In this document: piece after piece, positions 1 to 64,000 of the stretch
Numbering within the stretch: the first letter of the stretch is position 1
How the letters are laid out: every line of letters starts with the position of its first letter
From: Cryobacterium sp. MP_M3
GTDB taxonomy: Bacteria; Actinomycetota; Actinomycetes; Actinomycetales; Microbacteriaceae
Length of the DNA stretch: 64,000 nt
Direction of reading: 5' to 3'
NCBI RefSeq assembly: GCF_015752155.1
Contig: NZ_JADOVI010000007.1
Location: forward strand, 124,001-188,000
The notes under the pieces: generated by a model
The model's database searches: none
Seen by the model: the letters and a program-made list of their open reading frames with translations, nothing else
Told to the model about the DNA's origin: nothing
Program-made: the position numbers and the translations under genes

Positions 1-1431
1 GCCGGCGGCGAGCGCGGAGGGGGCGAAGAAGCGGGCGGTGACGCTCAGGAACGCGCCGATCGGGTGCTTGCCGAGCGACCGGGCGGCCTCCTCCAGGCCC
101 ACCGGCACCTGGGCGAGCCCGGCCCGCAGATTCACGAGCGCCCGCGGCAGGAACATCAGCACATAGGTCGCGATCACCAGCACCACGGTCTGGTAGAGCG
201 GCTGCACGAAACGGATGCTCACCGTCACCAGGGCGAGCGCCGTCACGATGCCGGGCAGGGAGCTGGTGAGGTAGTTGACCGACTCGAGGCCGCGGGCGAG
301 CCGGCTGGGGTAGCGCACGGCGAGGAACGCGATCGGGAAGGCGAGCAGGCAGGTGGCGACCGCGCCGATCAGGCCGTAGCCGACGGTCTGCAGGAAGGCT
401 TCGCCGACCACGCCGTCGGCCCAGACCGCGGAGCCGCCCTGCACCAGCCAGCGGATCACGCTGGTGAACGGCACGCCGATCGAAAGCACGAACAGGCCGC
501 CGAGCACAAGATAGCCGAGCGGCGTGAACCGGCCGAGGGAACGGCGCGGGGCGGGGCGGGCCACGCCGGAGCCGATCCGGGCGTAGCGGGCCCGGCCCCT
601 CGCGCCGGACTCGCCGACGAGGAGGAAGAGGCAGCAGAGCACGAGCACGCCGGCGAGGGCGTTCGCCGCCGGGCCGTTGAAGGTTGACCGGTACTGCTCG
701 ACGATGGCCGTGGTGAAGGTGTCGAAGCGCACCATCGCGAAGGCGCCGTACTCGGCGAGCAGGTGCAGGCCGACCAGCAGCGACCCGCCGAGGATCGGCA
801 GGCGCAACTGGGGCAGGATGACGCGGAAGAAGACGCCCCAGGCGCCGCTGCCGAGCGACCCGGCCGCCTCCTCCACGGTGGGGTCGAGCCGCCGGAGCGC
901 GGCAGCGCACGGCAGGTAGACCAGCGGGAAGTAGGAGAGGGTGGCGATCAGGACGCCCGACCAGAGCCCGTTCAGCGACGGGATGGCGCTCACCCAGCCG
1001 TAGCTGTTCACGAACGCCGGAACGGCGAGCGGCGCCGCGAGCAGCACGGCGAAGACGCGGGCGCCGGGCAGCGTGGTGCGGCCGACCAGCCAGGCCGCGC
1101 CGACCCCGATGCTCGCGCAGAGCGGCACCGTGATCACGACCAGGCCGACAGTGTTGACGAGGAGCTCGCCGACCCGGGGCCGGAACACCAGCGCCGAGAG
1201 TTCGGGCCAGCCGGTGAGGATCCCGGTGACGATGACGTAGCCGAGCGGGAGCAATCCGAGCAGCGAGACCGTGCACGCCACGGCGACGATGAACGGGGAG
1301 GGGCGCCTGCCCACCCGGCCGACGGCATCCGTGCCCTCCGGACCCGCGTCGGCCGCCGGGCTCGCCGGCGGGAGGGACGCGGGATCCGGGCGTTCGGGCG
1401 CCGGGCTCGCGGGTGGCAGGGTGACGGACAT
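1..1431 (-). CDS. iron(III) ABC transporter permease (FbpB/ThiP-like), C-terminus cut by window edge
   Basis: Inner-membrane permease that should carry iron(III) released by the binding protein encoded 11 bases upstream. The frame is open from an ATG at 1431 to the left edge (477 codons), so the last part is missing. The N-terminal ~45 residues are Pro/Ala-rich and cytoplasmic, followed by repeated hydrophobic segments. Two copies of the ABC-permease EAA-type loop are visible (VEEAAGSLGSGAWGVF and, near the cut end, LEEAARSLG). This means two fused permease domains, as in FbpB/SfuB. Operon position after an iron-binding lipoprotein supports iron over thiamine or sulfate. The ATPase gene is not in the window and may lie just beyond the left edge. 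Confidence 0.85.
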   Translation of the reverse strand, partial: MSVTLPPASPAPERPDPASLPPASPAADAGPEGTDAVGRVGRRPSPFIVAVACTVSLLGLLPLGYVIVTGILTGWPELSALVFRPRVGELLVNTVGLVVITVPLCASIGVGAAWLVGRTTLPGARVFAVLLAAPLAVPAFVNSYGWVSAIPSLNGLWSGVLIATLSYFPLVYLPCAAALRRLDPTVEEAAGSLGSGAWGVFFRVILPQLRLPILGGSLLVGLHLLAEYGAFAMVRFDTFTTAIVEQYRSTFNGPAANALAGVLVLCCLFLLVGESGARGRARYARIGSGVARPAPRRSLGRFTPLGYLVLGGLFVLSIGVPFTSVIRWLVQGGSAVWADGVVGEAFLQTVGYGLIGAVATCLLAFPIAFLAVRYPSRLARGLESVNYLTSSLPGIVTALALVTVSIRFVQPLYQTVVLVIATYVLMFLPRALVNLRAGLAQVPVGLEEAARSLGKHPIGAFLSVTARFFAPSALAAG

Positions 1432-1442
1432 CACTGTCGAGT

Positions 1443-2495
1443 TTACAGAAGCCCGGCCTGGGTCATCAGATCGGTGACCTTGGTGCTGTTGAGCTTCGAC
1501 GGGTCCATCTTCGGCGCGTCGAGGTCGCTGATCGGCACGAGCGCGGGGTTCGCGCTGACTCCGTCGGCGACGGGGTATTCGAACGAGGTGCCGGTCTGGA
1601 GGATGGTCTGGCCGGCCTTGCCGGTGATGAAGGCGAGGAACGCCTGCGCCGCGACCGGGTTGGGGCTGGACTTCAGCACGCCGCCGCCGGAGAGGCTGAG
1701 GAAGGCGCCCGGGTCCTGGTTCTTGAAGTAGTGCAGCTTGGTGCTGTCGCTGTTCTCCCCCGTGCCGGCCTGGTCACCGAACCAGTAGTAGTGGTAGATG
1801 ACGCCGCCGGGGATCTCTCCCGCGTTGATGGCCTTCATCACCGTGCTGTTGCCCTTGTAGACGACGGTGTTGCTCTTCATCGCCTTGAGCCAGGCGGTCG
1901 TCGCCGACTCTCCCTTGAGTTCGAGCATGGCGCTGACGATGGCCTGGAAGTCGGCTCCCGACGGGGAGGCGGCCCAGCGGCCCTTCCAGCTCGGGTCGGC
2001 CAGGTCGAGAAGCGACGTGGGCAGCTGGTCCTCGGTGAGCAGGGCCGGGTTGTAGGCGAAAACGGTCGAGCGGGCTGCGATGCCGGTCCAGTTGCCGGAG
2101 CTGGGCTGGAACTGCGCGGGCACCTGGGCGAGCGTTTCGGCCGCGACCGGGGTGAAGAGCCCGGCGTTGTCGACCAGGCTCATCGCCGGGGAGTTCTCGG
2201 TGAGGAAGACGTCGGCCTTCGATGCCGACCCCTCCTGCACGAGCTGGTTGCCGAGCTCGGAGTCGTCGCCGTTGCGCAGGGTGACCTCCACCCCGGTCTT
2301 CTTGGTGAACTCGTCGGCCCAGGCCTGGGTGAGCTCCTCGTGCTGCGCGTTGTACACGGTGATGGAGCCGGACGGCTTGCCGCCGGACGATGCCTCCGGG
2401 CCGGATGCCGCGCCGTTCCCGCTGCAGGCGGTCGCGCCCAGCACGGTCACTCCGGCGATGCCGGCGATCATGGCCCATCTGCGTGTCAGTCTCAT
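1443..2495 (-). CDS. iron(III) ABC transporter substrate-binding lipoprotein
   Basis: Extracytoplasmic binding protein (350 aa) of the FbpA/FutA type. It begins with a basic n-region and hydrophobic segment ending at a lipobox-like GATAC with Cys24, so it is probably lipid-anchored. The start of the mature part (SITVYNAQHEELTQAW) is typical of this family. A YHYYWF motif around residue 240 supplies the paired tyrosines that bind ferric iron in FbpA-like proteins. The permease follows 11 bases downstream, so the two form one transcription unit. A DtxR/IdeR-like box lies about 44 bases upstream of the start, which predicts repression in iron-replete cells. The metal specificity is inferred from family and box. 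Confidence 0.9.
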   Translation of the reverse strand: MRLTRRWAMIAGIAGVTVLGATACSGNGAASGPEASSGGKPSGSITVYNAQHEELTQAWADEFTKKTGVEVTLRNGDDSELGNQLVQEGSASKADVFLTENSPAMSLVDNAGLFTPVAAETLAQVPAQFQPSSGNWTGIAARSTVFAYNPALLTEDQLPTSLLDLADPSWKGRWAASPSGADFQAIVSAMLELKGESATTAWLKAMKSNTVVYKGNSTVMKAINAGEIPGGVIYHYYWFGDQAGTGENSDSTKLHYFKNQDPGAFLSLSGGGVLKSSPNPVAAQAFLAFITGKAGQTILQTGTSFEYPVADGVSANPALVPISDLDAPKMDPSKLNSTKVTDLMTQAGLL

Positions 2496-2538
2496 CGTGT
2501 CGCGTGCCCCGTCTGTCGTGCGGGCAGCGCCCGCGGTA

Positions 2539-2557
2539 TTAGGTAAGCCTACCCTAA
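2539..2557 (-). promoter_or_regulatory. DtxR/IdeR-type iron box
   Basis: The 19-base sequence TTAGGTAAGCCTACCCTAA is a near-perfect inverted repeat. It matches 16 of 19 positions of the known DtxR/IdeR consensus TTAGGTTAGGCTAACCTAA. It lies upstream of the iron-binding lipoprotein gene and overlaps the last codon of the TetR gene behind it. It is the expected operator for iron-dependent repression of the import operon. Confidence 0.85.
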
Positions 2558-3207
2558 TCCAAATAGATCTCTGTCGTGGTGCCGAGCGCCCCGGAGACCA
2601 GGCCGAGTTCGTGTTCGGCGACCGTGCGCACCAGCCCGCGCAGCGACGCGGCGTGGCCGTAGCGCACGATGGCGTGGGCGTTCAGCCCGTCGATGATACC
2701 GAGCAGCTGCCAGGCGACCGCGTCGGGATCGGCGGCGGTGAACTCGCCGGCGGCGACGCCCGCGCGCAGGAGCCCGGAGACGAAGGCCTGCCAGGCATCC
2801 ATTTGCACGCCGACCTCAACGGCGAGCGCAGGATTGCGCCGGCCGAGGCTCCAGGCATCCAGCCAGAGCGCGGTGACCGGGCTGCGCTCCGGCCCGAGCA
2901 GGGAGTCGATCAGGGCGCCGAGCGCGGCAACCGTGCTCGGGCACGGCGCCAGCTCCTCGGCCACCTCGCCGATCTCGGCGGAGACGACAGCGCCGAAGGT
3001 ATCGGCGACCAGCACATCCATGCTCGGCTGATAGTGGCTCACCAGTGCGGGGGTCACCCGGATCCGGGCGGCGACGCCGCGCAGGGTGATGCCGGCCAGG
3101 CCGTCGGCCAGCGCGATCTCCCTGGCCGCTCCGGCGATCTCCGCCGCGCGGTCGGCCGGCGACTTGCGGCGGGCGCCTGGCCGAGATTCGCTCTGGACGG
3201 TTGACAT
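2554..3207 (-). CDS. TetR/AcrR family transcriptional regulator
   Basis: Regulator of 217 aa. Residues ~20-65 form the TetR_N helix-turn-helix (LADGLAGITLRGVAARI, then VTPALVSHY). The C-terminal helical ligand domain is close to the TetR_C_6/BetI type. A GAGG sits 4 bases before the ATG. It is divergent from aguB-aguA, and a perfect TTGATCG-CA-CGATCAA palindrome lies between them. It therefore most likely represses itself and the agmatine operon. The ligand (agmatine, putrescine or a related amine) is inference from context only. Its stop codon overlaps the iron box of the downstream import operon. Confidence 0.85.
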   Translation of the reverse strand: MSTVQSESRPGARRKSPADRAAEIAGAAREIALADGLAGITLRGVAARIRVTPALVSHYQPSMDVLVADTFGAVVSAEIGEVAEELAPCPSTVAALGALIDSLLGPERSPVTALWLDAWSLGRRNPALAVEVGVQMDAWQAFVSGLLRAGVAAGEFTAADPDAVAWQLLGIIDGLNAHAIVRYGHAASLRGLVRTVAEHELGLVSGALGTTTEIYLD

Positions 3208-3242
3208 GGAACCTCAGTGTATATAGCTTTGCTTCTACCTTG

Positions 3243-3258
3243 TTGATCGCACGATCAA
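3243..3258. promoter_or_regulatory. palindromic operator between tetR and aguB
   Basis: TTGATCG-CA-CGATCAA is a perfect inverted repeat with 7-base arms. It is centred in the 79-base divergent intergenic region, 28 bases before the aguB start. Length and placement fit a TetR-family operator. The binding protein is inferred to be the adjacent TetR regulator. Confidence 0.65.
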
Positions 3259-3286
3259 TTACCCCCGCAGCCTCACCGGAGATCTC

Positions 3287-4318
3287 ATGCGCCTCATCCT
3301 TGCCCCCGGCATCGCCGTTCCGCTCACCCGCGTCACCCCCGTGGATGCCTCCCCCGCGGTCGCGACCCCGCTCCGGGTGGCGCTCGTACAGCATCGCTGG
3401 CACGCCGACCGGGCGGCGCTAACCGCGGAGCTGGCCGACGGCATCCGCCTGGCCGCCGCGGAGGGCGCCCGGGTCGTGTTCCTGCCCGAGCTGACCCTCT
3501 CCCGCTACCCCGGCAACGAACGGGCCACGGGCGTGCCCAAGCTCGGTGCCGAGGACCTGCTGACCGGGCCGACGTTCGCGTTCGCGGCCGCCCAGGCCCG
3601 CGAGCACGGCGTCGTCGTGCACGCCTCGCTCTACGAACGCCCGGACGATTCCGACGCACCGGCCGACCCGCGCGGCTACAACACCGCGATCCTGGTCTCG
3701 CCGGCCGGCACGCTGCTCGGCCGCACCCGCAAGCTGCATATTCCGGTCACCGAGGGCTACTACGAGGACACCTGGTTCCGGCCGGGCCCCGCGGAGGACG
3801 CCTACCCGGTCTACGCGCCGGAGGAGCTCGACGGCGCCCGTGTCGGCCTGCCCACCTGCTGGGACGAGTGGTTCCCCGAGGTGTCGCGGCTCTACGGCCT
3901 GGCCGGCGCGCAGCTGCTGGTCTACCCGACGGCGATCGGCTCCGAGCCGGGGTTCCCGGCCTTCGACACCCAGCCGATCTGGCAGCACGTGATCGTGGGC
4001 AACGGCATCACCAGCGGGCTGTTCATGGTGGTGCCGAACCGGCACGGCGACGAGGGAGACCTCACCTTCTACGGCTCGTCGTTCATCTCCGACCCCTACG
4101 GCCGCGTGCTCGTGCAGGCGCCGCGGGACGAGTCGGTCGTGCTGGTGGCCGACCTCGACCTGGCCCAGCGGGAGGAGTGGCTCGCGCTGTTCCCCTTCCT
4201 CGCGACCCGCCGCCCCGACAGCTATGCCGGGCTCACCGCGCCGGTCGACCCGGCGCTCCCGTACGGCGCGGCGGGGTCCCCCCCGGGCGCCGACGCGGCA
4301 GCCGGGGCCCGGTCGTGA
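3287..4318 (+). CDS. aguB: N-carbamoylputrescine amidase-like carbon-nitrogen hydrolase
   Basis: Nitrilase-superfamily enzyme (343 aa) expected to hydrolyse N-carbamoylputrescine to putrescine, CO2 and ammonia. The Glu-Lys-Cys triad is visible as E68 (FLPELTLSRYP), K149 (GRTRKLHIP) and C191 in PTCWDEWFPE. The CWDxWFPE signature is typical of AguB rather than other nitrilases. The chosen ATG has GGAG 8 bases upstream. It gives a ~28-residue extension before the usual domain start, so a later start cannot be excluded. The next gene, agmatine deiminase, overlaps by 4 bases (GTGA). The pair therefore forms a two-step agmatine-to-putrescine operon. Confidence 0.88.
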   Translation: MRLILAPGIAVPLTRVTPVDASPAVATPLRVALVQHRWHADRAALTAELADGIRLAAAEGARVVFLPELTLSRYPGNERATGVPKLGAEDLLTGPTFAFAAAQAREHGVVVHASLYERPDDSDAPADPRGYNTAILVSPAGTLLGRTRKLHIPVTEGYYEDTWFRPGPAEDAYPVYAPEELDGARVGLPTCWDEWFPEVSRLYGLAGAQLLVYPTAIGSEPGFPAFDTQPIWQHVIVGNGITSGLFMVVPNRHGDEGDLTFYGSSFISDPYGRVLVQAPRDESVVLVADLDLAQREEWLALFPFLATRRPDSYAGLTAPVDPALPYGAAGSPPGADAAAGARS

Positions 4319-5367
4319 CCTGGCGGATGCCGGCGGAGACGGCACCGCAGGACCGGGTCTGGATGGCGTTCCCCGCGTCGGGCTACACCCTCGGAGACGA
4401 CGCCGGCTCGGCCGCGGAGGCCCGCCAGGCCTGGGCCGATGTGGCGCACGCCGTGCTCGAGTTCGAGCCGGTCACGATGGTCGTCGATCCGGCCGAGGCC
4501 GATGCTACCCGCCGCTATCTGTCCGCGGCCGTCGAGATCGTCGAGGCGCCCCTCGACGACGCGTGGATGCGCGATATCGGCCCGAGCTTCGTGCTCGACG
4601 GCGGTGACGATGAGACCGGAGGGCCCGGCCCCGGCACTCTCGGCGCGGTGGACTGGACTTTCAACGGCTGGGGCGGACAGGACTGGGCGCGCTGGGGCAA
4701 GGACGCCGAGATCGGCAGTCTGGTCTCGGGATTGTCGGGGGCCACCCGCATCCCGTCACCGCTCGTGAACGAGGGCGGCGGCATCCAGGTGGACGGGCTG
4801 GGCACGGTTCTGGCCACCCTGAGCGTGCAGCTCGACCCCGGACGCAACCCGCTCGCCGACCGGGCAACGGTCGAGGCCGAGCTGGCGCGCACGATCGGGG
4901 CCACCCACGTGGTCTGGCTGCCGCGCGGGCTCACCCGGGACCAGGAGCGTTTCGGCACCCGGGGCCACGTGGACATCGTCGCGGCGATCTCCTCCCCCGG
5001 CACCCTGCTGGTGCACTCGCAGGACGATCCGGGGCATCCCGACTACCAGGTCACCCGCGAGCTGCGGCAGGTGCTGGCCGAGTCGACGGATGCCGCTGGC
5101 ACCCCCTGGAGGATCATCGACCTGCCTGCCCCGGCCGTGCTGCGCGATTCGGAGGGGTTCGTGGACTACAGCTACGTCAACCACCTCGTGGTGAACGGGG
5201 GTGTGATCGCCTGCAGTTTCGGCGAGGAACGCGCCGACGAGGCCGCGCGGGAGATCCTCGCCGCCGCCTACCCCGGCCGGAGCGTGGTCGCCGTCGAGGC
5301 CAGGCCGCTGTTCGCGCGCGGCGGCGGCATCCACTGCATCACGCAGCAGCAGCCGTCCGCGCGCTGA
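4315..5367 (+). CDS. aguA: agmatine deiminase
   Basis: Agmatine iminohydrolase (350 aa), converting agmatine to N-carbamoylputrescine and ammonia. It is a guanidine-group-modifying enzyme of the PAD_porph family. It begins with the family's usual MPAETAPQD motif. The conserved AWMRDIGPSF-like stretch is seen as DAWMRDIGPSF. The catalytic cysteine is C341 in GGGIHCITQQQ near the C-terminus, and the catalytic His region is GTRGHVDIVA. The start is a GTG at 4315 overlapping the aguB stop. An ATG at 4327 is an alternative four codons in. Translational coupling with aguB is likely. Confidence 0.92.
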   Translation: MTWRMPAETAPQDRVWMAFPASGYTLGDDAGSAAEARQAWADVAHAVLEFEPVTMVVDPAEADATRRYLSAAVEIVEAPLDDAWMRDIGPSFVLDGGDDETGGPGPGTLGAVDWTFNGWGGQDWARWGKDAEIGSLVSGLSGATRIPSPLVNEGGGIQVDGLGTVLATLSVQLDPGRNPLADRATVEAELARTIGATHVVWLPRGLTRDQERFGTRGHVDIVAAISSPGTLLVHSQDDPGHPDYQVTRELRQVLAESTDAAGTPWRIIDLPAPAVLRDSEGFVDYSYVNHLVVNGGVIACSFGEERADEAAREILAAAYPGRSVVAVEARPLFARGGGIHCITQQQPSAR

Positions 5368-5383
5368 CGCGCCCGGCCGCTCC

Positions 5384-5454
5384 GGGATGGAGTTTTTCGC
5401 GCCGCGCCGCACTTCCGGCCACGGAACACGGCGTGTCCCAAAGAACTCCACCCC
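5384..5454. repeat. imperfect intergenic inverted repeat
   Basis: Between the convergent aguA and SDR genes. The left arm, ATGGAGTTTTTCGCGCCGCG, and the right arm, read in reverse complement as GTGGAGTTCTTTGGGACACG, match imperfectly around a ~28-base centre. It may act as a bidirectional terminator. It resembles other long-armed inverted repeats in this window. Confidence 0.6.
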
Positions 5455-5460
5455 GAGGCG

Positions 5461-6339
5461 TTAGCGCGGGGGCATCCGGATGGCGCCGTCGAGCCGGATC
5501 GTGTCGCCGTTGAGCATCGGGTTCTCCACGATGTGCCGCACCAGGGCGGCGAAGTCGGCCGGGTCGCCCAGCCGGGCCGGGTGCGGCACGGACGCCGCGA
5601 GCGACTCGCGCACGCTCTCCGGCAGCCCCTGCAGCAGCGGGGTGTCGAAGATGCCGGGGGCGATGGCGACCACCCGGATCAGCGACGGGGCGAATTCGCG
5701 GGCGAGCGGCAGGGTCATCGCGGCGACCCCTCCCTTCGACGCCGCGTACGCGGCCTGCCCGATCTGCCCGTCGAAGGCCGCGACCGAGGCCGTGTTGATG
5801 ATCACGCCGCGCTCGGGGATGCCGGCCGGTGCGCTGGGCGCCGGGATGCCGTCCGGCCCGCCGGGGTTCGACACCGAACTCTCGGCTGCACTGGATCCGG
5901 AGCCCGCACCCGCATCCGCGCCGGTGCCCGCGGCGCCGACCGGGTCGGTCGCCTGGATCGCCGCCGCGGCCAGCCGGATCACGTTGAAGGTGCCGGCGAG
6001 GTTGATCCGGATCACCCGGTCGAAGTCCTCGAGCGGCAGCGGCCCGTCCCGCCCGACCGTGCGCTGTCCGGGGGCGATGCCCGCGCAGTTCACCACGATC
6101 CGCAGTGGGCCGAGCGCGGTCGCGGCGTCGACCGCGGCCTGCACGTCCTCGGCGCGGGTGACGTCCCCGGCCACGAACCGGGCCCGGCCGCCGAGCGCCG
6201 CGGCGGCCTCCTCCCCCGGGGAGCCGGGCAGGTCGAGCAGCACGACCGCCGCGCCGGCCGCGGCCAGGGAGCGGGCGGTGGCCAGGCCGAGACCGGATGC
6301 CGCACCGGTGACGAGCGCGGAGCATCCGTCGATGCGCAT
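5461..6339 (-). CDS. SDR-family 3-hydroxyacyl-CoA dehydrogenase-like oxidoreductase
   Basis: Classical short-chain dehydrogenase (292 aa). It has TGAASGLG at residues 11-18 for cofactor binding, D36 favouring NAD, and the NCAG motif with N84. Ser185 (NTAS) and Y198-xxx-K202 (YAASK) form the catalytic set. The sequence is close to the type II 3-hydroxyacyl-CoA dehydrogenases (HSD17B10-like) of beta-oxidation, which fits its coupling to a thiolase. The stop of the thiolase and this ATG overlap by one base (TGATG). Most homologues have ~255 residues. This one has an extra ~45 residues (132-176) rich in Ala, Gly, Ser and Pro, inserted just before the catalytic-Ser strand. Confidence 0.88.
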   Translation of the reverse strand: MRIDGCSALVTGAASGLGLATARSLAAAGAAVVLLDLPGSPGEEAAAALGGRARFVAGDVTRAEDVQAAVDAATALGPLRIVVNCAGIAPGQRTVGRDGPLPLEDFDRVIRINLAGTFNVIRLAAAAIQATDPVGAAGTGADAGAGSGSSAAESSVSNPGGPDGIPAPSAPAGIPERGVIINTASVAAFDGQIGQAAYAASKGGVAAMTLPLAREFAPSLIRVVAIAPGIFDTPLLQGLPESVRESLAASVPHPARLGDPADFAALVRHIVENPMLNGDTIRLDGAIRMPPR

Positions 6340-7559
6340 CAGAGCCTCTCGATGATGGTGGCGTTGGCCATGCCGCCGCCCTCGCACATGGTCTGCAGGC
6401 CCCACCGCCCGCCGGTGAGTTCGAGATGGTTGAGCAAGGTGCCCAGCAGCCGGGTGCCGGACGAGCCGAGCGCGTGCCCGAGGGCGATGGCGCCGCCGCG
6501 CGGGTTGAGGAGGGCCGGGTCGGCGCCCAGCTCGCGCAGCCAGACGAGCGGCACGCTTGCGAACGCCTCGTTGACCTCGTAGGCGTCGAGGTCGTCGATG
6601 CCGAGGCCGGAGCGTTCGAGGATGCGCCGGGTCGCCGGGATCACGCCGGTCAGCATGAGCTTCGGGTCGCTCCCGGTGACCGCGAAGCTGTGGAACCGCG
6701 CCCGCGGGTTGAGGCCGAGCTGGGCGGCCCGTTTCGCGCTCATGATCAGGGCCGCGGAGGCCCCGTCGGTGAGCGGCGAGGAGTTGCCCGCGGTGATGTG
6801 CCAGTCGAGTTTCGGGAACCGGGCGGCGAGCGCGTCGGTGCGGAACGCCGGCGGCAGCGCGGCGAGGGAGTCGAGGGTGGTGCCGGGGCGGATGGTCTCG
6901 TCGTCGGTGACGACCCGGCCGTCGGGGAGGGTGGTCGGGCGAAGCTCGCCGTCGAAGTCGCCGCGGTCGGCCGCCGCGGCGGCGAGCCTGTGCGAGCGGG
7001 CGGCGAAGGCATCCAGCTCGCCGCGGCCGAGCCGCCATTGTTGGTTGATCAGCTCGGCCGAGACCCCCTGGTTGACCAGACCCTGCGGGTAGCGGGCGTG
7101 CATCAGGGTGCCGTGCGGGTCCTGGCCGGGGACCTCGGCGCCGGAGCCCTGCCCCGGCGCCCCGCCGAGCGAGGAGCCCAGCGGCACCCGGCTCATCGAT
7201 TCGACGCCGCAGGCGATGACCACGTCGCAGCTGCCGGACATGACCGCCTGCGCGGCGAAGGCGGCGGCCTGCTGGCTCGAGCCGCACTGCCGGTCGATGG
7301 TGGTGCCCGGCACCGACTCGGGGAACCCCGCGCTCAGCAGGGCCGTGCGCACCACGTTGTAGCTCTGCTCCCCGACCTGGCTGACGCAGCCGCCGATCAC
7401 ATCCTCGACGAGGGCCGGGTCGAGGCCGTTGCGGCTGACCAGCTCGCGCAGCACTCCGGCCAGGAGGTCGGCCGGGTGCACACCCGAGAGGGCACCCCCC
7501 GGCTTGCCCCGGCCGGACGCGGTGCGCACGACATCGACGATGACAGCATCATTGCTCAT
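6339..7559 (-). CDS. acetyl-CoA C-acyltransferase (thiolase)
   Basis: Thiolase (406 aa), cleaving 3-ketoacyl-CoA or condensing acetyl-CoA units. The nucleophile is C92 in DRQCGSSQQ, and the other catalytic residues are H362 in ALGHALGSSG and C392 in CEGGGMANA. The length is that of a complete FadA-like enzyme. The SDR downstream supplies the preceding beta-oxidation step, and the two genes are translationally coupled. TAGGCT lies six bases before the ATG with no Shine-Dalgarno sequence, so the message is probably leaderless. Chain-length preference cannot be told from sequence. Confidence 0.92.
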   Translation of the reverse strand: MSNDAVIVDVVRTASGRGKPGGALSGVHPADLLAGVLRELVSRNGLDPALVEDVIGGCVSQVGEQSYNVVRTALLSAGFPESVPGTTIDRQCGSSQQAAAFAAQAVMSGSCDVVIACGVESMSRVPLGSSLGGAPGQGSGAEVPGQDPHGTLMHARYPQGLVNQGVSAELINQQWRLGRGELDAFAARSHRLAAAAADRGDFDGELRPTTLPDGRVVTDDETIRPGTTLDSLAALPPAFRTDALAARFPKLDWHITAGNSSPLTDGASAALIMSAKRAAQLGLNPRARFHSFAVTGSDPKLMLTGVIPATRRILERSGLGIDDLDAYEVNEAFASVPLVWLRELGADPALLNPRGGAIALGHALGSSGTRLLGTLLNHLELTGGRWGLQTMCEGGGMANATIIERL

Positions 7560-7565
7560 GCCCTC

Positions 7566-7571
7566 AGCCTA
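7566..7571 (-). promoter_or_regulatory. -10 box for leaderless thiolase transcript
   Basis: TAGGCT is followed by GAGGGC and then the thiolase ATG. This places the expected transcription start on the A of the start codon. No clear -35 box is seen. Confidence 0.55.
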
Positions 7572-7649
7572 GGCTTCCGCGCCGACGCCGCGGCGACCCC
7601 CGCGCGGGCCCCCGCTGCTGACCGCCCCTGGTCGACCTGCCCGGCGGGT

Positions 7650-7746
7650 GTGGCTAACTCAGGAGTTCTGGGGCGGCATCCGCGCGCCACAGCACTGGTC
7701 CGGGGGCGCGGACGCGGCCGCCCCGCAGATCTCCTGAATTAGCCAC
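7650..7746. repeat. long imperfect inverted repeat
   Basis: In the 241-base gap between the thiolase promoter and the RNA methyltransferase 3' end. The left arm starts GTGGCTAACTCAGGAGTTCT (7650) and the right arm in reverse complement starts GTGGCTAATTCAGGAGATCT (ends 7746). Both arms continue into a GGGGCGG block. Arms are ~27-29 bases and the centre is ~41 bases. No open frame is supported here. Confidence 0.75.
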
Positions 7747-7800
7747 GGGGGTGGGGGTGGCTGCCCGGGCAGCAGGAGGCGCGGATCGGCGGAGGTCCGG

Positions 7801-8598
7801 TCAGCCGGAGAGCGCCCACATGGCGACGGCACTGGCCGCGGCCACATTGAGCGAGTCGATGCCGTGCTTCATGGGGATCTGCACGATGCTGTCGGATGCC
7901 GCGAGCGCGTCGCCGGTGAGCCCCTCACCCTCCGCGCCGAGCAGCAGGGCCAGCCGCTCGTGCTCGGCGCCGCGGAAGTCACGCAGGCTCACGGCATCCT
8001 CGGCCAGCGCGAGCGCTGCCACGTGGAAACCGTGCCGGTCCAGCACCGCGCGGGTGCTCGGCCAGTCGCCGACGCGGGTCCACGGCACCTGCAACACGGT
8101 GCCCATCGACACCCGGATCGCCCGGCGGTAGAACGGGTCGGAGCAGCGCGGCGTGACCAGGATCGCATCCGCGCCGATCGCGCCGGCCGAGCGGAAGATC
8201 GCGCCGACATTGGTGGGGTCCGACACGTTCTCGAGGATGACGATCCGGCGGGCGCCGGCGAGCAGGACGTCGGGGGCCGGCAATTCGGGCCGGTGCATCG
8301 CCGCGATCACTCCGCGGTGCAGGATGTACCCGGTCAGCTCCGCCAGCAACTCGCCCGGGCCGACGAAAACGGGCACGTCGTCGCCGACGAGCGCGCGTGC
8401 CTCGTCGACGGTGTTGCCGAGCGCCAGCACCGACCGCGGCCGGTGCCCGGCCCGCAGCGCACGCTCCAGAACTAATGCCGATTCGGCTATATACAGGCCG
8501 TGCTCGGTGCCGCGCGCCTTCTTCAGGGCGACGTCGGTCAGATGGGCGTAGTCGACCAGCCTCGGATCGCTGAGGTCGCTGATCTCGATGACGGGCAT
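7801..8598 (-). CDS. TrmH/SpoU-family RNA 2'-O-methyltransferase
   Basis: SPOUT-class RNA methyltransferase (265 aa). It has an N-terminal substrate-binding region to ~residue 100. The SpoU motifs follow: motif 1 NVSDPTNVGAIFRSA, motif 2 LLLGAEGEGL, and motif 3 IPMKHGIDSLNVAAASAVAM with the knot-forming SLNV. It probably methylates a ribose in tRNA or 23S rRNA with S-adenosylmethionine. The exact target is unknown. ATG 8598 is preferred over an upstream TTG because TAGACT lies six bases before it, fitting a leaderless message. It stands alone. Confidence 0.88.
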   Translation of the reverse strand: MPVIEISDLSDPRLVDYAHLTDVALKKARGTEHGLYIAESALVLERALRAGHRPRSVLALGNTVDEARALVGDDVPVFVGPGELLAELTGYILHRGVIAAMHRPELPAPDVLLAGARRIVILENVSDPTNVGAIFRSAGAIGADAILVTPRCSDPFYRRAIRVSMGTVLQVPWTRVGDWPSTRAVLDRHGFHVAALALAEDAVSLRDFRGAEHERLALLLGAEGEGLTGDALAASDSIVQIPMKHGIDSLNVAAASAVAMWALSG

Positions 8599-8604
8599 CC
8601 GCAA

Positions 8605-8610
8605 AGTCTA
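8605..8610 (-). promoter_or_regulatory. -10 box for leaderless TrmH-like gene
   Basis: TAGACT, then TTGCGG, then ATG (8598). The six-base spacing and the lack of a Shine-Dalgarno sequence suggest transcription starting at the start codon. Confidence 0.5.
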
Positions 8611-8644
8611 GCCGGGGGCCGCCGGCCCAGGCCCGACCACCCGA

Positions 8645-8747
8645 CCGTGCACAACTCCTGCACATTCTGCCGGGCCCGACCGGCATCCGCAGGATTCCGC
8701 GGAACGCCCCCGCGGCCGGGAGTGAATTGCAGGAGTTATGCACACGG
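8645..8747. repeat. long imperfect inverted repeat
   Basis: Left arm CCGTGCACAACTCCTGCA and right arm (reverse complement) CCGTGTGCATAACTCCTGCA surround ~65 bases of GC-rich sequence with a smaller internal hairpin. It fills most of the 204-base gap between the RNA methyltransferase and gabD. It has no coding signal. Confidence 0.7.
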
Positions 8748-8802
8748 CGTCGGGCACACCCCGGTCGGGACTGGGCGCGACAGCGGGATCCGGCCGGCCG
8801 TC

Positions 8803-10278
8803 CTAGTCGAGGAAGGGGTCGGGCAGGAGCGTGTACTTGGTGGAGAGGTACTCGTGGATGCCCTCGAGCCCGCCCTCGCGGCCGAGGCCGGACTGCTTGA
8901 CCCCGCCGAACGGCGCCGCCGCGTTGGAGAGCACGCCGACGTTCAGGCCCATCATGCCCGTGTGCAGGCGTTCGATCATCCGGTGCCCGCGGGCCAGGTC
9001 CTGGGTGAAGACATAGCCGACCAGCCCGTACTCAGTGTCGTTGGCGAGCCGCACGGCCTCGTCCTCGTCGCCGAACGTGGAGATCGCCAGCACCGGCCCG
9101 AAGATCTCTTCACGCAGGATGTCGCTGCCCGGCGCGACGCCCGAGAGCACCGTGGGCTGGTAGAAGGTTCCGTGCCCGGCGATGGCCGACCCGCCGGTCA
9201 GCAGTGTCGCCCCCTTGCCGAGCGCGTCCTGCACGAGAGTGTCGGCCTTGTCGATGGCGGCCTGGTTGATCAGCGGGCCGATGGTGACGCCCTCCTCGGT
9301 GCCGCGGCCGACCGTGAAGTCGGCGACCGTCTCGGTGACCCGGCGCGCGAATTCGTCGGCGATGGACTCGTGCACGATGAACCGGTTCGCCGCGGTGCAG
9401 GCCTGGCCCACGTTGCGGAACTTCGCGGCGATCGCGCCGGCGACGGCCTTGTCGAGGTCGGCGTCTTCGAAGACGACGAACGGGGCGTTGCCGCCGAGCT
9501 CCATCGAGGTGCGGAGCACGCCCTGCGCGGACTGCTGGATCAGCTTCTGGCCGACCGGGGTCGACCCGGTGAAGCTGAGCTTGCGCAGGCGCGGGTCGGC
9601 GATGATCGGCCCCGACACCGCGGCCGACGTCGAGGTCGTGATCACGTTGACGACGCCGGCCGGCAGGCCGACCTCCTCGAGCAGACGCACGAAGAACAGG
9701 GTGGTCAGCGGGGTCAGCTCGGCCGGCTTGATCACGACGGTGCAGCCCGCGGCGAGCGCCGGGGCGATCTTTCGGGTCGCCATCGCGAGCGGGAAGTTCC
9801 ACGGGGTGATCAGGAAGCACGGTCCGACCGGGTGCTGGGAGACGATCATCCGCCCGGTGCCCTCCGGGTTGGTGCCGTAGCGGCCGGTGACGCGCACGGC
9901 CTCCTCGCTGAACCAGCGCAGGAACTCGCCGCCGTAGGCCACCTCGCCGTACGCTTCGGCGAGCGGCTTGCCCATCTCGATGGTCATCAGCAGGGCGAAC
10001 TCCTGCTTGCGCTCCTGCAGCAGGTCGAAGGCCCGGCGCAGGATCTCCCCGCGAACCCGGGGCGGGGTTGCCGCCCAGCCGGCCTGCGCCGCGACGGCCG
10101 CGTCGAGGGCGGCCGCGCCATCCGCGACGCCCGCGTCGGCGATGGTCTTGATTACCTTGCCGGTGGCCGGGTCGTGCACGGTCAGGGTGGCGCCATCGGC
10201 GGCCGGCACCCATTTGCCGTTGATGAACAGTTCGTTGGGTACGTGCTGGAGCAGTTCGGCTTCGGTGACATGCGTCAT
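8803..10278 (-). CDS. gabD: NAD(P)-dependent succinate-semialdehyde dehydrogenase
   Basis: Aldehyde dehydrogenase (491 aa) oxidising succinic semialdehyde to succinate. The catalytic residues are E260 (MELGGNAP) and C294 (GQACTAANR). The cofactor region contains PWNFPLAMATRK and IKPAELTP, as in GabD proteins. The ATG at 10278 is chosen because GGGAG stands 8 bases before it. An upstream in-frame ATG at 10290 has none. Succinic semialdehyde is the end product of homoprotocatechuate meta-cleavage. This gene therefore plausibly completes the nearby catabolic cluster, although 4-aminobutyrate use is equally possible. Confidence 0.88.
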   Translation of the reverse strand: MTHVTEAELLQHVPNELFINGKWVPAADGATLTVHDPATGKVIKTIADAGVADGAAALDAAVAAQAGWAATPPRVRGEILRRAFDLLQERKQEFALLMTIEMGKPLAEAYGEVAYGGEFLRWFSEEAVRVTGRYGTNPEGTGRMIVSQHPVGPCFLITPWNFPLAMATRKIAPALAAGCTVVIKPAELTPLTTLFFVRLLEEVGLPAGVVNVITTSTSAAVSGPIIADPRLRKLSFTGSTPVGQKLIQQSAQGVLRTSMELGGNAPFVVFEDADLDKAVAGAIAAKFRNVGQACTAANRFIVHESIADEFARRVTETVADFTVGRGTEEGVTIGPLINQAAIDKADTLVQDALGKGATLLTGGSAIAGHGTFYQPTVLSGVAPGSDILREEIFGPVLAISTFGDEDEAVRLANDTEYGLVGYVFTQDLARGHRMIERLHTGMMGLNVGVLSNAAAPFGGVKQSGLGREGGLEGIHEYLSTKYTLLPDPFLD

Positions 10279-10360
10279 AGGGTCTCCCATACTTGTGTGT
10301 GCCCGTCGAGCGACGGTCGAATTCTATCCAAGGCAACGTGCCCGGGGCAGCAGCCCGGGT

Positions 10361-11017
10361 TCACGCCCAGGGCAACGGCAGGAGCATGCCGGCGGCCATG
10401 GCGGTCATCGCCAGCGCCATGCTCACCTGCTGGGTCGCCTCCAGCCTGTCAGCAACACCGGTTCCCCGCCACCCGGCGCGGTGTTTCGCCGCGCGCACCG
10501 CGCTGGCCGCCAGGGCGACGGATGCCGCCACCACCAGCCAGCCCAGAAGCACCCCGCCGCCGGTCCACGCCTGCCCGTGCCCGGAGTGCCCGGCCGCGGA
10601 CACCGCCGCCCCGGCGGCCGACAGCGACGCGCCGGCGGCCGACAGCCCGGGCGCCGACGCGGCGGCCGCCGCATTCGCGCCGTCGGCCGCACCGGTTGCC
10701 GTGCCCGGCAGCATCCCGGCCCACATCACGGCCATCAGCAGCAGTGCCGCCGCGTGGTGCGCCGCCGCGACCCGGCTGCGCCGGTCGAGGAGCGCAAGGA
10801 GGGCGGCCCCGACCAGCAGTGCGACCCAGGCCAGGGGGCTGAGCAGGTGCGCGTCCGGCAGGACCATGTCGAAGGTGGAGGCCGACATCACCACCATGGC
10901 CGGTGCCGCGGCGGCGCTGCGCCCCGGCGTGCGGAGCGCCGCGAGCGCGCAGACGGCAGCGAGGCCGGCCGCCACGGCGGCGGCGGCCAGGCAGACGGAG
11001 ACCCAGATCGCGCTCAT
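10361..11017 (-). CDS. polytopic membrane protein, DUF5134-like
   Basis: Protein of 218 aa with about six hydrophobic segments. The first starts at residue 3, and later ones include SPLAWVALLVGAALLALL and a HHAAALLLMAVMWAGM segment. Between them is an Ala/Gly/Ser-rich loop of ~45 residues (about residues 110-150) ending HSGHGQAW. The arrangement and the His/Met-containing helices recall DUF5134 actinobacterial membrane proteins, of unknown function. It is divergent from the IclR gene. TATCTT lies eight bases before ATG 11017, consistent with a very short leader. The family name is tentative. Confidence 0.65.
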   Translation of the reverse strand: MSAIWVSVCLAAAAVAAGLAAVCALAALRTPGRSAAAAPAMVVMSASTFDMVLPDAHLLSPLAWVALLVGAALLALLDRRSRVAAAHHAAALLLMAVMWAGMLPGTATGAADGANAAAAASAPGLSAAGASLSAAGAAVSAAGHSGHGQAWTGGGVLLGWLVVAASVALAASAVRAAKHRAGWRGTGVADRLEATQQVSMALAMTAMAAGMLLPLPWA

Positions 11018-11129
11018 TGAGCACCAAGATAGGCCGGTCCACCCGGTCCGTGTTGATTCTCGGCGCACGGCTGGGGCGGGCCGGCGCACGGCCGCCCGCC
11101 GCCGGGGAGGCGGATGCGAGAATGGCGAC

Positions 11130-11855
11130 GTGTCGATGCAACCCAGCCAGGCCGGCGCGAGCGCCGCGCCGCACTCGCAGACCCTCTCCCGCGGCATCCG
11201 CGTGCTCGAGATCCTGGCCGACGCCGACTCCCCGCTCACCATCGCCGAGGTTGCCGCCGCCCTCGGCGTGCACCGGTCGATCGCTTACCGGATTCTCCGC
11301 ACCCTCGAGGACCACGGCGTCGTGGTGCGGAACGCCGCCGGCGCCGTGCGCCTGGGTCCGCGGATGGCCGCGCTCGCCCGCGGGGTGTCCCGCGACCTGC
11401 AGGCCGCTGCGCTGCCCGAGTTGACCAGCGTCGCGAACGAGCTCGGGATGACGGCCTTCGTCGCCGTGCTCGACCGGGTCGAGGTCATCACCCTCGTCAG
11501 CGTCGAGCCCCGGCAGGCGCACGCGACGGTGGCCCAGCGGCCGGGAACCCGGCATCCGCTCGCCGCCGGTGCTCCGGGGATCGCCATCCAGTCGCTGCTC
11601 TCATCGGCCGAGTGGGCCGATCTCGGCGGCGATGCCGGCCGTCGGGCAGAGGCCTCCGCCATCGGCGCCCAGGGCTTCGCGACGAGCCACGACGAGGTCA
11701 TCCCCGGCCTGGCCTCCGTCGCCGTTCCGCTGCCCATTCCGGGCGAACCGCCCGCCGCCCTCGCCGTGGTCTACCTGGCCGGAGCGGGTGATCCCGCCAA
11801 GCTCGGCGCCCGGCTCGGCCTCGCCGCCGCGGCGATCGCGGCACGGATGCGCTAG
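11130..11855 (+). CDS. IclR-family transcriptional regulator
   Basis: Regulator of 241 aa. A winged helix at residues ~15-75 (GIRVLEILADADSPLTIAEV then ALGVHRSIAYRILRTLE) is followed by an IclR effector domain with GMTAFVAVLD and HPLAAGAPGIA. The start is taken as GTG 11130 because GAGAAT stands six bases upstream. ATG 11136 is the alternative. It lies between gabD and the aromatic-acid transporter, both plausible targets. IclR proteins commonly bind aromatic or small organic acids. Which genes it controls is not shown by the sequence. Confidence 0.85.
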   Translation: MSMQPSQAGASAAPHSQTLSRGIRVLEILADADSPLTIAEVAAALGVHRSIAYRILRTLEDHGVVVRNAAGAVRLGPRMAALARGVSRDLQAAALPELTSVANELGMTAFVAVLDRVEVITLVSVEPRQAHATVAQRPGTRHPLAAGAPGIAIQSLLSSAEWADLGGDAGRRAEASAIGAQGFATSHDEVIPGLASVAVPLPIPGEPPAALAVVYLAGAGDPAKLGARLGLAAAAIAARMR

Positions 11856-11910
11856 CCCGGCCACGCGCGCAGGTCACGGTCCGGTGTCGGTCCGGCCCCC
11901 GAGCCACACA

Positions 11911-11930
11911 TAATATACGATTTGTGATAC
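11911..11930 (+). promoter_or_regulatory. putative promoter/operator of the MHS transporter gene
   Basis: TAATATACGATTTGTGATAC is AT-rich against a GC-rich background. It holds a possible -10 (TAATAT). It shares TATA-(T/C)GATTTG...ATAC with the operator-like site before the FAH-RraA gene at 13476-13491. Common control by the cluster's GntR regulator is inferred. Confidence 0.5.
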
Positions 11931-12017
11931 GTTCCTCGCAGATCGTGACGCACCATCTGGGCAACGCCCGTGCACCCCCGCTCGACTTCCCCCGCACCGA
12001 ATACAAGGGAGTATTCC

Positions 12018-13361
12018 ATGGCTTTGACGACCGAACCAACGACGACGACCGCGAAACGACTCGAGGAACGACGCGTCCTCGTCGGCACCATGGTCGGAAC
12101 CACGATCGAGTGGTACGACTTCTTCATCTACGCGCAGGCCGCCGGCCTCGTGCTCGCCGGCCTCTACTTCGCGCCGCTCGGCAGCGACAACGCCGCGCTC
12201 GCCCAGCTCGTGGCCTGGGCCTCGATCGGGATCAGCTTCCTCTTCCGCCCGCTCGGCGCGATCGTCGCCGGGCATCTCGGCGACCGACTCGGCCGCAAGG
12301 CGATGCTCGTGGTCACCCTCGTGATGATGGGCGCGTCGACCGTGCTCATCGGCGTACTGCCGACCTACGCGCAGATCGGCGTCGCGGCGCCGCTGCTGCT
12401 CATCCTGCTGCGCATCCTGCAGGGCTTCTCCGCCGGCGGCGAGTGGGGCGGCGCCGCACTCATGTCGGTCGAGCACGCGCCGGGCAACAAGCGCGGCTTC
12501 TTCGGCGCCTACCCGCAGATCGGCGTGCCGTCCGGCCTCATCCTGGCCACCGGCGTCATGCTCGTCGTGACCAACTCGATGACCGAGGAAGCCTTCCTCG
12601 CCTGGGGCTGGCGCATCCCGTTCCTCCTCTCCATCGTCCTGATCGGGATCGGCTACATCATCCGCCGCTCCGTCAACGAGAGCCCGGTCTTCACCGAACT
12701 CCAGGAGCGCAAGAAGGAGTCCGCCGCACCGTTGAAGGAACTCTTCGCGCACAACTGGCGCCAGGTCGTGCTCACCGCTCTCATCTTCATCGCCAACAAC
12801 GCCGCCGGCTACCTGCTGATCGCCTTCTTCTCCTCCTACGCCACGAAGCCGGCCGAGGCCGGCGGCCTGGGCATGGAGCGCTCCCCAGTGCTGCTGGCAA
12901 GCACGGTCGCGGCGGTCTTCTGGCTGGCGGCCACGATGTTCGGCGGGATCCTGTCCGACCGGATCGGCCGCATCCGCACCTTCCAGATCGGCTACGCCTG
13001 GCTCTTCGCCTGGGCTATCCCGATGTTCCTGCTGATCGACACGAAGAACATCGTCCTGTTCGCGGTCGCCCTGGTCGTGCTCGCGGTCGGCCTCGGCCTG
13101 TCCTACGGCCCGCAGGCCGCGCTCTATGCCGAGATGTTCCCGGCCCACGTGCGCTACTCCGGCGTGTCGATCGGCTATGCCCTCGGGGCCATTCTCGGCG
13201 GGGCCTTCGCCCCCCTGATCGCCCAGCTGCTGCTCGACGAGACCAGCTGGTCGCCCTCGATCGGCATCTACATCATGGTGCTCGCCGCCATCTCCTTCGC
13301 CGCGGTCTCCGTGGTCAAGGAGACGCGCGGGGTGCACCTCGGAGTGTCCGCCCGCGATTAG
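12018..13361 (+). CDS. MHS-family MFS transporter, probably for an aromatic acid
   Basis: Major facilitator protein (447 aa) with 12 predicted membrane helices. It carries the metabolite:H+ symporter signatures TTIEWYDFFIYA in helix 1, GHLGDRLGRKAML after helix 2 and RILQGFSAGGEWGGA. A second DRxGR-type loop (SDRIGRIRTFQ) follows helix 8. The ATG at 12018 has AAGGGAG upstream. It is transcribed into a strong terminator and precedes the homoprotocatechuate degradation genes. It shares an operator-like motif with them, so 4-hydroxyphenylacetate or a similar aromatic acid is the likely substrate. Confidence 0.85.
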   Translation: MALTTEPTTTTAKRLEERRVLVGTMVGTTIEWYDFFIYAQAAGLVLAGLYFAPLGSDNAALAQLVAWASIGISFLFRPLGAIVAGHLGDRLGRKAMLVVTLVMMGASTVLIGVLPTYAQIGVAAPLLLILLRILQGFSAGGEWGGAALMSVEHAPGNKRGFFGAYPQIGVPSGLILATGVMLVVTNSMTEEAFLAWGWRIPFLLSIVLIGIGYIIRRSVNESPVFTELQERKKESAAPLKELFAHNWRQVVLTALIFIANNAAGYLLIAFFSSYATKPAEAGGLGMERSPVLLASTVAAVFWLAATMFGGILSDRIGRIRTFQIGYAWLFAWAIPMFLLIDTKNIVLFAVALVVLAVGLGLSYGPQAALYAEMFPAHVRYSGVSIGYALGAILGGAFAPLIAQLLLDETSWSPSIGIYIMVLAAISFAAVSVVKETRGVHLGVSARD

Positions 13362-13378
13362 GGCAGACCGGCAGTGAC

Positions 13379-13420
13379 GCGGGGCAGGGGAACGGCGGAA
13401 TCGCCGATCCCCTGCCCCGC
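13379..13420 (+). terminator. terminator after the MHS transporter
   Basis: The inverted repeat GCGGGGCAGGGG / CCCCTGCCCCGC is extended by CGGCG/CGCCG around a GAAT loop, 17 bases after the stop codon. It has no U-tract, as is common in actinobacteria. Confidence 0.75.
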
Positions 13421-13429
13421 CGTCATGCC

Positions 13430-13462
13430 GTCGTTGTGCCGTCGTTGTGCCGTCGTTGTGCC
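13430..13462 (+). repeat. three tandem copies of an 11-base unit
   Basis: GTCGTTGTGCC occurs three times without change, ending in a partial GTC. The third copy contains TTGTGC, a candidate -35 box of the following promoter, so the units are helically phased upstream of the polymerase site. Confidence 0.9.
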
Positions 13463-13491
13463 GTCTGCCCGGATCGTATATGATTTGATAC
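13456..13491 (+). promoter_or_regulatory. promoter with overlapping palindromic operator for the aromatic operon
   Basis: -35 TTGTGC (13456-13461), a 17-base spacer, and -10 TATGAT (13479-13484). The palindrome GTATATGATTTGATAC (13476-13491) covers the -10 box, so bound repressor would block transcription. Its GTAT...ATAC form is in the range of FCD-type GntR operators. The regulator encoded at 15069 is the likely ligand-responsive repressor. Confidence 0.65.
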
Positions 13492-13587
13492 ATGCCGGTC
13501 GAGTCGAGCGGCGGCAATCAGCACCGCAGGCGCCAGCACGAAGAACCAGCACCAGTACCGCAGGCTTTCAACACAGAGGAGTGTGGG

Positions 13588-15069
13588 ATGAGCGACACCA
13601 TCGCATCCGCCGTCGAGGCGCTCGTCGGTGCCCGGCCCGGCAAGGTCATCGCCGTGCACATCAACTACCCGAGCCGAGCCGCGCAGCGGGGACGGGTCCC
13701 GGCCCAGCCGTCGTACTTCCTGAAGCCGGCCAGCTCGCTCGCCCTCCCCGGCCAGATCGAACGCCCGGCCGGCACCGAGCTGCTCGCCTTCGAGGGGGAG
13801 ATCGCCCTGATCATCGGCCGGACGGCCCGCCGGGTCGACCCCGTCGAGGGCTGGAACGCGGTGGCCGGGGTCACCGCGAGCAACGACTTCGGCGTCTACG
13901 ACCTGCGTCACGCCGACAAGGGCTCCAACCTCCGTTCCAAGGGCGGCGACGGCTTCACCCCGATCGGGCCGGCCGTGCTGCCGGCCGGCGAGGTCGACCC
14001 GGCGGCCCTGCGCATCCGCACCTGGGTCAACGGCGTCCTCGCCCAGGAGGACACCACCGGCACCCTGTATTTCCCGTTCGGCCGGCTCGTCGCCGACCTC
14101 TCCCAGCTGATCACCCTCGAACCGGGCGACATCATCCTGACGGGCACCCCCGCCGGCGCCTCGGTGCTGCGGCCGGGCGACGTCGTCGAAGTCGAGGTCG
14201 ACGCCCCGACCATGCCGACGCCGCTGTCCACAGGCCGGCTCCGCACCGTCGTCGTCGAAGGCACCGTCCCCCTGGCCGGCTACGGCGCCGCACCGCGGGT
14301 CGATGACCTGCAGCGCACCGAGGCCTGGGGCTCCCCGGAGGCCGCCGGGCTCGCTCCGGAGGCGCCCGCATTCGTACTCACCGCCACCCTGAAGGAGCGC
14401 ATCAACAGCGTCGGCACCGCCACCCTGAGCGCCCAGCTGCGCAAACGCGGCTTCAACAACGTGTCGATCGACGGCCTCCGCTCGACCCGGCCCGAGGCCC
14501 GCCTCGTCGGCCGGGCGCGCACCCTTCGCTACCTGCCGAACCGGGAAGACCTGTTCGAGTCCCACGGCGGCGGCTACAACGCCCAGAAACGCGCCTTCGA
14601 TTCGCTCGGGCCGGACGACGTGATCGTGATGGAGGCCCGCGGCGAGCGCGGCACCGGCACTGTCGGCGACATCCTCGCCCTGCGCGCCCAGGTTCGCGGC
14701 GCGGCCGGGATCGTGACGGATGGCGGCGTGCGCGACCTCGCGGCCGTCACCGCGCTCTCCATCCCCACCTATCATTCCGGCGGGCACCCGGCCGTGCTCG
14801 GCCGTCGCCACGTGCCATGGGACACCGACCTGGCAATCGCCTGCGGCGGCGCCGCCGTGGTGCCGGGCGACGTGATCGTCGGCGACGCTGACGGCGTTCT
14901 CGTCATCCCGCCGCACCTGGTCGAGGAGGTCGTCGCCTCCGCCATCGCGCAGGAACGCGAGGAGGCCTTCATCGCCGAGATGGTCGCCGCCGGCCATGGC
15001 GTCGACGGGCTGTACCCGATGAACGCGGACTGGAAGGCCCGCTACCGGAACTGGCAGGAAGAGAAGTGA
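13588..15069 (+). CDS. fumarylacetoacetate hydrolase-like / RraA-like fusion protein
   Basis: Two-domain enzyme (493 aa). Residues ~20-255 are a FAH domain with the metal ligands in LAFEGEIALIIG and ASNDFGVYD, the lysine of RSKGGDGFTPIGP and LTGTPAG. This matches HpaG-type decarboxylases/isomerases of homoprotocatechuate degradation. Residues ~280-480 are an RraA/HMG-aldolase-type domain with GTVGDILALRAQ and the signature TDGGVRD, whose Arg and Asp handle pyruvate enolate and metal. ATG 13588 has AGAGGA upstream and gives the usual FAH N-terminus. It heads the operon and its stop overlaps the GntR start. The RraA half could act on the late 2-oxo acid intermediate (inference). Confidence 0.85.
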   Translation: MSDTIASAVEALVGARPGKVIAVHINYPSRAAQRGRVPAQPSYFLKPASSLALPGQIERPAGTELLAFEGEIALIIGRTARRVDPVEGWNAVAGVTASNDFGVYDLRHADKGSNLRSKGGDGFTPIGPAVLPAGEVDPAALRIRTWVNGVLAQEDTTGTLYFPFGRLVADLSQLITLEPGDIILTGTPAGASVLRPGDVVEVEVDAPTMPTPLSTGRLRTVVVEGTVPLAGYGAAPRVDDLQRTEAWGSPEAAGLAPEAPAFVLTATLKERINSVGTATLSAQLRKRGFNNVSIDGLRSTRPEARLVGRARTLRYLPNREDLFESHGGGYNAQKRAFDSLGPDDVIVMEARGERGTGTVGDILALRAQVRGAAGIVTDGGVRDLAAVTALSIPTYHSGGHPAVLGRRHVPWDTDLAIACGGAAVVPGDVIVGDADGVLVIPPHLVEEVVASAIAQEREEAFIAEMVAAGHGVDGLYPMNADWKARYRNWQEEK

Positions 15070-15752
15070 TGACGGTTTCCCCGGGCGCGGCCACCGACGG
15101 CCTGAGCAAGGCACAGCTGGCCCACCAATGGATCAGGTCGCGGATCAGCGACGGAACCTACAGCCCCGGCTACCGCCTGGTGCTCGGCCAGATCGCCCGC
15201 GAACTCGACGTCAGCGCGGTTCCCGTGCGGGAGGCAATCCGCCTGCTCGAGGCGGAGGGTCTGGTCACCTTCGAGCGCAACATCGGCGCGCAGGTCGCGA
15301 TGCTCGACGCCACCGAGTACGTGCACACCATGCAGACGCTCAGCCTGGTCGAGGGCTATGCCACGGCGCTCTCTGCGCCCGTGCTCGACGCGGACACGCT
15401 CGAACGCGCCAGGCGGATCAACGCGGAGATGGCCGACTGCCTCGACCATTTCGACCCGGTCAGCTTCACCAGGCTCAACCTCGAGTTCCACTCCACCCTG
15501 TTCGAGGCCTGCCCCAACCCGCACCTGCTCGACCTCGTGCACCGCGGCTGGAGCCGGCTGAGCGCCCTCCGCGACTCCATCTTCAGCTTCGTGCCCGGCC
15601 GCGCCCACGAATCCGTCGCCGAACACACCGCGCTGCTCGACCTGATCGAGAACGGCGCGGACGCCCTGCAGGTCGAGCTCGCCGCCCGCAACCACCGCCT
15701 CGGCACACTCGACGCCTTCCTCGCCCGCCAGCACGCCCCCTCCGCCCCCTAA
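15069..15752 (+). CDS. GntR-family regulator, FCD subfamily
   Basis: Regulator of 227 aa. The winged helix-turn-helix is at residues ~12-75 (LVLGQIARELDVSAVPVREA, then IRLLEAEGLV). An all-helical FCD effector domain follows with conserved metal-ligand histidines (NLEFHSTLFEAC, AARNHRLGTLDAF). The ATG overlaps the preceding stop by one base (TGATG). A GTG one codon earlier is also possible. As part of the operon it is the best candidate to bind the palindrome at 13476-13491 and to sense an organic-acid intermediate. Confidence 0.87.
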   Translation: MTVSPGAATDGLSKAQLAHQWIRSRISDGTYSPGYRLVLGQIARELDVSAVPVREAIRLLEAEGLVTFERNIGAQVAMLDATEYVHTMQTLSLVEGYATALSAPVLDADTLERARRINAEMADCLDHFDPVSFTRLNLEFHSTLFEACPNPHLLDLVHRGWSRLSALRDSIFSFVPGRAHESVAEHTALLDLIENGADALQVELAARNHRLGTLDAFLARQHAPSAP

Positions 15753-15758
15753 CAGCCG

Positions 15759-15825
15759 CAACTGTTCCCGTACCGGACAACTGTTGCCCGCACACCGGGA
15801 ACATTCGTCCGATTCGGTAACAGTC
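15759..15825 (+). promoter_or_regulatory. repeated AACTGTT elements before the DapA-like gene
   Basis: AACTGTT occurs at 15760 and 15779, and AACAGT (its inverse) at 15819, in the 107-base gap between gntR and the aldolase gene. The 19-base spacing suggests a regulator site or internal promoter region. No regulator can be assigned. Confidence 0.35.
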
Positions 15826-15859
15826 GCGAACGCATCCGTTGCCCTCGAAAGGAAGAACA

Positions 15860-16819
15860 ATGAAGTTCCGCAGCGACCCCAGCCAGATCAGAGGCTCCAT
15901 CGCGCCCCTCATGACGCCGTTCACGGCCGACGGCGCGCTCGACCATGCCGGCCTGGCCAACCTCGTCAACTGGCAGCTGGCCTCCGGCACCCACGGCATC
16001 TCGCTCGGCGGGTCGACCGGGGAACCGAGCTCGCAGAGCATTGCCGAACGCGCCGCCGCGATCCGCACCGTGGCCGAGACCATCGGTGACCGGGTCCCGT
16101 TCATGCCCGGCACCGGCTCGGCGAAACTCGACGAGACCCTCGAGCTGACCGCCGCCGCGCGGGACGCCGGCGTGGACGCCGCTCTGATCATCACCCCGTA
16201 CTACGCCCGGCCCACCCAGGAGGCCCTCTACGTCTGGTACAAGACCGTGGCCGAAGAGTTCCCCGACCTGCCGATCGTGGCCTACAACGTGCCCAGCCGC
16301 ACCGCCGTGGACATCGCCCCGGAGACCATCGCCCGGCTCTACCGCGACTTCGACAACTTCGTCGGGGTCAAGGAGACCACCAAGGACTTCGAGCACTTCT
16401 CCCGGGTGCTGCACCTCTGCGGAAAGGAACTCCTGGTCTGGAGCGGAATCGAACTGCTCTGCCTGCCGCTGCTCGCGCTCGGCGGAGTCGGCCTGATCAG
16501 CGCCACCTCCAACATCGCCCCCGTCGCCCACGTCGAGCTGTACGACGCGTGGATGGCCGGCGACCTCGCCCGGGCACGGGAGATCCACTACGGCCTGCAC
16601 CCCCTCGTCGACCTGCTCTTCGTCGAAACCAACCCGGCACCGGGCAAGTGGGTGCTCGAACAGCGCGGCCTGATCGCCTCCGGGTTCGTGCGCCCGCCGC
16701 TGATCACCCCCACCGATGCCGGCCTCGTCACCATGAAGAAGTTCCTGGCCGCCGGCGAAGCCTACCTCTCCCCCGTCGACGGTTTCACGATCGACGGCAA
16801 CACCCCGGCAGGAGCCTGA
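15860..16819 (+). CDS. DapA-family class I aldolase/lyase of the aromatic cluster
   Basis: N-acetylneuraminate lyase/dihydrodipicolinate synthase superfamily protein (319 aa). The carboxylate-binding loop is GGSTGEPSS, the catalytic tyrosine is in VAYNVPSRTAV and the Schiff-base lysine is in GVKETTKDFEHF. The ATG has GAAAGGAAG upstream. True DapA is improbable because the gene sits between hpaG-like and hpaE genes and not with lysine biosynthesis. In this place it could perform the retro-aldol step usually done by class II HpaI, giving pyruvate and succinic semialdehyde. That role is inferred. Confidence 0.82.
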   Translation: MKFRSDPSQIRGSIAPLMTPFTADGALDHAGLANLVNWQLASGTHGISLGGSTGEPSSQSIAERAAAIRTVAETIGDRVPFMPGTGSAKLDETLELTAAARDAGVDAALIITPYYARPTQEALYVWYKTVAEEFPDLPIVAYNVPSRTAVDIAPETIARLYRDFDNFVGVKETTKDFEHFSRVLHLCGKELLVWSGIELLCLPLLALGGVGLISATSNIAPVAHVELYDAWMAGDLARAREIHYGLHPLVDLLFVETNPAPGKWVLEQRGLIASGFVRPPLITPTDAGLVTMKKFLAAGEAYLSPVDGFTIDGNTPAGA

Positions 16820-16821
16820 CC

Positions 16822-18357
16822 ATGACAACGACCGACACCACCGCGACCACCGGCTCCAGCACGGCCGGCCACTTCGTCCCCGAGAACCTGCCGACCCGCA
16901 TCCAGCACTACATCGGCGGCCACTTCGTCGACAGCGTCTCCGGCAAGACCTTCGACGTGCTCGACCCGGTCTCCAACCAGACCTACGCCACCGCCGCCGC
17001 CGGCCAGCAGGAGGACATCGACCTGGCCGTGGCCGCCGCCACGGAGGCCTTCGAGAACGGGCCGTGGCCGGGCATGAAGCCGCGCGAGCGCTCCCGCATC
17101 CTGAACCGGATCGCCGACGCGATCGAAGCGCAGGATGCCCGCCTCGCCGAACTGGAAACCTTCGACACCGGTCTGCCGATCACCCAGGCCCTCGGCCAGG
17201 CAAACCGGGCGGCCGAGAACTTCCGCTTCTTCGCCGACCTGATCGTGGCGCAGGCCGACGACACCTACAAGGTGCCCGGCAGCCAGATCAACTACGTCAA
17301 CCGCAAGCCGGTCGGCGTCGCCGGGCTGATCACCCCGTGGAACACCCCGTTCATGCTGGAGAGCTGGAAGCTCGCCCCGGCGCTGGCCTCCGGCTGCACC
17401 GTCGTGCTCAAGCCGGCCGAGTTCACGCCGCTCTCGGCCAGCCTGTGGGCCGGGATCTTCTCCGCCGCCGGGCTGCCCGACGGGGTCTTCAACCTGGTCA
17501 ACGGCATCGGCGAGGAGGCCGGCGACGCGCTGGTCAAGCATCCGGGCGTCCCCCTCATCTCGTTCACCGGCGAGACCACGACCGGCCAGACCATCTACCG
17601 CAACTGCGCCGCCAACCTCAAGGGCATGTCGATGGAACTCGGCGGCAAGTCCCCCGCCATCGTCTTCGCCGACGCCGACCTCGACGCCGCGATCGACTCG
17701 ACCCTGTTCGGCGTCTTCTCGCTCAACGGCGAACGCTGCACCGCCGGCAGCCGGATCCTGGTCGAACGCACCGTCTACGACGACTTCTGCGCCCGCTACG
17801 CCGCCCGCGCCCGGAACATCGTCGTCGGCGACCCGCACGACCCGAAGACCGAGGTCGGCGCGCTCGTTCACCCCGAGCACTACGCCAAGGTGATGAGCTA
17901 CGTCGAGATCGGCAAGACCGAGGGCCGCCTGCTCGCCGGCGGCGGCCGCCCGGCGCACCTGGCCGAGGGCAATTACGTGTCGCCGACCGTGTTCGCGGAT
18001 GTCCCGCCCACGGCCCGCATCTTCCAGGAGGAGATCTTCGGCCCGGTGGTGTCGATCACCCCGTTCGACACCGATGAGGAGGCCCTGGCGCTGGCCAACG
18101 GGGTGAAATACGGCCTCGCCGCGTACCTCTGGACCGGCAACCTCACCCGGGCGCACACCTTCGCCCAGGCGATCGAGGCCGGCATGGTCTGGCTCAACTC
18201 GCACAATGTGCGCGACCTCCGCACCCCGTTCGGCGGGGTCAAGGCCTCGGGACTGGGCCACGAGGGCGGCTACCGTTCGATCGATTTCTACACCGACCAG
18301 CAGGCCGTGCACATCACCCTCGGTGCCGTGCACACCGCCCGCTTCGGCGCCGCCTGA
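16822..18357 (+). CDS. hpaE: 5-carboxymethyl-2-hydroxymuconate-semialdehyde dehydrogenase
   Basis: Aldehyde dehydrogenase (511 aa) that should oxidise the ring-cleavage product of homoprotocatechuate to 5-carboxymethyl-2-hydroxymuconate using NAD. MELGGKSP supplies the catalytic Glu and NGERCTAGSR the nucleophilic Cys, and PWNTPFMLESWK is typical of the HpaE group. The ATG has GGAG 8 bases upstream and begins two bases after the aldolase stop codon. A Thr/Ala-rich N-terminal ~20 residues precede the conserved domain. Neighbouring hpaD makes the assignment stronger than sequence alone. Confidence 0.88.
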   Translation: MTTTDTTATTGSSTAGHFVPENLPTRIQHYIGGHFVDSVSGKTFDVLDPVSNQTYATAAAGQQEDIDLAVAAATEAFENGPWPGMKPRERSRILNRIADAIEAQDARLAELETFDTGLPITQALGQANRAAENFRFFADLIVAQADDTYKVPGSQINYVNRKPVGVAGLITPWNTPFMLESWKLAPALASGCTVVLKPAEFTPLSASLWAGIFSAAGLPDGVFNLVNGIGEEAGDALVKHPGVPLISFTGETTTGQTIYRNCAANLKGMSMELGGKSPAIVFADADLDAAIDSTLFGVFSLNGERCTAGSRILVERTVYDDFCARYAARARNIVVGDPHDPKTEVGALVHPEHYAKVMSYVEIGKTEGRLLAGGGRPAHLAEGNYVSPTVFADVPPTARIFQEEIFGPVVSITPFDTDEEALALANGVKYGLAAYLWTGNLTRAHTFAQAIEAGMVWLNSHNVRDLRTPFGGVKASGLGHEGGYRSIDFYTDQQAVHITLGAVHTARFGAA

Positions 18358-18360
18358 CCT

Positions 18361-18424
18361 GGATCTCGACAGGCTCGATCACCGGCGGCTGAGCACGTCA
18401 CCGGTGGTCGAGCCCGTCGAGACC
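18361..18424. repeat. TCGACAGGCTCGA-type intergenic inverted repeat
   Basis: Left arm GGATCTCGACAGGCTCGATC and, in reverse complement, right arm GGTCTCGACGGGCTCGACCA. Both continue into an ACCGG block, with a 15-base centre. This repeat class is widespread between genes in Microbacteriaceae. Here it sits inside an operon, between hpaE and hpaD. Confidence 0.85.
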
Positions 18425-18455
18425 ACAACCACTGACACTCAATGAGGAGGACCCC

Positions 18456-19547
18456 ATGACCACCACCCCCATGACCACCACCCCCATCCCCACCCCCGCG
18501 GCCACCCCGCCCGACATCCTGCGCTGCGCCTACATGGACCTCGTCGTCACCGACCTGGCCGCCTCCCGCGAGTTCTACGTGGACATCCTCGGCCTCGTCG
18601 TGACGGAGGAGAACGACACCGAGATCTACCTGCGCAGCTTCGAGGAATTCATCCACCACAACCTGGTGCTGCGCCAGGGACCGGTCGCAGCGGTCTCCGC
18701 GTTCGCGTTCCGGGTGCGCTCCCCCCTCGACGTGGACCTCGCCGAGGCGTACTACCGCGAGCTCGGCTGCCGCACCGAGCGCCGCGCGAACGGCTTCGTC
18801 ACGGGGATCGGCGACTCCGTGCGCGTCGAAGACCCGCTCGGCTTCCCCTACGAGTTCTTCTTCGACACCGAGCACGTGGAACGCCTCGCCTGGCGCTACG
18901 ACCTGCAGGGTCCGGGCGCGCTCGTGCGCCTGGACCACTTCAACCAGGTCACCCCCGACGTCGGCCTCGGCCGCGGCTACCTGGAGGACCTCGGCTTCCG
19001 GGTCACCGAGGACATCCAGGACGCGGACGGCGTCACCTACGCGGCCTGGCTGCGCCGCAAGGACACCGTGCACGACACCGCCCTGACCGGCGGCAACGGC
19101 CCGCGGATGCACCACATCGCCTTCTCCACGCACGAGAAGCACAACATCATCTACATCTGCGACAAGCTCGGCGCGCTGCGCAAGTCCGACCTGATCGAGC
19201 GCGGCCCGGGCCGGCACGGCGTGTCCAACGCGTTCTACCTCTACCTGCGCGACCCCGACGGCCACCGGGTCGAGATCTACACCCAGGACTACTACACCGG
19301 CGACCCCGACAACCCGGTCGTCACCTGGGACGTGCACGACAACCAGCGCCGCGACTGGTGGGGCAACCCGGTGGTGCCGAGCTGGTACACGGATGCCTCC
19401 CTCGTGCTCGACCTCGACGGCACCCCCCAGCCCGTGATCGAACGCACCCAGTCGAGCGAGATGGCCGTGACCGTCGGCGCCGACGGCTTCTCCTACACCC
19501 GCAAGGGCGAGGAGATGCCCGAATACAAGCTCGGCCACCAGCTCTAA
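18456..19547 (+). CDS. hpaD: homoprotocatechuate (3,4-dihydroxyphenylacetate) 2,3-dioxygenase
   Basis: Type I extradiol dioxygenase (363 aa) opening the ring of 3,4-dihydroxyphenylacetate next to the hydroxyls. Two vicinal-oxygen-chelate modules are seen. The metal ligands H161 (RLDHFNQVTPD), H220 (MHHIAFS) and E273 (HRVEIYTQ) fall exactly six positions after H155, H214 and E267 of the Brevibacterium fuscum enzyme. Fe(II) or Mn(II) cannot be told apart. A perfect GAGGAGG lies six bases before the ATG. The first five codons (MTTTP) are duplicated, giving a second possible start at 18471. It is the last gene of the operon, followed by a terminator. Confidence 0.95.
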   Translation: MTTTPMTTTPIPTPAATPPDILRCAYMDLVVTDLAASREFYVDILGLVVTEENDTEIYLRSFEEFIHHNLVLRQGPVAAVSAFAFRVRSPLDVDLAEAYYRELGCRTERRANGFVTGIGDSVRVEDPLGFPYEFFFDTEHVERLAWRYDLQGPGALVRLDHFNQVTPDVGLGRGYLEDLGFRVTEDIQDADGVTYAAWLRRKDTVHDTALTGGNGPRMHHIAFSTHEKHNIIYICDKLGALRKSDLIERGPGRHGVSNAFYLYLRDPDGHRVEIYTQDYYTGDPDNPVVTWDVHDNQRRDWWGNPVVPSWYTDASLVLDLDGTPQPVIERTQSSEMAVTVGADGFSYTRKGEEMPEYKLGHQL

Positions 19548-19573
19548 CCGCCCGGGCGGCCCCGCTTTCCGTT

Positions 19574-19609
19574 CCCGTTCCGGTCGAGGGCACTCCCGAC
19601 CGGAACGGG
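19574..19609. terminator. terminator after hpaD
   Basis: Perfect 13-base arms CCCGTTCCGGTCG / CGACCGGAACGGG with a 10-base loop. It lies between convergent hpaD and the anti-sigma gene and can serve both. Confidence 0.8.
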
Positions 19610-19617
19610 GGCTCAGG

Positions 19618-20493
19618 TCAGGTGGCGTGCAGTTCGCCGCGCACGATGGAGTCGCCGGAGTGGGCCGGGTCGCCGTTGTCCGGTTCGGCGGACACGTCGA
19701 CGAGCGGGTACTGGGCCAGGTCGAGCCCGTCGGGGATCGAGAACCGGCCGGTGGCGCCGTCGAGCAGCCCGATGCTGACCAGGCCGGAGGCATCCGCCTT
19801 GATCAGCCACACCTCGCGCAGGGGCGCGCTGCCCGTCGCCCCGGTGAGGTCGACCACCACCTCCCGGTGGCCGTCGGCGGCCTTCTCCACGTAGGCGGTG
19901 CCGCCGGCCTTCCAGCCGGGGAACGGGTCCAGTTTCGCTTCGGCGATCTTCGCTTCGACGACGGGGGGCGCGGTGTCCCGCCGCAGCGACTCCCACCAGA
20001 TCCCGCCGCCGAGGCCGCCGACCAGGCCGACGATCCCGGCCGCGACGGTCAGCGGCAGCCAGAACCGGGCGCGGCGCGACCGACCGCGGCCGTCGATCCG
20101 GGCGACCGGCGCGAGTCCGACCGGAGGCGCCGGCTCCACGGGAGCCGGACCGGCAGCACCGCCTGGCGCGAGCACCGCGGCATCCGTCACCGGCGCCGTG
20201 CTTGCCGGCCCCGTGCTTGCCGGCCCCGCACTCGCCGGAAAGTCGGAACGCCGCGGAGTGCCCGCGACCGCGTCGGACAGCCCGAGGGCGGAGTGGATGC
20301 GGCCCCAGACGGCGTCGCCCGGCTCGATGAGTTCCACGTCGCGCGCCGCGCGGCCGACCGCGATGGTGTGCTGCAGGGAGATCAGTTCGAGCGAGCACTC
20401 CGGGCATTCGGCCAGGTGGAGGTGCTCCAGTTCGGTGAGGTCGAGCTCCGCCATCGCTATGAGCGCGAGATCGTCCCGGTCAATGTGTGTCAT
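19618..20493 (-). CDS. rskA: RskA-family anti-sigma factor
   Basis: Single-pass membrane anti-sigma factor (291 aa). The N-terminal zinc-binding anti-sigma domain has H26-x3-C30-x2-C33 (HLAECPEC). A Pro/Ala-rich cytoplasmic linker follows, then a membrane helix at ~120-140 (LPLTVAAGIVGLVGG). The extracytoplasmic RskA domain ends LPVDVSAEPDNGDPAHSG-like (here LVDVSAEPDNGDPAHSGDSI). It overlaps the sigma-factor gene by 14 bases, as sigK-rskA pairs do. It should sequester the sigma factor until regulated intramembrane proteolysis releases it. Confidence 0.92.
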   Translation of the reverse strand: MTHIDRDDLALIAMAELDLTELEHLHLAECPECSLELISLQHTIAVGRAARDVELIEPGDAVWGRIHSALGLSDAVAGTPRRSDFPASAGPASTGPASTAPVTDAAVLAPGGAAGPAPVEPAPPVGLAPVARIDGRGRSRRARFWLPLTVAAGIVGLVGGLGGGIWWESLRRDTAPPVVEAKIAEAKLDPFPGWKAGGTAYVEKAADGHREVVVDLTGATGSAPLREVWLIKADASGLVSIGLLDGATGRFSIPDGLDLAQYPLVDVSAEPDNGDPAHSGDSIVRGELHAT

Positions 20494-21136
20494 CGTTCGC
20501 CTCCAATCTGGTGCGCAACCTGGTCAGGCTTCGTCTGATGTGACTCTTCACGGTGCCGAGGGGCAATCCGAGGCTATCGGCGATCTGCGCGTGCGTCAGG
20601 TCATCGTAGAAGGCCAGCTGCATCACACGCTGCGGCACCGGTTCGAGGCGTTGCAACTCCTCGCTGATCAGCAGCCGGTCGGCGACGTCGGCCGATTCGT
20701 CGGGGTGGCTGAACTGGAGTTCCCCCATCACGGCCGCCTCGATCCGGCGGCGGCGGGAACGGGCTTCATGCGCGTCGGCCACCGCGTGCCGGGTGATGCC
20801 GACGAGCCAGGCCGGAAGCCGGGCGCGGGAAGGGTCGAAGCCGGTCCGGCCGTTCCAGGCCGAGATGAAGACCTTCTGGGTCACGTCCTCCGCCTCGCCA
20901 TGGTCGCCGAGCGAGCGCATAGCGATGGTGTGCACGAGCGCCGCCCAGCGGGCGTACGCCTCGGCGAGCGCACGTTCGTCCCCAGCGCGGAAGGCGGTGG
21001 CCAGCCGTGCGTGGTCGTCCGCATCGGTGATTGCGCTCACCACACTGGGGTGCCTCCCGGTCGAATGCCGCGGCGACTGGTCGTACACCTCAGGCCTCCC
21101 CGCGAAGGACGCCTCGACCACCGTCGACCTCAGCAT
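20480..21136 (-). CDS. sigK: ECF RNA polymerase sigma factor, SigK-like
   Basis: Extracytoplasmic-function sigma factor (218 aa). Region 2 is at ~45-115 (ALAEAYARWAALVHTIAMRS, DVTQKVFISAW). Region 4 is near the C-terminus, with the recognition helix in LPLGTVKSHIRRSLTRLR. ATG 21136 is preferred, with GAGAAGG seven bases upstream. A GTG two codons earlier would crowd it. The partner anti-sigma overlaps its 3' end. The upstream sortase and DUF4397 genes and the two matching candidate promoters (22767, 23734) suggest that this factor drives a small cell-surface regulon. Confidence 0.9.
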   Translation of the reverse strand: MLRSTVVEASFAGRPEVYDQSPRHSTGRHPSVVSAITDADDHARLATAFRAGDERALAEAYARWAALVHTIAMRSLGDHGEAEDVTQKVFISAWNGRTGFDPSRARLPAWLVGITRHAVADAHEARSRRRRIEAAVMGELQFSHPDESADVADRLLISEELQRLEPVPQRVMQLAFYDDLTHAQIADSLGLPLGTVKSHIRRSLTRLRTRLEANDDTH

Positions 21137-21169
21137 AGCCACACCTTCTCACTGTGGGATGGATCGTCA

Positions 21170-21835
21170 TCATGGGAGCGGATCCGCCGAGACGATCACG
21201 TTGGAAAGGTAGCGCTTCGCCTCGTAGTCGAATTCGCCGCCGCAGGTCACGAGTGTCAGCCGGGAGGCACCCGACCGGTCGAAGACACTGGCCCACGGGA
21301 CATCCGGTTTGAGGATCGATTGCACCCCGGTGACCGAGTAGCCCCGCTCCGACCCGTCGCTGAGCGTCAGCACGACCCTTGTTCCGGCACTCGCCGAGGC
21401 GAGCCGGGCGAACGGGCCGATGTCGTAGACGAGCGAGTCGACATGGGCGGCGATCACGGTCGCCCCGGCCGGGCTGGCCGGAGACGGGCCGAACCGGTAC
21501 CAGGCGGCCACGGCGGGGTTCTTCGGCAGTTCCATGACGTTCTCCGCGGTCTGACCGACCGCCTCGACCGCCATGTCGATGCCCAGGGCCTCCACCCGGA
21601 TCCGCACGGGGGCGAGCGAGGCCGGGACCTGGTTGGCGCTCAGGGCCGCGCTCACCGTCGGCACTGTCACCTCGGGGGCCGGCGCGGGGGCCGGCTGGGG
21701 CGCCGGAATCACGGATGCCGGCGCCGGCGCGGCCGTCGCCGGTGGGGATGCCGCTGGGGCCTGAGTCCCGGAGCATCCGCCGAGCAGAACGAGAGCCACA
21801 GCGAGCATCCCGATTGCGCCCACTGTGGCCCTCAT
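21170..21835 (-). CDS. class F-like sortase with lipoprotein-type signal
   Basis: Transpeptidase (221 aa) expected to attach surface proteins. The sortase core has the catalytic His in VIAAHVDS, Cys in LTLVTCGGEFDY and Arg in EAKRYLSNVIV. The TLxTC motif and small size fit class F/E actinobacterial sortases. The N-terminus has a hydrophobic stretch ending LLGGCSG, so the protein may be lipid-anchored, unlike most sortases, which keep a membrane helix. A Pro/Ala-rich linker (residues ~24-60) follows. It starts 13 bases after the DUF4397 gene upstream and is cotranscribed with it. Confidence 0.88.
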   Translation of the reverse strand: MRATVGAIGMLAVALVLLGGCSGTQAPAASPPATAAPAPASVIPAPQPAPAPAPEVTVPTVSAALSANQVPASLAPVRIRVEALGIDMAVEAVGQTAENVMELPKNPAVAAWYRFGPSPASPAGATVIAAHVDSLVYDIGPFARLASASAGTRVVLTLSDGSERGYSVTGVQSILKPDVPWASVFDRSGASRLTLVTCGGEFDYEAKRYLSNVIVSADPLP

Positions 21836-21848
21836 CTTGCGCCCCCCG

Positions 21849-22685
21849 CTAGCGTCGCGCGGCGGCGCGACGCAGTCCCAGAACCGACGCCGTGCCGAGC
21901 GCGAGCAGCAGGGCGGCGAATCCGCCGAGCCACAGCCCGGTAGTGTCAGCGGGCTTGTTCGTGGCGACCAGGCCGGCCTCCCCGGCGGGGATGCTGCCGG
22001 GGTTCGAGTGCAGTCCGGCGATCGTCTGCACGCCGAGGGCCAGGTTCTTGTCGGTCAGGCTGCCCCACGCGTAGACGATCGTGTTCGTGCCCTCAGCGAC
22101 ATTGACGTCCGCCGGTCCGATCACCGGGGCCGTCGTGCCCGTTGCGGCGACCGCCGCCGAGATGGTGCCGGACGGGAGGTTCAGCACCGATTCCTTCGGG
22201 TTGACCAGGTTGGTGATGGCTGCGGCGCCGTTGGCGAGCACGTCGACCGCGAGTGCGGCCGCCACGTGCCGCACGGTCAGCCGACCCTGGCCGGCCTCCA
22301 GCTTGCCGATGTCGTTGGTGAAGAGCGTCGCGGTGGGCTTGCCGGCGGCGTCGAGGTGGGCGACGGCGGTGTAGTCCTTGCCCGCTTCGAGAGGGAGGTC
22401 GACCGGGCCGATCGCCGGCTTGCTCGCGTCGGCCGCGTCCGAGGCCGTGATCGCCACCGTGTAGGTGCCCGCCGGCAGGTCGAGCGGACCGGCCAGGTCG
22501 CCCGGCTTGAAGTTGTCGAGCGTGAGCTTGTTGTTCACGTACACGTCGACGGTCAGGCCGGGAACGCCGTGGAAGACGGACAGTTTGGCGACGGGGTCGG
22601 CGGCCTGCGCCGGCGCGAGGCCGGCGAGGGCGACGAAGGCGCCGAGCGAGACCGCCGTCAAGCCGATCGTAAGGGACTTGTGCAT
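21849..22685 (-). CDS. secreted DUF4397 protein with C-terminal membrane anchor
   Basis: Surface protein (278 aa). It has a signal peptide with cleavage near APAQAA, then two DUF4397-type beta modules (LSVFHGVPGLTVDVYVNNKL and a related second repeat starting LTVRHVAAALAVDVLANG). The C-terminus is a 20-residue hydrophobic helix plus RRAAARR. The layout is that of a sortase substrate, but the sequence before the helix is NKPADTTG rather than LPxTG or LAxTG. AGGAGG lies five bases before ATG 22685. It precedes the sortase gene and has its own candidate ECF promoter. The function of DUF4397 is unknown. Confidence 0.85.
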   Translation of the reverse strand: MHKSLTIGLTAVSLGAFVALAGLAPAQAADPVAKLSVFHGVPGLTVDVYVNNKLTLDNFKPGDLAGPLDLPAGTYTVAITASDAADASKPAIGPVDLPLEAGKDYTAVAHLDAAGKPTATLFTNDIGKLEAGQGRLTVRHVAAALAVDVLANGAAAITNLVNPKESVLNLPSGTISAAVAATGTTAPVIGPADVNVAEGTNTIVYAWGSLTDKNLALGVQTIAGLHSNPGSIPAGEAGLVATNKPADTTGLWLGGFAALLLALGTASVLGLRRAAARR

Positions 22686-22713
22686 CATTTCCTCCTGGTG
22701 CTGTCTGTGGTTG

Positions 22714-22727
22714 GTCACCGCGGTGAC
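22714..22727. promoter_or_regulatory. perfect palindrome in the 5' leader of the DUF4397-sortase operon
   Basis: GTCACCGCGGTGAC is a 14-base perfect palindrome located between the candidate ECF promoter and the ribosome binding site. It may be an operator or an RNA hairpin in the leader. Confidence 0.4.
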
Positions 22728-22766
22728 TGTTCCCCGCGGTGTGTGCCGGGGCACTCTTGCCAACTA

Positions 22767-22794
22767 CTTCCGCCGCAGGCCCCTGATCGGATGC
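22767..22794 (-). promoter_or_regulatory. candidate ECF (SigK-type) promoter of the DUF4397-sortase operon
   Basis: On the minus strand GCATCC (22794-22789), 16 bases, then CGGAAG (22772-22767). The -35 resembles the CCATCC element known for mycobacterial SigK. The same GCATCC-N16-YGGAA pattern precedes the second DUF4397 gene. Confidence 0.6.
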
Positions 22795-22826
22795 ACTCGA
22801 ACGTGATTTCTTTCGCGCGGACGCAC

Positions 22827-22864
22827 GGACACGGCGGCGCGGACACGGCGGCGCGGACACGGCG
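22827..22864. repeat. 14-base tandem repeat, 2.7 copies
   Basis: GGACACGGCGGCGC occurs twice, followed by GGACACGGCG. It lies between the terminator of one DUF4397 gene and the promoter of the next and does not code for anything recognisable. Confidence 0.85.
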
Positions 22865-22902
22865 AGGGCCGCACGTCAGCTGTCGCTGCGCGTGCGGCCC
22901 TC
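22864..22902 (-). terminator. terminator after the second DUF4397 gene
   Basis: Perfect arms GAGGGCCGCACG / CGTGCGGCCCTC with a 15-base loop, 57 bases past the stop codon at 22959. It separates the two DUF4397 transcription units. Confidence 0.75.
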
Positions 22903-22958
22903 GAGGTGCGGACGAAGCCCCGTCGATCAATTCGACCGGGAGTCGTCAGTGGCGATCC

Positions 22959-23681
22959 TTACTTGTGGTGGTGTCCGCCCCCGGTGAGGTCGACCGTCTG
23001 CACGGCGAACGCGAGGTTGCCGGCAGCCAGGCTGCCCCAGGCGTAGACGATCGTGTTCGTGCGCTTGGCGATCTCGACGTCGGTCGGCCCGATCAGCGGG
23101 TCGGTCGTTCCGGTCGCGGCCACCACGGCGGAGATTGTGCCGACCGGCAGGGTCAGCTCTTCCTCGTCGGGGTTGGTCAGGTCGGTCACCGCGGCGACAT
23201 CGTCCGCGAGCACGTCCACGGAGGGTGCGGCGGCGATGTGCCGCACGGTGAGGCGCCCGTTGCCCTTGCCGACCTTGTCCGGGTTGTTGGTGAACAGGGT
23301 GGCGCTGGGGTCACCCGCTTCGGTGAGGTGCGCTGCGACCGTGTAGTTGTCGCCTGCCTCCAGCGCCAGGTCGACCGGACCGATCGCCGGGTTGCTGGCG
23401 TCCTTCGCATCGGCGGCCGTGATGGCAACCGAGTAGGTCCCGGCGTCGAGGGTGAGGGTGTCGGAGAACGAGCCCGGCTTGAAGTTGTCCAGGGTGAGCT
23501 TGCCGTCGACGTAGACATCAACGGTCAGGCCCGGAACCCCGTGGAAGACGGTGAGTTCCGCGGTGCCTCCGTCGGAGTGATGCCCGTCGCCACCGTGGTA
23601 TTCGCCGGCGCTGGCCGGCAGGATTCCTGCGAGAGCGACGAGTAGGCCGGCTGCGGTCCCAATTGCGATGGTCCTGTGCAT
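22959..23681 (-). CDS. secreted DUF4397 protein, His-rich ends, no anchor
   Basis: Paralogue (240 aa) of the neighbouring DUF4397 protein, close to identical over HGVPGLTVDVYV and LDNFKPG. It has a signal peptide (cleavage near PASAG) and two DUF4397 modules. It lacks a C-terminal helix and ends GGGHHHK instead. The mature N-terminus is also His-rich (EYHGGDGHHSDGG), which may bind metal. It should be secreted or only loosely bound. AGGAGGTAACT directly precedes the ATG. It is transcribed alone from a promoter with GCATCC-N16-TGGAAT. Confidence 0.85.
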   Translation of the reverse strand: MHRTIAIGTAAGLLVALAGILPASAGEYHGGDGHHSDGGTAELTVFHGVPGLTVDVYVDGKLTLDNFKPGSFSDTLTLDAGTYSVAITAADAKDASNPAIGPVDLALEAGDNYTVAAHLTEAGDPSATLFTNNPDKVGKGNGRLTVRHIAAAPSVDVLADDVAAVTDLTNPDEEELTLPVGTISAVVAATGTTDPLIGPTDVEIAKRTNTIVYAWGSLAAGNLAFAVQTVDLTGGGHHHK

Positions 23682-23733
23682 AGTTACCTCCTGCATTTCG
23701 TTGGACGGGAGGCCGCGTTGCCTCCCGCTACCA

Positions 23734-23761
23734 ATTCCAGCAAAAGGGTGGTTTTGGATGC
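23734..23761 (-). promoter_or_regulatory. candidate ECF (SigK-type) promoter of the second DUF4397 gene
   Basis: On the minus strand GCATCC (23761-23756), 16 bases, then TGGAAT (23739-23734). It agrees with the element at 22767-22794 in both boxes and in spacing, and resembles the mycobacterial SigK pattern CCATCC / CCGAAT. Confidence 0.65.
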
Positions 23762-23781
23762 AACCCTTCAAGAAAAGTTTG

Positions 23782-23803
23782 ACAAAACCCCCCGAATAGG
23801 GGG
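23782..23803 (-). terminator. Rho-independent terminator after the alpha/beta hydrolase
   Basis: On the minus strand CCCCC-TATTC-GGGGG followed by GTTTTGT, starting five bases beyond the hydrolase stop. It is a compact hairpin with U-tract. Confidence 0.75.
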
Positions 23804-23808
23804 AAGCG

Positions 23809-24573
23809 TCAGGAAAGGAAGTCCAGGGCCGCCTGCTTGAACTCGCGGGAGGTGAGGGAATTCACGTGATCGCGCCCGGGCAGCTCCCGGTAGGCGGAGC
23901 CGCGGGCGCGGGCCAGCTCGGCCACTCCCTCCGGGATCGGGTCGGCACCGCCCGCCACATACAGCACGGGGATGCCCGGCGGCAAGTCGAGTTCCGCCCC
24001 GGCGAATCCCTCCACGCAGGCCAGCAGTGCCGCCAGGTCTCCTCCCGCGGCGACCGCGGCGGCGAGCACGGGCCCGAGCACGGACGAGACCACCGGATCG
24101 GCCGGGGCCTGGCCGGCCAGCAGCCCGGCCAGCGTCGCCGGGCCGACGGACTCGAACAGTTCGACCGGCCCCGCGCCGCCGAGCACCAGGCGGCTCACCC
24201 GTTCCGGTGCCAGCCGGGCGAGCGCAGCCGCGACCCGGGACCCCATCGAATAGGCCACCACGTCGACGTGGTCAAGGCCGAGCGCGTCGAGCACGACGAC
24301 GAGGTCGGCCGCGAGCTGCCGGGGAGCGTAGTCGGCGGCCCGGTGCGGTTTGTCGCTTCGACCGTGGCCGCGGAGGTCGGGCGCGACCACGCCACGTCCG
24401 GCTTCCTCGAGGAAGCGCACCCAGCCGGTGCCGGTCCAGCTGAGCCTGGCGGTCGACGCGAACCCGTGCACGAGCAGGATCGGGCGGTCCCCCGGCACGA
24501 AGTCATAGGCGATCCGCACGCCGTCGAGGCGCCGCGCGAAGGAGTCCAGCACGGGCGCGGGCCGGGGCCCCAC
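23809..24573 (-). CDS. alpha/beta-fold hydrolase
   Basis: Hydrolase (254 aa) of the epoxide hydrolase/proline-iminopeptidase-like group. The oxyanion region is LLVHGFAST, the nucleophile is Ser in VAYSMGSR (Ala replaces the usual first Gly), the acid lies in AGGADPIPEG and the His in GRDHVNS. The start is a GTG directly after the nicotinamidase stop. It is the last gene of the dacB-pncA-hydrolase unit and runs into a terminator. The substrate is unknown. Confidence 0.82.
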   Translation of the reverse strand: MGPRPAPVLDSFARRLDGVRIAYDFVPGDRPILLVHGFASTARLSWTGTGWVRFLEEAGRGVVAPDLRGHGRSDKPHRAADYAPRQLAADLVVVLDALGLDHVDVVAYSMGSRVAAALARLAPERVSRLVLGGAGPVELFESVGPATLAGLLAGQAPADPVVSSVLGPVLAAAVAAGGDLAALLACVEGFAGAELDLPPGIPVLYVAGGADPIPEGVAELARARGSAYRELPGRDHVNSLTSREFKQAALDFLS

Positions 24574-25164
24574 CTAGGCGACCACGTCTGAGGCGGCCAG
24601 GACGGCCCCCGCGTATGCCAGTTCGGCGAGGGCAGCCTCGCTGGCCTCCGGGTTGACCCCGGCGATCAGGTCGGTGAGCACGCGCAGGTGCTGGCCGTGT
24701 TCGAGGGCGTCGAGCCCGCTCGCCCGCACACAGTGGTCGGTGGCCAGGCCAACGATGTCGACATCCGTCACACCGTTCGTGATCAGCAGTTCGCCGGTTT
24801 TGTCGCCGCCCTCTGAGACGCCGTCGAAGATGGAGTAGCCGACCTCCCCCTGTCCCTTGCGAATGTGGATGGTGTGTTCCGGCAGCGTGAGCGCCGGGTT
24901 GTACTCGGCGCCTGGGGTGCCCGCCACGCAGTGCACCGGCCAGCTCTCGGAGTAGTCGGGTTCGCCGGACAAAGCGAAGTGGCCGCCGTTGTCGCTGTCG
25001 GGGTCGTGCCAGTCCCGGGAGGCGAAGACGCACGCGTAGGCGTTCTGGTGTTGCGCCAGGAGAGCGCTCACCCCGGCGGCAACGGCGGAACCGCCCGCAA
25101 CTTCAAGCGCGCCACCCTCTGTGAAGTCATTCTGGACGTCGATGATGAACAGTGCCCGTGTCAC
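24574..25164 (-). CDS. pncA: nicotinamidase (isochorismatase fold)
   Basis: Enzyme of 196 aa converting nicotinamide to nicotinate for NAD salvage. The catalytic triad is D9 (FIIDVQNDF), Lys in IHIRKGQG and Cys in LATDHCVRAS. The metal site appears as SRDWHDPDSDNGGHF. Start GTG 25164 has GAAGGAG six bases upstream. It is cotranscribed with the PBP4-like gene 28 bases before it and the hydrolase after it. Confidence 0.92.
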   Translation of the reverse strand: MTRALFIIDVQNDFTEGGALEVAGGSAVAAGVSALLAQHQNAYACVFASRDWHDPDSDNGGHFALSGEPDYSESWPVHCVAGTPGAEYNPALTLPEHTIHIRKGQGEVGYSIFDGVSEGGDKTGELLITNGVTDVDIVGLATDHCVRASGLDALEHGQHLRVLTDLIAGVNPEASEAALAELAYAGAVLAASDVVA

Positions 25165-25192
25165 AGGTGGCTCCTTCGCTCGCCGGATGGGA

Positions 25193-26635
25193 TCAGGTGT
25201 TCGACAGGTTGTCACCGCAACGATAGAAACCGGCGGTGAGGGTGTCGATCGCCTGCTTCGCATTATCGCCCACATCCCCGAGCGCGTAAACGGCGAAGGT
25301 GAGCGGCGTGCCGTCCGCTGCGTGGATGACGCCGGCCAGGGTGTAGCCGGTGTCGATCCAACCGGTCTTGGCGAAGACGGAACCGTCCGCGACGGCGTTG
25401 TCCCCCGTGAACCGGTCGCTGTAGGACAGCGACCCGCTGTCGCCGCCGGCGACGGGCAAGCCGTCGAAGATGACGCCGAGGTTGCCCTCCCTGGCGTTGA
25501 TCTTGACGAACAGTTTCGTCAGGTAGGACGGCGGAACGGCGTTGTTGTCGCTCAAGCCGGAGCCGTCGGCGATGAGGATGCCGGCCGTGTCGATGCCGTA
25601 CGGGGCGAGCCCGGCGAGGGTGGATTTCTGCAACGCCCCGAAGGTGCTCCCAGCCCCGGATTTCACCGCGACGAGCCGGGCGAGCATCTCGGCGAGCGCG
25701 TTGTCCGACACGATCAGCGCCTGTTTGATCAGGGTGGACACCGGCTGGGACTGCACCGAGGCGAGTTCTGCGGCGCCCGCCGGTGCCGTGCCGCGGCTGA
25801 CCTCCACATTGCCGCCGAGCGCGTCGGCGAACGCTTGCCCGGCGCGCCCTATCGGGTCGCTACTGCGGGCGGAGGTGCTGCTTCCCGGGTTGTCCCGGTC
25901 TCCGTCGACCTGCAGGGCCGTGATCTCGGGCATGTACCCGTCGCCGAGTTCCTTCCGGTTCCAGCTCGGGTCCCAGCTGGGGTCTCCGAAGGAGGAAGAG
26001 TCGAGCACGAGCCGGGTGATCGGCGGATGCGCCGGGTCGGCCGTCCACGCGGCGATGGTCTTCGCGGCCAGGTCGTCGAGGTGCGCGGCGCCGGTGTACA
26101 CCGATTCTTCGCCGGTCGGGGTGCGGGATAGCGTGAGGTCTCCCCCACCGACCAGCACGACCGTTCCCGCTTCGCTGCCGGCGACCACGGTCGTCGTGGC
26201 CCGGTAGTCGGGGCCGAGCACGCTCAGCGCGGCCGCCGAGGTCAGCACTTTGAGCACGCTCGCGGTGCGGGACGGCGTGTTGCCGCCGCGGTCGAAGAGG
26301 ACTTCGCCGGTGCTGGCGTTGACCACCTGGGCCTGGAAGTTAGCGAGCCGGGGGTCGGCGGCGAGGCCGGCCACCGAGCAGGTGCGGAGACGGCTGGCGG
26401 TGGTGGCGTCGGCCGGGGCGGGCCGGGGCGGCGGGGCCGTCGGGGTGGGGCTGGGGGTGGCGGCCCGGGCACGGAGGGCTGCGGGAGCGCTGGCCGGGAT
26501 GGTCGATGCTCCCGCGACGACGGCCCCGGTGCCGAGGAGGGCGAACAGCGCCGCACCGGCGGTGATCAGCGCCAGCGTGCGGTGCCGGGCGATGAAGGCT
26601 GCGATGCCGGGGCGCGGGGTGTCCTGTTCTTCCAC
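25193..26635 (-). CDS. dacB: D-alanyl-D-alanine carboxypeptidase/endopeptidase (PBP4 type, S13)
   Basis: Peptidoglycan-trimming enzyme (480 aa) acting outside the membrane. After ~20 cytoplasmic residues there is one membrane helix (LALITAGAALFALLGTGAVV) and a Pro/Ala-rich linker. The S13 domain has SxxK as SVLK near residue 135, SxN as SDNALAEML and KTG in VFAKTGWIDTG. Start GTG 26635 is preceded at six bases by TACAGT with no Shine-Dalgarno sequence, so a leaderless message is likely. Confidence 0.9.
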   Translation of the reverse strand: MEEQDTPRPGIAAFIARHRTLALITAGAALFALLGTGAVVAGASTIPASAPAALRARAATPSPTPTAPPPRPAPADATTASRLRTCSVAGLAADPRLANFQAQVVNASTGEVLFDRGGNTPSRTASVLKVLTSAAALSVLGPDYRATTTVVAGSEAGTVVLVGGGDLTLSRTPTGEESVYTGAAHLDDLAAKTIAAWTADPAHPPITRLVLDSSSFGDPSWDPSWNRKELGDGYMPEITALQVDGDRDNPGSSTSARSSDPIGRAGQAFADALGGNVEVSRGTAPAGAAELASVQSQPVSTLIKQALIVSDNALAEMLARLVAVKSGAGSTFGALQKSTLAGLAPYGIDTAGILIADGSGLSDNNAVPPSYLTKLFVKINAREGNLGVIFDGLPVAGGDSGSLSYSDRFTGDNAVADGSVFAKTGWIDTGYTLAGVIHAADGTPLTFAVYALGDVGDNAKQAIDTLTAGFYRCGDNLSNT

Positions 26636-26641
26636 CCGTGT

Positions 26642-26647
26642 ACTGTA
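26642..26647 (-). promoter_or_regulatory. -10 box for leaderless dacB transcript
   Basis: TACAGT followed by ACACGG and the GTG start codon. The spacing would put the transcript 5' end at the start codon. Confidence 0.5.
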
Positions 26648-26700
26648 CCTGCCGTCGATGTGAGGCCACCTCGACTTGGCAGCGCGGGGAGCTCGCCGCC

Positions 26701-28422
26701 TCAGGGCCGGACGACGGCGCTTCCCGTGCGACGCAGCGCGAGCCAGCGCTCCAGCTCGACCGCGGGCACCGGCCGGGAGAGGTGGAAGCCCTGCGCCTGG
26801 TCGCAGCCGTAGCGGTTGAGTTCCTCATAGGCGACCCCGTCCTCGACGCCTTCGGCGACCATGGCCAGGCCCAGGCTATGGGCCAGCACGACGGCCGAGG
26901 CCACCAGGGCGGCCGCCCTCGCGTCGTCGGCCATCGGCTGCACGAACGAGCGGTCGAGTTTGAGCTCGTCGATCGGGAGATCCCGCAGGTAGGCGAGTGA
27001 GCTGTAGCCGGTTCCGAAGTCGTCGACGGCGATCCGGATCCCCGTGTTCCGCAGCCGGCTCAGGATGTCGTGAGCCCGTTCACGGTCACTCATCAGGAAT
27101 TCCTCGGTGATCTCGAGCAGCAGCGCGGACGTCGGCAGGCCGCGGGCATCGATCATCGCCCCGATCCGTTCGGGAAGTTCGACGTCGATCAGGGCGCTCG
27201 CCGAGAGGTTCACCGCCACGGTGAGCGGTTGGCCGTGCCGCACCCACCTGGCCGCCTGGTCCAGCGCCTTCGCGAGCACGACCTGGGTCAGCGGATGCAT
27301 CAGCCCGGACTCTTCTACCAGGTCGAGGAACTGATCGGGCTCCAGCAGGCCGCGGCTCGGATGGTTCCAGCGCACCAGTGCCTCTACGCCGTGCACTTCG
27401 CCGGTGGCCAGGTGCACCTTGGGTTGGTAGTACAGCTCGATCTGGTCGTCCTGAAGGGCCACCCGCAGTTCCTGCAGGGTGCGGAGCCGGTTCTCGCCGT
27501 GGCTGTCGTCCACGCTCCGGTACACCCGGTGACCGGTGCGTTGCGCCTTGGCCTTGTACATGGCCATGTCGGCCTTGCGCAGCAGGCTGGTCAGGTCCTC
27601 GCCCTGCTCGGGGAAGAGGGCTATCCCGATGCTCACGCTGGTCTGCAGGGCGATACCCTCCAGGGTGAACGGCACGGCCAGTTCGGTCCGGATGCCCGCC
27701 GCCATCGTCTCCGCCTTCTCGCGACCGGCGTCGTCGAGCAGGATCGCGAATTCGTCGCCGCCCAGCCGGGCCAGCAGGTCCCGGGGCCGGAGCCGCGCGG
27801 ACAGGCGGTGTCCGATCTGCACGAGCAGTTCGTCGCCGACGTTGTGGCCCAGGCTGTCGTTCACCTCTTTGAACCGGTCGAGGTCGAGGAGGAGCAGCGC
27901 TCGTCTCCCGCCGGCGCCGAGGGCCAGGCTCAGCTGGACATCCGTGTATAACGCCCGGCGGTTGGGAAGCCCGGTCAGGTCGTCGGTGCGCGCCAGGCGG
28001 CGGAGATCGGACATCCGCCCGAGTTCCCGGAACGCCAGGACCGTGCGCAGTGAGGCCAGGAGCAGGGTGGCGGTCGCCAGATTGATCGCCAGGTCCGATA
28101 CGGGCACCCTGCTGGCCAGCACAAGCACGCCCAGCCCGGCCGCGGTGGACAACGCCGGCAGTGCGAGCGTCCACAGGCGGGTCGGACGCGCGCCCGGCTC
28201 CGGCCCGCTCGACTCGAGGGCCCAGATGGCGACCAGGGCGAGCCCGCAGGCCCAGCCTGCGTCCAGCAGAGTGCCGACCTGGTAGCCACCGGTGACATCC
28301 ACGACGGCGAAGGCCACGTCGGAGGCGGCGAAAACCAGGAGCCCGCAGACCAGCATGACCCAGTGACGTCCGGCCGTGAGGATTCGGGACCCGGCGATGC
28401 CGGCCACGACGGCGACAACCAT
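26701..28422 (-). CDS. GGDEF-EAL protein, C-terminal part of a split gene
   Basis: Cyclic di-GMP enzyme (573 aa). About 130 residues with four to five membrane helices are followed by a complete GGDEF domain (active site GGDEF near residue 220, inhibitory site RPRD five residues before it). A complete EAL domain follows (GVEALVRWNHP, DDFGTGYSSLAYL, AEGVED, QGFHLSRPV). It can therefore in principle make and break cyclic di-GMP. The ATG overlaps the stop of the upstream piece (TGATG). Reading on upstream in this frame gives YPWLDL, which aligns with SPLFDL of the paralogue at 28981. One base has therefore probably been lost near 28440 and the gene divided in two. Confidence 0.85.
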   Translation of the reverse strand: MVVAVVAGIAGSRILTAGRHWVMLVCGLLVFAASDVAFAVVDVTGGYQVGTLLDAGWACGLALVAIWALESSGPEPGARPTRLWTLALPALSTAAGLGVLVLASRVPVSDLAINLATATLLLASLRTVLAFRELGRMSDLRRLARTDDLTGLPNRRALYTDVQLSLALGAGGRRALLLLDLDRFKEVNDSLGHNVGDELLVQIGHRLSARLRPRDLLARLGGDEFAILLDDAGREKAETMAAGIRTELAVPFTLEGIALQTSVSIGIALFPEQGEDLTSLLRKADMAMYKAKAQRTGHRVYRSVDDSHGENRLRTLQELRVALQDDQIELYYQPKVHLATGEVHGVEALVRWNHPSRGLLEPDQFLDLVEESGLMHPLTQVVLAKALDQAARWVRHGQPLTVAVNLSASALIDVELPERIGAMIDARGLPTSALLLEITEEFLMSDRERAHDILSRLRNTGIRIAVDDFGTGYSSLAYLRDLPIDELKLDRSFVQPMADDARAAALVASAVVLAHSLGLAMVAEGVEDGVAYEELNRYGCDQAQGFHLSRPVPAVELERWLALRRTGSAVVRP

Positions 28423-28859
28423 CAGGTCCAGCCAGGGGTAGCCACGGTCATCACGGACTGCACGGTCACCGGGCCGGTCAACGCCGCCGTGAACACGGGA
28501 CTCAGCACGGCCGCCAGCATGGCCGCGGCGCCCAGCGCGCCCACCGAGCCGTCAAGAGTCACCGCCAGGGAGAGTCCGCGCAGCTGCCGGTGGATCAGGA
28601 AGGCGAGGGCGGTCAAGAGCAACTGCGCCCGCGCCTTCCGGGCCCGGGCGATGGCCCTCCAGCACACTCCGACGGGAACCGTGTTGGCCAGGAGCCCGAC
28701 CCAGTCGTCGGTCAGGGCTCGGATGCCCTCCGCACCGTGCAGCGCCAGGCTCAGGGTGTAGACGGCGAGGACGAGCAGCATCGCCGCGACGAGCCAGAGG
28801 TCCGCGCGGTTGGGCGCGCCGGGCAAGCCGTCCTGGCTGGTCGCGCGATCGGCTCGCAT
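28422..28859 (-). CDS. N-terminal membrane part of the split GGDEF-EAL gene
   Basis: Protein of 145 aa with about four hydrophobic segments, homologous to residues ~20-180 of the intact paralogue (IHRQLRGLSLAVTLDGSVGA against VHRQLRALPRAVSLDSAVGA). It ends at a TGA created by the frameshift. It also lacks about 43 residues present in the paralogue between CWRA and HRQL, so two membrane segments are missing. AAGGGAG precedes the ATG-ATG start. It may be translated and coupled to the downstream part, or be the remains of a decaying gene. Confidence 0.75.
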   Translation of the reverse strand: MRADRATSQDGLPGAPNRADLWLVAAMLLVLAVYTLSLALHGAEGIRALTDDWVGLLANTVPVGVCWRAIARARKARAQLLLTALAFLIHRQLRGLSLAVTLDGSVGALGAAAMLAAVLSPVFTAALTGPVTVQSVMTVATPGWT

Positions 28860-28980
28860 CATGAGGCTCCCTTGGTTTTCCACGCTAGCGGAGCCGGGCC
28901 ACCATTCCCCGGGCGGGCCAGGCTGCGGGCCAACCCAAAACTGGGGACAGAGGGCCCCGACCGACAGCGTTCGATCCCGG

Positions 28981-31263
28981 TCAGGCCGTGGCCACTGCCG
29001 CGCGCCGCGAAACCAGCCATGCAGCCAGGTCGGCCGCGGGGAGCGGGCGGGCCATGTGGAAGCCCTGCGCCTGATCGCACCCGTATCGCACGAGTTCGTC
29101 GTAGGCCACGGCATCCTCCACTCCCTCGGCGACGGCGCTCATGCCCAGGCTGTGGGCGAGGTCGACGATGGAGGAGACGAGCGCGGCGGCGCGCGCGTCG
29201 TCGGCCATCGGGAAGATGAAGGAGCGGTCCAGCTTGAGCTCGTCGATGGGCAGGTCGCGCAGGTAGGCGAGGGAGCTGTAGCCGGTACCGAAGTCGTCGA
29301 CGGCGATCCGGATTCCCGTCTCCCGCAACTGGGTGAGGATGTCCCTCGCCCGTTCCCGGTCTGCCATCAGGAACTCCTCGGTGATCTCCAGTGTCAGGGC
29401 GGAGGCCGGCAGGTGCCGGGACGAGAGCATGGCACCAACCCGCGCCGGCAGTTCGGCGTCGAGCAGGGAACGCGCCGAGAGATTCACCGCGACCGCGAGC
29501 GGATGACCCTCGGCCCGCCAGAGCGCGGCCTGGTCCAGGGCCTTGTCGAGCACCGTGTGCGTCATGGCGTGCATCAACCCGGATTCCTCGACGAGGTCGA
29601 GGAACTGCCCCGGCTGAAGCAGGCCGCGGGCCGGGTGCTGCCAGCGCACGAGCGCTTCGACGCAGTTCACCTGCCCGGTGGGCAGGTCGATCTTCGGCTG
29701 GTAGTGCAGCACCAGCTGGTCCTCGCGAAGTGCCTCGCGCAGCTCCTGCACCGTGCGCAGCCGGGAGTCCCCGTGGCTGTCGTCGGAGCTGCGGTAGACA
29801 TGATGCCCGGTTCCGCCGGCCTTGGCCTTGTACATGGCCATGTCGGCCTTCCGCAGCAGCCCGGTCAGGTTGTCGCTCTGGTCGGGGTAGAGCGCGATCC
29901 CGACCGAGACGCTGGTCTGCAGGGAGATCCCGGCGAGGGTGAACGGTTCGGCCAGGGCCGCCTGTACCGTCGCCGCGACGGCCTCCGCCTCGGTCGCGCC
30001 GGCGTCGTCGAGGAGGATGGCGAATTCGTCTCCGCCGAGGCGTGCCAGCAGGTCCCGGGGCCGCAATTGGTCGGCCAGGCGACGCCCGACCTGCACGAGC
30101 AGCTCGTCGCCGACATCGTGGCCGAGGCCGTCGTTGACTTCCTTGAACCGGTCCAGGTCGAGCAGCATCAGTGCGCTTCGCGGTCCTCCTGCTCCGAGGC
30201 GCATGGGCACGTCGAGGTAGAGGGCCCGCCGGTTGGGCAGCCCGGTGAGGTCGTCGGTGCGCGCCTGGCGGCGGAGGTCGGCCATCCGGCCGAGATCCCG
30301 GAACGCGACGGCCGTGCGCAGGCTCGCCCCGGCGAGGGTCGCGGTCGCCAGCACGACGGCGAGGATGGAGAGCCTCACCTGGGTGCCCAGCACGAGCACC
30401 AGCACCCCGGCGGCCGTGGCCACCACGGGCACGATCAGGGAGAGGGCGCCGGTCAGCCGGCGGCCGACCTCCCCCGGAGGTCGGGTGAGACCGTCCACCC
30501 AAAGGGCGATCAGGGTGAGGCCGACGGCCCACCCGCCGTCCAGCACCGTGCCGATCGCGTAGCTGTCACCGGCGATCTGCTCCGCGTAGGTCACGTCGGT
30601 GGCGGCGAAGACCAGCAGGCCGGCGACGAGGATGCCCCAGCGGCCGCCGACGTCCAGCCCCCGGGCGGAGGCGACTCCGACCACGGCGGCGACCAGCACG
30701 AGGTCGAACAGGGGGGAGGCGGTCGCAACAGCCGTGGCGAGGGTGAGTTCACCGGTCTGGGCGGCGAGGAGGATCGGGCTGAGGATCGCGGCGAGCAGGG
30801 CCGCGGCGCCGAGGGCTCCGACCGCGCTGTCGAGCGAGACCGCCCGTGGAAGCGCCCGAAGCTGGCGGTGCACGAGGATGGCGAGCGACCCGAGGATGAG
30901 CGGGTAGAAGAGCAGGTAGCCGAAGTCGGCGGGCGAGGGGAATTTCAGCGCTTCCGCGTCGCCGAGCGCCAGCACGTAGTACTGGTTCGAGACCGCGAAT
31001 ACGGTGACGGCGGCCGCAGCCAGGATCACCAGCGTCCGTCGGAATCCGCTGCGATAGACCGCGCGCCAGCACAGCGCCGCGGGTATCCACTGGGTTATCG
31101 TGCCCAGCCAGCCGTTGACCACAGGCCGGAGGTCGTGGCTGGGGAGCGCCAGCCCGGCCAGGTAGACGGCGAGAACCACCCCCATCGCCCAGACCAGCAG
31201 GTTGCCGTGACTCACCAACCGGGCGGAAGGCGTCGGCGGGCCGGTGATAGTGCTGTTTTCCAC
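28981..31263 (-). CDS. membrane GGDEF-EAL cyclic di-GMP enzyme
   Basis: Intact 760-aa protein. Residues 1-~325 contain around nine to ten membrane helices of an unassigned sensor region. The GGDEF domain runs ~335-500 with active site GGDEF at 410-414 and inhibitory RPRD at 401-404. The EAL domain runs ~505-750 with CVEALVRWQHP, DDFGTGYSSLAYL, AEGVED and QGFHMARPL. All residues for both cyclase and phosphodiesterase activity are present. The start is a GTG with GGGGG just upstream. It is 120 bases before the split paralogue in the same direction, a tandem duplication. Confidence 0.9.
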   Translation of the reverse strand: MENSTITGPPTPSARLVSHGNLLVWAMGVVLAVYLAGLALPSHDLRPVVNGWLGTITQWIPAALCWRAVYRSGFRRTLVILAAAAVTVFAVSNQYYVLALGDAEALKFPSPADFGYLLFYPLILGSLAILVHRQLRALPRAVSLDSAVGALGAAALLAAILSPILLAAQTGELTLATAVATASPLFDLVLVAAVVGVASARGLDVGGRWGILVAGLLVFAATDVTYAEQIAGDSYAIGTVLDGGWAVGLTLIALWVDGLTRPPGEVGRRLTGALSLIVPVVATAAGVLVLVLGTQVRLSILAVVLATATLAGASLRTAVAFRDLGRMADLRRQARTDDLTGLPNRRALYLDVPMRLGAGGPRSALMLLDLDRFKEVNDGLGHDVGDELLVQVGRRLADQLRPRDLLARLGGDEFAILLDDAGATEAEAVAATVQAALAEPFTLAGISLQTSVSVGIALYPDQSDNLTGLLRKADMAMYKAKAGGTGHHVYRSSDDSHGDSRLRTVQELREALREDQLVLHYQPKIDLPTGQVNCVEALVRWQHPARGLLQPGQFLDLVEESGLMHAMTHTVLDKALDQAALWRAEGHPLAVAVNLSARSLLDAELPARVGAMLSSRHLPASALTLEITEEFLMADRERARDILTQLRETGIRIAVDDFGTGYSSLAYLRDLPIDELKLDRSFIFPMADDARAAALVSSIVDLAHSLGMSAVAEGVEDAVAYDELVRYGCDQAQGFHMARPLPAADLAAWLVSRRAAVATA

Positions 31264-31308
31264 TCGCCCCCTGCCGGTCTGACCTCAGGATATCGGCGGC
31301 ATCAGGCC

Positions 31309-31329
31309 GGCCGGCCGGTTTGGCCGGCC
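31309..31329. terminator. GGCCGGCC hairpin after the Gfo/Idh gene
   Basis: GGCCGGCC at 31309 and 31322 can pair, 35 bases past the stop at 31364. There is no U-tract. It could end the oxidoreductase transcript. Confidence 0.35.
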
Positions 31330-31363
31330 CGCGCGCACCCCAGAATGGGTGACGCGGCGAACG

Positions 31364-32347
31364 TCACTCGCCGGGGTAGCGCAGTCCGATCTGCTCGCGC
31401 ACGGCATCGAGGGTCTCCATGATCGCGACGATCTCCTCGACCGGCAGGATGTCGCTCGAGATCTTCCCGGCCCGGATGAGCTTCTCGGCCTCGATGGCCT
31501 GGAAGTGCATTCCGCGCCCGGTGATCGGGGCGCTGAAGGTCTCGATCACCTCGTTCGCGCTGTCCCGCACCCGGATGGTCGTCGGCGCGTACCAGGTTCG
31601 GTCGATGTCGATCCGGCCAGCGGTGCCGAGGATGGTCGCCGTGTTCGGGCCGGCCGTGTCGCTCGCGGAGAGGGTCTGGGCGATCTGCCCGCCCGGGTAG
31701 CGGAACGTCGTCGCGACCTGCGCGTCGGCGCCGGTGGGCTTGAAGGTCGCGGTCGCCAGGATCGTCTCCGGTCGCCCGAACAGCTCGGAGGCGAAGGTGA
31801 GCGGGTAGATGCCGAGGTCGAGGAGGGCGCCGCCGCCGAGCGCCATCGAGTTGAGGCGGTGCTCAGGGTCTTCCGGTAGACGCTGGGTGTGGTCGGCGAT
31901 GAGCGTGTGCACGTCCCCGAGCGTGCCGGCGGCGAGGATCTCCCTGATCCGCACCATGTGCGGCAGGAACCTGGTCCACATGGCCTCGAGCACGAGCAGC
32001 CCCTTGCTCGCGGCGAGGTCGACGATCTCCCGGGCTTCGCGGCCGTTCAGCGTGATCGGCTTCTCGATCAGCACGTGCTTGCCCGCGTTCAACATCAGGC
32101 GCGCGTTCTCGGCGTGGAACGGATGCGGCGTGGAGATGTAGACGATGTCGACGTCGGGGTCGGCGGCGAGGGCTTCGTAGCTCGGGTGGGCGGTGGGGAT
32201 GCCGAACTCGGCCGCGAAGGCGTCGGCCGAGGGCTGGGTGCGGGAGGCAACCGCCTGCACCTGGAATCCGCCGAGGACGAGGTCGTTGGTGAATGCGTGG
32301 GCGATCCCGCCCGTGGCCAGGATTCCCCAGCGGATTGCGTCGGTCAT
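31364..32347 (-). CDS. Gfo/Idh/MocA-family oxidoreductase
   Basis: NAD(P)-dependent sugar or polyol dehydrogenase-like protein (327 aa). The N-terminal Rossmann domain begins WGILATGGIAHAF, and the VLIEKPITLN motif holds the conserved EKP. The C-terminal alpha/beta domain includes ALLDLGIYPLTFA. ATG 32347 lies seven bases after TAGGCT and lacks a Shine-Dalgarno sequence, so it is likely leaderless. Substrate unknown. Confidence 0.87.
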   Translation of the reverse strand: MTDAIRWGILATGGIAHAFTNDLVLGGFQVQAVASRTQPSADAFAAEFGIPTAHPSYEALAADPDVDIVYISTPHPFHAENARLMLNAGKHVLIEKPITLNGREAREIVDLAASKGLLVLEAMWTRFLPHMVRIREILAAGTLGDVHTLIADHTQRLPEDPEHRLNSMALGGGALLDLGIYPLTFASELFGRPETILATATFKPTGADAQVATTFRYPGGQIAQTLSASDTAGPNTATILGTAGRIDIDRTWYAPTTIRVRDSANEVIETFSAPITGRGMHFQAIEAEKLIRAGKISSDILPVEEIVAIMETLDAVREQIGLRYPGE

Positions 32348-32354
32348 GGGCTTC

Positions 32355-32360
32355 AGCCTA
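32355..32360 (-). promoter_or_regulatory. -10 box for leaderless Gfo/Idh gene
   Basis: TAGGCT, then GAAGCCC, then ATG 32347. It lies directly past the 3' end of the DUF998-like gene. Confidence 0.5.
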
Positions 32361-33020
32361 GCGAGCGCGATCACGGATCGCGCTCCTGCCGGAGTGAACG
32401 GACGCGCACACCGAGAAGGTCCAGCCGAGGATCCCGGCCAGGCAGACGCGCTCGGCGAGGCCGAGCAGCGCCGGGGTGAGCGCGGTGGCCAGGCCCAGGG
32501 TCAGCAATCCGGCACCGGTGACGACGGCCAACGCCGCCGCAGCGGGGAAGGCGGCCGGCCGGCCGCTTCGGTGAAGCCACACGGTGAGGACGGTGATGCC
32601 GGCCAGGGCCGCGATGAACCCGGTCGAGGCGACCGCCAGGTGCGCCATCCCGATGCTGGTGTGGTCGGTGACGGTGAGGTGGCCGGGCGCCGGGACATCC
32701 GTGGGTAGAAAGGCGAGGACGGCGGAACACGCTCCCCCGCACAGCAGCAGCGCCAGGCCCGCGCGGCGAAGTCGCGTGGCCGGCCCGACCGTGCCGATGG
32801 CCACGACGGCGGCGACGGTGGTGGCGGCACGGCCCAGGAAATTGAGGTTCATCAGCCAGCCGAACGGGCCGACGGCCAGATTGCTCTCGGCGGCGCTGAT
32901 CGGGCTGTAGTGCGGTGGCAGCAGCTGGAGCACGACGTCGACGAGGACGTAGACGACCACTCCGGCCATCGCGAGCGCGGCGGATCGCCGGCCGATCAGG
33001 CCCGGAAGCGGGAGATTCAT
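32358..33020 (-). CDS. DUF998-like integral membrane protein
   Basis: Protein of 220 aa with six predicted helices. The pattern (PPHYSPISAAESNLAVG after helix 1, GWLMNLNFL starting helix 2, HLAVASTGFIAAL) is that of DUF998, a family of unknown function. The ATG at 33020 begins two bases beyond the tRNA-Thr gene. The only Shine-Dalgarno-like sequence (AGGCGG) is the tRNA acceptor strand itself. The next in-frame ATG is ~16 codons in, inside helix 1. The gene therefore appears to be cotranscribed with the tRNA. Confidence 0.75.
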   Translation of the reverse strand: MNLPLPGLIGRRSAALAMAGVVVYVLVDVVLQLLPPHYSPISAAESNLAVGPFGWLMNLNFLGRAATTVAAVVAIGTVGPATRLRRAGLALLLCGGACSAVLAFLPTDVPAPGHLTVTDHTSIGMAHLAVASTGFIAALAGITVLTVWLHRSGRPAAFPAAAALAVVTGAGLLTLGLATALTPALLGLAERVCLAGILGWTFSVCASVHSGRSAIRDRAR

Positions 33021-33022
33021 TG

Positions 33023-33095
33023 AGCCGCCTATCAGAATCGAACTGATGACCTTCTCATTACGAGTGAGACGCTCTACCGACTGAGCTAAGGCGGC
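33023..33095 (-). tRNA. tRNA-Thr (anticodon CGT)
   Basis: A 73-base cloverleaf on the minus strand: acceptor GCCGCCT/AGGCGGC, D arm GCTC...GAGC, anticodon stem TCTCA/TGAGA with loop CTCGTAA (anticodon CGT), and T arm ATCAG-TTCGATT-CTGAT. The discriminator is T and the CCA end is not encoded. Confidence 0.96.
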
Positions 33096-33147
33096 GTGAC
33101 GCACGATACCTCCCTCACGGAGGGGCTCGGTGACACAGCAACAAAGC

Positions 33148-33786
33148 TTAGCTGGTCCGGAGGGTCATCTCGTACAGTTGGGCGAATGAGTCGGCGACCT
33201 GCTCGGCCAGGGGCCGAGCCGCGTCGTCCTCGGCCCAGCACCGCCAGGCGTGCCGCACGGCTGCGACGGCGACGAGGGTGAAGAGCAGCGCGCGCTGGTG
33301 CAGCCGCACCGGGTCGGCGGCAAGGTCGGGATCGTCGGCGGCGAAACGCTCGGTGATGATGTCCTGCAGCCGGGCCTCGAAGGTGCGCAGGGTCGCCATC
33401 CGCAGGCCGAACAGGTACGGGTTCTCCTTCATCACGGTGCGGCGCAGCTGGTGAATCTCCCGGTCGCCCTCGGTGTTCTTCAGGCTGGAAGCGAGCAGTT
33501 CGGCGAGCTGGGCGAGGATGTCCCCCGACGGTCCGCCGTGCACGAACGCGTCGATGTCCTCCGCGGAGGCCAGGTCCAGTTCGTCGCCGACCATGGCGGC
33601 ATCCTTGGAGGAGAAGTAGTTGAAGAACGTGCGCGGGGAGACGTCGGCGGCGCGGCTGATGTCCTCCACGGTCACCTTGTCCATTCCGCGCTCGCAGGAG
33701 AGGAGGAGCACCGCTCGCTGGATGGCCCGCCTGGTGGCCAGCCGCTTGCGTTCGCGCAGGCCCGGCCCTTCGTGTTCTGCCGACAT
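33148..33786 (-). CDS. TetR-family transcriptional regulator
   Basis: Regulator of 212 aa. The helix-turn-helix is at ~30-60 (MDKVTVEDISRAADVSPRTF followed by FNYFSSKDA), the mark of TetR proteins with the FNYF wing. The C-terminal ligand domain resembles MftR/TetR_C_17-like actinobacterial regulators. GAAGG abuts the ATG and TAAGAAT lies just before, so the leader is very short. An imperfect inverted motif (TTACAC-AGT-GCGCAA) is in the promoter. No obvious adjacent target gene; autoregulation is likely. Confidence 0.8.
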   Translation of the reverse strand: MSAEHEGPGLRERKRLATRRAIQRAVLLLSCERGMDKVTVEDISRAADVSPRTFFNYFSSKDAAMVGDELDLASAEDIDAFVHGGPSGDILAQLAELLASSLKNTEGDREIHQLRRTVMKENPYLFGLRMATLRTFEARLQDIITERFAADDPDLAADPVRLHQRALLFTLVAVAAVRHAWRCWAEDDAARPLAEQVADSFAQLYEMTLRTS

Positions 33787-33858
33787 CCTTCAATTCTTAC
33801 ACAGTGCGCAATTCTGCACCCCACGAGTCAAGGATGGCCGATTCTCCGGCTCGGACCG

Positions 33859-35409
33859 TCAGCACCTGGGGTCGGTCGCCGGCACCGTGCCCTTCAGCAG
33901 GTAATCGTCCACCGCGTTGTTGACGCAGGAGTTGGACTTGTTGTAGGCCGTGTGGCCCTCGCCCGTGTAGGTGACGAGGTGGCCGCTGTCGAGCTGGTTG
34001 GCCAGGTTCTTCGCCCACACGTAGGGGGTGGCCGGGTCGTTCGTCGTGCCGACGACGAGGATCGGTGCGGCGCCCTTCGCGTGGATCTGCGTGCGCTCAC
34101 CGGTGAACTTGTGCGGCCAGTTGGCGCAGCCGATGTCCCCGAAGGCCATGTACTTGCCGATCACGGGCGCGGCGGCCTCGATCTGGGCGGCCTGGGCGCG
34201 CATCGCAGCCGGGTCGTCGTTGTAGCTGTAGTCGACGCAGTTGATGGCCATGAACGCCTCGGTGGAGTTGTCGCGGTAGCTGCCGTCCTTGTTGCGACCG
34301 TTGTAGCCGTCCGCGAACTGGAAGGCCGCATCCGCGTCGCCGCGCAGCACGGTCGTGAACATCTCGCTCAGGTTGGGCCACGCCTCGGCTTGGTAGAGCG
34401 GGTAGATGATCGCGGTGAGCAGCGTGTTGGCTCCGAGCTTCCTGCCGTCGCTGGCCGTGATGGGGCTCGCGTCCACCGAGGCGAGCAGCGAGCCGATGGT
34501 GGTCATGGCCTCGTCGACGCTGCCGTTGAACGGGCACTTCGCGCCGTCCAGGCAGTCGGCGAGGTAGGCGCGCAACGCATTCTCGAAGCCCGTCGCCTGT
34601 ACCCGGGTCACGTCGGCGTTGCTGGTGGACGGGTCGAGCGCGCCGTCGAGGGCAAGCCGACCGACTTTGCCGGGGTAGAGGTCGGCATAGGTGGCACCGA
34701 GAAAGGTTCCATAGGAGTAGCCAAGGTAGCTGAGCTTCTTGTCGCCGAGGGCGGCGCGCAACAGATCGAGGTCGCGGGCGGCGCTCACGGTGTCCACGTG
34801 CCCGAGCAGCGCCCCGGTGTTCTTCGCGCAGGCCGCGCCGAAGTCGGCGGAGGCGGTCTCGAGTTCCTGGATCCAGGCATCCGTTCCGCGCGGGGCCGTG
34901 GTCAGGCCGTAGAGGTACTCGTCCATCTGGGCGGGCTGGTAGCACTTCACGGCGGAGGACCGGCCGACTCCGCGCGGGTCGAAGCCCACGATGTCGAACC
35001 CGGCCTGCAGCTTCGCATCCGTGGCGTAGTCGAGCGAGTCCTTCACGAAGTCATAGCCGGAGCCGCCAGGGCCGCCGGGATTGACCAGCAGCGAGCCGAC
35101 CCTGCTGCCCGAGGCAGGATGACGCACCAGAGCCAGGCCGACGGTGCCCGCCGCCGGGTCGGCCCAGTCCAGGGGCGCGGATGCCGTGGTGCACTGCAGT
35201 CCGGAGCCGCAGTCCTTCCATTTCAGCACCTGGCTGTAGAACGGTTCGAGGTCGGCGCTCACCTTTTCGGTGGTCGGCGCCGAGGTGGACCGGGCCTGCT
35301 GCGGGAGGAAGAGGGGGACGCAGCCGCTCAGCCCCATCGTGAGCGCGAGCGCGGCCGCCAGGGTCGTCGCCAGCACGGTGATGGTGCGCGTGCGGGGTGG
35401 TCTGCTCAA
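33859..35409 (-). CDS. secreted alpha/beta-hydrolase lipoprotein, tripeptidyl-aminopeptidase (TAP)-like
   Basis: Cell-surface hydrolase (516 aa) of the SlpD/SlpE-TAP family. The signal sequence ends at lipobox LSGC (Cys ~30). The fold carries NPGGPGGSGYDF as oxyanion loop, DPRGVGRS, the nucleophile in GYSYGTFLGA, the acid in TTNDPATPY and His in GEGHTAYNKS. A TAP-like C-terminal domain precedes. It probably cleaves N-terminal peptides or other amides outside the cell. It lies 33 bases after holB and may be the last gene of the topA-tmk-holB operon. Confidence 0.87.
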   Translation of the reverse strand: MSRPPRTRTITVLATTLAAALALTMGLSGCVPLFLPQQARSTSAPTTEKVSADLEPFYSQVLKWKDCGSGLQCTTASAPLDWADPAAGTVGLALVRHPASGSRVGSLLVNPGGPGGSGYDFVKDSLDYATDAKLQAGFDIVGFDPRGVGRSSAVKCYQPAQMDEYLYGLTTAPRGTDAWIQELETASADFGAACAKNTGALLGHVDTVSAARDLDLLRAALGDKKLSYLGYSYGTFLGATYADLYPGKVGRLALDGALDPSTSNADVTRVQATGFENALRAYLADCLDGAKCPFNGSVDEAMTTIGSLLASVDASPITASDGRKLGANTLLTAIIYPLYQAEAWPNLSEMFTTVLRGDADAAFQFADGYNGRNKDGSYRDNSTEAFMAINCVDYSYNDDPAAMRAQAAQIEAAAPVIGKYMAFGDIGCANWPHKFTGERTQIHAKGAAPILVVGTTNDPATPYVWAKNLANQLDSGHLVTYTGEGHTAYNKSNSCVNNAVDDYLLKGTVPATDPRC

Positions 35410-35442
35410 TGGTTCCTCTTCCTTGACGGGTGCTGCGCGGGT

Positions 35443-36666
35443 CTAGGTGCGGCGGATCGCGGACACCAGCATCGCTTCGAGGGCGAGGGCCGGTGCCACG
35501 TTCGACTCGATTCTCTGGCGGGCCAGGGCGATCGCGTCCAGGGTGGCGAGCGTCGCGGTCGGCTGGCAGGAGCTGCCGGCGCCGCGCACCTCGGTGAGGA
35601 GCTCGCGGTTGATCACGCTCTGCTCGCGCCCCAGCTGCACCATGATGACGTCGCGGTAGAGCGAGGTGAGGTCGACCAGGATCCGGTCGATGCCGTCGCG
35701 GAGGCTGCGGGTCGCCCGGCGTTTCTGGTCGTCTTCGAGGGCCTTGATCTGGCTGCGCAGCCCAGGCGGCACGGACTGGCCCGGCTCGACTCCGAGGGAG
35801 CGCAGCACGCCCTCCCGTTCGACCGCGTCCCGTTCCAGGGTGATGGCCTTGGCGTCGTCGCCGGCGATGGCGAGCAGACGGGCCGCCGCGTTGACAGCCG
35901 CGGACACCCCGCGGATGCCGAGGGCCGCCCGCAGGGTCTCCTCCCGCCTGGCCCGCGCCTCGGGGTTGGTCGCCAGGCGGCGGGCCATGCCGATGTGGCT
36001 CTGCGCCTCCCGTGCCGCCCGTTCCGCGGTGGCCTCGTCGACGCCGTCGCGGCTCATCAGCAGCGCGGCGACGTCATCGACGCTGGGCACGCGCAGGCGC
36101 ACGGAGCGCACCCGGGACCGGATGGTCGGCAGCAGGTCGGCTTCGCTCGGCGCGCAGAGGATCCAGACGGTGCGTTCGGGCGGCTCCTCGAGGGCCTTCA
36201 GCAGCACGTTCGAGGTGCGTTCGACCATCCGGTCGGCGTCTTCGACGACGATCACCCGGTAGCGGCCCACCGACGGCGAGTACTGGGAACGCTGAACGGC
36301 CTCTTTCACCGACTCCATCTTGATGATGACGCCCTCGGTGGACAGCACGATCAGGTCGGGGTGGGTGCGCGCGTCGACCAGGCGGCGGGCGCTCGCGTCG
36401 CCATCCGGCGTGCCGGGGCTGAGCAGGGCCGTGGCGAAGGCGAAAGCCAGATTGGACCGGCCGGACCCGGGCGGACCGGTGATCAGCCAGGAGTGCGTCA
36501 TCGAGGACCCCGCCGAAGAGGACTCTGCGGCCGAGGACCCCGCGACCGAGGACTCCGCGGTCCCGGTATCGGGCGTCCCGGCCGCTTTCGCGGTCGGCCG
36601 CTCCGCCGCCGCCCGGAAGATGGCGATCGCGTCTGCCTGACCGGTCAGGTCATCCCACACGTTCAT
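35443..36666 (-). CDS. holB: DNA polymerase III subunit delta'
   Basis: Clamp-loader subunit (407 aa). A RuvB/AAA-like domain has the P-loop GPPGSGRS near residue 64, VVEDADRM, and the sensor-like LLKALEEPPERT. The helical collar region fills the C-terminal half. Residues ~24-55, between the first helix and the P-loop, are an Ala/Ser/Glu-rich low-complexity stretch with near-repeated codons. The ATG lies six bases after TACTCT, so a leaderless internal promoter may supplement read-through from topA-tmk, 60 bases upstream. Confidence 0.92.
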   Translation of the reverse strand: MNVWDDLTGQADAIAIFRAAAERPTAKAAGTPDTGTAESSVAGSSAAESSSAGSSMTHSWLITGPPGSGRSNLAFAFATALLSPGTPDGDASARRLVDARTHPDLIVLSTEGVIIKMESVKEAVQRSQYSPSVGRYRVIVVEDADRMVERTSNVLLKALEEPPERTVWILCAPSEADLLPTIRSRVRSVRLRVPSVDDVAALLMSRDGVDEATAERAAREAQSHIGMARRLATNPEARARREETLRAALGIRGVSAAVNAAARLLAIAGDDAKAITLERDAVEREGVLRSLGVEPGQSVPPGLRSQIKALEDDQKRRATRSLRDGIDRILVDLTSLYRDVIMVQLGREQSVINRELLTEVRGAGSSCQPTATLATLDAIALARQRIESNVAPALALEAMLVSAIRRT

Positions 36667-36672
36667 CGGACC

Positions 36673-36678
36673 AGAGTA
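36673..36678 (-). promoter_or_regulatory. -10 box for leaderless holB transcript
   Basis: TACTCT, then GGTCCG, then ATG. It sits in the 60-base gap between tmk and holB and would give holB its own promoter. Confidence 0.45.
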
Positions 36679-36726
36679 CCTTTCGTCGGTGACACTCTCC
36701 TGAGCGCACGCGTCGGCCCGCGCGGG

Positions 36727-37347
36727 CTAACGGAGGAGGGTGGCGACCCTGGCCCGGATGGTCGCGGCGATCGCGTCGACGGGCTCCGAGGCATCCACGA
36801 CCAGGAATCGTTCCGGTTCGGCGGCGGCCAGCTCGAGGAATGAGGCGCGCACCCGGCGGTGGAAGTCGGCCTTCTCCGCCTCGAGCCGGTCGAAGCGTTT
36901 GTTGGCGTCGTCGAGGCGCCCGCGGGCCGCGGTTTCGTCGAGGTCGAGCAGGATCGTCAGCTGCGGCAGCAGGCCCTCCGCCGCCCAGAGTGACAGGTCG
37001 CGGATCTCGGTGCCGCCGAGAACCCGGCCGGCACCCTGGTAGGCGACCGAGGAATCGAGGTAGCGGTCCTGGATGACGACCTCGCCGCGAGCCAGGGCCG
37101 GCCGCACCGCGGTCGCGATGTGCTGCGCGCGGTCGGCCGCGTAGAGCAGTGCCTCGGCGCGGGGCGCCACCTCGCCGCGGTGGTGCAGCACGATGTCGCG
37201 GATCAGGACCCCGACCGGCGTGCCGCCCGGCTCGCGGGTGCGCAGGACCGTGCGGCCCTGGCCGGCGAGCCAGTCGGCGAGCAGCCCCGCCTGGGTGGAC
37301 TTGCCGGAGCCGTCGCCGCCCTCGAGCGTGATGAAGAGACCGGTCAC
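36727..37347 (-). CDS. tmk: thymidylate kinase
   Basis: dTMP kinase (206 aa) making dTDP. The P-loop is EGGDGSGKST at residues 9-18. The DRY-type motif is DRYLDSSVAYQG and the dTMP-contacting TREPGGTPVG is present. The GTG start overlaps the topA stop (GTGA), so translation is coupled. The order topA-tmk-holB is conserved in Actinobacteria. Confidence 0.96.
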   Translation of the reverse strand: MTGLFITLEGGDGSGKSTQAGLLADWLAGQGRTVLRTREPGGTPVGVLIRDIVLHHRGEVAPRAEALLYAADRAQHIATAVRPALARGEVVIQDRYLDSSVAYQGAGRVLGGTEIRDLSLWAAEGLLPQLTILLDLDETAARGRLDDANKRFDRLEAEKADFHRRVRASFLELAAAEPERFLVVDASEPVDAIAATIRARVATLLR

Positions 37348-40334
37348 GACTGCGCGGATGCCTTCGCCGCCGCCTTGATCGCCGCGTTCGTGGCGCGGGT
37401 GGCTGCGGCCTTCGCGGCGGTGGCCGCCTTCTGGGCAGGGGTGGCGGGCTTGCGCACGGTCGTGCTCGCCCCCGACGCGGTCGGCTTCCTGACGACAGCC
37501 TTCTTCACGGGCGCCTTCTTGACCACGGCCTTCTTCGCCGGGGCCTTCTTGGCCGGCGCCTTCTTGGCGGCGGTCTTCTTCACGACGGGACCCTTGGCAC
37601 GCTTGTCGGCGAGCAGCTGAACGGCGCGGTCGAAATCGACCTCCTCGACGCTTTCGGCCTTGGGGATGGTCGCGTTGGTGACCCCGTCGGTGACGTAGGC
37701 GCCGAAGCGACCGTCCTTGATCTTGATCGCCTTGCCGCTCTCGGGGTCGGGCGTCTCGAACTCCTTGAGCGCGCTCGAGGCGCGCTTCGCCCCGTACTTG
37801 GGCTGCGCGTAGAGTTCGATCGCGCCGACGAGGTCGATCTCGAAGATCTGGTCCTCCTGGCTCAGCGACCGGGTGTCGACGCCCTTCTTGAGGTAAGGGC
37901 CGAACTTGCCGTTCTGCGCGGTGATCTCGGCACCCGTCTCCGGGTCGATCCCGACGACGCGCGGCAGCGCCAGCAGGTGCAGGGCGGTGTCCAGGTCGAT
38001 CGTGGCCAGGTCCATCGACTTGAACAGCGAGGCGGTGCGCGGCTTGACCGCGGCCGCCTTCTTCGCGGCCGGCTTGCGCTTGGGCTTGGTCGCAGTGGCG
38101 GTGGCGGCCGGAGCGGCCGAGTCGGCCAGCAGGGTCGCCTCACCGGTGACCGGGTCGACGGTCTCCCCTGGCTCGATAACCTCGGGCTCGGGCTCCAGCT
38201 CGGTGACGTACGGGCCGAACCGGCCGTCCTTGGCCACGATGGACTTGCCGTTGTCGGGGTTGATCCCGATCACCCGGTCGGTGATGACCGGCGCGTCGAT
38301 GAGTTCCCTGGCCTTGGCCGGGGTCAGCTCGTCCGGGGCGAGAGCCGGCGGGATGTTCACCCGGCGTGGCGGGGCATCCGGGCCGGCGTCAGGGTCGGCG
38401 ACCTCGAGGTAGGGGCCGTACTTGCCGATCCGCAGGGTGATGTCGTCGCCGATCGGCATCGAGTTGATCGAGCGGGCGTCGATCTCACCGAGGTTGTCGA
38501 TCACCTGGCGCAGGCCGCGGTGCTTGTCCGAACCGAAGTAGAAACTGGTCAGCCAGTCCACCCGGTCGGCCTTGCCGTCGGCGATGCGGTCGAGGTCGTC
38601 TTCCATCTCGGCCGTGAAGTCGTATTCGACCAGGTCGGAGAAGTACTCCTCGAGCAGGCGCACGACGGAGAATGCGATCCAGTTGGGCACGAGCGACTGG
38701 CCGCGGGGAGTGACATAGCCGCGCTCGGTGATCGTGGAGATGATCGACGCGTACGTCGACGGGCGGCCGATGCCGAGCTCTTCGAGCTTCTTGACCAGGC
38801 TCGCCTCGGTGTACCGGGCGGCCGGGGTGGTCTCGTGGCCCTTGGCTTCCATTTCGAGCATGGTCAGGGCCTGGCCCTCGGCGAGCGGCGGCAGCTTCGA
38901 CTCGGTCGGGTCGGTCGGGGCGTTGCGTTCCTCGTCGCGGGATTCCTCGTAGGCGAGCAGGAAGCCGCGGAAGGTGATCACGGTGCCGCTGGCCGAGAAC
39001 TCGGCGATCGCGCCGGAGGCCGCAGGGTGCTCGGCGGGGCCGGTGGGGCCGGCCGAGATGGTGACCGACGCGGTCGAACCGGTCGCATCCGCCATCTGCG
39101 ATGCGACGGTGCGCTTCCAGATCAGGTCGTAGAGCTTGTAGTCGTTCCCGCGGAGCGACGACGACAGCGAGGCCGGCGTGCGGAAGGTGTCGCCCGACGG
39201 GCGGATCGCCTCGTGCGCCTCCTGGGCGTTCTTGCTCTTGCCCTTGTACAGGCGCGGCTGGGCCGGCACCGTATCGGGGCCGTAGAGCGCGGACGCCTGG
39301 GTGCGTGCGGCGGTGATCGCCTGGTGCGACAACGACGGCGAGTCGGTACGCATGTAGGTGATGTACCCGTTTTCGTACAGCGACTGGGCCACGCTCATGG
39401 TCTGGCGGGCGGTGAAGCGGAGCTTGCGCGCCGCTTCCTGCTGCAGCGTCGAGGTGGTGAACGGCGCGGCCGGGCTGCGCCGGTAGGGCTTGGAGGCCAC
39501 CTTGGTCACGGTCACGGCGACGTCGGGCGCCTTCAGCGCCTCGGCGAGGGCAAGGGCGGATGCCTCGTCGAGGGTCGCCGCGGCCACCTTCGGCTTGAGC
39601 TTTCCCAGGTCGTCGAAGTCGCCGCCGGTGGCGATGCGCTCGCCGCCGAGGCGGACGAGCTTGGCCTGGAAGGCGGCATCCGTCGCGTCGGCACCGGGGG
39701 CCAGCTGCGCGATCAGGTCCCAGTAGCCGGCCGAGACGAATGCGAGGCGTTCGCGTTCGCGTTCGACGACGAGCCGGGTCGCCGCGGACTGCACCCGGCC
39801 GGCGGAGAGGCCGGGGCCGACCTTGCGCCAGAGCACCGGGGAGATCTCGTAGCCGTAGATGCGGTCGAGGATGCGTCGGGTCTCCTGGGCGTCGACGAGC
39901 GCGGTGTCGAGGTCGCGGGTGTTGTCCTTGGCCTGGAGGATGGCCTCCTTGGTGATCTCGTGGAACACCATGCGCTTCACAGGGACCTTGGGCTGCAGGA
40001 CCTGCAGAAGGTGCCAGGCGATGGCCTCGCCTTCGCGGTCCTCATCAGTTGCGAGCAGGAGTTCGTCGGCGTTCTTCATCGCCCGCTTGAGCTCGGCGAC
40101 GGTCTTCTTCTTGGCGTCGGACACCACGTAGTACGGTTCGAAGCCGTTGTCGACGTCGACGGAGAACTTGCCCAGCGGTCCCTTTTTCAGCTCGGGCGGC
40201 AGGTTTTTGGGCTCGATCAGGTCGCGGATGTGACCGACCGAGGACAAAACCTCGTAGCCGTCGCCCAGATAAGCCGCAATGGACTTCATCTTGGTCGGCG
40301 ATTCGACAATGACCAGCTTCTTAGTGCCTGGCAC
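37344..40334 (-). CDS. topA: DNA topoisomerase I
   Basis: Type IA topoisomerase (996 aa) that relaxes negative supercoils. The Toprim domain begins VIVESPTK and contains DEDREGEAIAWH. The active-site Tyr lies in YITYMRTDS. Three to four C-terminal topo-C repeats (GRFGPYVTE, GKFGPYLKKG, GRFGAYVTDG) follow. The last ~70 residues are Lys/Ala/Pro-rich (KKAPAKKAPAKKAVVKK), the actinobacterial tail needed for processivity. GTG 40334 is chosen with GAGGAG five bases upstream and the standard N-terminus. It is the first gene of the topA-tmk-holB operon. Confidence 0.96.
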   Translation of the reverse strand: MPGTKKLVIVESPTKMKSIAAYLGDGYEVLSSVGHIRDLIEPKNLPPELKKGPLGKFSVDVDNGFEPYYVVSDAKKKTVAELKRAMKNADELLLATDEDREGEAIAWHLLQVLQPKVPVKRMVFHEITKEAILQAKDNTRDLDTALVDAQETRRILDRIYGYEISPVLWRKVGPGLSAGRVQSAATRLVVERERERLAFVSAGYWDLIAQLAPGADATDAAFQAKLVRLGGERIATGGDFDDLGKLKPKVAAATLDEASALALAEALKAPDVAVTVTKVASKPYRRSPAAPFTTSTLQQEAARKLRFTARQTMSVAQSLYENGYITYMRTDSPSLSHQAITAARTQASALYGPDTVPAQPRLYKGKSKNAQEAHEAIRPSGDTFRTPASLSSSLRGNDYKLYDLIWKRTVASQMADATGSTASVTISAGPTGPAEHPAASGAIAEFSASGTVITFRGFLLAYEESRDEERNAPTDPTESKLPPLAEGQALTMLEMEAKGHETTPAARYTEASLVKKLEELGIGRPSTYASIISTITERGYVTPRGQSLVPNWIAFSVVRLLEEYFSDLVEYDFTAEMEDDLDRIADGKADRVDWLTSFYFGSDKHRGLRQVIDNLGEIDARSINSMPIGDDITLRIGKYGPYLEVADPDAGPDAPPRRVNIPPALAPDELTPAKARELIDAPVITDRVIGINPDNGKSIVAKDGRFGPYVTELEPEPEVIEPGETVDPVTGEATLLADSAAPAATATATKPKRKPAAKKAAAVKPRTASLFKSMDLATIDLDTALHLLALPRVVGIDPETGAEITAQNGKFGPYLKKGVDTRSLSQEDQIFEIDLVGAIELYAQPKYGAKRASSALKEFETPDPESGKAIKIKDGRFGAYVTDGVTNATIPKAESVEEVDFDRAVQLLADKRAKGPVVKKTAAKKAPAKKAPAKKAVVKKAPVKKAVVRKPTASGASTTVRKPATPAQKAATAAKAAATRATNAAIKAAAKASAQS

Positions 40335-40498
40335 CAGACTCCTCTTTATAGGTAACGGCCCAATGAGGGGCCAAGGCACACCATACACACAGCAATCGGG
40401 TGCCTGCCTAATCGGCCGCGCCGGTGACAGGCCCGGTGACGGGCTTGGTGACAGACTTGGGGGCTTGCCAGTTGCGCGCTGGTGAGGACAATGGAGGC

Positions 40499-40741
40499 AT
40501 GGGTACACCAACAACGGGCACGTACACCGCGAAGCTCACGGACGGCCCCCTCGAAGGCAAGACCATCACCACCGAGTTCCTGGAATCGGGTGACCCGCGA
40601 CCCCGGCTCGAGATCCCCGCGGACACGGGTACCAAACGCTACCTCTATACCCGCGGCGCCGGCCTCGAGTTCGAGTCGTCGGAGTTCCCGGAACGGCCGA
40701 CCGCCGTCGACTACCGCTACCTCGAGGCCGTGTTCGACTGA
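40499..40741 (+). CDS. small conserved-looking hypothetical protein
   Basis: An 80-aa acidic protein, divergent from topA. It starts MGTPTTGTYTAKLTDGPLEG, is likely all-beta, and ends RYLEAVFD. No family is recognised with confidence. GACAAT followed by GGAGGC and the ATG fits a leaderless start with a GGAGG also near. The balanced composition and strong third-position GC support coding. Just beyond the stop an inverted repeat (GATCTGA/TCAGATC) could act in termination. Confidence 0.65.
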   Translation: MGTPTTGTYTAKLTDGPLEGKTITTEFLESGDPRPRLEIPADTGTKRYLYTRGAGLEFESSEFPERPTAVDYRYLEAVFD

Positions 40742-40833
40742 TCTGATCCGCCCGTTCAGATCTGCCCGCGCTGCTTCGCCCGCGCTGACCCGCCCGGACT
40801 GATTCGCCCGGCACGGAGCAGTCTGTGGCCGGG

Positions 40834-41196
40834 CTATGGGCCGGGCGGGGGTCCGGCACGGGCGCGCGAGCCGAGTTCGAAGCCCAGCGCGGTGCGCGCC
40901 ACGGTGACGGATGCGATCAGGCCGTCCACCGCGCACCCGGTCAGCGCGGCACCGCCGAGTTCCGCCGCCGTGGCTGCGGCCTGGCAGGGCACCCCCGCCA
41001 CCAGGCCTGAGGCTGTGTCGGCCGCGGCGAGCGCGGCTGCATCGGCGGCGGCCCGCACGGCCGCACCGGCCGCGAGCACGTTCATCAACGGCAGCAGCAC
41101 AGCGGTCAGGGCGAGCACGGCACCGATCACCCCGACCGCGAGCACCGAACCCGATCCTCGTTCCGCCCGGCCCGGCCTGTCCCGTGGCTGGTTCAT
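40834..41196 (-). CDS. TadE-like secretion-associated protein (Rv3654c type)
   Basis: Protein of 120 aa with an N-terminal membrane helix after GSGSVLAVGVIGAVLALTAV, then an Ala-rich region (RAAADAAALAAADTASG) typical of the helicase/secretion-neighbourhood TadE-like family. It is presumably a minor component of the Flp-pilus machine. Its ATG overlaps the stop of the TadE gene by one base (TGATG). It is the last gene of the tad locus. Confidence 0.82.
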   Translation of the reverse strand: MNQPRDRPGRAERGSGSVLAVGVIGAVLALTAVLLPLMNVLAAGAAVRAAADAAALAAADTASGLVAGVPCQAAATAAELGGAALTGCAVDGLIASVTVARTALGFELGSRARAGPPPGP

Positions 41197-41543
41197 CACG
41201 CGCCCCCGCCGAGCGCGCAGGAGGCGGCCGTCACGGTGACCCCGAACGCGGCGAAGGCGCCGAATCCGCTCGGCATGCGGAGACGCACGCAGACGAATTC
41301 TCCCTGCCGCTCGGTGCTCATCGAGGCCGGGCCGACAAGACGGCGCACGAGCCCGGCGGCGGTGGCGTCGCTGTCGCCGCGGGCCAGCGATCGGGCGGCG
41401 GCGGCCGCGGCACCCGTGAGGCGCACCTGCTGCCCGGAGACCTGCACCGCGCCGAGGCAGAGGGCGAGCACCAGGAGCACTGCGGGAACGACCGCGGCGA
41501 ACTCCGCCGTGACGGTGCCCCGGTCACCCCACGGTGAGGGCAT
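41196..41543 (-). CDS. TadE-family pilus protein
   Basis: Protein of 115 aa. RGTVTAEFAAVVPAVLLVLA is the TadE pre-pilin-like motif (Glu five residues after Gly) followed by one membrane helix. The remainder is a small extracytoplasmic domain with two cysteines (FVCVRLR and TAASCALG). It overlaps the DUF4244 gene by 20 bases and the Rv3654c-like gene by one. Confidence 0.87.
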   Translation of the reverse strand: MPSPWGDRGTVTAEFAAVVPAVLLVLALCLGAVQVSGQQVRLTGAAAAAARSLARGDSDATAAGLVRRLVGPASMSTERQGEFVCVRLRMPSGFGAFAAFGVTVTAASCALGGGA

Positions 41544-41724
41544 TGCGCACCAGGTCGGTCAGGATGCCGCGCACCTCGTCCCCGCGCAGGATCACGATGA
41601 GCAGGCCGGCGAAGCCGACCGCCGCCATGGTCGCGATCACGTACTCCGCGGTGGCGGCACCGGCGTCGGCGCGCAGGCGGCGCAGGAATCTCCCGGGGAA
41701 TGCGGGCTGGGTGTTTCCGGGCAT
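41524..41724 (-). CDS. DUF4244 Flp-type pilin
   Basis: Small protein (66 aa), the probable major pilin. A basic leader ends RLRADAGAATAEYVIATM, where Glu five residues after Gly marks the Flp prepilin peptidase site. A hydrophobic helix and short tail follow. GAGGAG is eight bases before ATG 41724. The position between TadB/C and TadE is that of the actinobacterial tad locus. The gap 41725-42017 upstream shows no gene or structure I can support. Confidence 0.85.
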   Translation of the reverse strand: MPGNTQPAFPGRFLRRLRADAGAATAEYVIATMAAVGFAGLLIVILRGDEVRGILTDLVRNALTVG

Positions 41725-42017
41725 CTTCTCGTCTCCTCTCGCGTCCTTCGACGCGGTTGTGGGCGGCACGACCGGAACCAGACTCGCCTGCGGCGCCCGG
41801 CCGGTGCGGGATCGGAACGGATCGGTGCGCAAGATCGGTCGGCGCGGCCTGTGGTGTGGAACACGTTCCGCGCGGCCGGACGTATCCAGGCCGGCCGGCG
41901 GCGGGCTTGCCATTTTCGTGAGTTGGTGGATCATTTTCGCCGAGCTCTTCCGCCCGGTCGTTTCGAGGCGTAGTCTTTGTCCACCGAAGCCAACGGGCTC
42001 GGAGAATCGGGGCGCTG

Positions 42018-42122
42018 ATGGCAGACCAATCACCGAAGAAGAGCACAGGTAAGACCGTCGCAACGGAGTCTCTGAAGGTACAGCGCGCCGCCTTGAACAT
42101 CAGATCGGCACGGAACAGCTAG
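42018..42122 (+). CDS. possible 34-aa small protein
   Basis: ATG 42018 opens 34 codons, starting MADQSPKKSTGKTVATESLK and ending with TAG. The peptide is basic and hydrophilic, without membrane or signal features. GGGG lies five bases upstream, and a strong intrinsic terminator follows 31 bases after the stop. This shows that a short transcript ends here. It is on the opposite strand to the tad genes, between the pilin and TadB/C. It could equally be a small RNA. No family recognised. Confidence 0.45.
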   Translation: MADQSPKKSTGKTVATESLKVQRAALNIRSARNS

Positions 42123-42153
42123 AGCAGTTGGACGGCAGTTGCCGTGACTTCGG

Positions 42154-42181
42154 GAGCCGGGCCTTGGGCCCGGCTCTTTTC
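42154..42181 (+). terminator. Rho-independent terminator
   Basis: GAGCCGGGCC-TTG-GGCCCGGCTC followed by TTTT. It ends the short plus-strand transcript and can also serve the convergent TadB/C gene. Confidence 0.9.
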
Positions 42182-42229
42182 GTTAACGGACCGCTGTCGG
42201 CATCCCCGTTCGGCATCGCCACCGCCGTC

Positions 42230-43222
42230 TCAGAACCCGGTCAGCGTCGAGGACAGCACCGTCATCAGCAGCGGCACGACGCCGACGAGCATGAAGGCCG
42301 GAAGCACGCACACCCCGAGGGGGATCATCAGCGTCACCCCGAGTGTCGCCGCCCGACGCTGACCGTCGGCGCGGGCGTCCCGGCGCAACTGCTCCGCCTC
42401 GGCGCGCAGCAACTCGGCGGCCGGCACTCCCGCACGAACCGACAGTTCGAGCACCTGCCCGATGTCAGCCGTCACGTCGGCCCGGTGAAGCGCGAATCGG
42501 TCGACCGCGTCCTCCACGAGGGCTCGCGCGCGGTCCACGGAACCGCCGCCGCCCATGGCGATCGCGGTGAGGTCGAACTCGAGTCCCGGGGTCGGGTCCC
42601 TGGCTCTGGCCCCGCTCACCAGACGCCGGTTCCACCGGTCCGCGACGAACATCAGGGCCGCCCCGGTGACCAGGCAGAGCCAGCCCGGCACGGTGAGGAA
42701 GAGCATCCGCAGGGCGTTGAAGCCCATCAGACTGCCGAACAACAGACCGATCATGGGCAGGAACATGACCATGCGGGCGGTCGCGGCCGGCCCGGCGAGC
42801 GCCACCGCGAGGTCGGCGTGCAGGCGACCCAGCTCCCGCAGTGACGCGGCGAGCTCTCGCAGGCAGGCCGCCAGGGGCGCCCCGGCCTGGGTTGCCACGC
42901 GCCAGGCCGCGGCCAGGCCGAGCCAGGCCTCACCGACCTGCCCGCCGACCGCGACGGCCTCGGCGGCCACGGCATCCGCAATGCTGTCGCCCGTCTTCCC
43001 GGCGGCGGCCGCCGCACCGATGATCCTGGCGGTCGGGAGCGGTTCCGCACCCGAGCCCCGCGGCGGCCGTCCGGGTCGCGGCGAGGCGGGAGGCTCGACC
43101 TCGACCAGGTGCTGCCAGGCGGAGGGCGGGGTGACTCCGGCTGAAAGCAGCACGGCGAGCCTCTGGGTGACCCGGGCGACATCGTCGATACCCGGGGATG
43201 CCTCGCGCCTCCGCCGCCTCAC
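42230..43222 (-). CDS. type II secretion F-family protein (TadB/TadC-like)
   Basis: Inner-membrane platform protein of the Flp pilus (330 aa). It has a first cytoplasmic T2SSF-like segment (VTQRLAVLLSAGVTPPSAWQ), two central helices (MFLPMIGLLFGSLMG and VPGWLCLVTGAALMF), and a second T2SSF segment ending in EAEQLRRDARADGQRRAATL. C-terminal helices follow. The GTG overlaps the TadA stop by four bases. One gene seems to serve where many loci have separate tadB and tadC. Confidence 0.85.
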   Translation of the reverse strand: MRRRRREASPGIDDVARVTQRLAVLLSAGVTPPSAWQHLVEVEPPASPRPGRPPRGSGAEPLPTARIIGAAAAAGKTGDSIADAVAAEAVAVGGQVGEAWLGLAAAWRVATQAGAPLAACLRELAASLRELGRLHADLAVALAGPAATARMVMFLPMIGLLFGSLMGFNALRMLFLTVPGWLCLVTGAALMFVADRWNRRLVSGARARDPTPGLEFDLTAIAMGGGGSVDRARALVEDAVDRFALHRADVTADIGQVLELSVRAGVPAAELLRAEAEQLRRDARADGQRRAATLGVTLMIPLGVCVLPAFMLVGVVPLLMTVLSSTLTGF

Positions 43223-44508
43223 GCGATCGTCCCCTGCGGCACCGCGTCTGCTCCCGCTCCGGGACCGGCGCCCGTGCCGCCTGCAGTTCGCCCGCCGCCA
43301 CCGGCCGTGACCGTCGCCAGCCGGCCCGCCTCGTCCAGTACGAACCGCCCCACCTGCGCGAGCCGGCGCTGGCCGCCCCGGCGCTCGAGGTGCAGCACCA
43401 GGCCGATCGCGCTGACCGCTTGGCGGGCCACGGCCTCGGCGGTCATCCCGGCCAGGGCACCCAGGGCCTCGAGCCGGGAAGGCACGTCCCGGAGAGAATT
43501 GGCGTGCAAGGTGCCGGCCCCGCCGTCGTGGCCGGTGTTCAGTGCGGCGAGCAGCTCCCTGATCTCCGCGCCGCGGCACTCGCCGAGCACCAGCCGGTCC
43601 GGCCGCATCCGCAGCGCCTCGCGGAGCAGGCTGTCCACGCCGATCCGGCCGGCACCCTCCAGGTTGGGCTGCCGTGACTCGAGGGCGACGAAGTGAGGGT
43701 GGTCGACACGGAGCTCCGCGACGTCTTCGATCGCCACGATGCGTTCTCCGGGCGGGGCCTCACCGAGCAGGGCCGCGAGCAGGGTGGTCTTGCCGCTGCC
43801 GGCCGCGCCCGTGATGAGCAGGTTCTCCCGATCGCCCACCGCGGAGCGGAGCCGGTCGACGAGCAGCCGGGCCGGCTCCCCTGTGCCGCACAAACCCGCC
43901 GCGGCGAGGCCCGCCAGGTTCGGCCGCTCCGCCCGCGGCAGCCGGATCGACAGCAGGGTGCCCGTGCTCGAGACCGGCGGAAGCACGGCGTGCACCCGGA
44001 TGCCGTCCGACAGCCGCACGTCGACGCACGGGCTGGCCTCGTCGATGTGCCGCCCGCCGAGCGCGATCAGACGCACGGCGAGCTCGCGCACGGCCGCCTC
44101 ACCGCGGTCCCAGCCCGGTTCGCGCACGAGACCGTGGCCGGCGTCGACCCAGAGGCCGGCCTCACCGTTGACGAACAGGTCGGTGACGCCGGAGGCGGAG
44201 GCGAAACCGGCGAGCGGGCCCAGCCCGGACAGGTCGACCCTGGCCGCGGGCGGCGGGATGGCGGGCTGCGGGACGGCAGGCTGTGGGACAGGTGCCGCGA
44301 AGCCGACGCGGCCGACACGGCCGGCGGCATCCGGCACGAGGCGTGCACCGAAGCCTCCCGGCCGCGCATGCCGGGGCGGCACGCGCGCGGGCACACCTTC
44401 CCCCGGCTCGGTCAGCGGCGACGTCATCCAAGGCGTCAACGGCGGCGTCACCGCCTCTGCCGCGCCTGGGCGGGCAAACGACGGGACGGCGACGAAGGGT
44501 TCCGGCAT
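43219..44508 (-). CDS. tadA: TadA/VirB11-like pilus ATPase
   Basis: Secretion ATPase (429 aa). A Pro-rich N-terminal ~90 residues are followed by the N-terminal domain (GVTDLFVNGEAGLWVD). The ATPase core has Walker A GAAGSGKTT near 240, Asp box IVAIEDVAELR, Walker B LVLGECRGAEI and the His box GTLHANS. It powers assembly of the DUF4244 pilin. The C-terminal ~30 residues are Gly/Ala-rich. TAGGGT lies six bases before the ATG, so it is probably leaderless. The 6C RNA is encoded just upstream on the same strand. Confidence 0.92.
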   Translation of the reverse strand: MPEPFVAVPSFARPGAAEAVTPPLTPWMTSPLTEPGEGVPARVPPRHARPGGFGARLVPDAAGRVGRVGFAAPVPQPAVPQPAIPPPAARVDLSGLGPLAGFASASGVTDLFVNGEAGLWVDAGHGLVREPGWDRGEAAVRELAVRLIALGGRHIDEASPCVDVRLSDGIRVHAVLPPVSSTGTLLSIRLPRAERPNLAGLAAAGLCGTGEPARLLVDRLRSAVGDRENLLITGAAGSGKTTLLAALLGEAPPGERIVAIEDVAELRVDHPHFVALESRQPNLEGAGRIGVDSLLREALRMRPDRLVLGECRGAEIRELLAALNTGHDGGAGTLHANSLRDVPSRLEALGALAGMTAEAVARQAVSAIGLVLHLERRGGQRRLAQVGRFVLDEAGRLATVTAGGGGRTAGGTGAGPGAGADAVPQGTIA

Positions 44509-44514
44509 GGACCG

Positions 44515-44520
44515 ACCCTA
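44515..44520 (-). promoter_or_regulatory. -10 box for leaderless tadA transcript
   Basis: TAGGGT, then CGGTCC, then the tadA ATG (44508). Confidence 0.5.
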
Positions 44521-44610
44521 GGCCGACCGGGCTCCAGCCCCGCGGGGAGACGCAGGCCCGGGGTGCTGTCGCCGCCCGGCGCTCCAGTGGAGGAGAAGTA
44601 AAGAGGCCGT

Positions 44611-44705
44611 TAAAAAAAGGGGGGCGGCACCTATTGGGGGGAACAGGTGCCGCCTCGGCAGTGCGTTGATTGGGGGGAACCAAACGCACCGCAGGTCAAA
44701 ACTTT
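44611..44705 (-). ncRNA. 6C RNA
   Basis: On the minus strand two hairpins each display six cytosines in the loop. The first has stem GTGCGTT/AACGCAC and loop TGGTTCCCCCCAATC. The second has stem GGCGGCACCT/AGGTGCCGCC and loop GTTCCCCCCAAT. A run of seven U follows (complement of 44612-44618). This is the defining form of the actinobacterial 6C RNA. Mycobacterial 6C (B11) also lies next to the tad-like locus, so the position is conserved. The 5' end is estimated from the usual ~93-base length. In mycobacteria it pairs through its C-loops with G-rich mRNA sites. Confidence 0.92.
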
Positions 44706-44757
44706 CGTTCGGACGTGTCCCAGTGTATATGGAAAACGGAGATGGGCAAGTCCTTTT

Positions 44758-44777
44758 TGTCCTCATAAATGAGGACA
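44758..44777. promoter_or_regulatory. palindrome TGTCCTCAT-AA-ATGAGGACA in the 6C/acs intergenic region
   Basis: Perfect 9-base arms with a two-base centre. It lies between the start region of the 6C RNA and the acs leader, a candidate operator for either transcript. A CCCC-TGAAA-GGGG hairpin follows at about 44800. Confidence 0.5.
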
Positions 44778-44817
44778 CGAAACCGGCAGGCCCGTTTCAC
44801 CCCTGAAAGGGGACGTT

Positions 44818-44843
44818 GCAAGGGGTCGCAACCGGTCGCAACC
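44818..44843 (+). promoter_or_regulatory. 10-base phased GCAA repeats before acs
   Basis: GCAA occurs at 44818, 44828 and 44838, exactly one helical turn apart. The last two lie in identical GGTCGCAACC units. Phased direct repeats of this type usually bind a regulator on one face of the DNA. The factor is unknown. Confidence 0.5.
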
Positions 44844-44923
44844 CGTCTGTTCAGGCCCGCAGAGTATGGTTCAGGGGGGCTGGCTACGCGCCCATCAATG
44901 CATCGCAAAGGAGCGAACCAGGT

Positions 44924-46879
<1,956 letters not shown>

Positions 46880-46924
46880 CGACCCGCCCACCCGTCGCCC
46901 TGGCCCACCGCCACGGCGTCGACC

Positions 46925-46971
46925 TGTGAGAAAAGTCGCCTCCGAACGCCCGGGAGGCGGCTTTTCTCACA
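46925..46971. repeat. long-armed inverted repeat / terminator after acs
   Basis: TGTGAGAAAAGTCGCCTCC and GGAGGCGGCTTTTCTCACA are 19-base arms with one mismatch and a nine-base centre. It lies 45 bases beyond the acs stop. It is possibly a terminator and of the same style as other inverted repeats in the window. Confidence 0.8.
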
Positions 46972-47026
46972 TCTCGGCGCAGGTGGGGGCGGATGCCGCG
47001 CGGAGGGAATTCACAAGAGGCACCCC

Positions 47027-47032
47027 TACCGT
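47027..47032 (+). promoter_or_regulatory. -10 box for leaderless acyltransferase gene
   Basis: TACCGT, then GGGGTCA, then ATG 47040. The G-run could also act as a weak Shine-Dalgarno sequence. Confidence 0.4.
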
Positions 47033-47039
47033 GGGGTCA

Positions 47040-48296
47040 ATGTCCCGACTCCCCTCGCCCGGCCGTCTGGTTGCCCTCGATTCCCTGCGCGGAGTCGCGG
47101 CCCTGATCGTTCTGGTGCACCACGTCTCGATGACGGCGCCGGCGGTCTCGGCCGCCTACGAGTCGAGCGCCGGCGTCGAGTTCCTGTCGGTCGGCTGGTG
47201 GACGACGCTGTCGCCCCTGAAGCTGCTCTTCGCGGGGCCGGAGTTCGTGCTGGTGTTCTTCGTGCTGAGCGGCTTCGTGCTCGTGCGGTCTCCCCTCGCG
47301 GCGCCCGCCTACGACTGGATGGCCTACTACCCGCGGCGGGTGATCCGCCTCGCCGTTCCCGTCGTGATCTCGGTGGGGCTGGCGGCGGCCTGGATCTACT
47401 TCTTCCCGCGCACCGGCGACCCGGGCGGCGGCGCGTGGCTGGCCAGGCAGGACAACCCCAGCCTCGGCCTCGGCAACCTGCTGCGCGAAGCGAGCATCAT
47501 CACCGAGACCAGCCGGCCCGACGTCAACCCGCCGCTCTGGTCCCTGGCCTGGGAGATGTGGTTCTCCCTGCTGCTCCCGGTTGGCGTGGTGCTCGCCGCC
47601 GCCACGCGCCGCTGGACCGGGCTCTGGGCCGCGCTGTTCCTGGCCGTCTCTGCCTACGGCTATGTCACCGGGATCGAACCGCTGATGTACCTGCCCGCGT
47701 TCGCGCTCGGCGCCCTGCTGGCGGCCAACTTCGAGGCCCTGCAGGCGGGCGCGGCCTCCCTGGCCGCCCGCCGCTGGGGCACCGCAGCGTGGATCGGCCT
47801 CACCGCCCTGGGCCCGCTGCTGCTGATCGCGCACTGGCTCGCGCGCCCGTTCCTGTCCGGCCCGTGGAGCGACCTCACCCTCGCCCTGCGCGTGCCGGGC
47901 GCCGTGCTGGTCGTCGCCGCCGTCGCGCTCTGGCCACCGCTGCACCGGCCGCTGACCGCGCGCCCGCTGGTCTGGCTCGGCACGGTGAGCTTCACCCTCT
48001 ACCTCGTGCACTTCCCGATCGTGGTCACGTTCGGCAACCTGTTCGGGCCGGAGTTGTGGTGGCTCGGCGCGCTGGTCTCGGTGCCGCTCAGCCTCGTGCT
48101 CGCCCAGCTGATGACGCGCTGGGTCGAACAGCCCTCGCTGAAACTGGCCGCGGCGGCCGGGCGGGCGTTCGCGCATCCGTTCCACGCTGCCGCACCCGCT
48201 GCGACGGCCGCGGCCGACGCGCATCCGCCCCGCCAACGCAGGGAAGGGCCGCCCCTCGAACCGGGGCGACCCTTCCCTGACCAGTCGAACGACTAG
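47040..48296 (+). CDS. acyltransferase 3 family membrane protein
   Basis: Integral membrane O-acyltransferase (418 aa) with ~10 helices. It has DSLRGVAALIVLVHHVSM with the conserved His, FVLSGFVL, and PRRVIRLAVPVV with the conserved Arg. Proteins of this family acetylate or succinylate surface glycans, lipids or antibiotics. The acceptor is not known. The last ~18 codons (from REGPPLEPGRP) lie within a strong hairpin, so the C-terminus seems to have grown through a former terminator. Confidence 0.87.
   Translation: MSRLPSPGRLVALDSLRGVAALIVLVHHVSMTAPAVSAAYESSAGVEFLSVGWWTTLSPLKLLFAGPEFVLVFFVLSGFVLVRSPLAAPAYDWMAYYPRRVIRLAVPVVISVGLAAAWIYFFPRTGDPGGGAWLARQDNPSLGLGNLLREASIITETSRPDVNPPLWSLAWEMWFSLLLPVGVVLAAATRRWTGLWAALFLAVSAYGYVTGIEPLMYLPAFALGALLAANFEALQAGAASLAARRWGTAAWIGLTALGPLLLIAHWLARPFLSGPWSDLTLALRVPGAVLVVAAVALWPPLHRPLTARPLVWLGTVSFTLYLVHFPIVVTFGNLFGPELWWLGALVSVPLSLVLAQLMTRWVEQPSLKLAAAAGRAFAHPFHAAAPAATAAADAHPPRQRREGPPLEPGRPFPDQSND
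48241..48277. terminator. terminator-like hairpin inside the 3' end of the acyltransferase gene
   Basis: GGGAAGGGCCGCCCC pairs with GGGGCGACCCTTCCC around a seven-base loop. It lies 19 bases before the stop codon and between two convergent genes. Confidence 0.65.
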
Positions 48297-48305
48297 GCGA
48301 GCCGA

Positions 48306-48776
48306 CTAGGCGAACGAGACGATCAGCTCGACCTCGACCGGCGAGTCCAGCGGCAGCACCGCGACACCCACGGCCGACCGGGCGTGCACGCCCTGGTCGC
48401 CGAAGATCTCGCCGAGCACCTGGGAGGCGCCGTTGATCACGCCGGGCTGGCCGGTGAACGAAGGGTCGGATGCCACGAAACCGGTGACCTTGACCACCTG
48501 CGTGATCCGGTCGAGCGACCCGATCACGGCCTTGATGGCGGCCAGGCCGTTGAGGGCGCACTGCCGGGCGTACTCCTTGGCGTCGCCGGCCGGCACGAGG
48601 CCGTGGCCGTCGCCGACCTTGCCCGTCGCCGGGAGGGCGCCGGACACCATCGGCAGCTGGCCGGACGTGAACACGAACGATCCGGACACGACGGCGGGCA
48701 CGTAGGACGCCACCGGCGGCACCACGCTCGGCAGGTCGATCCCCAGTTCGGCGAGACGCGCTTCGATTTGCGACAT
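48306..48776 (-). CDS. RidA/YjgF-family protein (long form)
   Basis: Protein of 156 aa related to reactive enamine/imine deaminases. The C-terminal motif VHARSAVGVAVLPLDSPVEV holds the conserved Arg. SGQLPMVSGALPATGKVG and NGLAAIKAVIGSLDRI fit the longer RidA subgroup, whose substrate is often unknown. The ATG lies two bases after the DUF4177 stop, so the two are cotranscribed. Confidence 0.9.
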   Translation of the reverse strand: MSQIEARLAELGIDLPSVVPPVASYVPAVVSGSFVFTSGQLPMVSGALPATGKVGDGHGLVPAGDAKEYARQCALNGLAAIKAVIGSLDRITQVVKVTGFVASDPSFTGQPGVINGASQVLGEIFGDQGVHARSAVGVAVLPLDSPVEVELIVSFA

Positions 48777-48778
48777 GG

Positions 48779-48946
48779 CTACGATCCTTCCGTTGCGGCG
48801 ACCGGGCGCTTGAGGTAGGCGACGAGCCCGCCCTCCGGCCCGGGGACGACCTGCACCAATTCCCAGCCGTCAGAGCCCCAGTTGTTCAAGATTGCGGCCG
48901 TGTTGTGAATCATCAGCGGCGTCGTAAGGTACTCCCAGGCAGGCAT
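48779..48946 (-). CDS. DUF4177 small protein
   Basis: A 55-aa protein with the DUF4177 pattern WEYLTTPLM...NNWGSDGWELVQVVP...AYLKRP, a three-stranded sheet with one helix, function unknown. GGAG lies five bases before the ATG. It is next to RidA in many actinobacteria. It is divergent from the penicillin-binding protein gene with a 51-base gap. Confidence 0.85.
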   Translation of the reverse strand: MPAWEYLTTPLMIHNTAAILNNWGSDGWELVQVVPGPEGGLVAYLKRPVAATEGS

Positions 48947-48984
48947 ATGGCTCCGATTCAGGCGGTCTTTCAGGTTTTGTCCCG

Positions 48985-48990
48985 TAACCT
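48985..48990 (+). promoter_or_regulatory. -10 box for leaderless penicillin-binding protein gene
   Basis: TAACCT, then CAAGTGT, then ATG 48998. There is no Shine-Dalgarno sequence. Confidence 0.5.
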
Positions 48991-48997
48991 CAAGTGT

Positions 48998-51550
48998 ATG
49001 TCTGCCAAAAATCGAACGGTTAGCGGAGCGCTCGGCGGGTTCCTCGGCTTCGTCGGGATGAGTGCCATCGCCGGCATCCTCGTCACCGCCGCTGTGACCC
49101 CCGCTCTCGCCCTGTCCGGTATGGCCGCGACGAACACGATCAACGTCTTCGAGAACCTTCCCGACTACCTGGCGATCGACCAGCTGGCGCAGAAGAGCAA
49201 CGTCTATGCCAACCTGACCGACGGATCTCCGTACCTCCTCGCTTCCTTCTACGACCAGAACCGGGTCGAGGTCGCCTCCGACGCGATCAACCAGTTCGTG
49301 AAGGATGCCGCCATCTCCGGCGAAGACCCCCGCTTCTACGAGCACGGCGGCGTCGACCTCCAGGGCACGGTCACCGGACTTGTCACCACCCTGGCGAGCG
49401 GCACGGCGCGAGGCGGATCGTCGATCACCCAGCAGTACGTCAAGAATGTGCTGGTGCAGAAGTGCGAGGTTCTCACCGATCAGAAGAAGCGCACCACCTG
49501 TTACGACGCCGCAACCGAGACCAGCCCCGACCGCAAGCTGAAAGAGATGCGCCTCGCGATCGGCGTGGAGAAGAAGTACCCGAAGGATGACATCCTCCGC
49601 CAGTACCTCAACATCACCGGTTTCGGTGGCAGCGTCTACGGCATCGAAGCCGCTGCGAACTATTACTTCTACACCTCGGCAGCCAACCTCACCCTGCCGC
49701 AGGCCGCGAGCCTCGTCGCGATCGTGAACAACCCGGTCAAGTTCAAGCTCGACAACCCCGACAGCAAGACCAACGGCGCGGAAAACGGCTACCAGGCAAA
49801 CAAGCAGCGCCGCGATTACATCCTGGGGCAGATGCTGAAGTACAAGAAGATCAGCCGGGCCGACCACGACGCGGCGGTTGCGAGCCCGGTGCAGCCGAAC
49901 CTGCACGAGCCCAGCACCGGCTGCCAGACCGCCGGCGGCAGCGCCTACTTCTGCGACCTCGTGATCAACACCCTGCAGAACGACCCCACCTTCGGTGCGG
50001 ATGAGTCAACCCGGTTGGCGAACTTCCGGCGCGGCGGCTACAACATCTACACCACCCTCGATCTCGACCTGCAAAGCGTCGCCGAATCCACGATGAAGGC
50101 CAACGTTCCGTCGTCCTACCCCGGCTGGGACGTCGGCGGAGTCATCACGAGCGTGCAGGTCGGGACCGGTCGCGTGCTCGGCATGGCCCAGAACAAGGAC
50201 TACACCCAGGACCCGGCGGTGGCCGCCTCCAACCCCAACGCCACGGGCCTCAACTACAACACCGACATCGACCAGGGCGGCTCCCACGGCTTCCAGCCGG
50301 GCTCGACCTACAAGGTGTTCACGCTCGGCGAGTGGCTCACCGAGGGGCACTCGCTCAACGAGCGCGTCGACTCCCGGCGCAAGTCTGATTGGGGCACCTT
50401 CAAGGACAGTTGCAACGGTCCTCAGAACTTCCCCGGCTTCAACCCCAAGAACGACTCGAACGAGAGCGGAACCAACTACAGCGCCCTCGAATCCACAATC
50501 GGCTCCATTAACACCGGCTTCATCGGCATGGCCAAGAAACTCGACCTGTGCGGCATCCGCAAGACGGCCGAGAGCTTCGGTGTGCACCGTGCGGATCTTG
50601 ACCCGCTCCAACAGGGAGCTTCCGCGGTTCTCGGCACCAACGAAGTCGCGCCGCTGAGCATGGCGGTCGCGTTCGCCGGCATCGCCAACAACGGCGTCAC
50701 CTGCAGCCCAATTGTGATCGACCGGATCACCGGACCCGACGGTGCTGAGATCCCGCCGCCCAAGTCCGACTGCAAGCAGTCCGTGGACCCGTCGGTCGAT
50801 GCCGGAATGACCTATGCGATGCAGCGAGTCATGTCGAACGGCACGGCGACCGCGTCCAACCGCGCGACGTCTCCGAAGGTCCCGATGATCGGTAAGACCG
50901 GAACCACGGACGGCAACAAGGACACCTGGATGAGCGGTGCGAGCACCAAGGTCGCCACCGTTGTCGGCGTCGTCAGCGTCACCGGCGATATCAACCAGCG
51001 CAACATCTTCTTCGATAGCGGCCAGGCGGCTACGGCGCGACACCGGATGTGGCCAGAGGTCATGTCGGTGGCCAACGCCAAGTACGGCGGAGATGCCTTC
51101 GCCGAGGCGTCCTCCAAGGTGCTGCAGGCTGTTCAGGTGCCGGTGCCCGACCTCCGCGGAAAGACGATGGCCGATGCGCAGTCCACGCTCGAGTCGGCCG
51201 GCTTCAGCTACGCCGACGGCGGCGTGACCGACTCGGAGATGCCGGCCGGCACCGTGGCCCGGACCGACCCCGCAGGCGGAACCAGCGCCAGCCGAGGCGC
51301 GACAGTGACCGTCTACTCCAGCAACGGCACCCAGGTCGTCGTTCCCGACGTCGTCGGAAAGACCGAGGCTGAGGCCAGGGCCACCCTCAACGGCTTCGCC
51401 GTGACAAAGACCGAACAGGACGTCACCGACCCCAAGCAGGTCGGAACTGTGGTGGGCATGACGCCCGCGGCCGGTTCGGGCTCCGCCCCTGGCGGCCGGG
51501 TGTCGATCGCGGTCGGCAAACTCGGCGCCGGCGGCAAGGGAAACGGATGA
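48998..51550 (+). CDS. bifunctional class A penicillin-binding protein with PASTA domains
   Basis: Peptidoglycan polymerase and cross-linker (850 aa), PonA-like. One membrane helix at ~12-36. The GT51 domain has the catalytic Glu in ISGEDPRFYEHGGVD and GGSSITQQYVKNVL. The transpeptidase has SxxK in QPGSTYKVFTLGEW, SxN as SINTG and KTG in IGKTGTTDG. Two C-terminal PASTA repeats (VPDLRGKTMADAQSTLES, VPDVVGKTEAEARATL) may sense muropeptides. ATG 48998 matches the family N-terminus. The metallophosphoesterase gene overlaps its stop (ATGA). Confidence 0.95.
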   Translation: MSAKNRTVSGALGGFLGFVGMSAIAGILVTAAVTPALALSGMAATNTINVFENLPDYLAIDQLAQKSNVYANLTDGSPYLLASFYDQNRVEVASDAINQFVKDAAISGEDPRFYEHGGVDLQGTVTGLVTTLASGTARGGSSITQQYVKNVLVQKCEVLTDQKKRTTCYDAATETSPDRKLKEMRLAIGVEKKYPKDDILRQYLNITGFGGSVYGIEAAANYYFYTSAANLTLPQAASLVAIVNNPVKFKLDNPDSKTNGAENGYQANKQRRDYILGQMLKYKKISRADHDAAVASPVQPNLHEPSTGCQTAGGSAYFCDLVINTLQNDPTFGADESTRLANFRRGGYNIYTTLDLDLQSVAESTMKANVPSSYPGWDVGGVITSVQVGTGRVLGMAQNKDYTQDPAVAASNPNATGLNYNTDIDQGGSHGFQPGSTYKVFTLGEWLTEGHSLNERVDSRRKSDWGTFKDSCNGPQNFPGFNPKNDSNESGTNYSALESTIGSINTGFIGMAKKLDLCGIRKTAESFGVHRADLDPLQQGASAVLGTNEVAPLSMAVAFAGIANNGVTCSPIVIDRITGPDGAEIPPPKSDCKQSVDPSVDAGMTYAMQRVMSNGTATASNRATSPKVPMIGKTGTTDGNKDTWMSGASTKVATVVGVVSVTGDINQRNIFFDSGQAATARHRMWPEVMSVANAKYGGDAFAEASSKVLQAVQVPVPDLRGKTMADAQSTLESAGFSYADGGVTDSEMPAGTVARTDPAGGTSASRGATVTVYSSNGTQVVVPDVVGKTEAEARATLNGFAVTKTEQDVTDPKQVGTVVGMTPAAGSGSAPGGRVSIAVGKLGAGGKGNG

Positions 51551-52521
51551 CCACCGGCGGCAAGACCGTCGCGGTGAGCCTCGGTGCCGTCGCAGCGGCC
51601 GGGCTCGCCGCGTTCGCGTGGGGCTCCCTGGTCGAGCGGCGCCTGTTCACGCTGCGTGAAGTGACCGTTCCGGTGCTGGCCCCCGGGTCGGACCCGATCA
51701 AGGTGCTGCACCTGTCCGACCTGCACATGGCGCCGTGGCAGCGCGACAAGCAGGACTGGGTGCGCGGCCTCGCCGACCTCCAGCCCGACCTCGTCGTCAA
51801 CACCGGCGACAACCTCGGCCATGAGGACGGCGTTTCCGGCATCGAGTATGCGCTGGAGCCCTTCCGCGGCGTGCCGGGCATCTTCGTAAACGGTTCGAAC
51901 GACTACTTCGGCCCGATGCTCAAGAATCCGTTGCGCTACTTCGGCGCGCCGTCGCTGCTGCGGAACGCGATGCACCAAAAGCTCGACATCGACAGCCTGC
52001 ACCGGGTCTTCGCGAGCCTCGGCTGGACCGACCTCAACAACACGGCCGAGGCCCTCGACATCAACGGTACGCACCTGGAGCTGTTCGGCGTGGACGACCC
52101 GCACATCGGCCTCGATCGTCTCGACGTGATCACCCGGGCCGTCGACGACCTGCGCGCGAACGACCCGCTCTCCGACGAGTCCTGGCCTGACCCCGAGGAA
52201 GCCGCCGCGCCGCGCCCGACGCTCACCGTCGGCGTCGCGCACGCGCCGTACCAGCGGGTGCTCAACTCCTTCGTCAACCACGGAGCCCAGCTCATCCTCG
52301 CCGGCCACACCCACGGCGGCCAGGTCTGCGTGCCCCGGTTCGGCGCCCTCGTCACCAATTGCGACATCCCGCGCAAGCAGGTCAAGGGACTCAGCCTCTG
52401 GGATTCCGGACTCCACACCGCGTACCTCAACGTTTCGGCGGGGCTCGGCACCTCCATCTACGCCCCGGTACGGTTCGCCTGCCCGCCCGAGGCGACGCTG
52501 CTCACCCTCACCTCCGCGTAG
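51547..52521 (+). CDS. membrane-anchored metallophosphoesterase
   Basis: Calcineurin-like phosphoesterase (324 aa). An N-terminal membrane helix (VAVSLGAVAAAGLAAFAWG) is followed by the metal motifs LHLSDLHMAP, VNTGDNLG, VNGSNDY (Asn-Asp), GVAHAPYQR and LAGHTHGGQ. The genes downstream of ponA in Actinobacteria regularly encode this protein, and a role in envelope metabolism is assumed. It overlaps the penicillin-binding protein gene by four bases. Confidence 0.92.
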   Translation: MTTGGKTVAVSLGAVAAAGLAAFAWGSLVERRLFTLREVTVPVLAPGSDPIKVLHLSDLHMAPWQRDKQDWVRGLADLQPDLVVNTGDNLGHEDGVSGIEYALEPFRGVPGIFVNGSNDYFGPMLKNPLRYFGAPSLLRNAMHQKLDIDSLHRVFASLGWTDLNNTAEALDINGTHLELFGVDDPHIGLDRLDVITRAVDDLRANDPLSDESWPDPEEAAAPRPTLTVGVAHAPYQRVLNSFVNHGAQLILAGHTHGGQVCVPRFGALVTNCDIPRKQVKGLSLWDSGLHTAYLNVSAGLGTSIYAPVRFACPPEATLLTLTSA

Positions 52522-52577
52522 GTCTGTCGAGACCCACCTCCCCGGTGGGGTTATACTTGACAAGGCTTACGGGCCAT

Positions 52578-52651
52578 CGGGGTATGGCGCAGCTTGGTAG
52601 CGCGCGTCGTTCGGGACGACGAGGTCGCAGGTTCAAATCCTGTTACCCCGA
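52578..52651 (+). tRNA. tRNA-Pro (anticodon CGG)
   Basis: A 74-base cloverleaf: acceptor CGGGGTA/TACCCCG, D arm GCGC...GCGC, anticodon stem CGTCG/CGACG with loop TTCGGGA (anticodon CGG), and T arm GCAGG-TTCAAAT-CCTGT. Discriminator A, no encoded CCA. TATACT at 52552 is a likely -10. Confidence 0.97.
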
Positions 52652-52654
52652 CAG

Positions 52655-52696
52655 ATGCACAAAACCCCCACTCTGCGGAGTGGGGGTTTTGTGCAT
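52655..52696 (+). terminator. terminator after tRNA-Pro
   Basis: Perfect 19-base arms, ATGCACAAAACCCCCACTC and its complement, around TGCG. The right arm includes a T-run. It is unusually long for a terminator and starts four bases after the tRNA. Confidence 0.9.
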
Positions 52697-52717
52697 TCCG
52701 GATCACCACGCATCCGG

Positions 52718-52752
52718 TTGACTTGCAAGACTACTCATGCGAGAGTAAGCGG
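52718..52752 (+). promoter_or_regulatory. promoter and operator of the padR-efflux operon
   Basis: -35 TTGACT (52718), a 17-base spacer, -10 GAGAGT (52741), then AAGCGG and the ATG, so the message is leaderless. TACTC-N6-GAGTA (52732-52747) overlaps the -10 and is a candidate PadR operator for autorepression. Confidence 0.55.
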
Positions 52753-53316
52753 ATGTCGTCCATCCGCCTGTTCATTCTCGGCTCCCTCGCCGAGCGCGGG
52801 CCCATGCACGGCCACCAGTTGCGGCTCCTCGCCGAGCAGGAACACGTGCACCTGTGGACCGACATCTCCGTCGGCGCGGTCTACGGCGCGATGAAGCGAC
52901 TCGCCACCGAAGGACTGATCGACGTGGTCCGGGTCGAACGCGAGGGCAATTACCCGGAGCGCCAGGTCTACGAGGTTTCACCGACCGGCCGGCAGGCGCT
53001 GTCCGCCCTGAGGCTCGAGGGCCTGCGCACGATCGTGATCAAGCCCGACCCGTTCGATCTCGCCATGACCCGGCTCGATCCAGACCGACTCGACGAGCTG
53101 CCCCGGATGATCGACGCCCGGGTGCTCGCCCTCCGCGCGATGGTCGCCGACGCCGAAGCCGTCACGGCCTCGGCCCTCCCCTATCTCACCGCCAGTGAGC
53201 GCCTCGTCATGCGCCACAAGGCCGATCGCATCCGTGCCGAGATCGCCTGGCACGACCACCTCGTCACCGTCCTCCCCGACATCATCGCGGACGAACACGC
53301 CCGAAAGGACCATTGA
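52753..53316 (+). CDS. PadR-family transcriptional regulator
   Basis: Regulator of 187 aa. The PadR winged helix is at ~1-80 (RLFILGSLAERGPMHGHQL, DISVGAVYGAMKRLATEGLI). The C-terminal Vir-like helical dimerisation region is at ~100-180. PadR proteins of this layout typically repress a neighbouring drug exporter. The DHA2 pump gene starts two bases after its stop codon. Confidence 0.9.
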   Translation: MSSIRLFILGSLAERGPMHGHQLRLLAEQEHVHLWTDISVGAVYGAMKRLATEGLIDVVRVEREGNYPERQVYEVSPTGRQALSALRLEGLRTIVIKPDPFDLAMTRLDPDRLDELPRMIDARVLALRAMVADAEAVTASALPYLTASERLVMRHKADRIRAEIAWHDHLVTVLPDIIADEHARKDH

Positions 53317-53318
53317 CC

Positions 53319-54788
53319 ATGTCTGACACCACCCAGGCCGGCCGCCCCGCAGCGGTCATCCCCCGCCACGCCTGGCAGGCTCTCGTCGTGCTGCTGGCCG
53401 GCATGTTCATGGCCCTGCTCGACACGACCATCGTGAATGTGGCGCTGCCGACGATCCGCACGAGCCTGAACGCCTCCGAGGCGACGCTCTCCTGGATCAT
53501 CTCCGGCTACGCCCTCGCCTTCGGCCTGGCCCTCATCCCGTCCGGGCGTCTCGGCGACCGGATCGGCCACAAATGGGTCTTCTTCACCGGGCTGGCCCTG
53601 TTCACCCTGGCCAGCCTGGCCTGCGGCCTGGCCCAGAACGACCTCCAGATGATCATCGCCCGGGTGGTGCAGGGCCTCGCCGGCGGCATGTTCGTGCCCG
53701 CCGTCACCGCAGTGATCCAGCTGCTGTTCCCGCCGATGGCCCGCGGCAAGGCCTTCGCGATCATGGGCTCGGTCATCGGCGTCTCCACGGCGCTCGGGCC
53801 GATCCTCGGCGGGCTGATCATCCAGGCCTTCGGCAACGAGAACGGCTGGCGCCTGGTCTTCTGGGTGAACCTGCCGATCGGCGTCGCCGCGTTGATCGCC
53901 GCGGCCCTGCTGCTGCCGTCCGGCTCCGAACATGCCACCGACGAGGCCCGCTCGGGAATCGACTGGGTCGGCCTGCTCCTCATCTCTGCCGGCCTGGTCG
54001 CGCTCCTCGTGCCGCTGATCGAGGGCCAGGACCAGGGCTGGCCGCTCTGGACCTACCTCACCCTCGCCGCCGGCGCACTGCTCGTCGTCGCCTTCGGCGC
54101 CTGGGAGGTCATGTTCACCCGCTGGGGCAAGAGCCCGCTGGTCCCGCCACGGTTGTTCAGGCATCCGGCGTTCTCCGGCGGTATCGTGCTGGCCCTGGTC
54201 TACTTCGCGGCGTTCACCAGCATCTTCTTCACCATCTCCATCCTCTGGCAAGCCGGCCTCGGCCACACCGCACTCGAGTCGGGACTGGTGTCGATCCCGT
54301 TCGCGTTCGGCACGATCATCGGCGCCTCGCAGAGCAACCGGCTGGCCCAGCGCCTCGGCCGCACCGTGCTCGTCATCGGCGTGGCCCTGGTCACGGTCGG
54401 ACTCGTCTGGATCTGGCTCGACCTGCTCCTGATCGGCCCGGAGATCACCAACTGGCAGCTGCTCCCGCCGCTGGCCATCGCGGGCCTCGGCAGCGGGTTC
54501 TTCATCGCGCCGAACGCCCAGTTCATCGTGGCAACCGTGGATCGCACCGAGGCGGGCGCGGCCAGCGGCGTCGTGGGTGTGATGCAGCGGGTCGGCAGCG
54601 CGATCGGCATCGCCGTGATCGGCAGCGTGTTCTTCGGCACCCTCGTCGTTGCCGGTCCAGGCCCGGCCGCCCTCGCCGCGGGCTTCACCACCAGCGCGAC
54701 CGCCGCGATGGGCATCAGCGCCGCGTTCAGCGTGCTCGCGCTGCTGCTCGTCTTCGTGCTGCCCAAGCGGGTCGACGCCCGCTACTGA
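53319..54788 (+). CDS. DHA2-family multidrug efflux MFS transporter (EmrB/QacA type)
   Basis: Proton-driven exporter (489 aa) with 14 predicted helices. Signatures: LLDTTIVNVALPTI in helix 1 (motif D1), GRLGDRIGHKWVF (motif A), and VQGLAGGMFVPAV (motif B). Motif C is around GSVIGVSTALGPILGG. It is cotranscribed with padR, which is presumably induced by a substrate of the pump. Drug range unknown. Confidence 0.9.
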   Translation: MSDTTQAGRPAAVIPRHAWQALVVLLAGMFMALLDTTIVNVALPTIRTSLNASEATLSWIISGYALAFGLALIPSGRLGDRIGHKWVFFTGLALFTLASLACGLAQNDLQMIIARVVQGLAGGMFVPAVTAVIQLLFPPMARGKAFAIMGSVIGVSTALGPILGGLIIQAFGNENGWRLVFWVNLPIGVAALIAAALLLPSGSEHATDEARSGIDWVGLLLISAGLVALLVPLIEGQDQGWPLWTYLTLAAGALLVVAFGAWEVMFTRWGKSPLVPPRLFRHPAFSGGIVLALVYFAAFTSIFFTISILWQAGLGHTALESGLVSIPFAFGTIIGASQSNRLAQRLGRTVLVIGVALVTVGLVWIWLDLLLIGPEITNWQLLPPLAIAGLGSGFFIAPNAQFIVATVDRTEAGAASGVVGVMQRVGSAIGIAVIGSVFFGTLVVAGPGPAALAAGFTTSATAAMGISAAFSVLALLLVFVLPKRVDARY

Positions 54789-54794
54789 CGCGGC

Positions 54795-54851
54795 TGAGTT
54801 GCGGAGAAAGCACCTTCGGCGGCGAAGTGAAGGTGCTTTCTCCGCAACTCA
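54795..54851. repeat. perfect 23-base inverted repeat, copy 1
   Basis: Arms begin TGAGTTGCGGAGAAAGCACC and continue into TTC, with a perfect complement ending at 54851 and an 11-base centre. It starts seven bases after the efflux gene stop and can serve as a terminator. Confidence 0.9.
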
Positions 54852-54954
54852 CGGACGGATGCTCGGGTGACGCGGGGCATCCGCGCCAGGCGAGGACAGG
54901 GCGCGGGGCATCGCCCGCTTTGCACGTGTCGAATTGCTCCTCGCCGTCGAGTGG

Positions 54955-55013
54955 CTGAGTTGCGGAGAAAACACCCTCAGAGTCCAGGTGAAGGTGCTTT
55001 GTCCGCAACTCAG
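54955..55013. repeat. imperfect inverted repeat, copy 2
   Basis: The left arm CTGAGTTGCGGAGAAAACAC and the right arm ending GCTTTGTCCGCAACTCAG share their sequence with the element at 54795. The same repeat therefore occurs twice in this 252-base gap between convergent genes. Confidence 0.85.
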
Positions 55014-55040
55014 ACGACGGAATGGCTCAGGAGTGGCGAC

Positions 55041-56054
55041 TCAGGCGGCGACGTCGCGCAGGCCGGCCACGATCTCCAGCGAACGGATGCGCCCCGCCAG
55101 GCTGGACGCCTGAGCGCTCACCATCAGCTCATCCGCACCCGTCGATCCCAGCAGGCGGGTCAGCGCGGCGTCGACCTGATCGGGGGTGCCGACCGCCTGG
55201 CGCCGGTTGCGGGCCTGCACGAGCTCCTGCTCATAGGACGAGAACCGGTAGGCGAGCGCCTCCTCCACCCCGACGGGTGCGGGCTTCTTGCCCTGGCGCA
55301 TCCGGATGAACGTGATCAGGCCGGGCAACGATTCGCGGCGCACGACCTCGGCGTCGTCGTCGCTGATCACGCCGACCGCGATCATGGCGTGCGGCTCGGC
55401 GAGGAAACTGCTCGGCTCGAACCGGTCACGGTAGAGCGCGAGCGCCGCCTCGGTGCCGTCGCCCGCGAAGTGGTGCGCGAAGGTGAAGGGCAGGCCGAGC
55501 ACCCCGGCGAGCTGCGCGCTGAAGCTGCTGGAGCCGAGCAGCCACATCTCGGGGGCGTCGCCGAGGCCGGGGTAGGCGGTGATCCCGCGCAGCGGGTTGT
55601 CCTCGGCCAGCCCGCCGTGGAAGAAACCGATCAGGTCCACGAGCTGCTGCGGGAAGTCGTCGACGCCGAGGCCCTCAGCGCTGCGGCGCAGGGCCAGGGC
55701 GGTGGCGCCATCCGTGCCCGGCGCGCGCCCGACGCCCAGGTCGATCCGGTCACCGTAGAGGGCACGCAGGGTGCCGAATTGCTCGGCCACGACGAGCGGG
55801 GCATGGTTGGGCAGCATGACCCCGCCCGATCCCACCCGGATGCGCTCGGTGCGGGCCGCGATCCCCGCGATCAGCACGGGCGGTGCACTCGAGGCGATCG
55901 CCGGCATGTTGTGGTGCTCGGCCACCCAGAAGCGGTCGTAGCCGAGGTCCTCGGCGGCCTGCGCCAGACGGATGCTGCCGGCCACCGCATCCGCGTTGGT
56001 GCCGCCCGCGGGGCGGCCGGCCAGGTCGAGCACGTTGATCGGTAGCGTTTGCAT
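55041..56054 (-). CDS. LLM-class flavin-dependent oxidoreductase (MsnO8-like)
   Basis: Luciferase-like monooxygenase (337 aa), FMNH2-dependent, with a TIM-barrel fold. It has [20 protein letters not shown] near residue 40 and [20 protein letters not shown] near 80, which mark the MsnO8/alkanal-monooxygenase-like subgroup. The substrate is unknown. GGGAG directly abuts the ATG 56054. The frame continues upstream, so an earlier start is possible. Confidence 0.85.
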
Positions 56055-56263
56055 CTCCCGACTCAACCACCTACCGGGGCTTTTGATTCCCCGGCCAGGC
56101 GGGGCATCCCGTGGTGGGGCCGTGCCTGTGTCGCGCTCGGAGGGGATTCCCAGCGGGGTTTCCGCTGAGCGCGGATGACGCCTAGGGTTGTGCGATCGAC
56201 AATGCTGCGGTTCATCACCGGCTCCGTCGGTCTCGTGACCGCACCGACTCCGCGAGGTGACAT

Positions 56264-56809
56264 GTGGCCGGAACGACAACGCAACGGCGCCCGTCAGGGA
56301 GTGCCGGGCCCGAGCGCGGCGACGCGCGCCTGCCCGCCGACGTGGGACGCCCGCCGCTGCGCCGGTGGCTTCGGGAACCTCAGCTGCGCCGTCTGACCCT
56401 GCGCCTGGCCGGGGCGTACGTGCTCGCGCTGGCGCTCGTCGCGCTCTGGCCCACGCCCGTCGATCACAGCGGGCACGATTCCCTGCTGGCCGGCCTCGAC
56501 TGGCTCCAGGCCCACGGCGGGCCGGTGTGGTTGCGCTACTCCCTGGTCGAGTTCACGGCCAACATCCTCCTCTTCATCCCCGCAGGGCTGTTCCTCGTCG
56601 TGCTGGCCGGCGCCCGACGGTGGTGGCTCGGTGTCCTCACCGGGTTCACCGTCAGCGCCGCCCTCGAACTCGGGCAGCTCGTCTTCCTGCCCGACCGGGT
56701 GGCCAGTGTCAACGACATCCTGGCGAACACCTCCGGCGCGGTCATCGGAGCGGTCATCGCCGTCGCGCTCCTGCCGCCGGCGGCCCGGGCAGCCGCGCCG
56801 CTCCCCTAG
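56264..56809 (+). CDS. VanZ-like membrane protein
   Basis: Protein of 181 aa with four to five helices and the VanZ pattern: [49 protein letters not shown] (the conserved E-Q-x-R/D region) and [11 protein letters not shown]. VanZ-like proteins affect teicoplanin resistance or envelope processes by an unclear route. Start GTG 56264 has GAGGTG five bases upstream. Its stop shares CTAG with the stop of the convergent ligase gene. Confidence 0.87.
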
Positions 56810-58587
56810 CCGGAGAACAGCACGTCGCGCAGGCGCAGCGCCGTCGGCTCCGCCGGGTCGAGCTCCAGCGCCCGCCGCACCTCGCCGGCGCAGCCGGAAA
56901 TGTCACCCAGCAGATAGAGCACAACCGCATGTTGCACCGCCACGGCCGCGTCGTGGGGCGCGACCTCCACCAGCGCAGCCAGGGTTCGTCCGGCTTCCGT
57001 CACATCACCGGAGTTCACCTGGCCCACGGCGAGAGCCCGTTCGGTCGCCACGGTGCCTGGCAGCGGGACCCGGGAGCGCTCGGCCCAGGACACCGCGAGC
57101 GGCGCTGCGCCGGCCACCTCCGCGTCTGACGCCGCGGCGAAGGACTGCGCGGCAATGCCCGCGAGATCCGCGTCCCACGGGCGCAACGACTGCGCCTGCC
57201 GGAACTCGGCGTCCGCCGCGGACACGTCCCCTCTCGCCGTGGCCAGCACGCCCGCCGCCAATGGAACCTCGGCGCTCATGATCACGATCAGCCAGATCGC
57301 CCAGAACGAGAGCAGAACGGTCCGAATACCGGTGGCACCGCCCCGCACGCGGGCGCTGCTCCCCGCTCCCATTCCCCCGTCCGGCCCCCGTGCGACCAGG
57401 ATTCCGAGCAGCATCGCCGCCACAATGGTCGTTGACGGTGCCGTGAAATGCGTCAGCAGTGCGACGCCGAACGCGGCCAGCCCGGCCAGGGCGCCGGCCA
57501 GCAGGTCGGTTCGGTCGGAATCCGTTCCCCCGCGGGCCGCTGCCAGCCAGCGGCGCACCCCGCCGAGGGACGCCGCGACAATGATTCCGAGCACCACGGC
57601 CAATAACGGGAAGCCGCCGGCCATCGCCACCTGGAGCAGCCAATTGTGCGGCGAGTCCAAGGTGCCCTCTCCGGTGGACGCGGACGCGTTCGCGTTGAGG
57701 AAGCCGCTCGCACCCACCCCGAGCGGGTGAACGCCGAGCACGTCGAGGCTGTCCTGCCAGAACGCGAATCGACCCTGCAACGATTGCGTCGACAGCGGGC
57801 TGCTGCCGAGGAGCCGCTCCCGGGTGAGCGGCACGGCCAGTGCGCCACCGACCAGGGTTGCCACGGCCGCAGCCCCGACCAGCAGCCTGCGGCGCCTTCG
57901 GCTGCGCCCGGCCTGGCCGGCTCGCGTGATCTCGAGAACGACGAGAACGACCACGACGGTCAAGGCGGCAAGGAAGCCGGCCCGCGAGGCCGAGAGGATG
58001 ACGGTGGTCGCCGCCAGCGCGAGCGCGGCGGTGAGCCAGCCACGCTCGAGACGGGCGCGGGACCAGGCCGGCCGGGCGCCGGTCCAGGCCCGCGTCACCG
58101 GAAGCACGAGCACAGCCACGAAGAGCGCTCCCAGCACGCCCTGGTCGGTCGCATTGCCGGTGAGGGCCCCGGGCCGGGCCAGATCGGAGGCGAAGGGCCG
58201 GGCACCCGCGGCCTCGAGCATCGATACCGCGCCGAGCAGGATTGCCGCCGAAGCGGCGGCCGTCACGAGGCTGCGCAGCTTCGATGCGGGCGCTGCGGGG
58301 CCGAGCAGTCGCGCCCCGGCCCAGACCGCTCCGAAATAGACCGGTACGGTCACGAGTCCTTCGTAACGCGGCCAACGGCCGAGGAGTTGCACCCCGGGCG
58401 CGGCCGAGAGCAGCACGCTCAGGAGGGCGGCCAGCCCTGCCACGGCGCTCGCTCCGACGAACCAGCGCGGCAGCCTGCCCCGGGCCCAGGCCGCCGAGGC
58501 CACTGCCACGGCGACAGCGGCGAGCACGTCCTTCGGCAGGATCCAGCGCACGAATGCGTCCGGAAGCACCGCGATGGAGGCCAGCAC
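56806..58587 (-). CDS. O-antigen ligase-like (Wzy_C) membrane protein with C-terminal repeat region
   Basis: Polytopic protein (593 aa, ~12 helices) of the O-antigen ligase/polymerase family. The Wzy_C loop is visible as QGRFAFWQDSLDVLGVHPL with GFLNANA and SPHNWLLQVAM (the His-containing periplasmic loop). The last ~130 residues are soluble and TPR-like (DVSAADAEFRQAQSLRPWD, CAGEVRRALELDPAEPTA). A role in polymerising or attaching a surface glycan is likely. The GTG start at 58587 cuts into helix 1. The frame stays open upstream to beyond 58790 without a standard start, so the true 5' end is uncertain. Confidence 0.8.
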   Translation of the reverse strand: MLASIAVLPDAFVRWILPKDVLAAVAVAVASAAWARGRLPRWFVGASAVAGLAALLSVLLSAAPGVQLLGRWPRYEGLVTVPVYFGAVWAGARLLGPAAPASKLRSLVTAAASAAILLGAVSMLEAAGARPFASDLARPGALTGNATDQGVLGALFVAVLVLPVTRAWTGARPAWSRARLERGWLTAALALAATTVILSASRAGFLAALTVVVVLVVLEITRAGQAGRSRRRRRLLVGAAAVATLVGGALAVPLTRERLLGSSPLSTQSLQGRFAFWQDSLDVLGVHPLGVGASGFLNANASASTGEGTLDSPHNWLLQVAMAGGFPLLAVVLGIIVAASLGGVRRWLAAARGGTDSDRTDLLAGALAGLAAFGVALLTHFTAPSTTIVAAMLLGILVARGPDGGMGAGSSARVRGGATGIRTVLLSFWAIWLIVIMSAEVPLAAGVLATARGDVSAADAEFRQAQSLRPWDADLAGIAAQSFAAASDAEVAGAAPLAVSWAERSRVPLPGTVATERALAVGQVNSGDVTEAGRTLAALVEVAPHDAAVAVQHAVVLYLLGDISGCAGEVRRALELDPAEPTALRLRDVLFSG

Positions 58588-58772
58588 AAGGAGCCAGATC
58601 GCGACGGTCGCGGCGCGTTCCCGCCCAGTGGATTCGGTCCGTGGGCGGCTGGCGGGGCGTGCGGGCAGCCGTGCTGCCTGCGCGCCCCTGGGCGAGCCGG
58701 CCGGCCGAGCTGCCCGCCCGGTTCCCGTGGGCCGGTTCGTGCGAGCGGGCTGGCGAGCCGGCGAGGTGGATG

Positions 58773-60416
58773 CTAGTTGGACTTCAGATCCGATCGCTGG
58801 CGCGCACGGGCCCCGACGGTGAGTGCCAGCCCACCGAGGAGCAGGAAGGCGATGCCGAACCAGGCGCCGGAGACATCCGTGCCGGTCGAGGCCAGCACCG
58901 AGGCCGGCTTCACCGACTTCTTCACCACCGCCGTCGCCGTTGTGCTCGACGCGGTGGGCGTAGCCGTCGTGGTGCTCGACGGGGTGATAGGCGTTGCCGC
59001 AGCCGGCGCGCTGATGGCGATGCTGCCGGAGACGACGGAGACACTGGATGAGTCGACCATCACCAGGTGGTGGGTGCCCGCCGGGGTGTCGGCGGGGATG
59101 GCCAGGCTGCCCCTGATGTGCCCCTGGGCGTCGGCAGTGAGCGTCCCGAGGAGGACGGGCTCAGAGTGCAGCCAGATCTTCACCTTTTCGAACGGCTGGA
59201 AACCGTCGCCGGACACAGCGATCATGCCTCCGATTTCAATCTTCGACGTGGAATCCGCCGTCGTGTTCGTCGGCTTGCCTGGGTCGACCGGAGGATTTGT
59301 CGGGTCGACCGGAGGATCGGTCACAACCGGCGGCACGACCGCGACGTCGCTGAGTTCCGCATCGATGCCGAGGACCGTGGTCTCGCCGGCCACGGGAATG
59401 GTTTTCGCCGAAGCAAGGTCCGAGGCATTGTCGAAGTACTCGGGGATGAGCCCGGTCGACGACGCGTAGACCCCGAAGCTCACCTTGTAGGCGCCCGCAC
59501 GCGGTGCCGGTGCCGAGTACCTGCCATTCGAATCGCTGTGTCCCCAGCCGACGTTGGCTCCGGTGAGCGCGTCGTAGACGGCCACGTCGAGTCCTGTCGC
59601 GGCGGTGACCACACCGCCGACTCGCTTGGTCAGGGTGCCGTTGATGGCGCTGCCCGCCTTCAGGGTGATGTCGACGTTGTCGAGGCTCTCGGTCCCGGCG
59701 GGAATGACGGCCGACTCTCCGTTCTGGAAGGAGATGGCGGACGACGCGTCCGTGTAGTGAGCCCGCAGCGTGACGTCACCGGAGGCGACGTGCTTGAGCG
59801 TGTAACGGCCGGTTTCGTCGGTGACCGCCTGCCGGTAGCTCATCAGACCCTGCGTCTCGACCAGGGCTCCCTTCAGCGGGATCTTCCCGGTCGGCGACAG
59901 GCCGTAGACGATTCCTGAGACGGACGGGCGCAATGGCAGCACGAGCGCGCCGGCCGCATGCGCCTCCCCTGTCGCCAGCGTGTAGGTCGGCAGGGTGCCG
60001 AGGCCGGGGACGCCGTTCACGGGGATCCCGTTCCAGTCGGTCTGGGTGTTGTCGCTCGTCACGGACACCGTGTAGGTGCCGGGCAGCAGGTAGCCGAAGG
60101 TGAAGTCTCCGGAGTCCGGAACCTGGAGGATCGCGTGCTCGGAGAACACACCGCCGACGACTTCATACAGGTGGGCATAGGCGATTCCCCCCGGGAGCAC
60201 GGTCGTGCCGCCCCCGTCTGCGGCGCCACGGATCGTTCCGCTGATCGATGCCGTCGCCGGGTCGGGGGTGTCGACGGCGTTGGCCGGCGCGACTGCCGGC
60301 ATCCCGAACGCGAGCCCTGCAGCGACGATGACCGACAGCATGAAGCTGCGATCCCGGATGCGGCGAAGTATGGTCCCCAAGAGTTTCTCAATTCGTCCGG
60401 CACGGCATCGGCTCAA
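58773..60416 (-). CDS. LAxTG-type sortase-anchored surface protein with carboxypeptidase-regulatory-like repeats
   Basis: Surface protein (547 aa). It has a signal peptide to ~48 (AVAPANAVD) and two to three beta-sandwich domains similar to the carboxypeptidase regulatory/SdrD B type (GDFTFGYLLPGTYTVSVTSD, TDETGRYTLKHVASGDVTLR, SDSNGRYSAPAPRAGAYKVS). A Pro-rich stalk (VDPTNPPVDPGKPT) and a Thr/Ser-rich spacer lead to LASTG, a hydrophobic helix and RARQRSDLK. LAxTG is the class E sortase signal. Start TTG 60416 has GAAGG six bases upstream. ATG 60341 is an alternative that shortens the signal peptide. Confidence 0.87.
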   Translation of the reverse strand: MSRCRAGRIEKLLGTILRRIRDRSFMLSVIVAAGLAFGMPAVAPANAVDTPDPATASISGTIRGAADGGGTTVLPGGIAYAHLYEVVGGVFSEHAILQVPDSGDFTFGYLLPGTYTVSVTSDNTQTDWNGIPVNGVPGLGTLPTYTLATGEAHAAGALVLPLRPSVSGIVYGLSPTGKIPLKGALVETQGLMSYRQAVTDETGRYTLKHVASGDVTLRAHYTDASSAISFQNGESAVIPAGTESLDNVDITLKAGSAINGTLTKRVGGVVTAATGLDVAVYDALTGANVGWGHSDSNGRYSAPAPRAGAYKVSFGVYASSTGLIPEYFDNASDLASAKTIPVAGETTVLGIDAELSDVAVVPPVVTDPPVDPTNPPVDPGKPTNTTADSTSKIEIGGMIAVSGDGFQPFEKVKIWLHSEPVLLGTLTADAQGHIRGSLAIPADTPAGTHHLVMVDSSSVSVVSGSIAISAPAAATPITPSSTTTATPTASSTTATAVVKKSVKPASVLASTGTDVSGAWFGIAFLLLGGLALTVGARARQRSDLKSN

Positions 60417-60566
60417 TTCGGCCTTCGCCCGCGCGGAGGTAATCCCCCGTTCTCACTTTATGGTCACCCGCGACCGGGCCGTCGGGGAATCGGAGCCCAG
60501 CCCGCCCCCAAACCCGGTGCCCCCGAAATCATGGGCGCCGGTGGGAATCGGTCGTCAGAGACGACG

Positions 60567-60609
60567 GAAGGGTCCGGCGGCGGCGTGAATCGCCGCTGCC
60601 GGACCCTTC
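60567..60609 (-). terminator. terminator after the cell-wall-binding-repeat gene
   Basis: GAAGGGTCCGGC...CGGCG / CGCCG...GCCGGACCCTTC pairs over ~19 bases around TGAAT, 13 bases past the stop at 60622. Confidence 0.8.
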
Positions 60610-60621
60610 GAGGTCACCAGA

Positions 60622-62022
60622 TCAGCAGTGGGTGAGGCTCGCCACCTCGGCGCTCATCACCGCGGTGCTTCCGAGCACGACGATCTCGGTTGCGCCCAGC
60701 CGCGCGATTTCCTTGAGCACGTCGACGGGGACGCAGGTGCCGGGAATCACGTAGAGCGCTGCGCCTTCCCAGCCGGCCACCGCGCCGCCGGCGAGGCCGT
60801 CAGCGAAGCCCGCGCCGGTGGTGAGGTACACCCGGCCGCTCTGGGGGATCAGCGCGTTGATCGCGACAGAGGTCTTGTAACGATCCGACCCGGCCAGGCG
60901 TTGCACGGGGAAACCCTCGTTGACCAGGGAGGTTTCAATTCCCGCTGACACCACGCTGGCATCCCCGGTGAGGAAGATCTCAGTCGCATTCAGGCTGTGC
61001 AGGAGAGCGATCGTCACCGGGTCGGCTGCGGCCTCTTTCCCGTTGAGCAGGAGTACCGGCGCGTAGTAGTACCCGGCGGCGGCCGACGCCGAGAGGGCGT
61101 CGGGGTAGTTCTGGCCGCTGGAGATGAAGACGGCCTGGGCAGTCGGCACGAGCGCCGCCACCCCGTTCGCGCGGGCGGATGCCGCGGGTGCGGATATGCC
61201 GAAAGCCTTCTCTGTCACGATCCGGGACGTCTCGTACCTGTCTGCACCACCCTGGCGTTCGATGGTGCCGTCAGGGATCAACGCGGCCAGTGCGTCGTAG
61301 ACGCCGGCAGACACGACTGTGGTGCTGCCGACCACGACGATGCGGCTGGGGGCCAGGCGCAGAATCTCATCGCTGACCACGGCGGGCAATACGTCGGGCG
61401 GGGTCAGCAGCAGCGGCCCGCCCAGCAGGGCCGCAGCAGGGGCGGCACTGAGGGCATCCGGGAAGTTCAGCGCGTTGGCGACGTACACCACCCCTGACCC
61501 AGGGTCGAAGGCGGCAGACCTGGCGAACTTCGATACCTCGACCGCAGTCTCAATGCGGGTGGGACCAGCCAGGCGTGTCGTCGGGACCGGCCCGGCATAG
61601 GTGAGAACGGCATCGATGCCGGTGACGGTGGCCCCGTCGGCGACGGCGATGTCGAGGCCGTTATCGACAGAGAGCTGGTCGCTGTAGTACTCCGGAGAAA
61701 CGGCCGGCGTCGGAGACGAGTCCCCGAAGCCCACACGATAGGACCCCGGCGCGAGATTCGGGATGCTGTAGTGGCCGGAGGTGTCGACGGCAACCTGCGC
61801 GCTGGCCGGGGACCAGTTGCCGGCCCCGTCAGAGACCCAGGCCTCGGCGTAGGGCGCCGCCGAGGCGTCCTCGGCGGTGACCGTACCGGTGATCGTTCCG
61901 GGCAGCGCGGCGGCGACCGCACTGGAGGCGATCGGGAACACGCTGAACAGGCCGAGACCGAGGGCGAGGGCCGCTCCGGTCATTCGGTGCGGACGAGGAT
62001 ACTTCTTCGTTGAGGTACTCAT
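60622..62022 (-). CDS. secreted protein with cell wall-binding repeat 2 domains
   Basis: Surface protein (466 aa). The signal peptide is cleaved near AVAAALPG, followed by a beta-sandwich regulatory-like domain (~40-135, GHYSIPNLAPGSYRVGFGD). Three cell wall-binding repeat 2 modules follow (RLAGPTRIETAVEVSKFA, RQGGADRYETSRIVTEKAF, RLAGSDRYKTSVAINA), each with NFPDALSA-like or YPDALSA/FADGLAG motifs. It should bind the cell wall non-covalently. ATG 62022 has AGGAAGG eight bases upstream. It is probably functionally linked to the LAxTG protein next to it, which shares the beta-sandwich domain. Confidence 0.9.
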   Translation of the reverse strand: MSTSTKKYPRPHRMTGAALALGLGLFSVFPIASSAVAAALPGTITGTVTAEDASAAPYAEAWVSDGAGNWSPASAQVAVDTSGHYSIPNLAPGSYRVGFGDSSPTPAVSPEYYSDQLSVDNGLDIAVADGATVTGIDAVLTYAGPVPTTRLAGPTRIETAVEVSKFARSAAFDPGSGVVYVANALNFPDALSAAPAAALLGGPLLLTPPDVLPAVVSDEILRLAPSRIVVVGSTTVVSAGVYDALAALIPDGTIERQGGADRYETSRIVTEKAFGISAPAASARANGVAALVPTAQAVFISSGQNYPDALSASAAAGYYYAPVLLLNGKEAAADPVTIALLHSLNATEIFLTGDASVVSAGIETSLVNEGFPVQRLAGSDRYKTSVAINALIPQSGRVYLTTGAGFADGLAGGAVAGWEGAALYVIPGTCVPVDVLKEIARLGATEIVVLGSTAVMSAEVASLTHC

Positions 62023-62154
62023 TGCACATGCCTTCCTATGACGCAAACGATTCGCTTGGGTGGAGCAGGAAAGTGTTCTTCAGGAGGGTCCCCGGGCCGC
62101 CTGGTTTCGAGGTGCCCCAACTTAGCCGCCGGTGGAAGCGGGCGGCGACCCCCC

Positions 62155-62194
62155 GTTCAGCCGGGCGATTGCGTGCTAGATTGCCTGGCTGAAC
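62155..62194 (-). terminator. terminator after the LCP gene
   Basis: Arms GTTCAGCCGGGC / GCCTGGCTGAAC (one mismatch) with a 16-base loop, two bases past the LCP stop at 62197. Confidence 0.7.
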
Positions 62195-62196
62195 CG

Positions 62197-63213
62197 TCAC
62201 TGCATGGTCTGGAAGACGGGTTGGTAGCCGTCGAGGGTGTCGGTCTGGAAGGCCCGTTGCACCTCCGCGAGCTTGTCCCAGTCGAGGTTCACGATCGACT
62301 GGCCGTCTGCAGAGGTGCCGATTCCGGTGGTCGGCGCGGTGAAGAACGTGAAGTCATGGGCACGGATGCCGCGCAGTTCCCTCGCGAGCCCGGTCAGGTA
62401 GGGCAGGTCCAGCCCGTCATCCACGGCGACGTACTCCTTCACCGCGCCGAGCAGCGCGGCGATCCGGACCGGGTCGACGAGGGTCTCCCGGGTCATCGCC
62501 TTGCCGAGTACGGCCTTCATCACGAGTTGCTGGTTTCGCACCCGCTCGAAGTCGCCGTCGGGCAGCGCCGCCCATTCCCGGGCGAACGCCAACGTCTCCG
62601 TGCCGTCGAGATGCTGGGCACCCGCCGGGTAGTAGTGGCCGGTGGCGGTGGAGGAGAATGCGGTGGGATTGTCGATGTCGATGCCTCCCACGGCATCCGC
62701 CAGGCCGGCGAACCCCGCATAGTCCACCAGGGCGACATGGTCGATCCGGGTGCCGATGAGGCTCTCGACTGACTGCACGGCCAACGGCACCCCGCCGAAC
62801 GACAGCGCGGCGTTCACCTTCTCCGGTTCCCGCCCGGGCAGGATGATCCAGCTGTCACGCAGGATCGACATGACGTAGATGTTCTTCCGGTCTGCGGGGA
62901 TGTGCAGGACCATGATCGTGTCGGAGCGCTGACCGCTGACGTTCTCAAGCGTTCCGTTCACGGCATTCCAGCTGTCCGACCCGAGAAGCAGGAGGTTCTG
63001 GGCGGAGGCCGCGGACCCGACCGTTTCCGGCGGGCGGGTCTCGTCGGCGGGGAAGACCTCCGTCACCTGGTTCAACTGGGTGCCGAGGATGCGATTGGTC
63101 ACCAGGTCGCTGATGCTGGCGACGCTGTACACCGCGGCCAGACCGACGACGAGGGCAATGGACGTGATTCGCCACGCCACGCTCGGCGGATGCCAGCCGC
63201 CGACGCTCGTCAT
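62197..63213 (-). CDS. LytR-CpsA-Psr (LCP) family glycopolymer transferase
   Basis: Membrane-anchored enzyme (338 aa) that transfers glycopolymers from lipid carriers to peptidoglycan. One helix (ITSIALVVGLAAVYSVASI), then the LCP domain with LLLGSD, RSDTIMVLHI, SILRDSW (conserved Arg-Asp), VNAALSFGG and EWAALPDGDFERVRNQQ (conserved Asp-x-x-Arg). ATG 63213 has no good ribosome site. The frame extends 40 codons upstream to GTG 63333, with a Pro/Arg-rich stretch that could be a cytoplasmic tail. It lies next to galU and surface-protein genes. Confidence 0.88.
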   Translation of the reverse strand: MTSVGGWHPPSVAWRITSIALVVGLAAVYSVASISDLVTNRILGTQLNQVTEVFPADETRPPETVGSAASAQNLLLLGSDSWNAVNGTLENVSGQRSDTIMVLHIPADRKNIYVMSILRDSWIILPGREPEKVNAALSFGGVPLAVQSVESLIGTRIDHVALVDYAGFAGLADAVGGIDIDNPTAFSSTATGHYYPAGAQHLDGTETLAFAREWAALPDGDFERVRNQQLVMKAVLGKAMTRETLVDPVRIAALLGAVKEYVAVDDGLDLPYLTGLARELRGIRAHDFTFFTAPTTGIGTSADGQSIVNLDWDKLAEVQRAFQTDTLDGYQPVFQTMQ

Positions 63214-63452
63214 GGTGTCACCACGCTCAGATGAGGCCGGGAAGGCAATGCGTCGGGTCGCGGGCGGGTAGGGAATGGGCGCGTTTGCGGCATCGGGTTG
63301 CCTCCAGCTGTGCCGCTCGGGTAAACGGTCCACTCACCATAAACCCGGGCCTCGATGGAGGGAATGGCCCGGTTGGCACCCAATAGGGGGGCAGAAACGG
63401 GGTCGGCCGCGCAGCGCTTCCGGCACGGGACCGGCCCGCAACCGACGGCGTT

Positions 63453-63458
63453 TAGGCT
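63453..63458 (+). promoter_or_regulatory. -10 box for leaderless galU transcript
   Basis: TAGGCT, then GATCTC, then ATG 63465, with no Shine-Dalgarno sequence. Confidence 0.55.
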
Positions 63459-63464
63459 GATCTC

Positions 63465-64000
63465 ATGAGCACACGTATTACGAAGGCCGTCATTCCCGCT
63501 GCCGGGCTGGGGACTCGCTTCCTGCCGGCGACCAAGGCGATGCCGAAGGAGATGCTGCCCGTCGTTGACAAGCCGGCGATCCAGTACGTGGTCGAGGAGG
63601 CCGTGGATGCGGGCCTGACCGATGTGCTGATGATCACCGGCCGCAACAAGAACGCCCTGGAGAACCACTTCGACCGGATGACCGAGCTCGAGGCGATCCT
63701 GGAGCAGAAGGGCGACCAGAGCCGGCTGGCCAAGGTCAACCACGCCACCGATCTGGCTGACATGCACTATGTGCGCCAGGGTGACCCGCTGGGCCTGGGC
63801 CATGCGGTGCTCCGCGCGAGGATGCACGTGGGAGATCAGCCGTTCGCGGTGCTGCTCGGCGACGACATCATCGACGCCCGCGACCCGTTGCTCTCCAAGA
63901 TGCTCACCGAGCAGGGCAACCGCAACGCGAGCATCATCGCGTTGATGGAGGTGGACCCGTCGCAGATCCACCTTTACGGTGCGGCCGCGGTCGAGCCCAC
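63465..64000 (+). CDS. galU: UTP-glucose-1-phosphate uridylyltransferase, 3' end outside window
   Basis: First 178 residues of UDP-glucose pyrophosphorylase. The nucleotide-binding signature is VIPAAGLGTRFLPATKAMPK, followed by EMLPVVDKPAIQYVVEEA, ITGRNKNALENHFD, GLGHAVLRAR and LLGDDIID. It provides UDP-glucose for envelope glycans, in line with the LCP and ligase genes behind it. The gene is cut by the right edge. Confidence 0.96.
   Translation, partial: MSTRITKAVIPAAGLGTRFLPATKAMPKEMLPVVDKPAIQYVVEEAVDAGLTDVLMITGRNKNALENHFDRMTELEAILEQKGDQSRLAKVNHATDLADMHYVRQGDPLGLGHAVLRARMHVGDQPFAVLLGDDIIDARDPLLSKMLTEQGNRNASIIALMEVDPSQIHLYGAAAVEP

Follow-up and report, generated by a model that had tools for sequence, protein, structure and literature searches.

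The window, a 64-kb stretch of the Cryobacterium sp. MP_M3 genome, carries a module of five genes which all lie on the minus strand, at the place where an earlier note had put them (Table 1). That note described them as two DUF4397 genes (here D1 and D2), a sortase, an ECF sigma factor and an RskA-type anti-sigma factor, and Pfam scores confirm the description. The two DUF4397 proteins (PF14344) score 112.3 and 101.6 bits (gathering cut-off 30.6), the sortase 55 bits with the Sortase family (cut-off 26.6) and the anti-sigma factor 41.2 bits with RskA_C (cut-off 29.4); Sigma70_r2 and r4 are matched as well. The flanking genes encode an alpha/beta hydrolase and an HpaD-type dioxygenase. Throughout, the starts of genes and the signal peptides were assigned by script or by eye; the start codons of D1 (22685) and D2 (23681) were picked by ribosome site and signal peptide.

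Given the gap of 13 nt between D1 and the sortase gene, the gap of 27 nt between the sortase and sigma genes and the overlap of 14 nt between the sigma and anti-sigma genes, the four genes from D1 to the anti-sigma factor probably form one operon. D2 is separate from this operon, and the hairpin between D2 and D1 has a z of -3.46 in a 136-nt stretch. No Rfam family was found at gathering score between positions 18000 and 25500.

Table 1. Features of the module in the window
Feature	Positions	Strand	Basis
Gene for the RskA-type anti-sigma factor (PF10099; 291 aa; a single membrane helix, by eye)	19618..20493	-	
HxxxCxxC motif (zinc anti-sigma type), anti-sigma factor residues 26-33	20395..20418	-	sequence
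ECF sigma factor gene, grouping with LitS-like rows, outside the SigK clade	20480..21142	-	profile, tree
Class F-like sortase gene, PF04203, predicted lipoprotein	21170..21835	-	
Cys21 codon of the sortase lipobox LGGC	21773..21775	-	sequence
D1, DUF4397 gene encoding 278 aa; DUF4397 region between a signal peptide (by eye) and a C-terminal membrane tail	21849..22685	-	
Proposed sorting signal: C-terminal tail of D1 with GLVATN, a hydrophobic stretch and a basic end	21852..21974	-	
P1, proposed promoter element GCATCC-N16-CGGAAG, starting 109 nt upstream of D1	22767..22794	-	
Strong hairpin between D2 and D1, possible D2 terminator	22857..22909	-	
D2, DUF4397 gene encoding 240 aa; signal peptide (by eye) and His-rich ends, membrane tail absent	22959..23681	-	
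P2, proposed promoter element GCATCC-N16-TGGAAT, starting 80 nt upstream of D2	23734..23761	-	

Distribution of the operon and pairing of tail and sortase

The four-gene order is found in 74 of 80 named loci (the best 80 of 517 confirmed), with four of the other six running off their contig, and in 28 of the 38 sortase loci fetched from 72 listed outside the window. Several families share the operon, and the idea of a lineage-specific module was rejected. DUF4397 is present in 37 of 40 sigma-positive genomes versus 7 of 110 sigma-negative ones; since related genomes are not independent, Fisher values overstate this association and that between tail and sortase described below. The family and class searches scored part of each genome's candidates, and the absences they give are lower bounds.

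The best NCBIfam match of the sortase is the class F family NF033748, at a score (102 bits) below the cut-off of 166. While the usual class F sortases are anchored by a membrane helix, the module sortase is mostly a predicted lipoprotein: of 117 sortases, 98 have a lipobox behind a hydrophobic stretch; the catalytic cysteine is a given in this set, since TCGG was a selection criterion. His131 and Cys198 are invariant in a 28-row alignment. No arginine holds a fixed place, and 31 of the 117 have none up to Cys+17. Foldseek relates the fold to sortases A, C and E with E from 3e-8 and, for the first match, a TM-score of 0.46 by query; a PDB sequence search returned nothing at E 0.01.

Of the 118 D proteins encoded next to a sortase gene, 117 have a C-terminal membrane tail. 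Of the 14 others, 13 lack it, and half of these 14 (7/14) are second copies beside a sortase-linked D. One locus, L087, encodes a D protein with tail and no sortase. The count leaves out loci ending within 1.5 kb (L117, L125, L140 and L163) and scores L076 as tail-less although its tail is present. The pairing of tail and sortase agrees with the earlier suggestion that sortase and DUF4397 belong together. The sortase-linked tails have a hydrophobic stretch and a basic end; LPXTG occurs in none of the 118 and LAXTG in one.

We infer from this pairing that the sortase may attach D1 through its tail. Alternatively, the tail could simply hold D1 in the membrane, with the sortase acting on other substrates or catalysing a different reaction, as the absence of LPXTG from the tails (with LAXTG in one), the wandering arginine and the score below the class F cut-off would allow. 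We give this alternative a minor but real share of the probability, because tail and sortase gene go together, albeit in related rows that are not independent, and because the histidine and the cysteine do not vary.

Proposed promoter element in the genome and in relatives

We found exactly two sites in the window for GCATCC-N16-YGGAAK, namely P1 and P2, at the very positions given in the earlier note; 100 dinucleotide shuffles gave a mean of 0.06 sites and never two (0/100). The scan agrees with the earlier note in placing one promoter class before both DUF4397 genes. The whole genome has seven matches, including P1 and P2, compared to one for the reversed pattern. By eye, nothing convincing lies downstream of the other five (L215, L223-L226), and a large regulon for the element in this genome was rejected.

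P1 heads the operon that contains the sigma gene, and autoregulation of the sigma factor is therefore likely. The earlier note had held autoregulation not to be evident. That doubt is further weakened by relatives in which the sigma gene stands apart from the DUF4397 and sortase genes, with its own copy of the element in 5 of 6 family genomes. Rearranged loci with an element before a sigma gene apart from D are L208, L209, L212, L231, L232 and L276. The D gene is located after the anti-sigma gene in L210 and L211, still preceded by the element; in L213 the sigma gene has none.

A search of relatives, as the earlier note had proposed, places the element upstream of the DUF4397 gene, in most cases by 62-109 nt. 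The fixed pattern is found upstream of 100 of 119 D genes versus 24 of 2400 random stretches. A matrix score above 12 is reached by 98 of 107 sortase-linked D genes and 10 of 12 other D genes, versus 16 of 1800 random stretches, the counts including the sites from which the matrix was built. Eleven D genes score below 12. In nine of them GCATCC lies 79-91 nt upstream of the start, and either the second box is changed or the spacer is 17 nt long; in L086 the distance is 217 nt, counted from a start that was chosen wrongly; L077 has no GCATCC element. At position 7, which the pattern leaves unspecified, all 96 of 96 sites have a purine.

At the class level the strict element is absent from L272, L273, L274, L277, L279, L280, L282, L287, L288, L304 and L308 despite the presence of the genes. 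Control loci gave 15 matrix matches in 372 kb, with 13 of these 32 loci having been fetched for a match. Genome-wide, a pattern for the element matches in 41 of 45 genomes, module-less ones included, and the reversed control matches in many too; single genome-wide matches therefore mean little. A recurrent match ending TTCTTCCAGAAG was discounted after inspection by eye, as it looks like coding sequence.

Sigma and anti-sigma factors

The earlier note had named the sigma factor SigK. In the narrow sense this name is not supported: the module sigma factor scores 104.4 bits with the SigK model (NCBIfam NF007228), below the curated cut-off of 226, and the other ECF gene of the genome (L291), at 276 bits, is a separate true SigK. 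On a careful tree (six long rows and ten near-duplicates left out), a 100/100 branch separates 76 module-type rows from 7 SigK-type rows, three of the latter being confirmed among four scored (L291, L292, L294 and L296; the others are L295, L298 and L299). The last 180 residues of the window's sigma factor contain no cysteine, and the redox pair C133/C183 described for M. tuberculosis SigK (PMC7509140) was not found. By published work, both sigma factors probably fall in the broad group ECF19.

Besides its RskA_C domain, the anti-sigma factor has an N-terminal HxxxCxxC, predicted to be of the zinc type and present in 29 of 29 aligned anti-sigma factors, on which M. tuberculosis RskA does not rely according to PMC7406223. 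The same paper assigns AS19-1, the group of M. tuberculosis RskA, to ECF19 together with AS19-2, and proposes that each acquired ECF19 binding independently. Helix 1 of the module protein, HIDRDDLALIA, resembles by eye the AS19-2 consensus HLDPDQLALLA (PMC7406223); 28 of 29 fit a loose pattern, which is distinct from the group's own models. The excerpted passages of PMC7406223 on AS19-2 make no mention of DUF4397, a sortase or a promoter.

Six LitS-like rows, taken here for Streptomyces, form a 98/97 subclade within the 100/100 clade of the module sigma factor. Two adjoin MerR genes with B12-binding domains, one of the rows lies near a photolyase gene and one near a lycopene cyclase gene, and we infer from these neighbours that they are LitS. 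The module sigma factor is thus apparently closer to the Streptomyces light-response sigma factor than to SigK. LitS-like loci share the element too: the matrix gave 25 matches in 18 loci (198 kb) and its reverse none, in a comparison at the level of loci. In the published system the B12 light sensor LitR governs LitS, whose targets are crt operons (PMC5401885, PMC12705666), whereas the module combines its sigma factor with a membrane anti-sigma factor and surface proteins. No LitR-type B12 sensor gene is among the flanking genes looked at.

Alternatively, P1 and P2 might be read by the genome's own true SigK, alone or along with the module sigma factor, which would then have other targets. 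The genome does encode SigK, the -35 parts are alike, and the element before the fasciclin gene of L281 ends in CCGAAT like the SigK type. Mycobacterial SigK promoters have a CCATCC / CCGAAT-type consensus. Of six fasciclin genes in stretches around SigK genes, true or presumed, five carry CAATCC or CCATCC with CCGAAT/C/G (a loose pattern with no chance control, in a set including L300, where the sigma factor is only presumed to be SigK), while GCATCC with CGGAAG accompanies the module sigma gene and recurs in LitS-like loci. We thus consider recognition by SigK improbable. Even less probable is that the element, at which the start of transcription is a prediction, is an operator for an unlinked regulator, since it consists of two boxes at near-fixed spacing (16 nt in 98 of 101 matches) around a variable spacer and is common to distant loci sharing the module sigma clade.

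Proposed circuit and exchange of the surface protein

Taken as a whole, the module is probably a self-regulating surface-protein operon under a sigma factor other than SigK. The membrane-spanning RskA-type anti-sigma factor, with its zinc-type N-terminal motif, would hold the LitS-like sigma factor until a signal inactivates it, perhaps by proteolysis as an analogy with RskA suggests. The freed sigma factor would direct RNA polymerase to GCATCC-N16-(C/T)(G/A)GAA(G/T). P1 would then transcribe D1, sortase, sigma and anti-sigma genes, providing both a positive feedback and its own brake, and P2 would transcribe D2. Both D proteins would be exported via their signal peptides (by eye); the membrane-anchored sortase may attach D1 through its tail, and D2, which has no tail, would be released. 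Sequence comparison supports the order of the genes, the conserved element, the sigma clade and the association of tail with sortase; the start of transcription, the match between sigma factor and element, the anchoring, the release and the signal are predictions.

The arrangement resembles mycobacterial SigK-RskA with MPT70 and MPT83 in combining an ECF sigma factor, an RskA_C anti-sigma factor and a secreted protein, and in some relatives a fasciclin stands in the module position. It differs in the element, in the sigma clade and in lacking the C-terminal cysteines. The proposal of the earlier note that DUF4397 takes the place of fasciclin holds in that the two alternate in some relatives; conservation of the promoter holds in part. 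Among 11 fasciclin genes adjoining the module sigma gene, two have the element (L271, L278) and two a variant (L281, L283), 74-89 nt from the start in these four, while seven have no good element (L208, L209, L212, L231, L232 and L287, plus L307 with a weak score). The careful tree, with its omitted rows and many open forks, implies at least four changes between D and fasciclin; a quick tree of all 99 rows implies six (L271 scored as D, rows with neither ignored). Judged by sequence comparison, the regulon has clearly exchanged its effector: the surface protein changes under a conserved sigma factor and sometimes a conserved promoter. A fasciclin fold for DUF4397 was rejected: the predicted D1 model resembles instead the outer domains of PepT1/PepT2 (E about 4e-6, TM-score 0.47 by query), with a weak likeness to AlgF (E 0.03-0.05).

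Our literature search found no paper linking DUF4397 with a sigma factor or a sortase, and the analysis offers a role for this domain. It also corrects a name, SigK, that annotation would spread. Tail and sortase, present as a pair, offer a test case supplied by nature for a substrate whose signal is unusual, and the element makes the promoter of this sigma group readable off genomes, from Microbacteriaceae to LitS-like loci. We tentatively hypothesize, with more doubt than confidence, that a single ancient actinobacterial pair of sigma factor and promoter (GCATCC-N16-CGGAAG) was rewired on several occasions. Its surface effector would have become either DUF4397, with a dedicated sortase that is lipid-anchored and independent of LPXTG, or fasciclin; in Streptomyces it would have come to serve the light response of carotenoid and photolyase genes, and in part of Cryobacterium it would also drive a rhodopsin gene. 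Since the element would drive rhodopsin in those Cryobacterium and the light response in Streptomyces, the surface operon may likewise serve a light or photo-oxidative response.

The operon and its upstream element

The D1 and sortase genes are 13 nt apart and the sortase and sigma genes 27 nt, while the sigma and anti-sigma genes overlap by 14 nt. The stretch separating D2 from D1 contains a strong hairpin. Among the matches listed, the named proteins most similar to D1 come from Cryobacterium, with identities of up to 95%. D2 is His-rich at both ends, and the second DUF4397 copies of L085, L086, L093, L095 and L096 likewise end in short tails with His.

Coordinates of features in the window and in compared loci (L numbers)
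Feature	Sequence	Position	Strand
D2, D1, sortase, ECF sigma and RskA-type anti-sigma genes	window	19618-23681	minus
D2	window	22959-23681	minus
Element before D1	window	22767-22794	
Element before D2	window	23734-23761	
Short tandem CGGACACGGCGGCG repeats, D2/D1 intergenic	window	22826-22864	
Locus lacking sortase and sigma genes, Cryobacterium shii	L087	7941-9840	
Element near sigma locus	L209	9354-9381	
Element before rhodopsin gene, own genome	L216 (contig 8)	5364-5391 (134363-134390)	
Element before hydrolase-like gene	L218	5424-5451	
Element before hydrolase-like gene	L219	5937-5964	

D1 and D2 are each preceded by GCATCC-N16-(C/T)(G/A)GAA(G/T). Both copies lie where the earlier note placed them, and their number exceeds chance expectation. 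Within 250 nt upstream, the fixed pattern precedes 100 of 119 DUF4397 genes compared to 24 of 2400 random stretches from the same loci. A matrix, which many of the counted sites served to build, finds the element before 98/107 sortase-linked and 10/12 other DUF4397 genes, against 16/1800 in the control. Among 98 matches with the 16-nt spacer, 96 start 62-109 nt before the chosen start codon; the remaining two lie farther upstream (217 nt and 219 nt), and for one or both of these the gene start was wrongly chosen. Position 7, unconstrained in the pattern, is a purine in 96/96 sites, of which 59 have A at position 8 and 59 have A at position 9. The strict element is absent from many class-level loci.

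Distribution, rearrangements and the probable sortase substrate

The operon's sigma factor and its relatives (module sigma) occur in 40 of the 150 genomes of the family sample, DUF4397 in 44 and both in 37. Of 38 sortase loci taken from this sample, 28 have the order DUF4397-sortase-sigma-anti-sigma, as do 74 of the 80 named loci (the best 80 of 517 confirmed), which include Cellulomonas, Cellulosimicrobium, Sanguibacter and Georgenia. At class level, 49 of 246 genomes have the module sigma, with the same neighbour genes in part of the loci read. Contrary to what the earlier note inferred, the module is therefore not lineage-specific.

Some loci are rearranged. In G025 and G102 the DUF4397-sortase pair is separated from the sigma-anti-sigma pair, each with its own element. 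Two genomes of the window's own genus (G078, G141) have weaker elements upstream of the sigma gene and, downstream of the anti-sigma gene, a DUF4397 gene with its own element and no sortase; the G078 protein contains four DUF4397 stretches. DUF4397 is missing from G002, G086 and G149, three members of a single genus, in which the sigma gene has its own element and adjoins a fasciclin gene. A solitary sigma gene (G055, L213) lacks the element. Of 11 fasciclin genes adjoining a module sigma, two have the element (L271, L278) and two a variant (L281, L283), 74-89 nt before the start; in the other seven it is absent or weak. At L209, adjoining a sigma locus, a high-scoring element lies 43 nt before a small ORF resembling a winged-helix regulator.

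A hydrophobic C-terminal tail is present in 117 of 118 DUF4397 proteins whose gene is directly followed by a sortase gene, and the lone exception is a miscut protein that has the tail. It is missing in 13 of 14 without such a neighbour, seven of the 14 being second copies adjoining a sortase-linked gene. The exception is L087, where D1 has both tail and element but the anti-sigma gene comes immediately after it, the absence of sortase and sigma genes reflecting a deletion or an assembly fault. G-[LYM]-[VALM]-A-[TSED] occurs in 78 of the 118 sortase-linked tails and LPXTG in none. The sortases carry a lipobox downstream of a hydrophobic stretch in 98/117 and keep His and Cys in 28/28 aligned rows, but have no Arg at a fixed position. 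Judged from sequence, sortase and DUF4397 protein are likely a dedicated enzyme-substrate pair with an unusual signal. Seven genomes without the module sigma (L234-L240) have a different type of DUF4397 gene near a different sortase, with V[QE]TGGG near the end in the six whose ends were read.

Identity of the sigma factor and a possible signal

The earlier note's name SigK does not hold for the module sigma. It is not SigK proper: its SigK-model score of 104 bits falls short of the cut-off of 226, another ECF gene of the same genome (L291) reaches 276 bits, and a 100/100 branch in the careful tree splits 7 SigK-type from 76 module-type rows. The published classification (PMC7406223) places M. 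tuberculosis RskA in anti-sigma group AS19-1; another group, AS19-2, whose helix 1 reads HLDPDQLALLA, is likewise paired with ECF19. The module anti-sigma factors are similar to AS19-2 as described there, and the module sigma may well therefore fall under ECF19 in that classification. It forms a separate branch that has an element of its own.

The module clade contains six rows of one genus with genomes of 6-11 Mb, taken for Streptomyces. Two adjoin MerR genes with B12-binding domains, a photolyase lies near one and a lycopene cyclase near one, matching the neighbours of the light-inducible Streptomyces system LitR-LitS. In 18 loci of this presumed Streptomyces genus the matrix gave 25 matches and the reversed matrix none; control loci gave 15 in 372 kb, 13 of the 32 control loci having been fetched for a match. 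Nine of the 25 lie 63-103 nt before genes resembling, by short sequence patterns, epimerase (4), photolyase (2) or lycopene cyclase (3), 12 precede other ORFs and 4 have no start nearby.

Two genomes belonging to one genus (L218, L219) also have a high-scoring element upstream of an alpha/beta-hydrolase-like gene, at a distance of about 400-500 nt. In the window's own genome, the same element is found upstream of a bacteriorhodopsin-like gene (PF01036). Of 30 rhodopsin loci, it is present in the four that match best, namely that of this genome and three others with 89-93% identity; one of the four copies is a variant, and the spacers have changed. It was not found in the other 26. The proposed control would involve an input signal and proteolysis of the anti-sigma factor. 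Kinship with the LitS-like sigmas, together with the element before the rhodopsin gene here and in the three closest relatives, suggests that the signal may be light or photo-oxidative.
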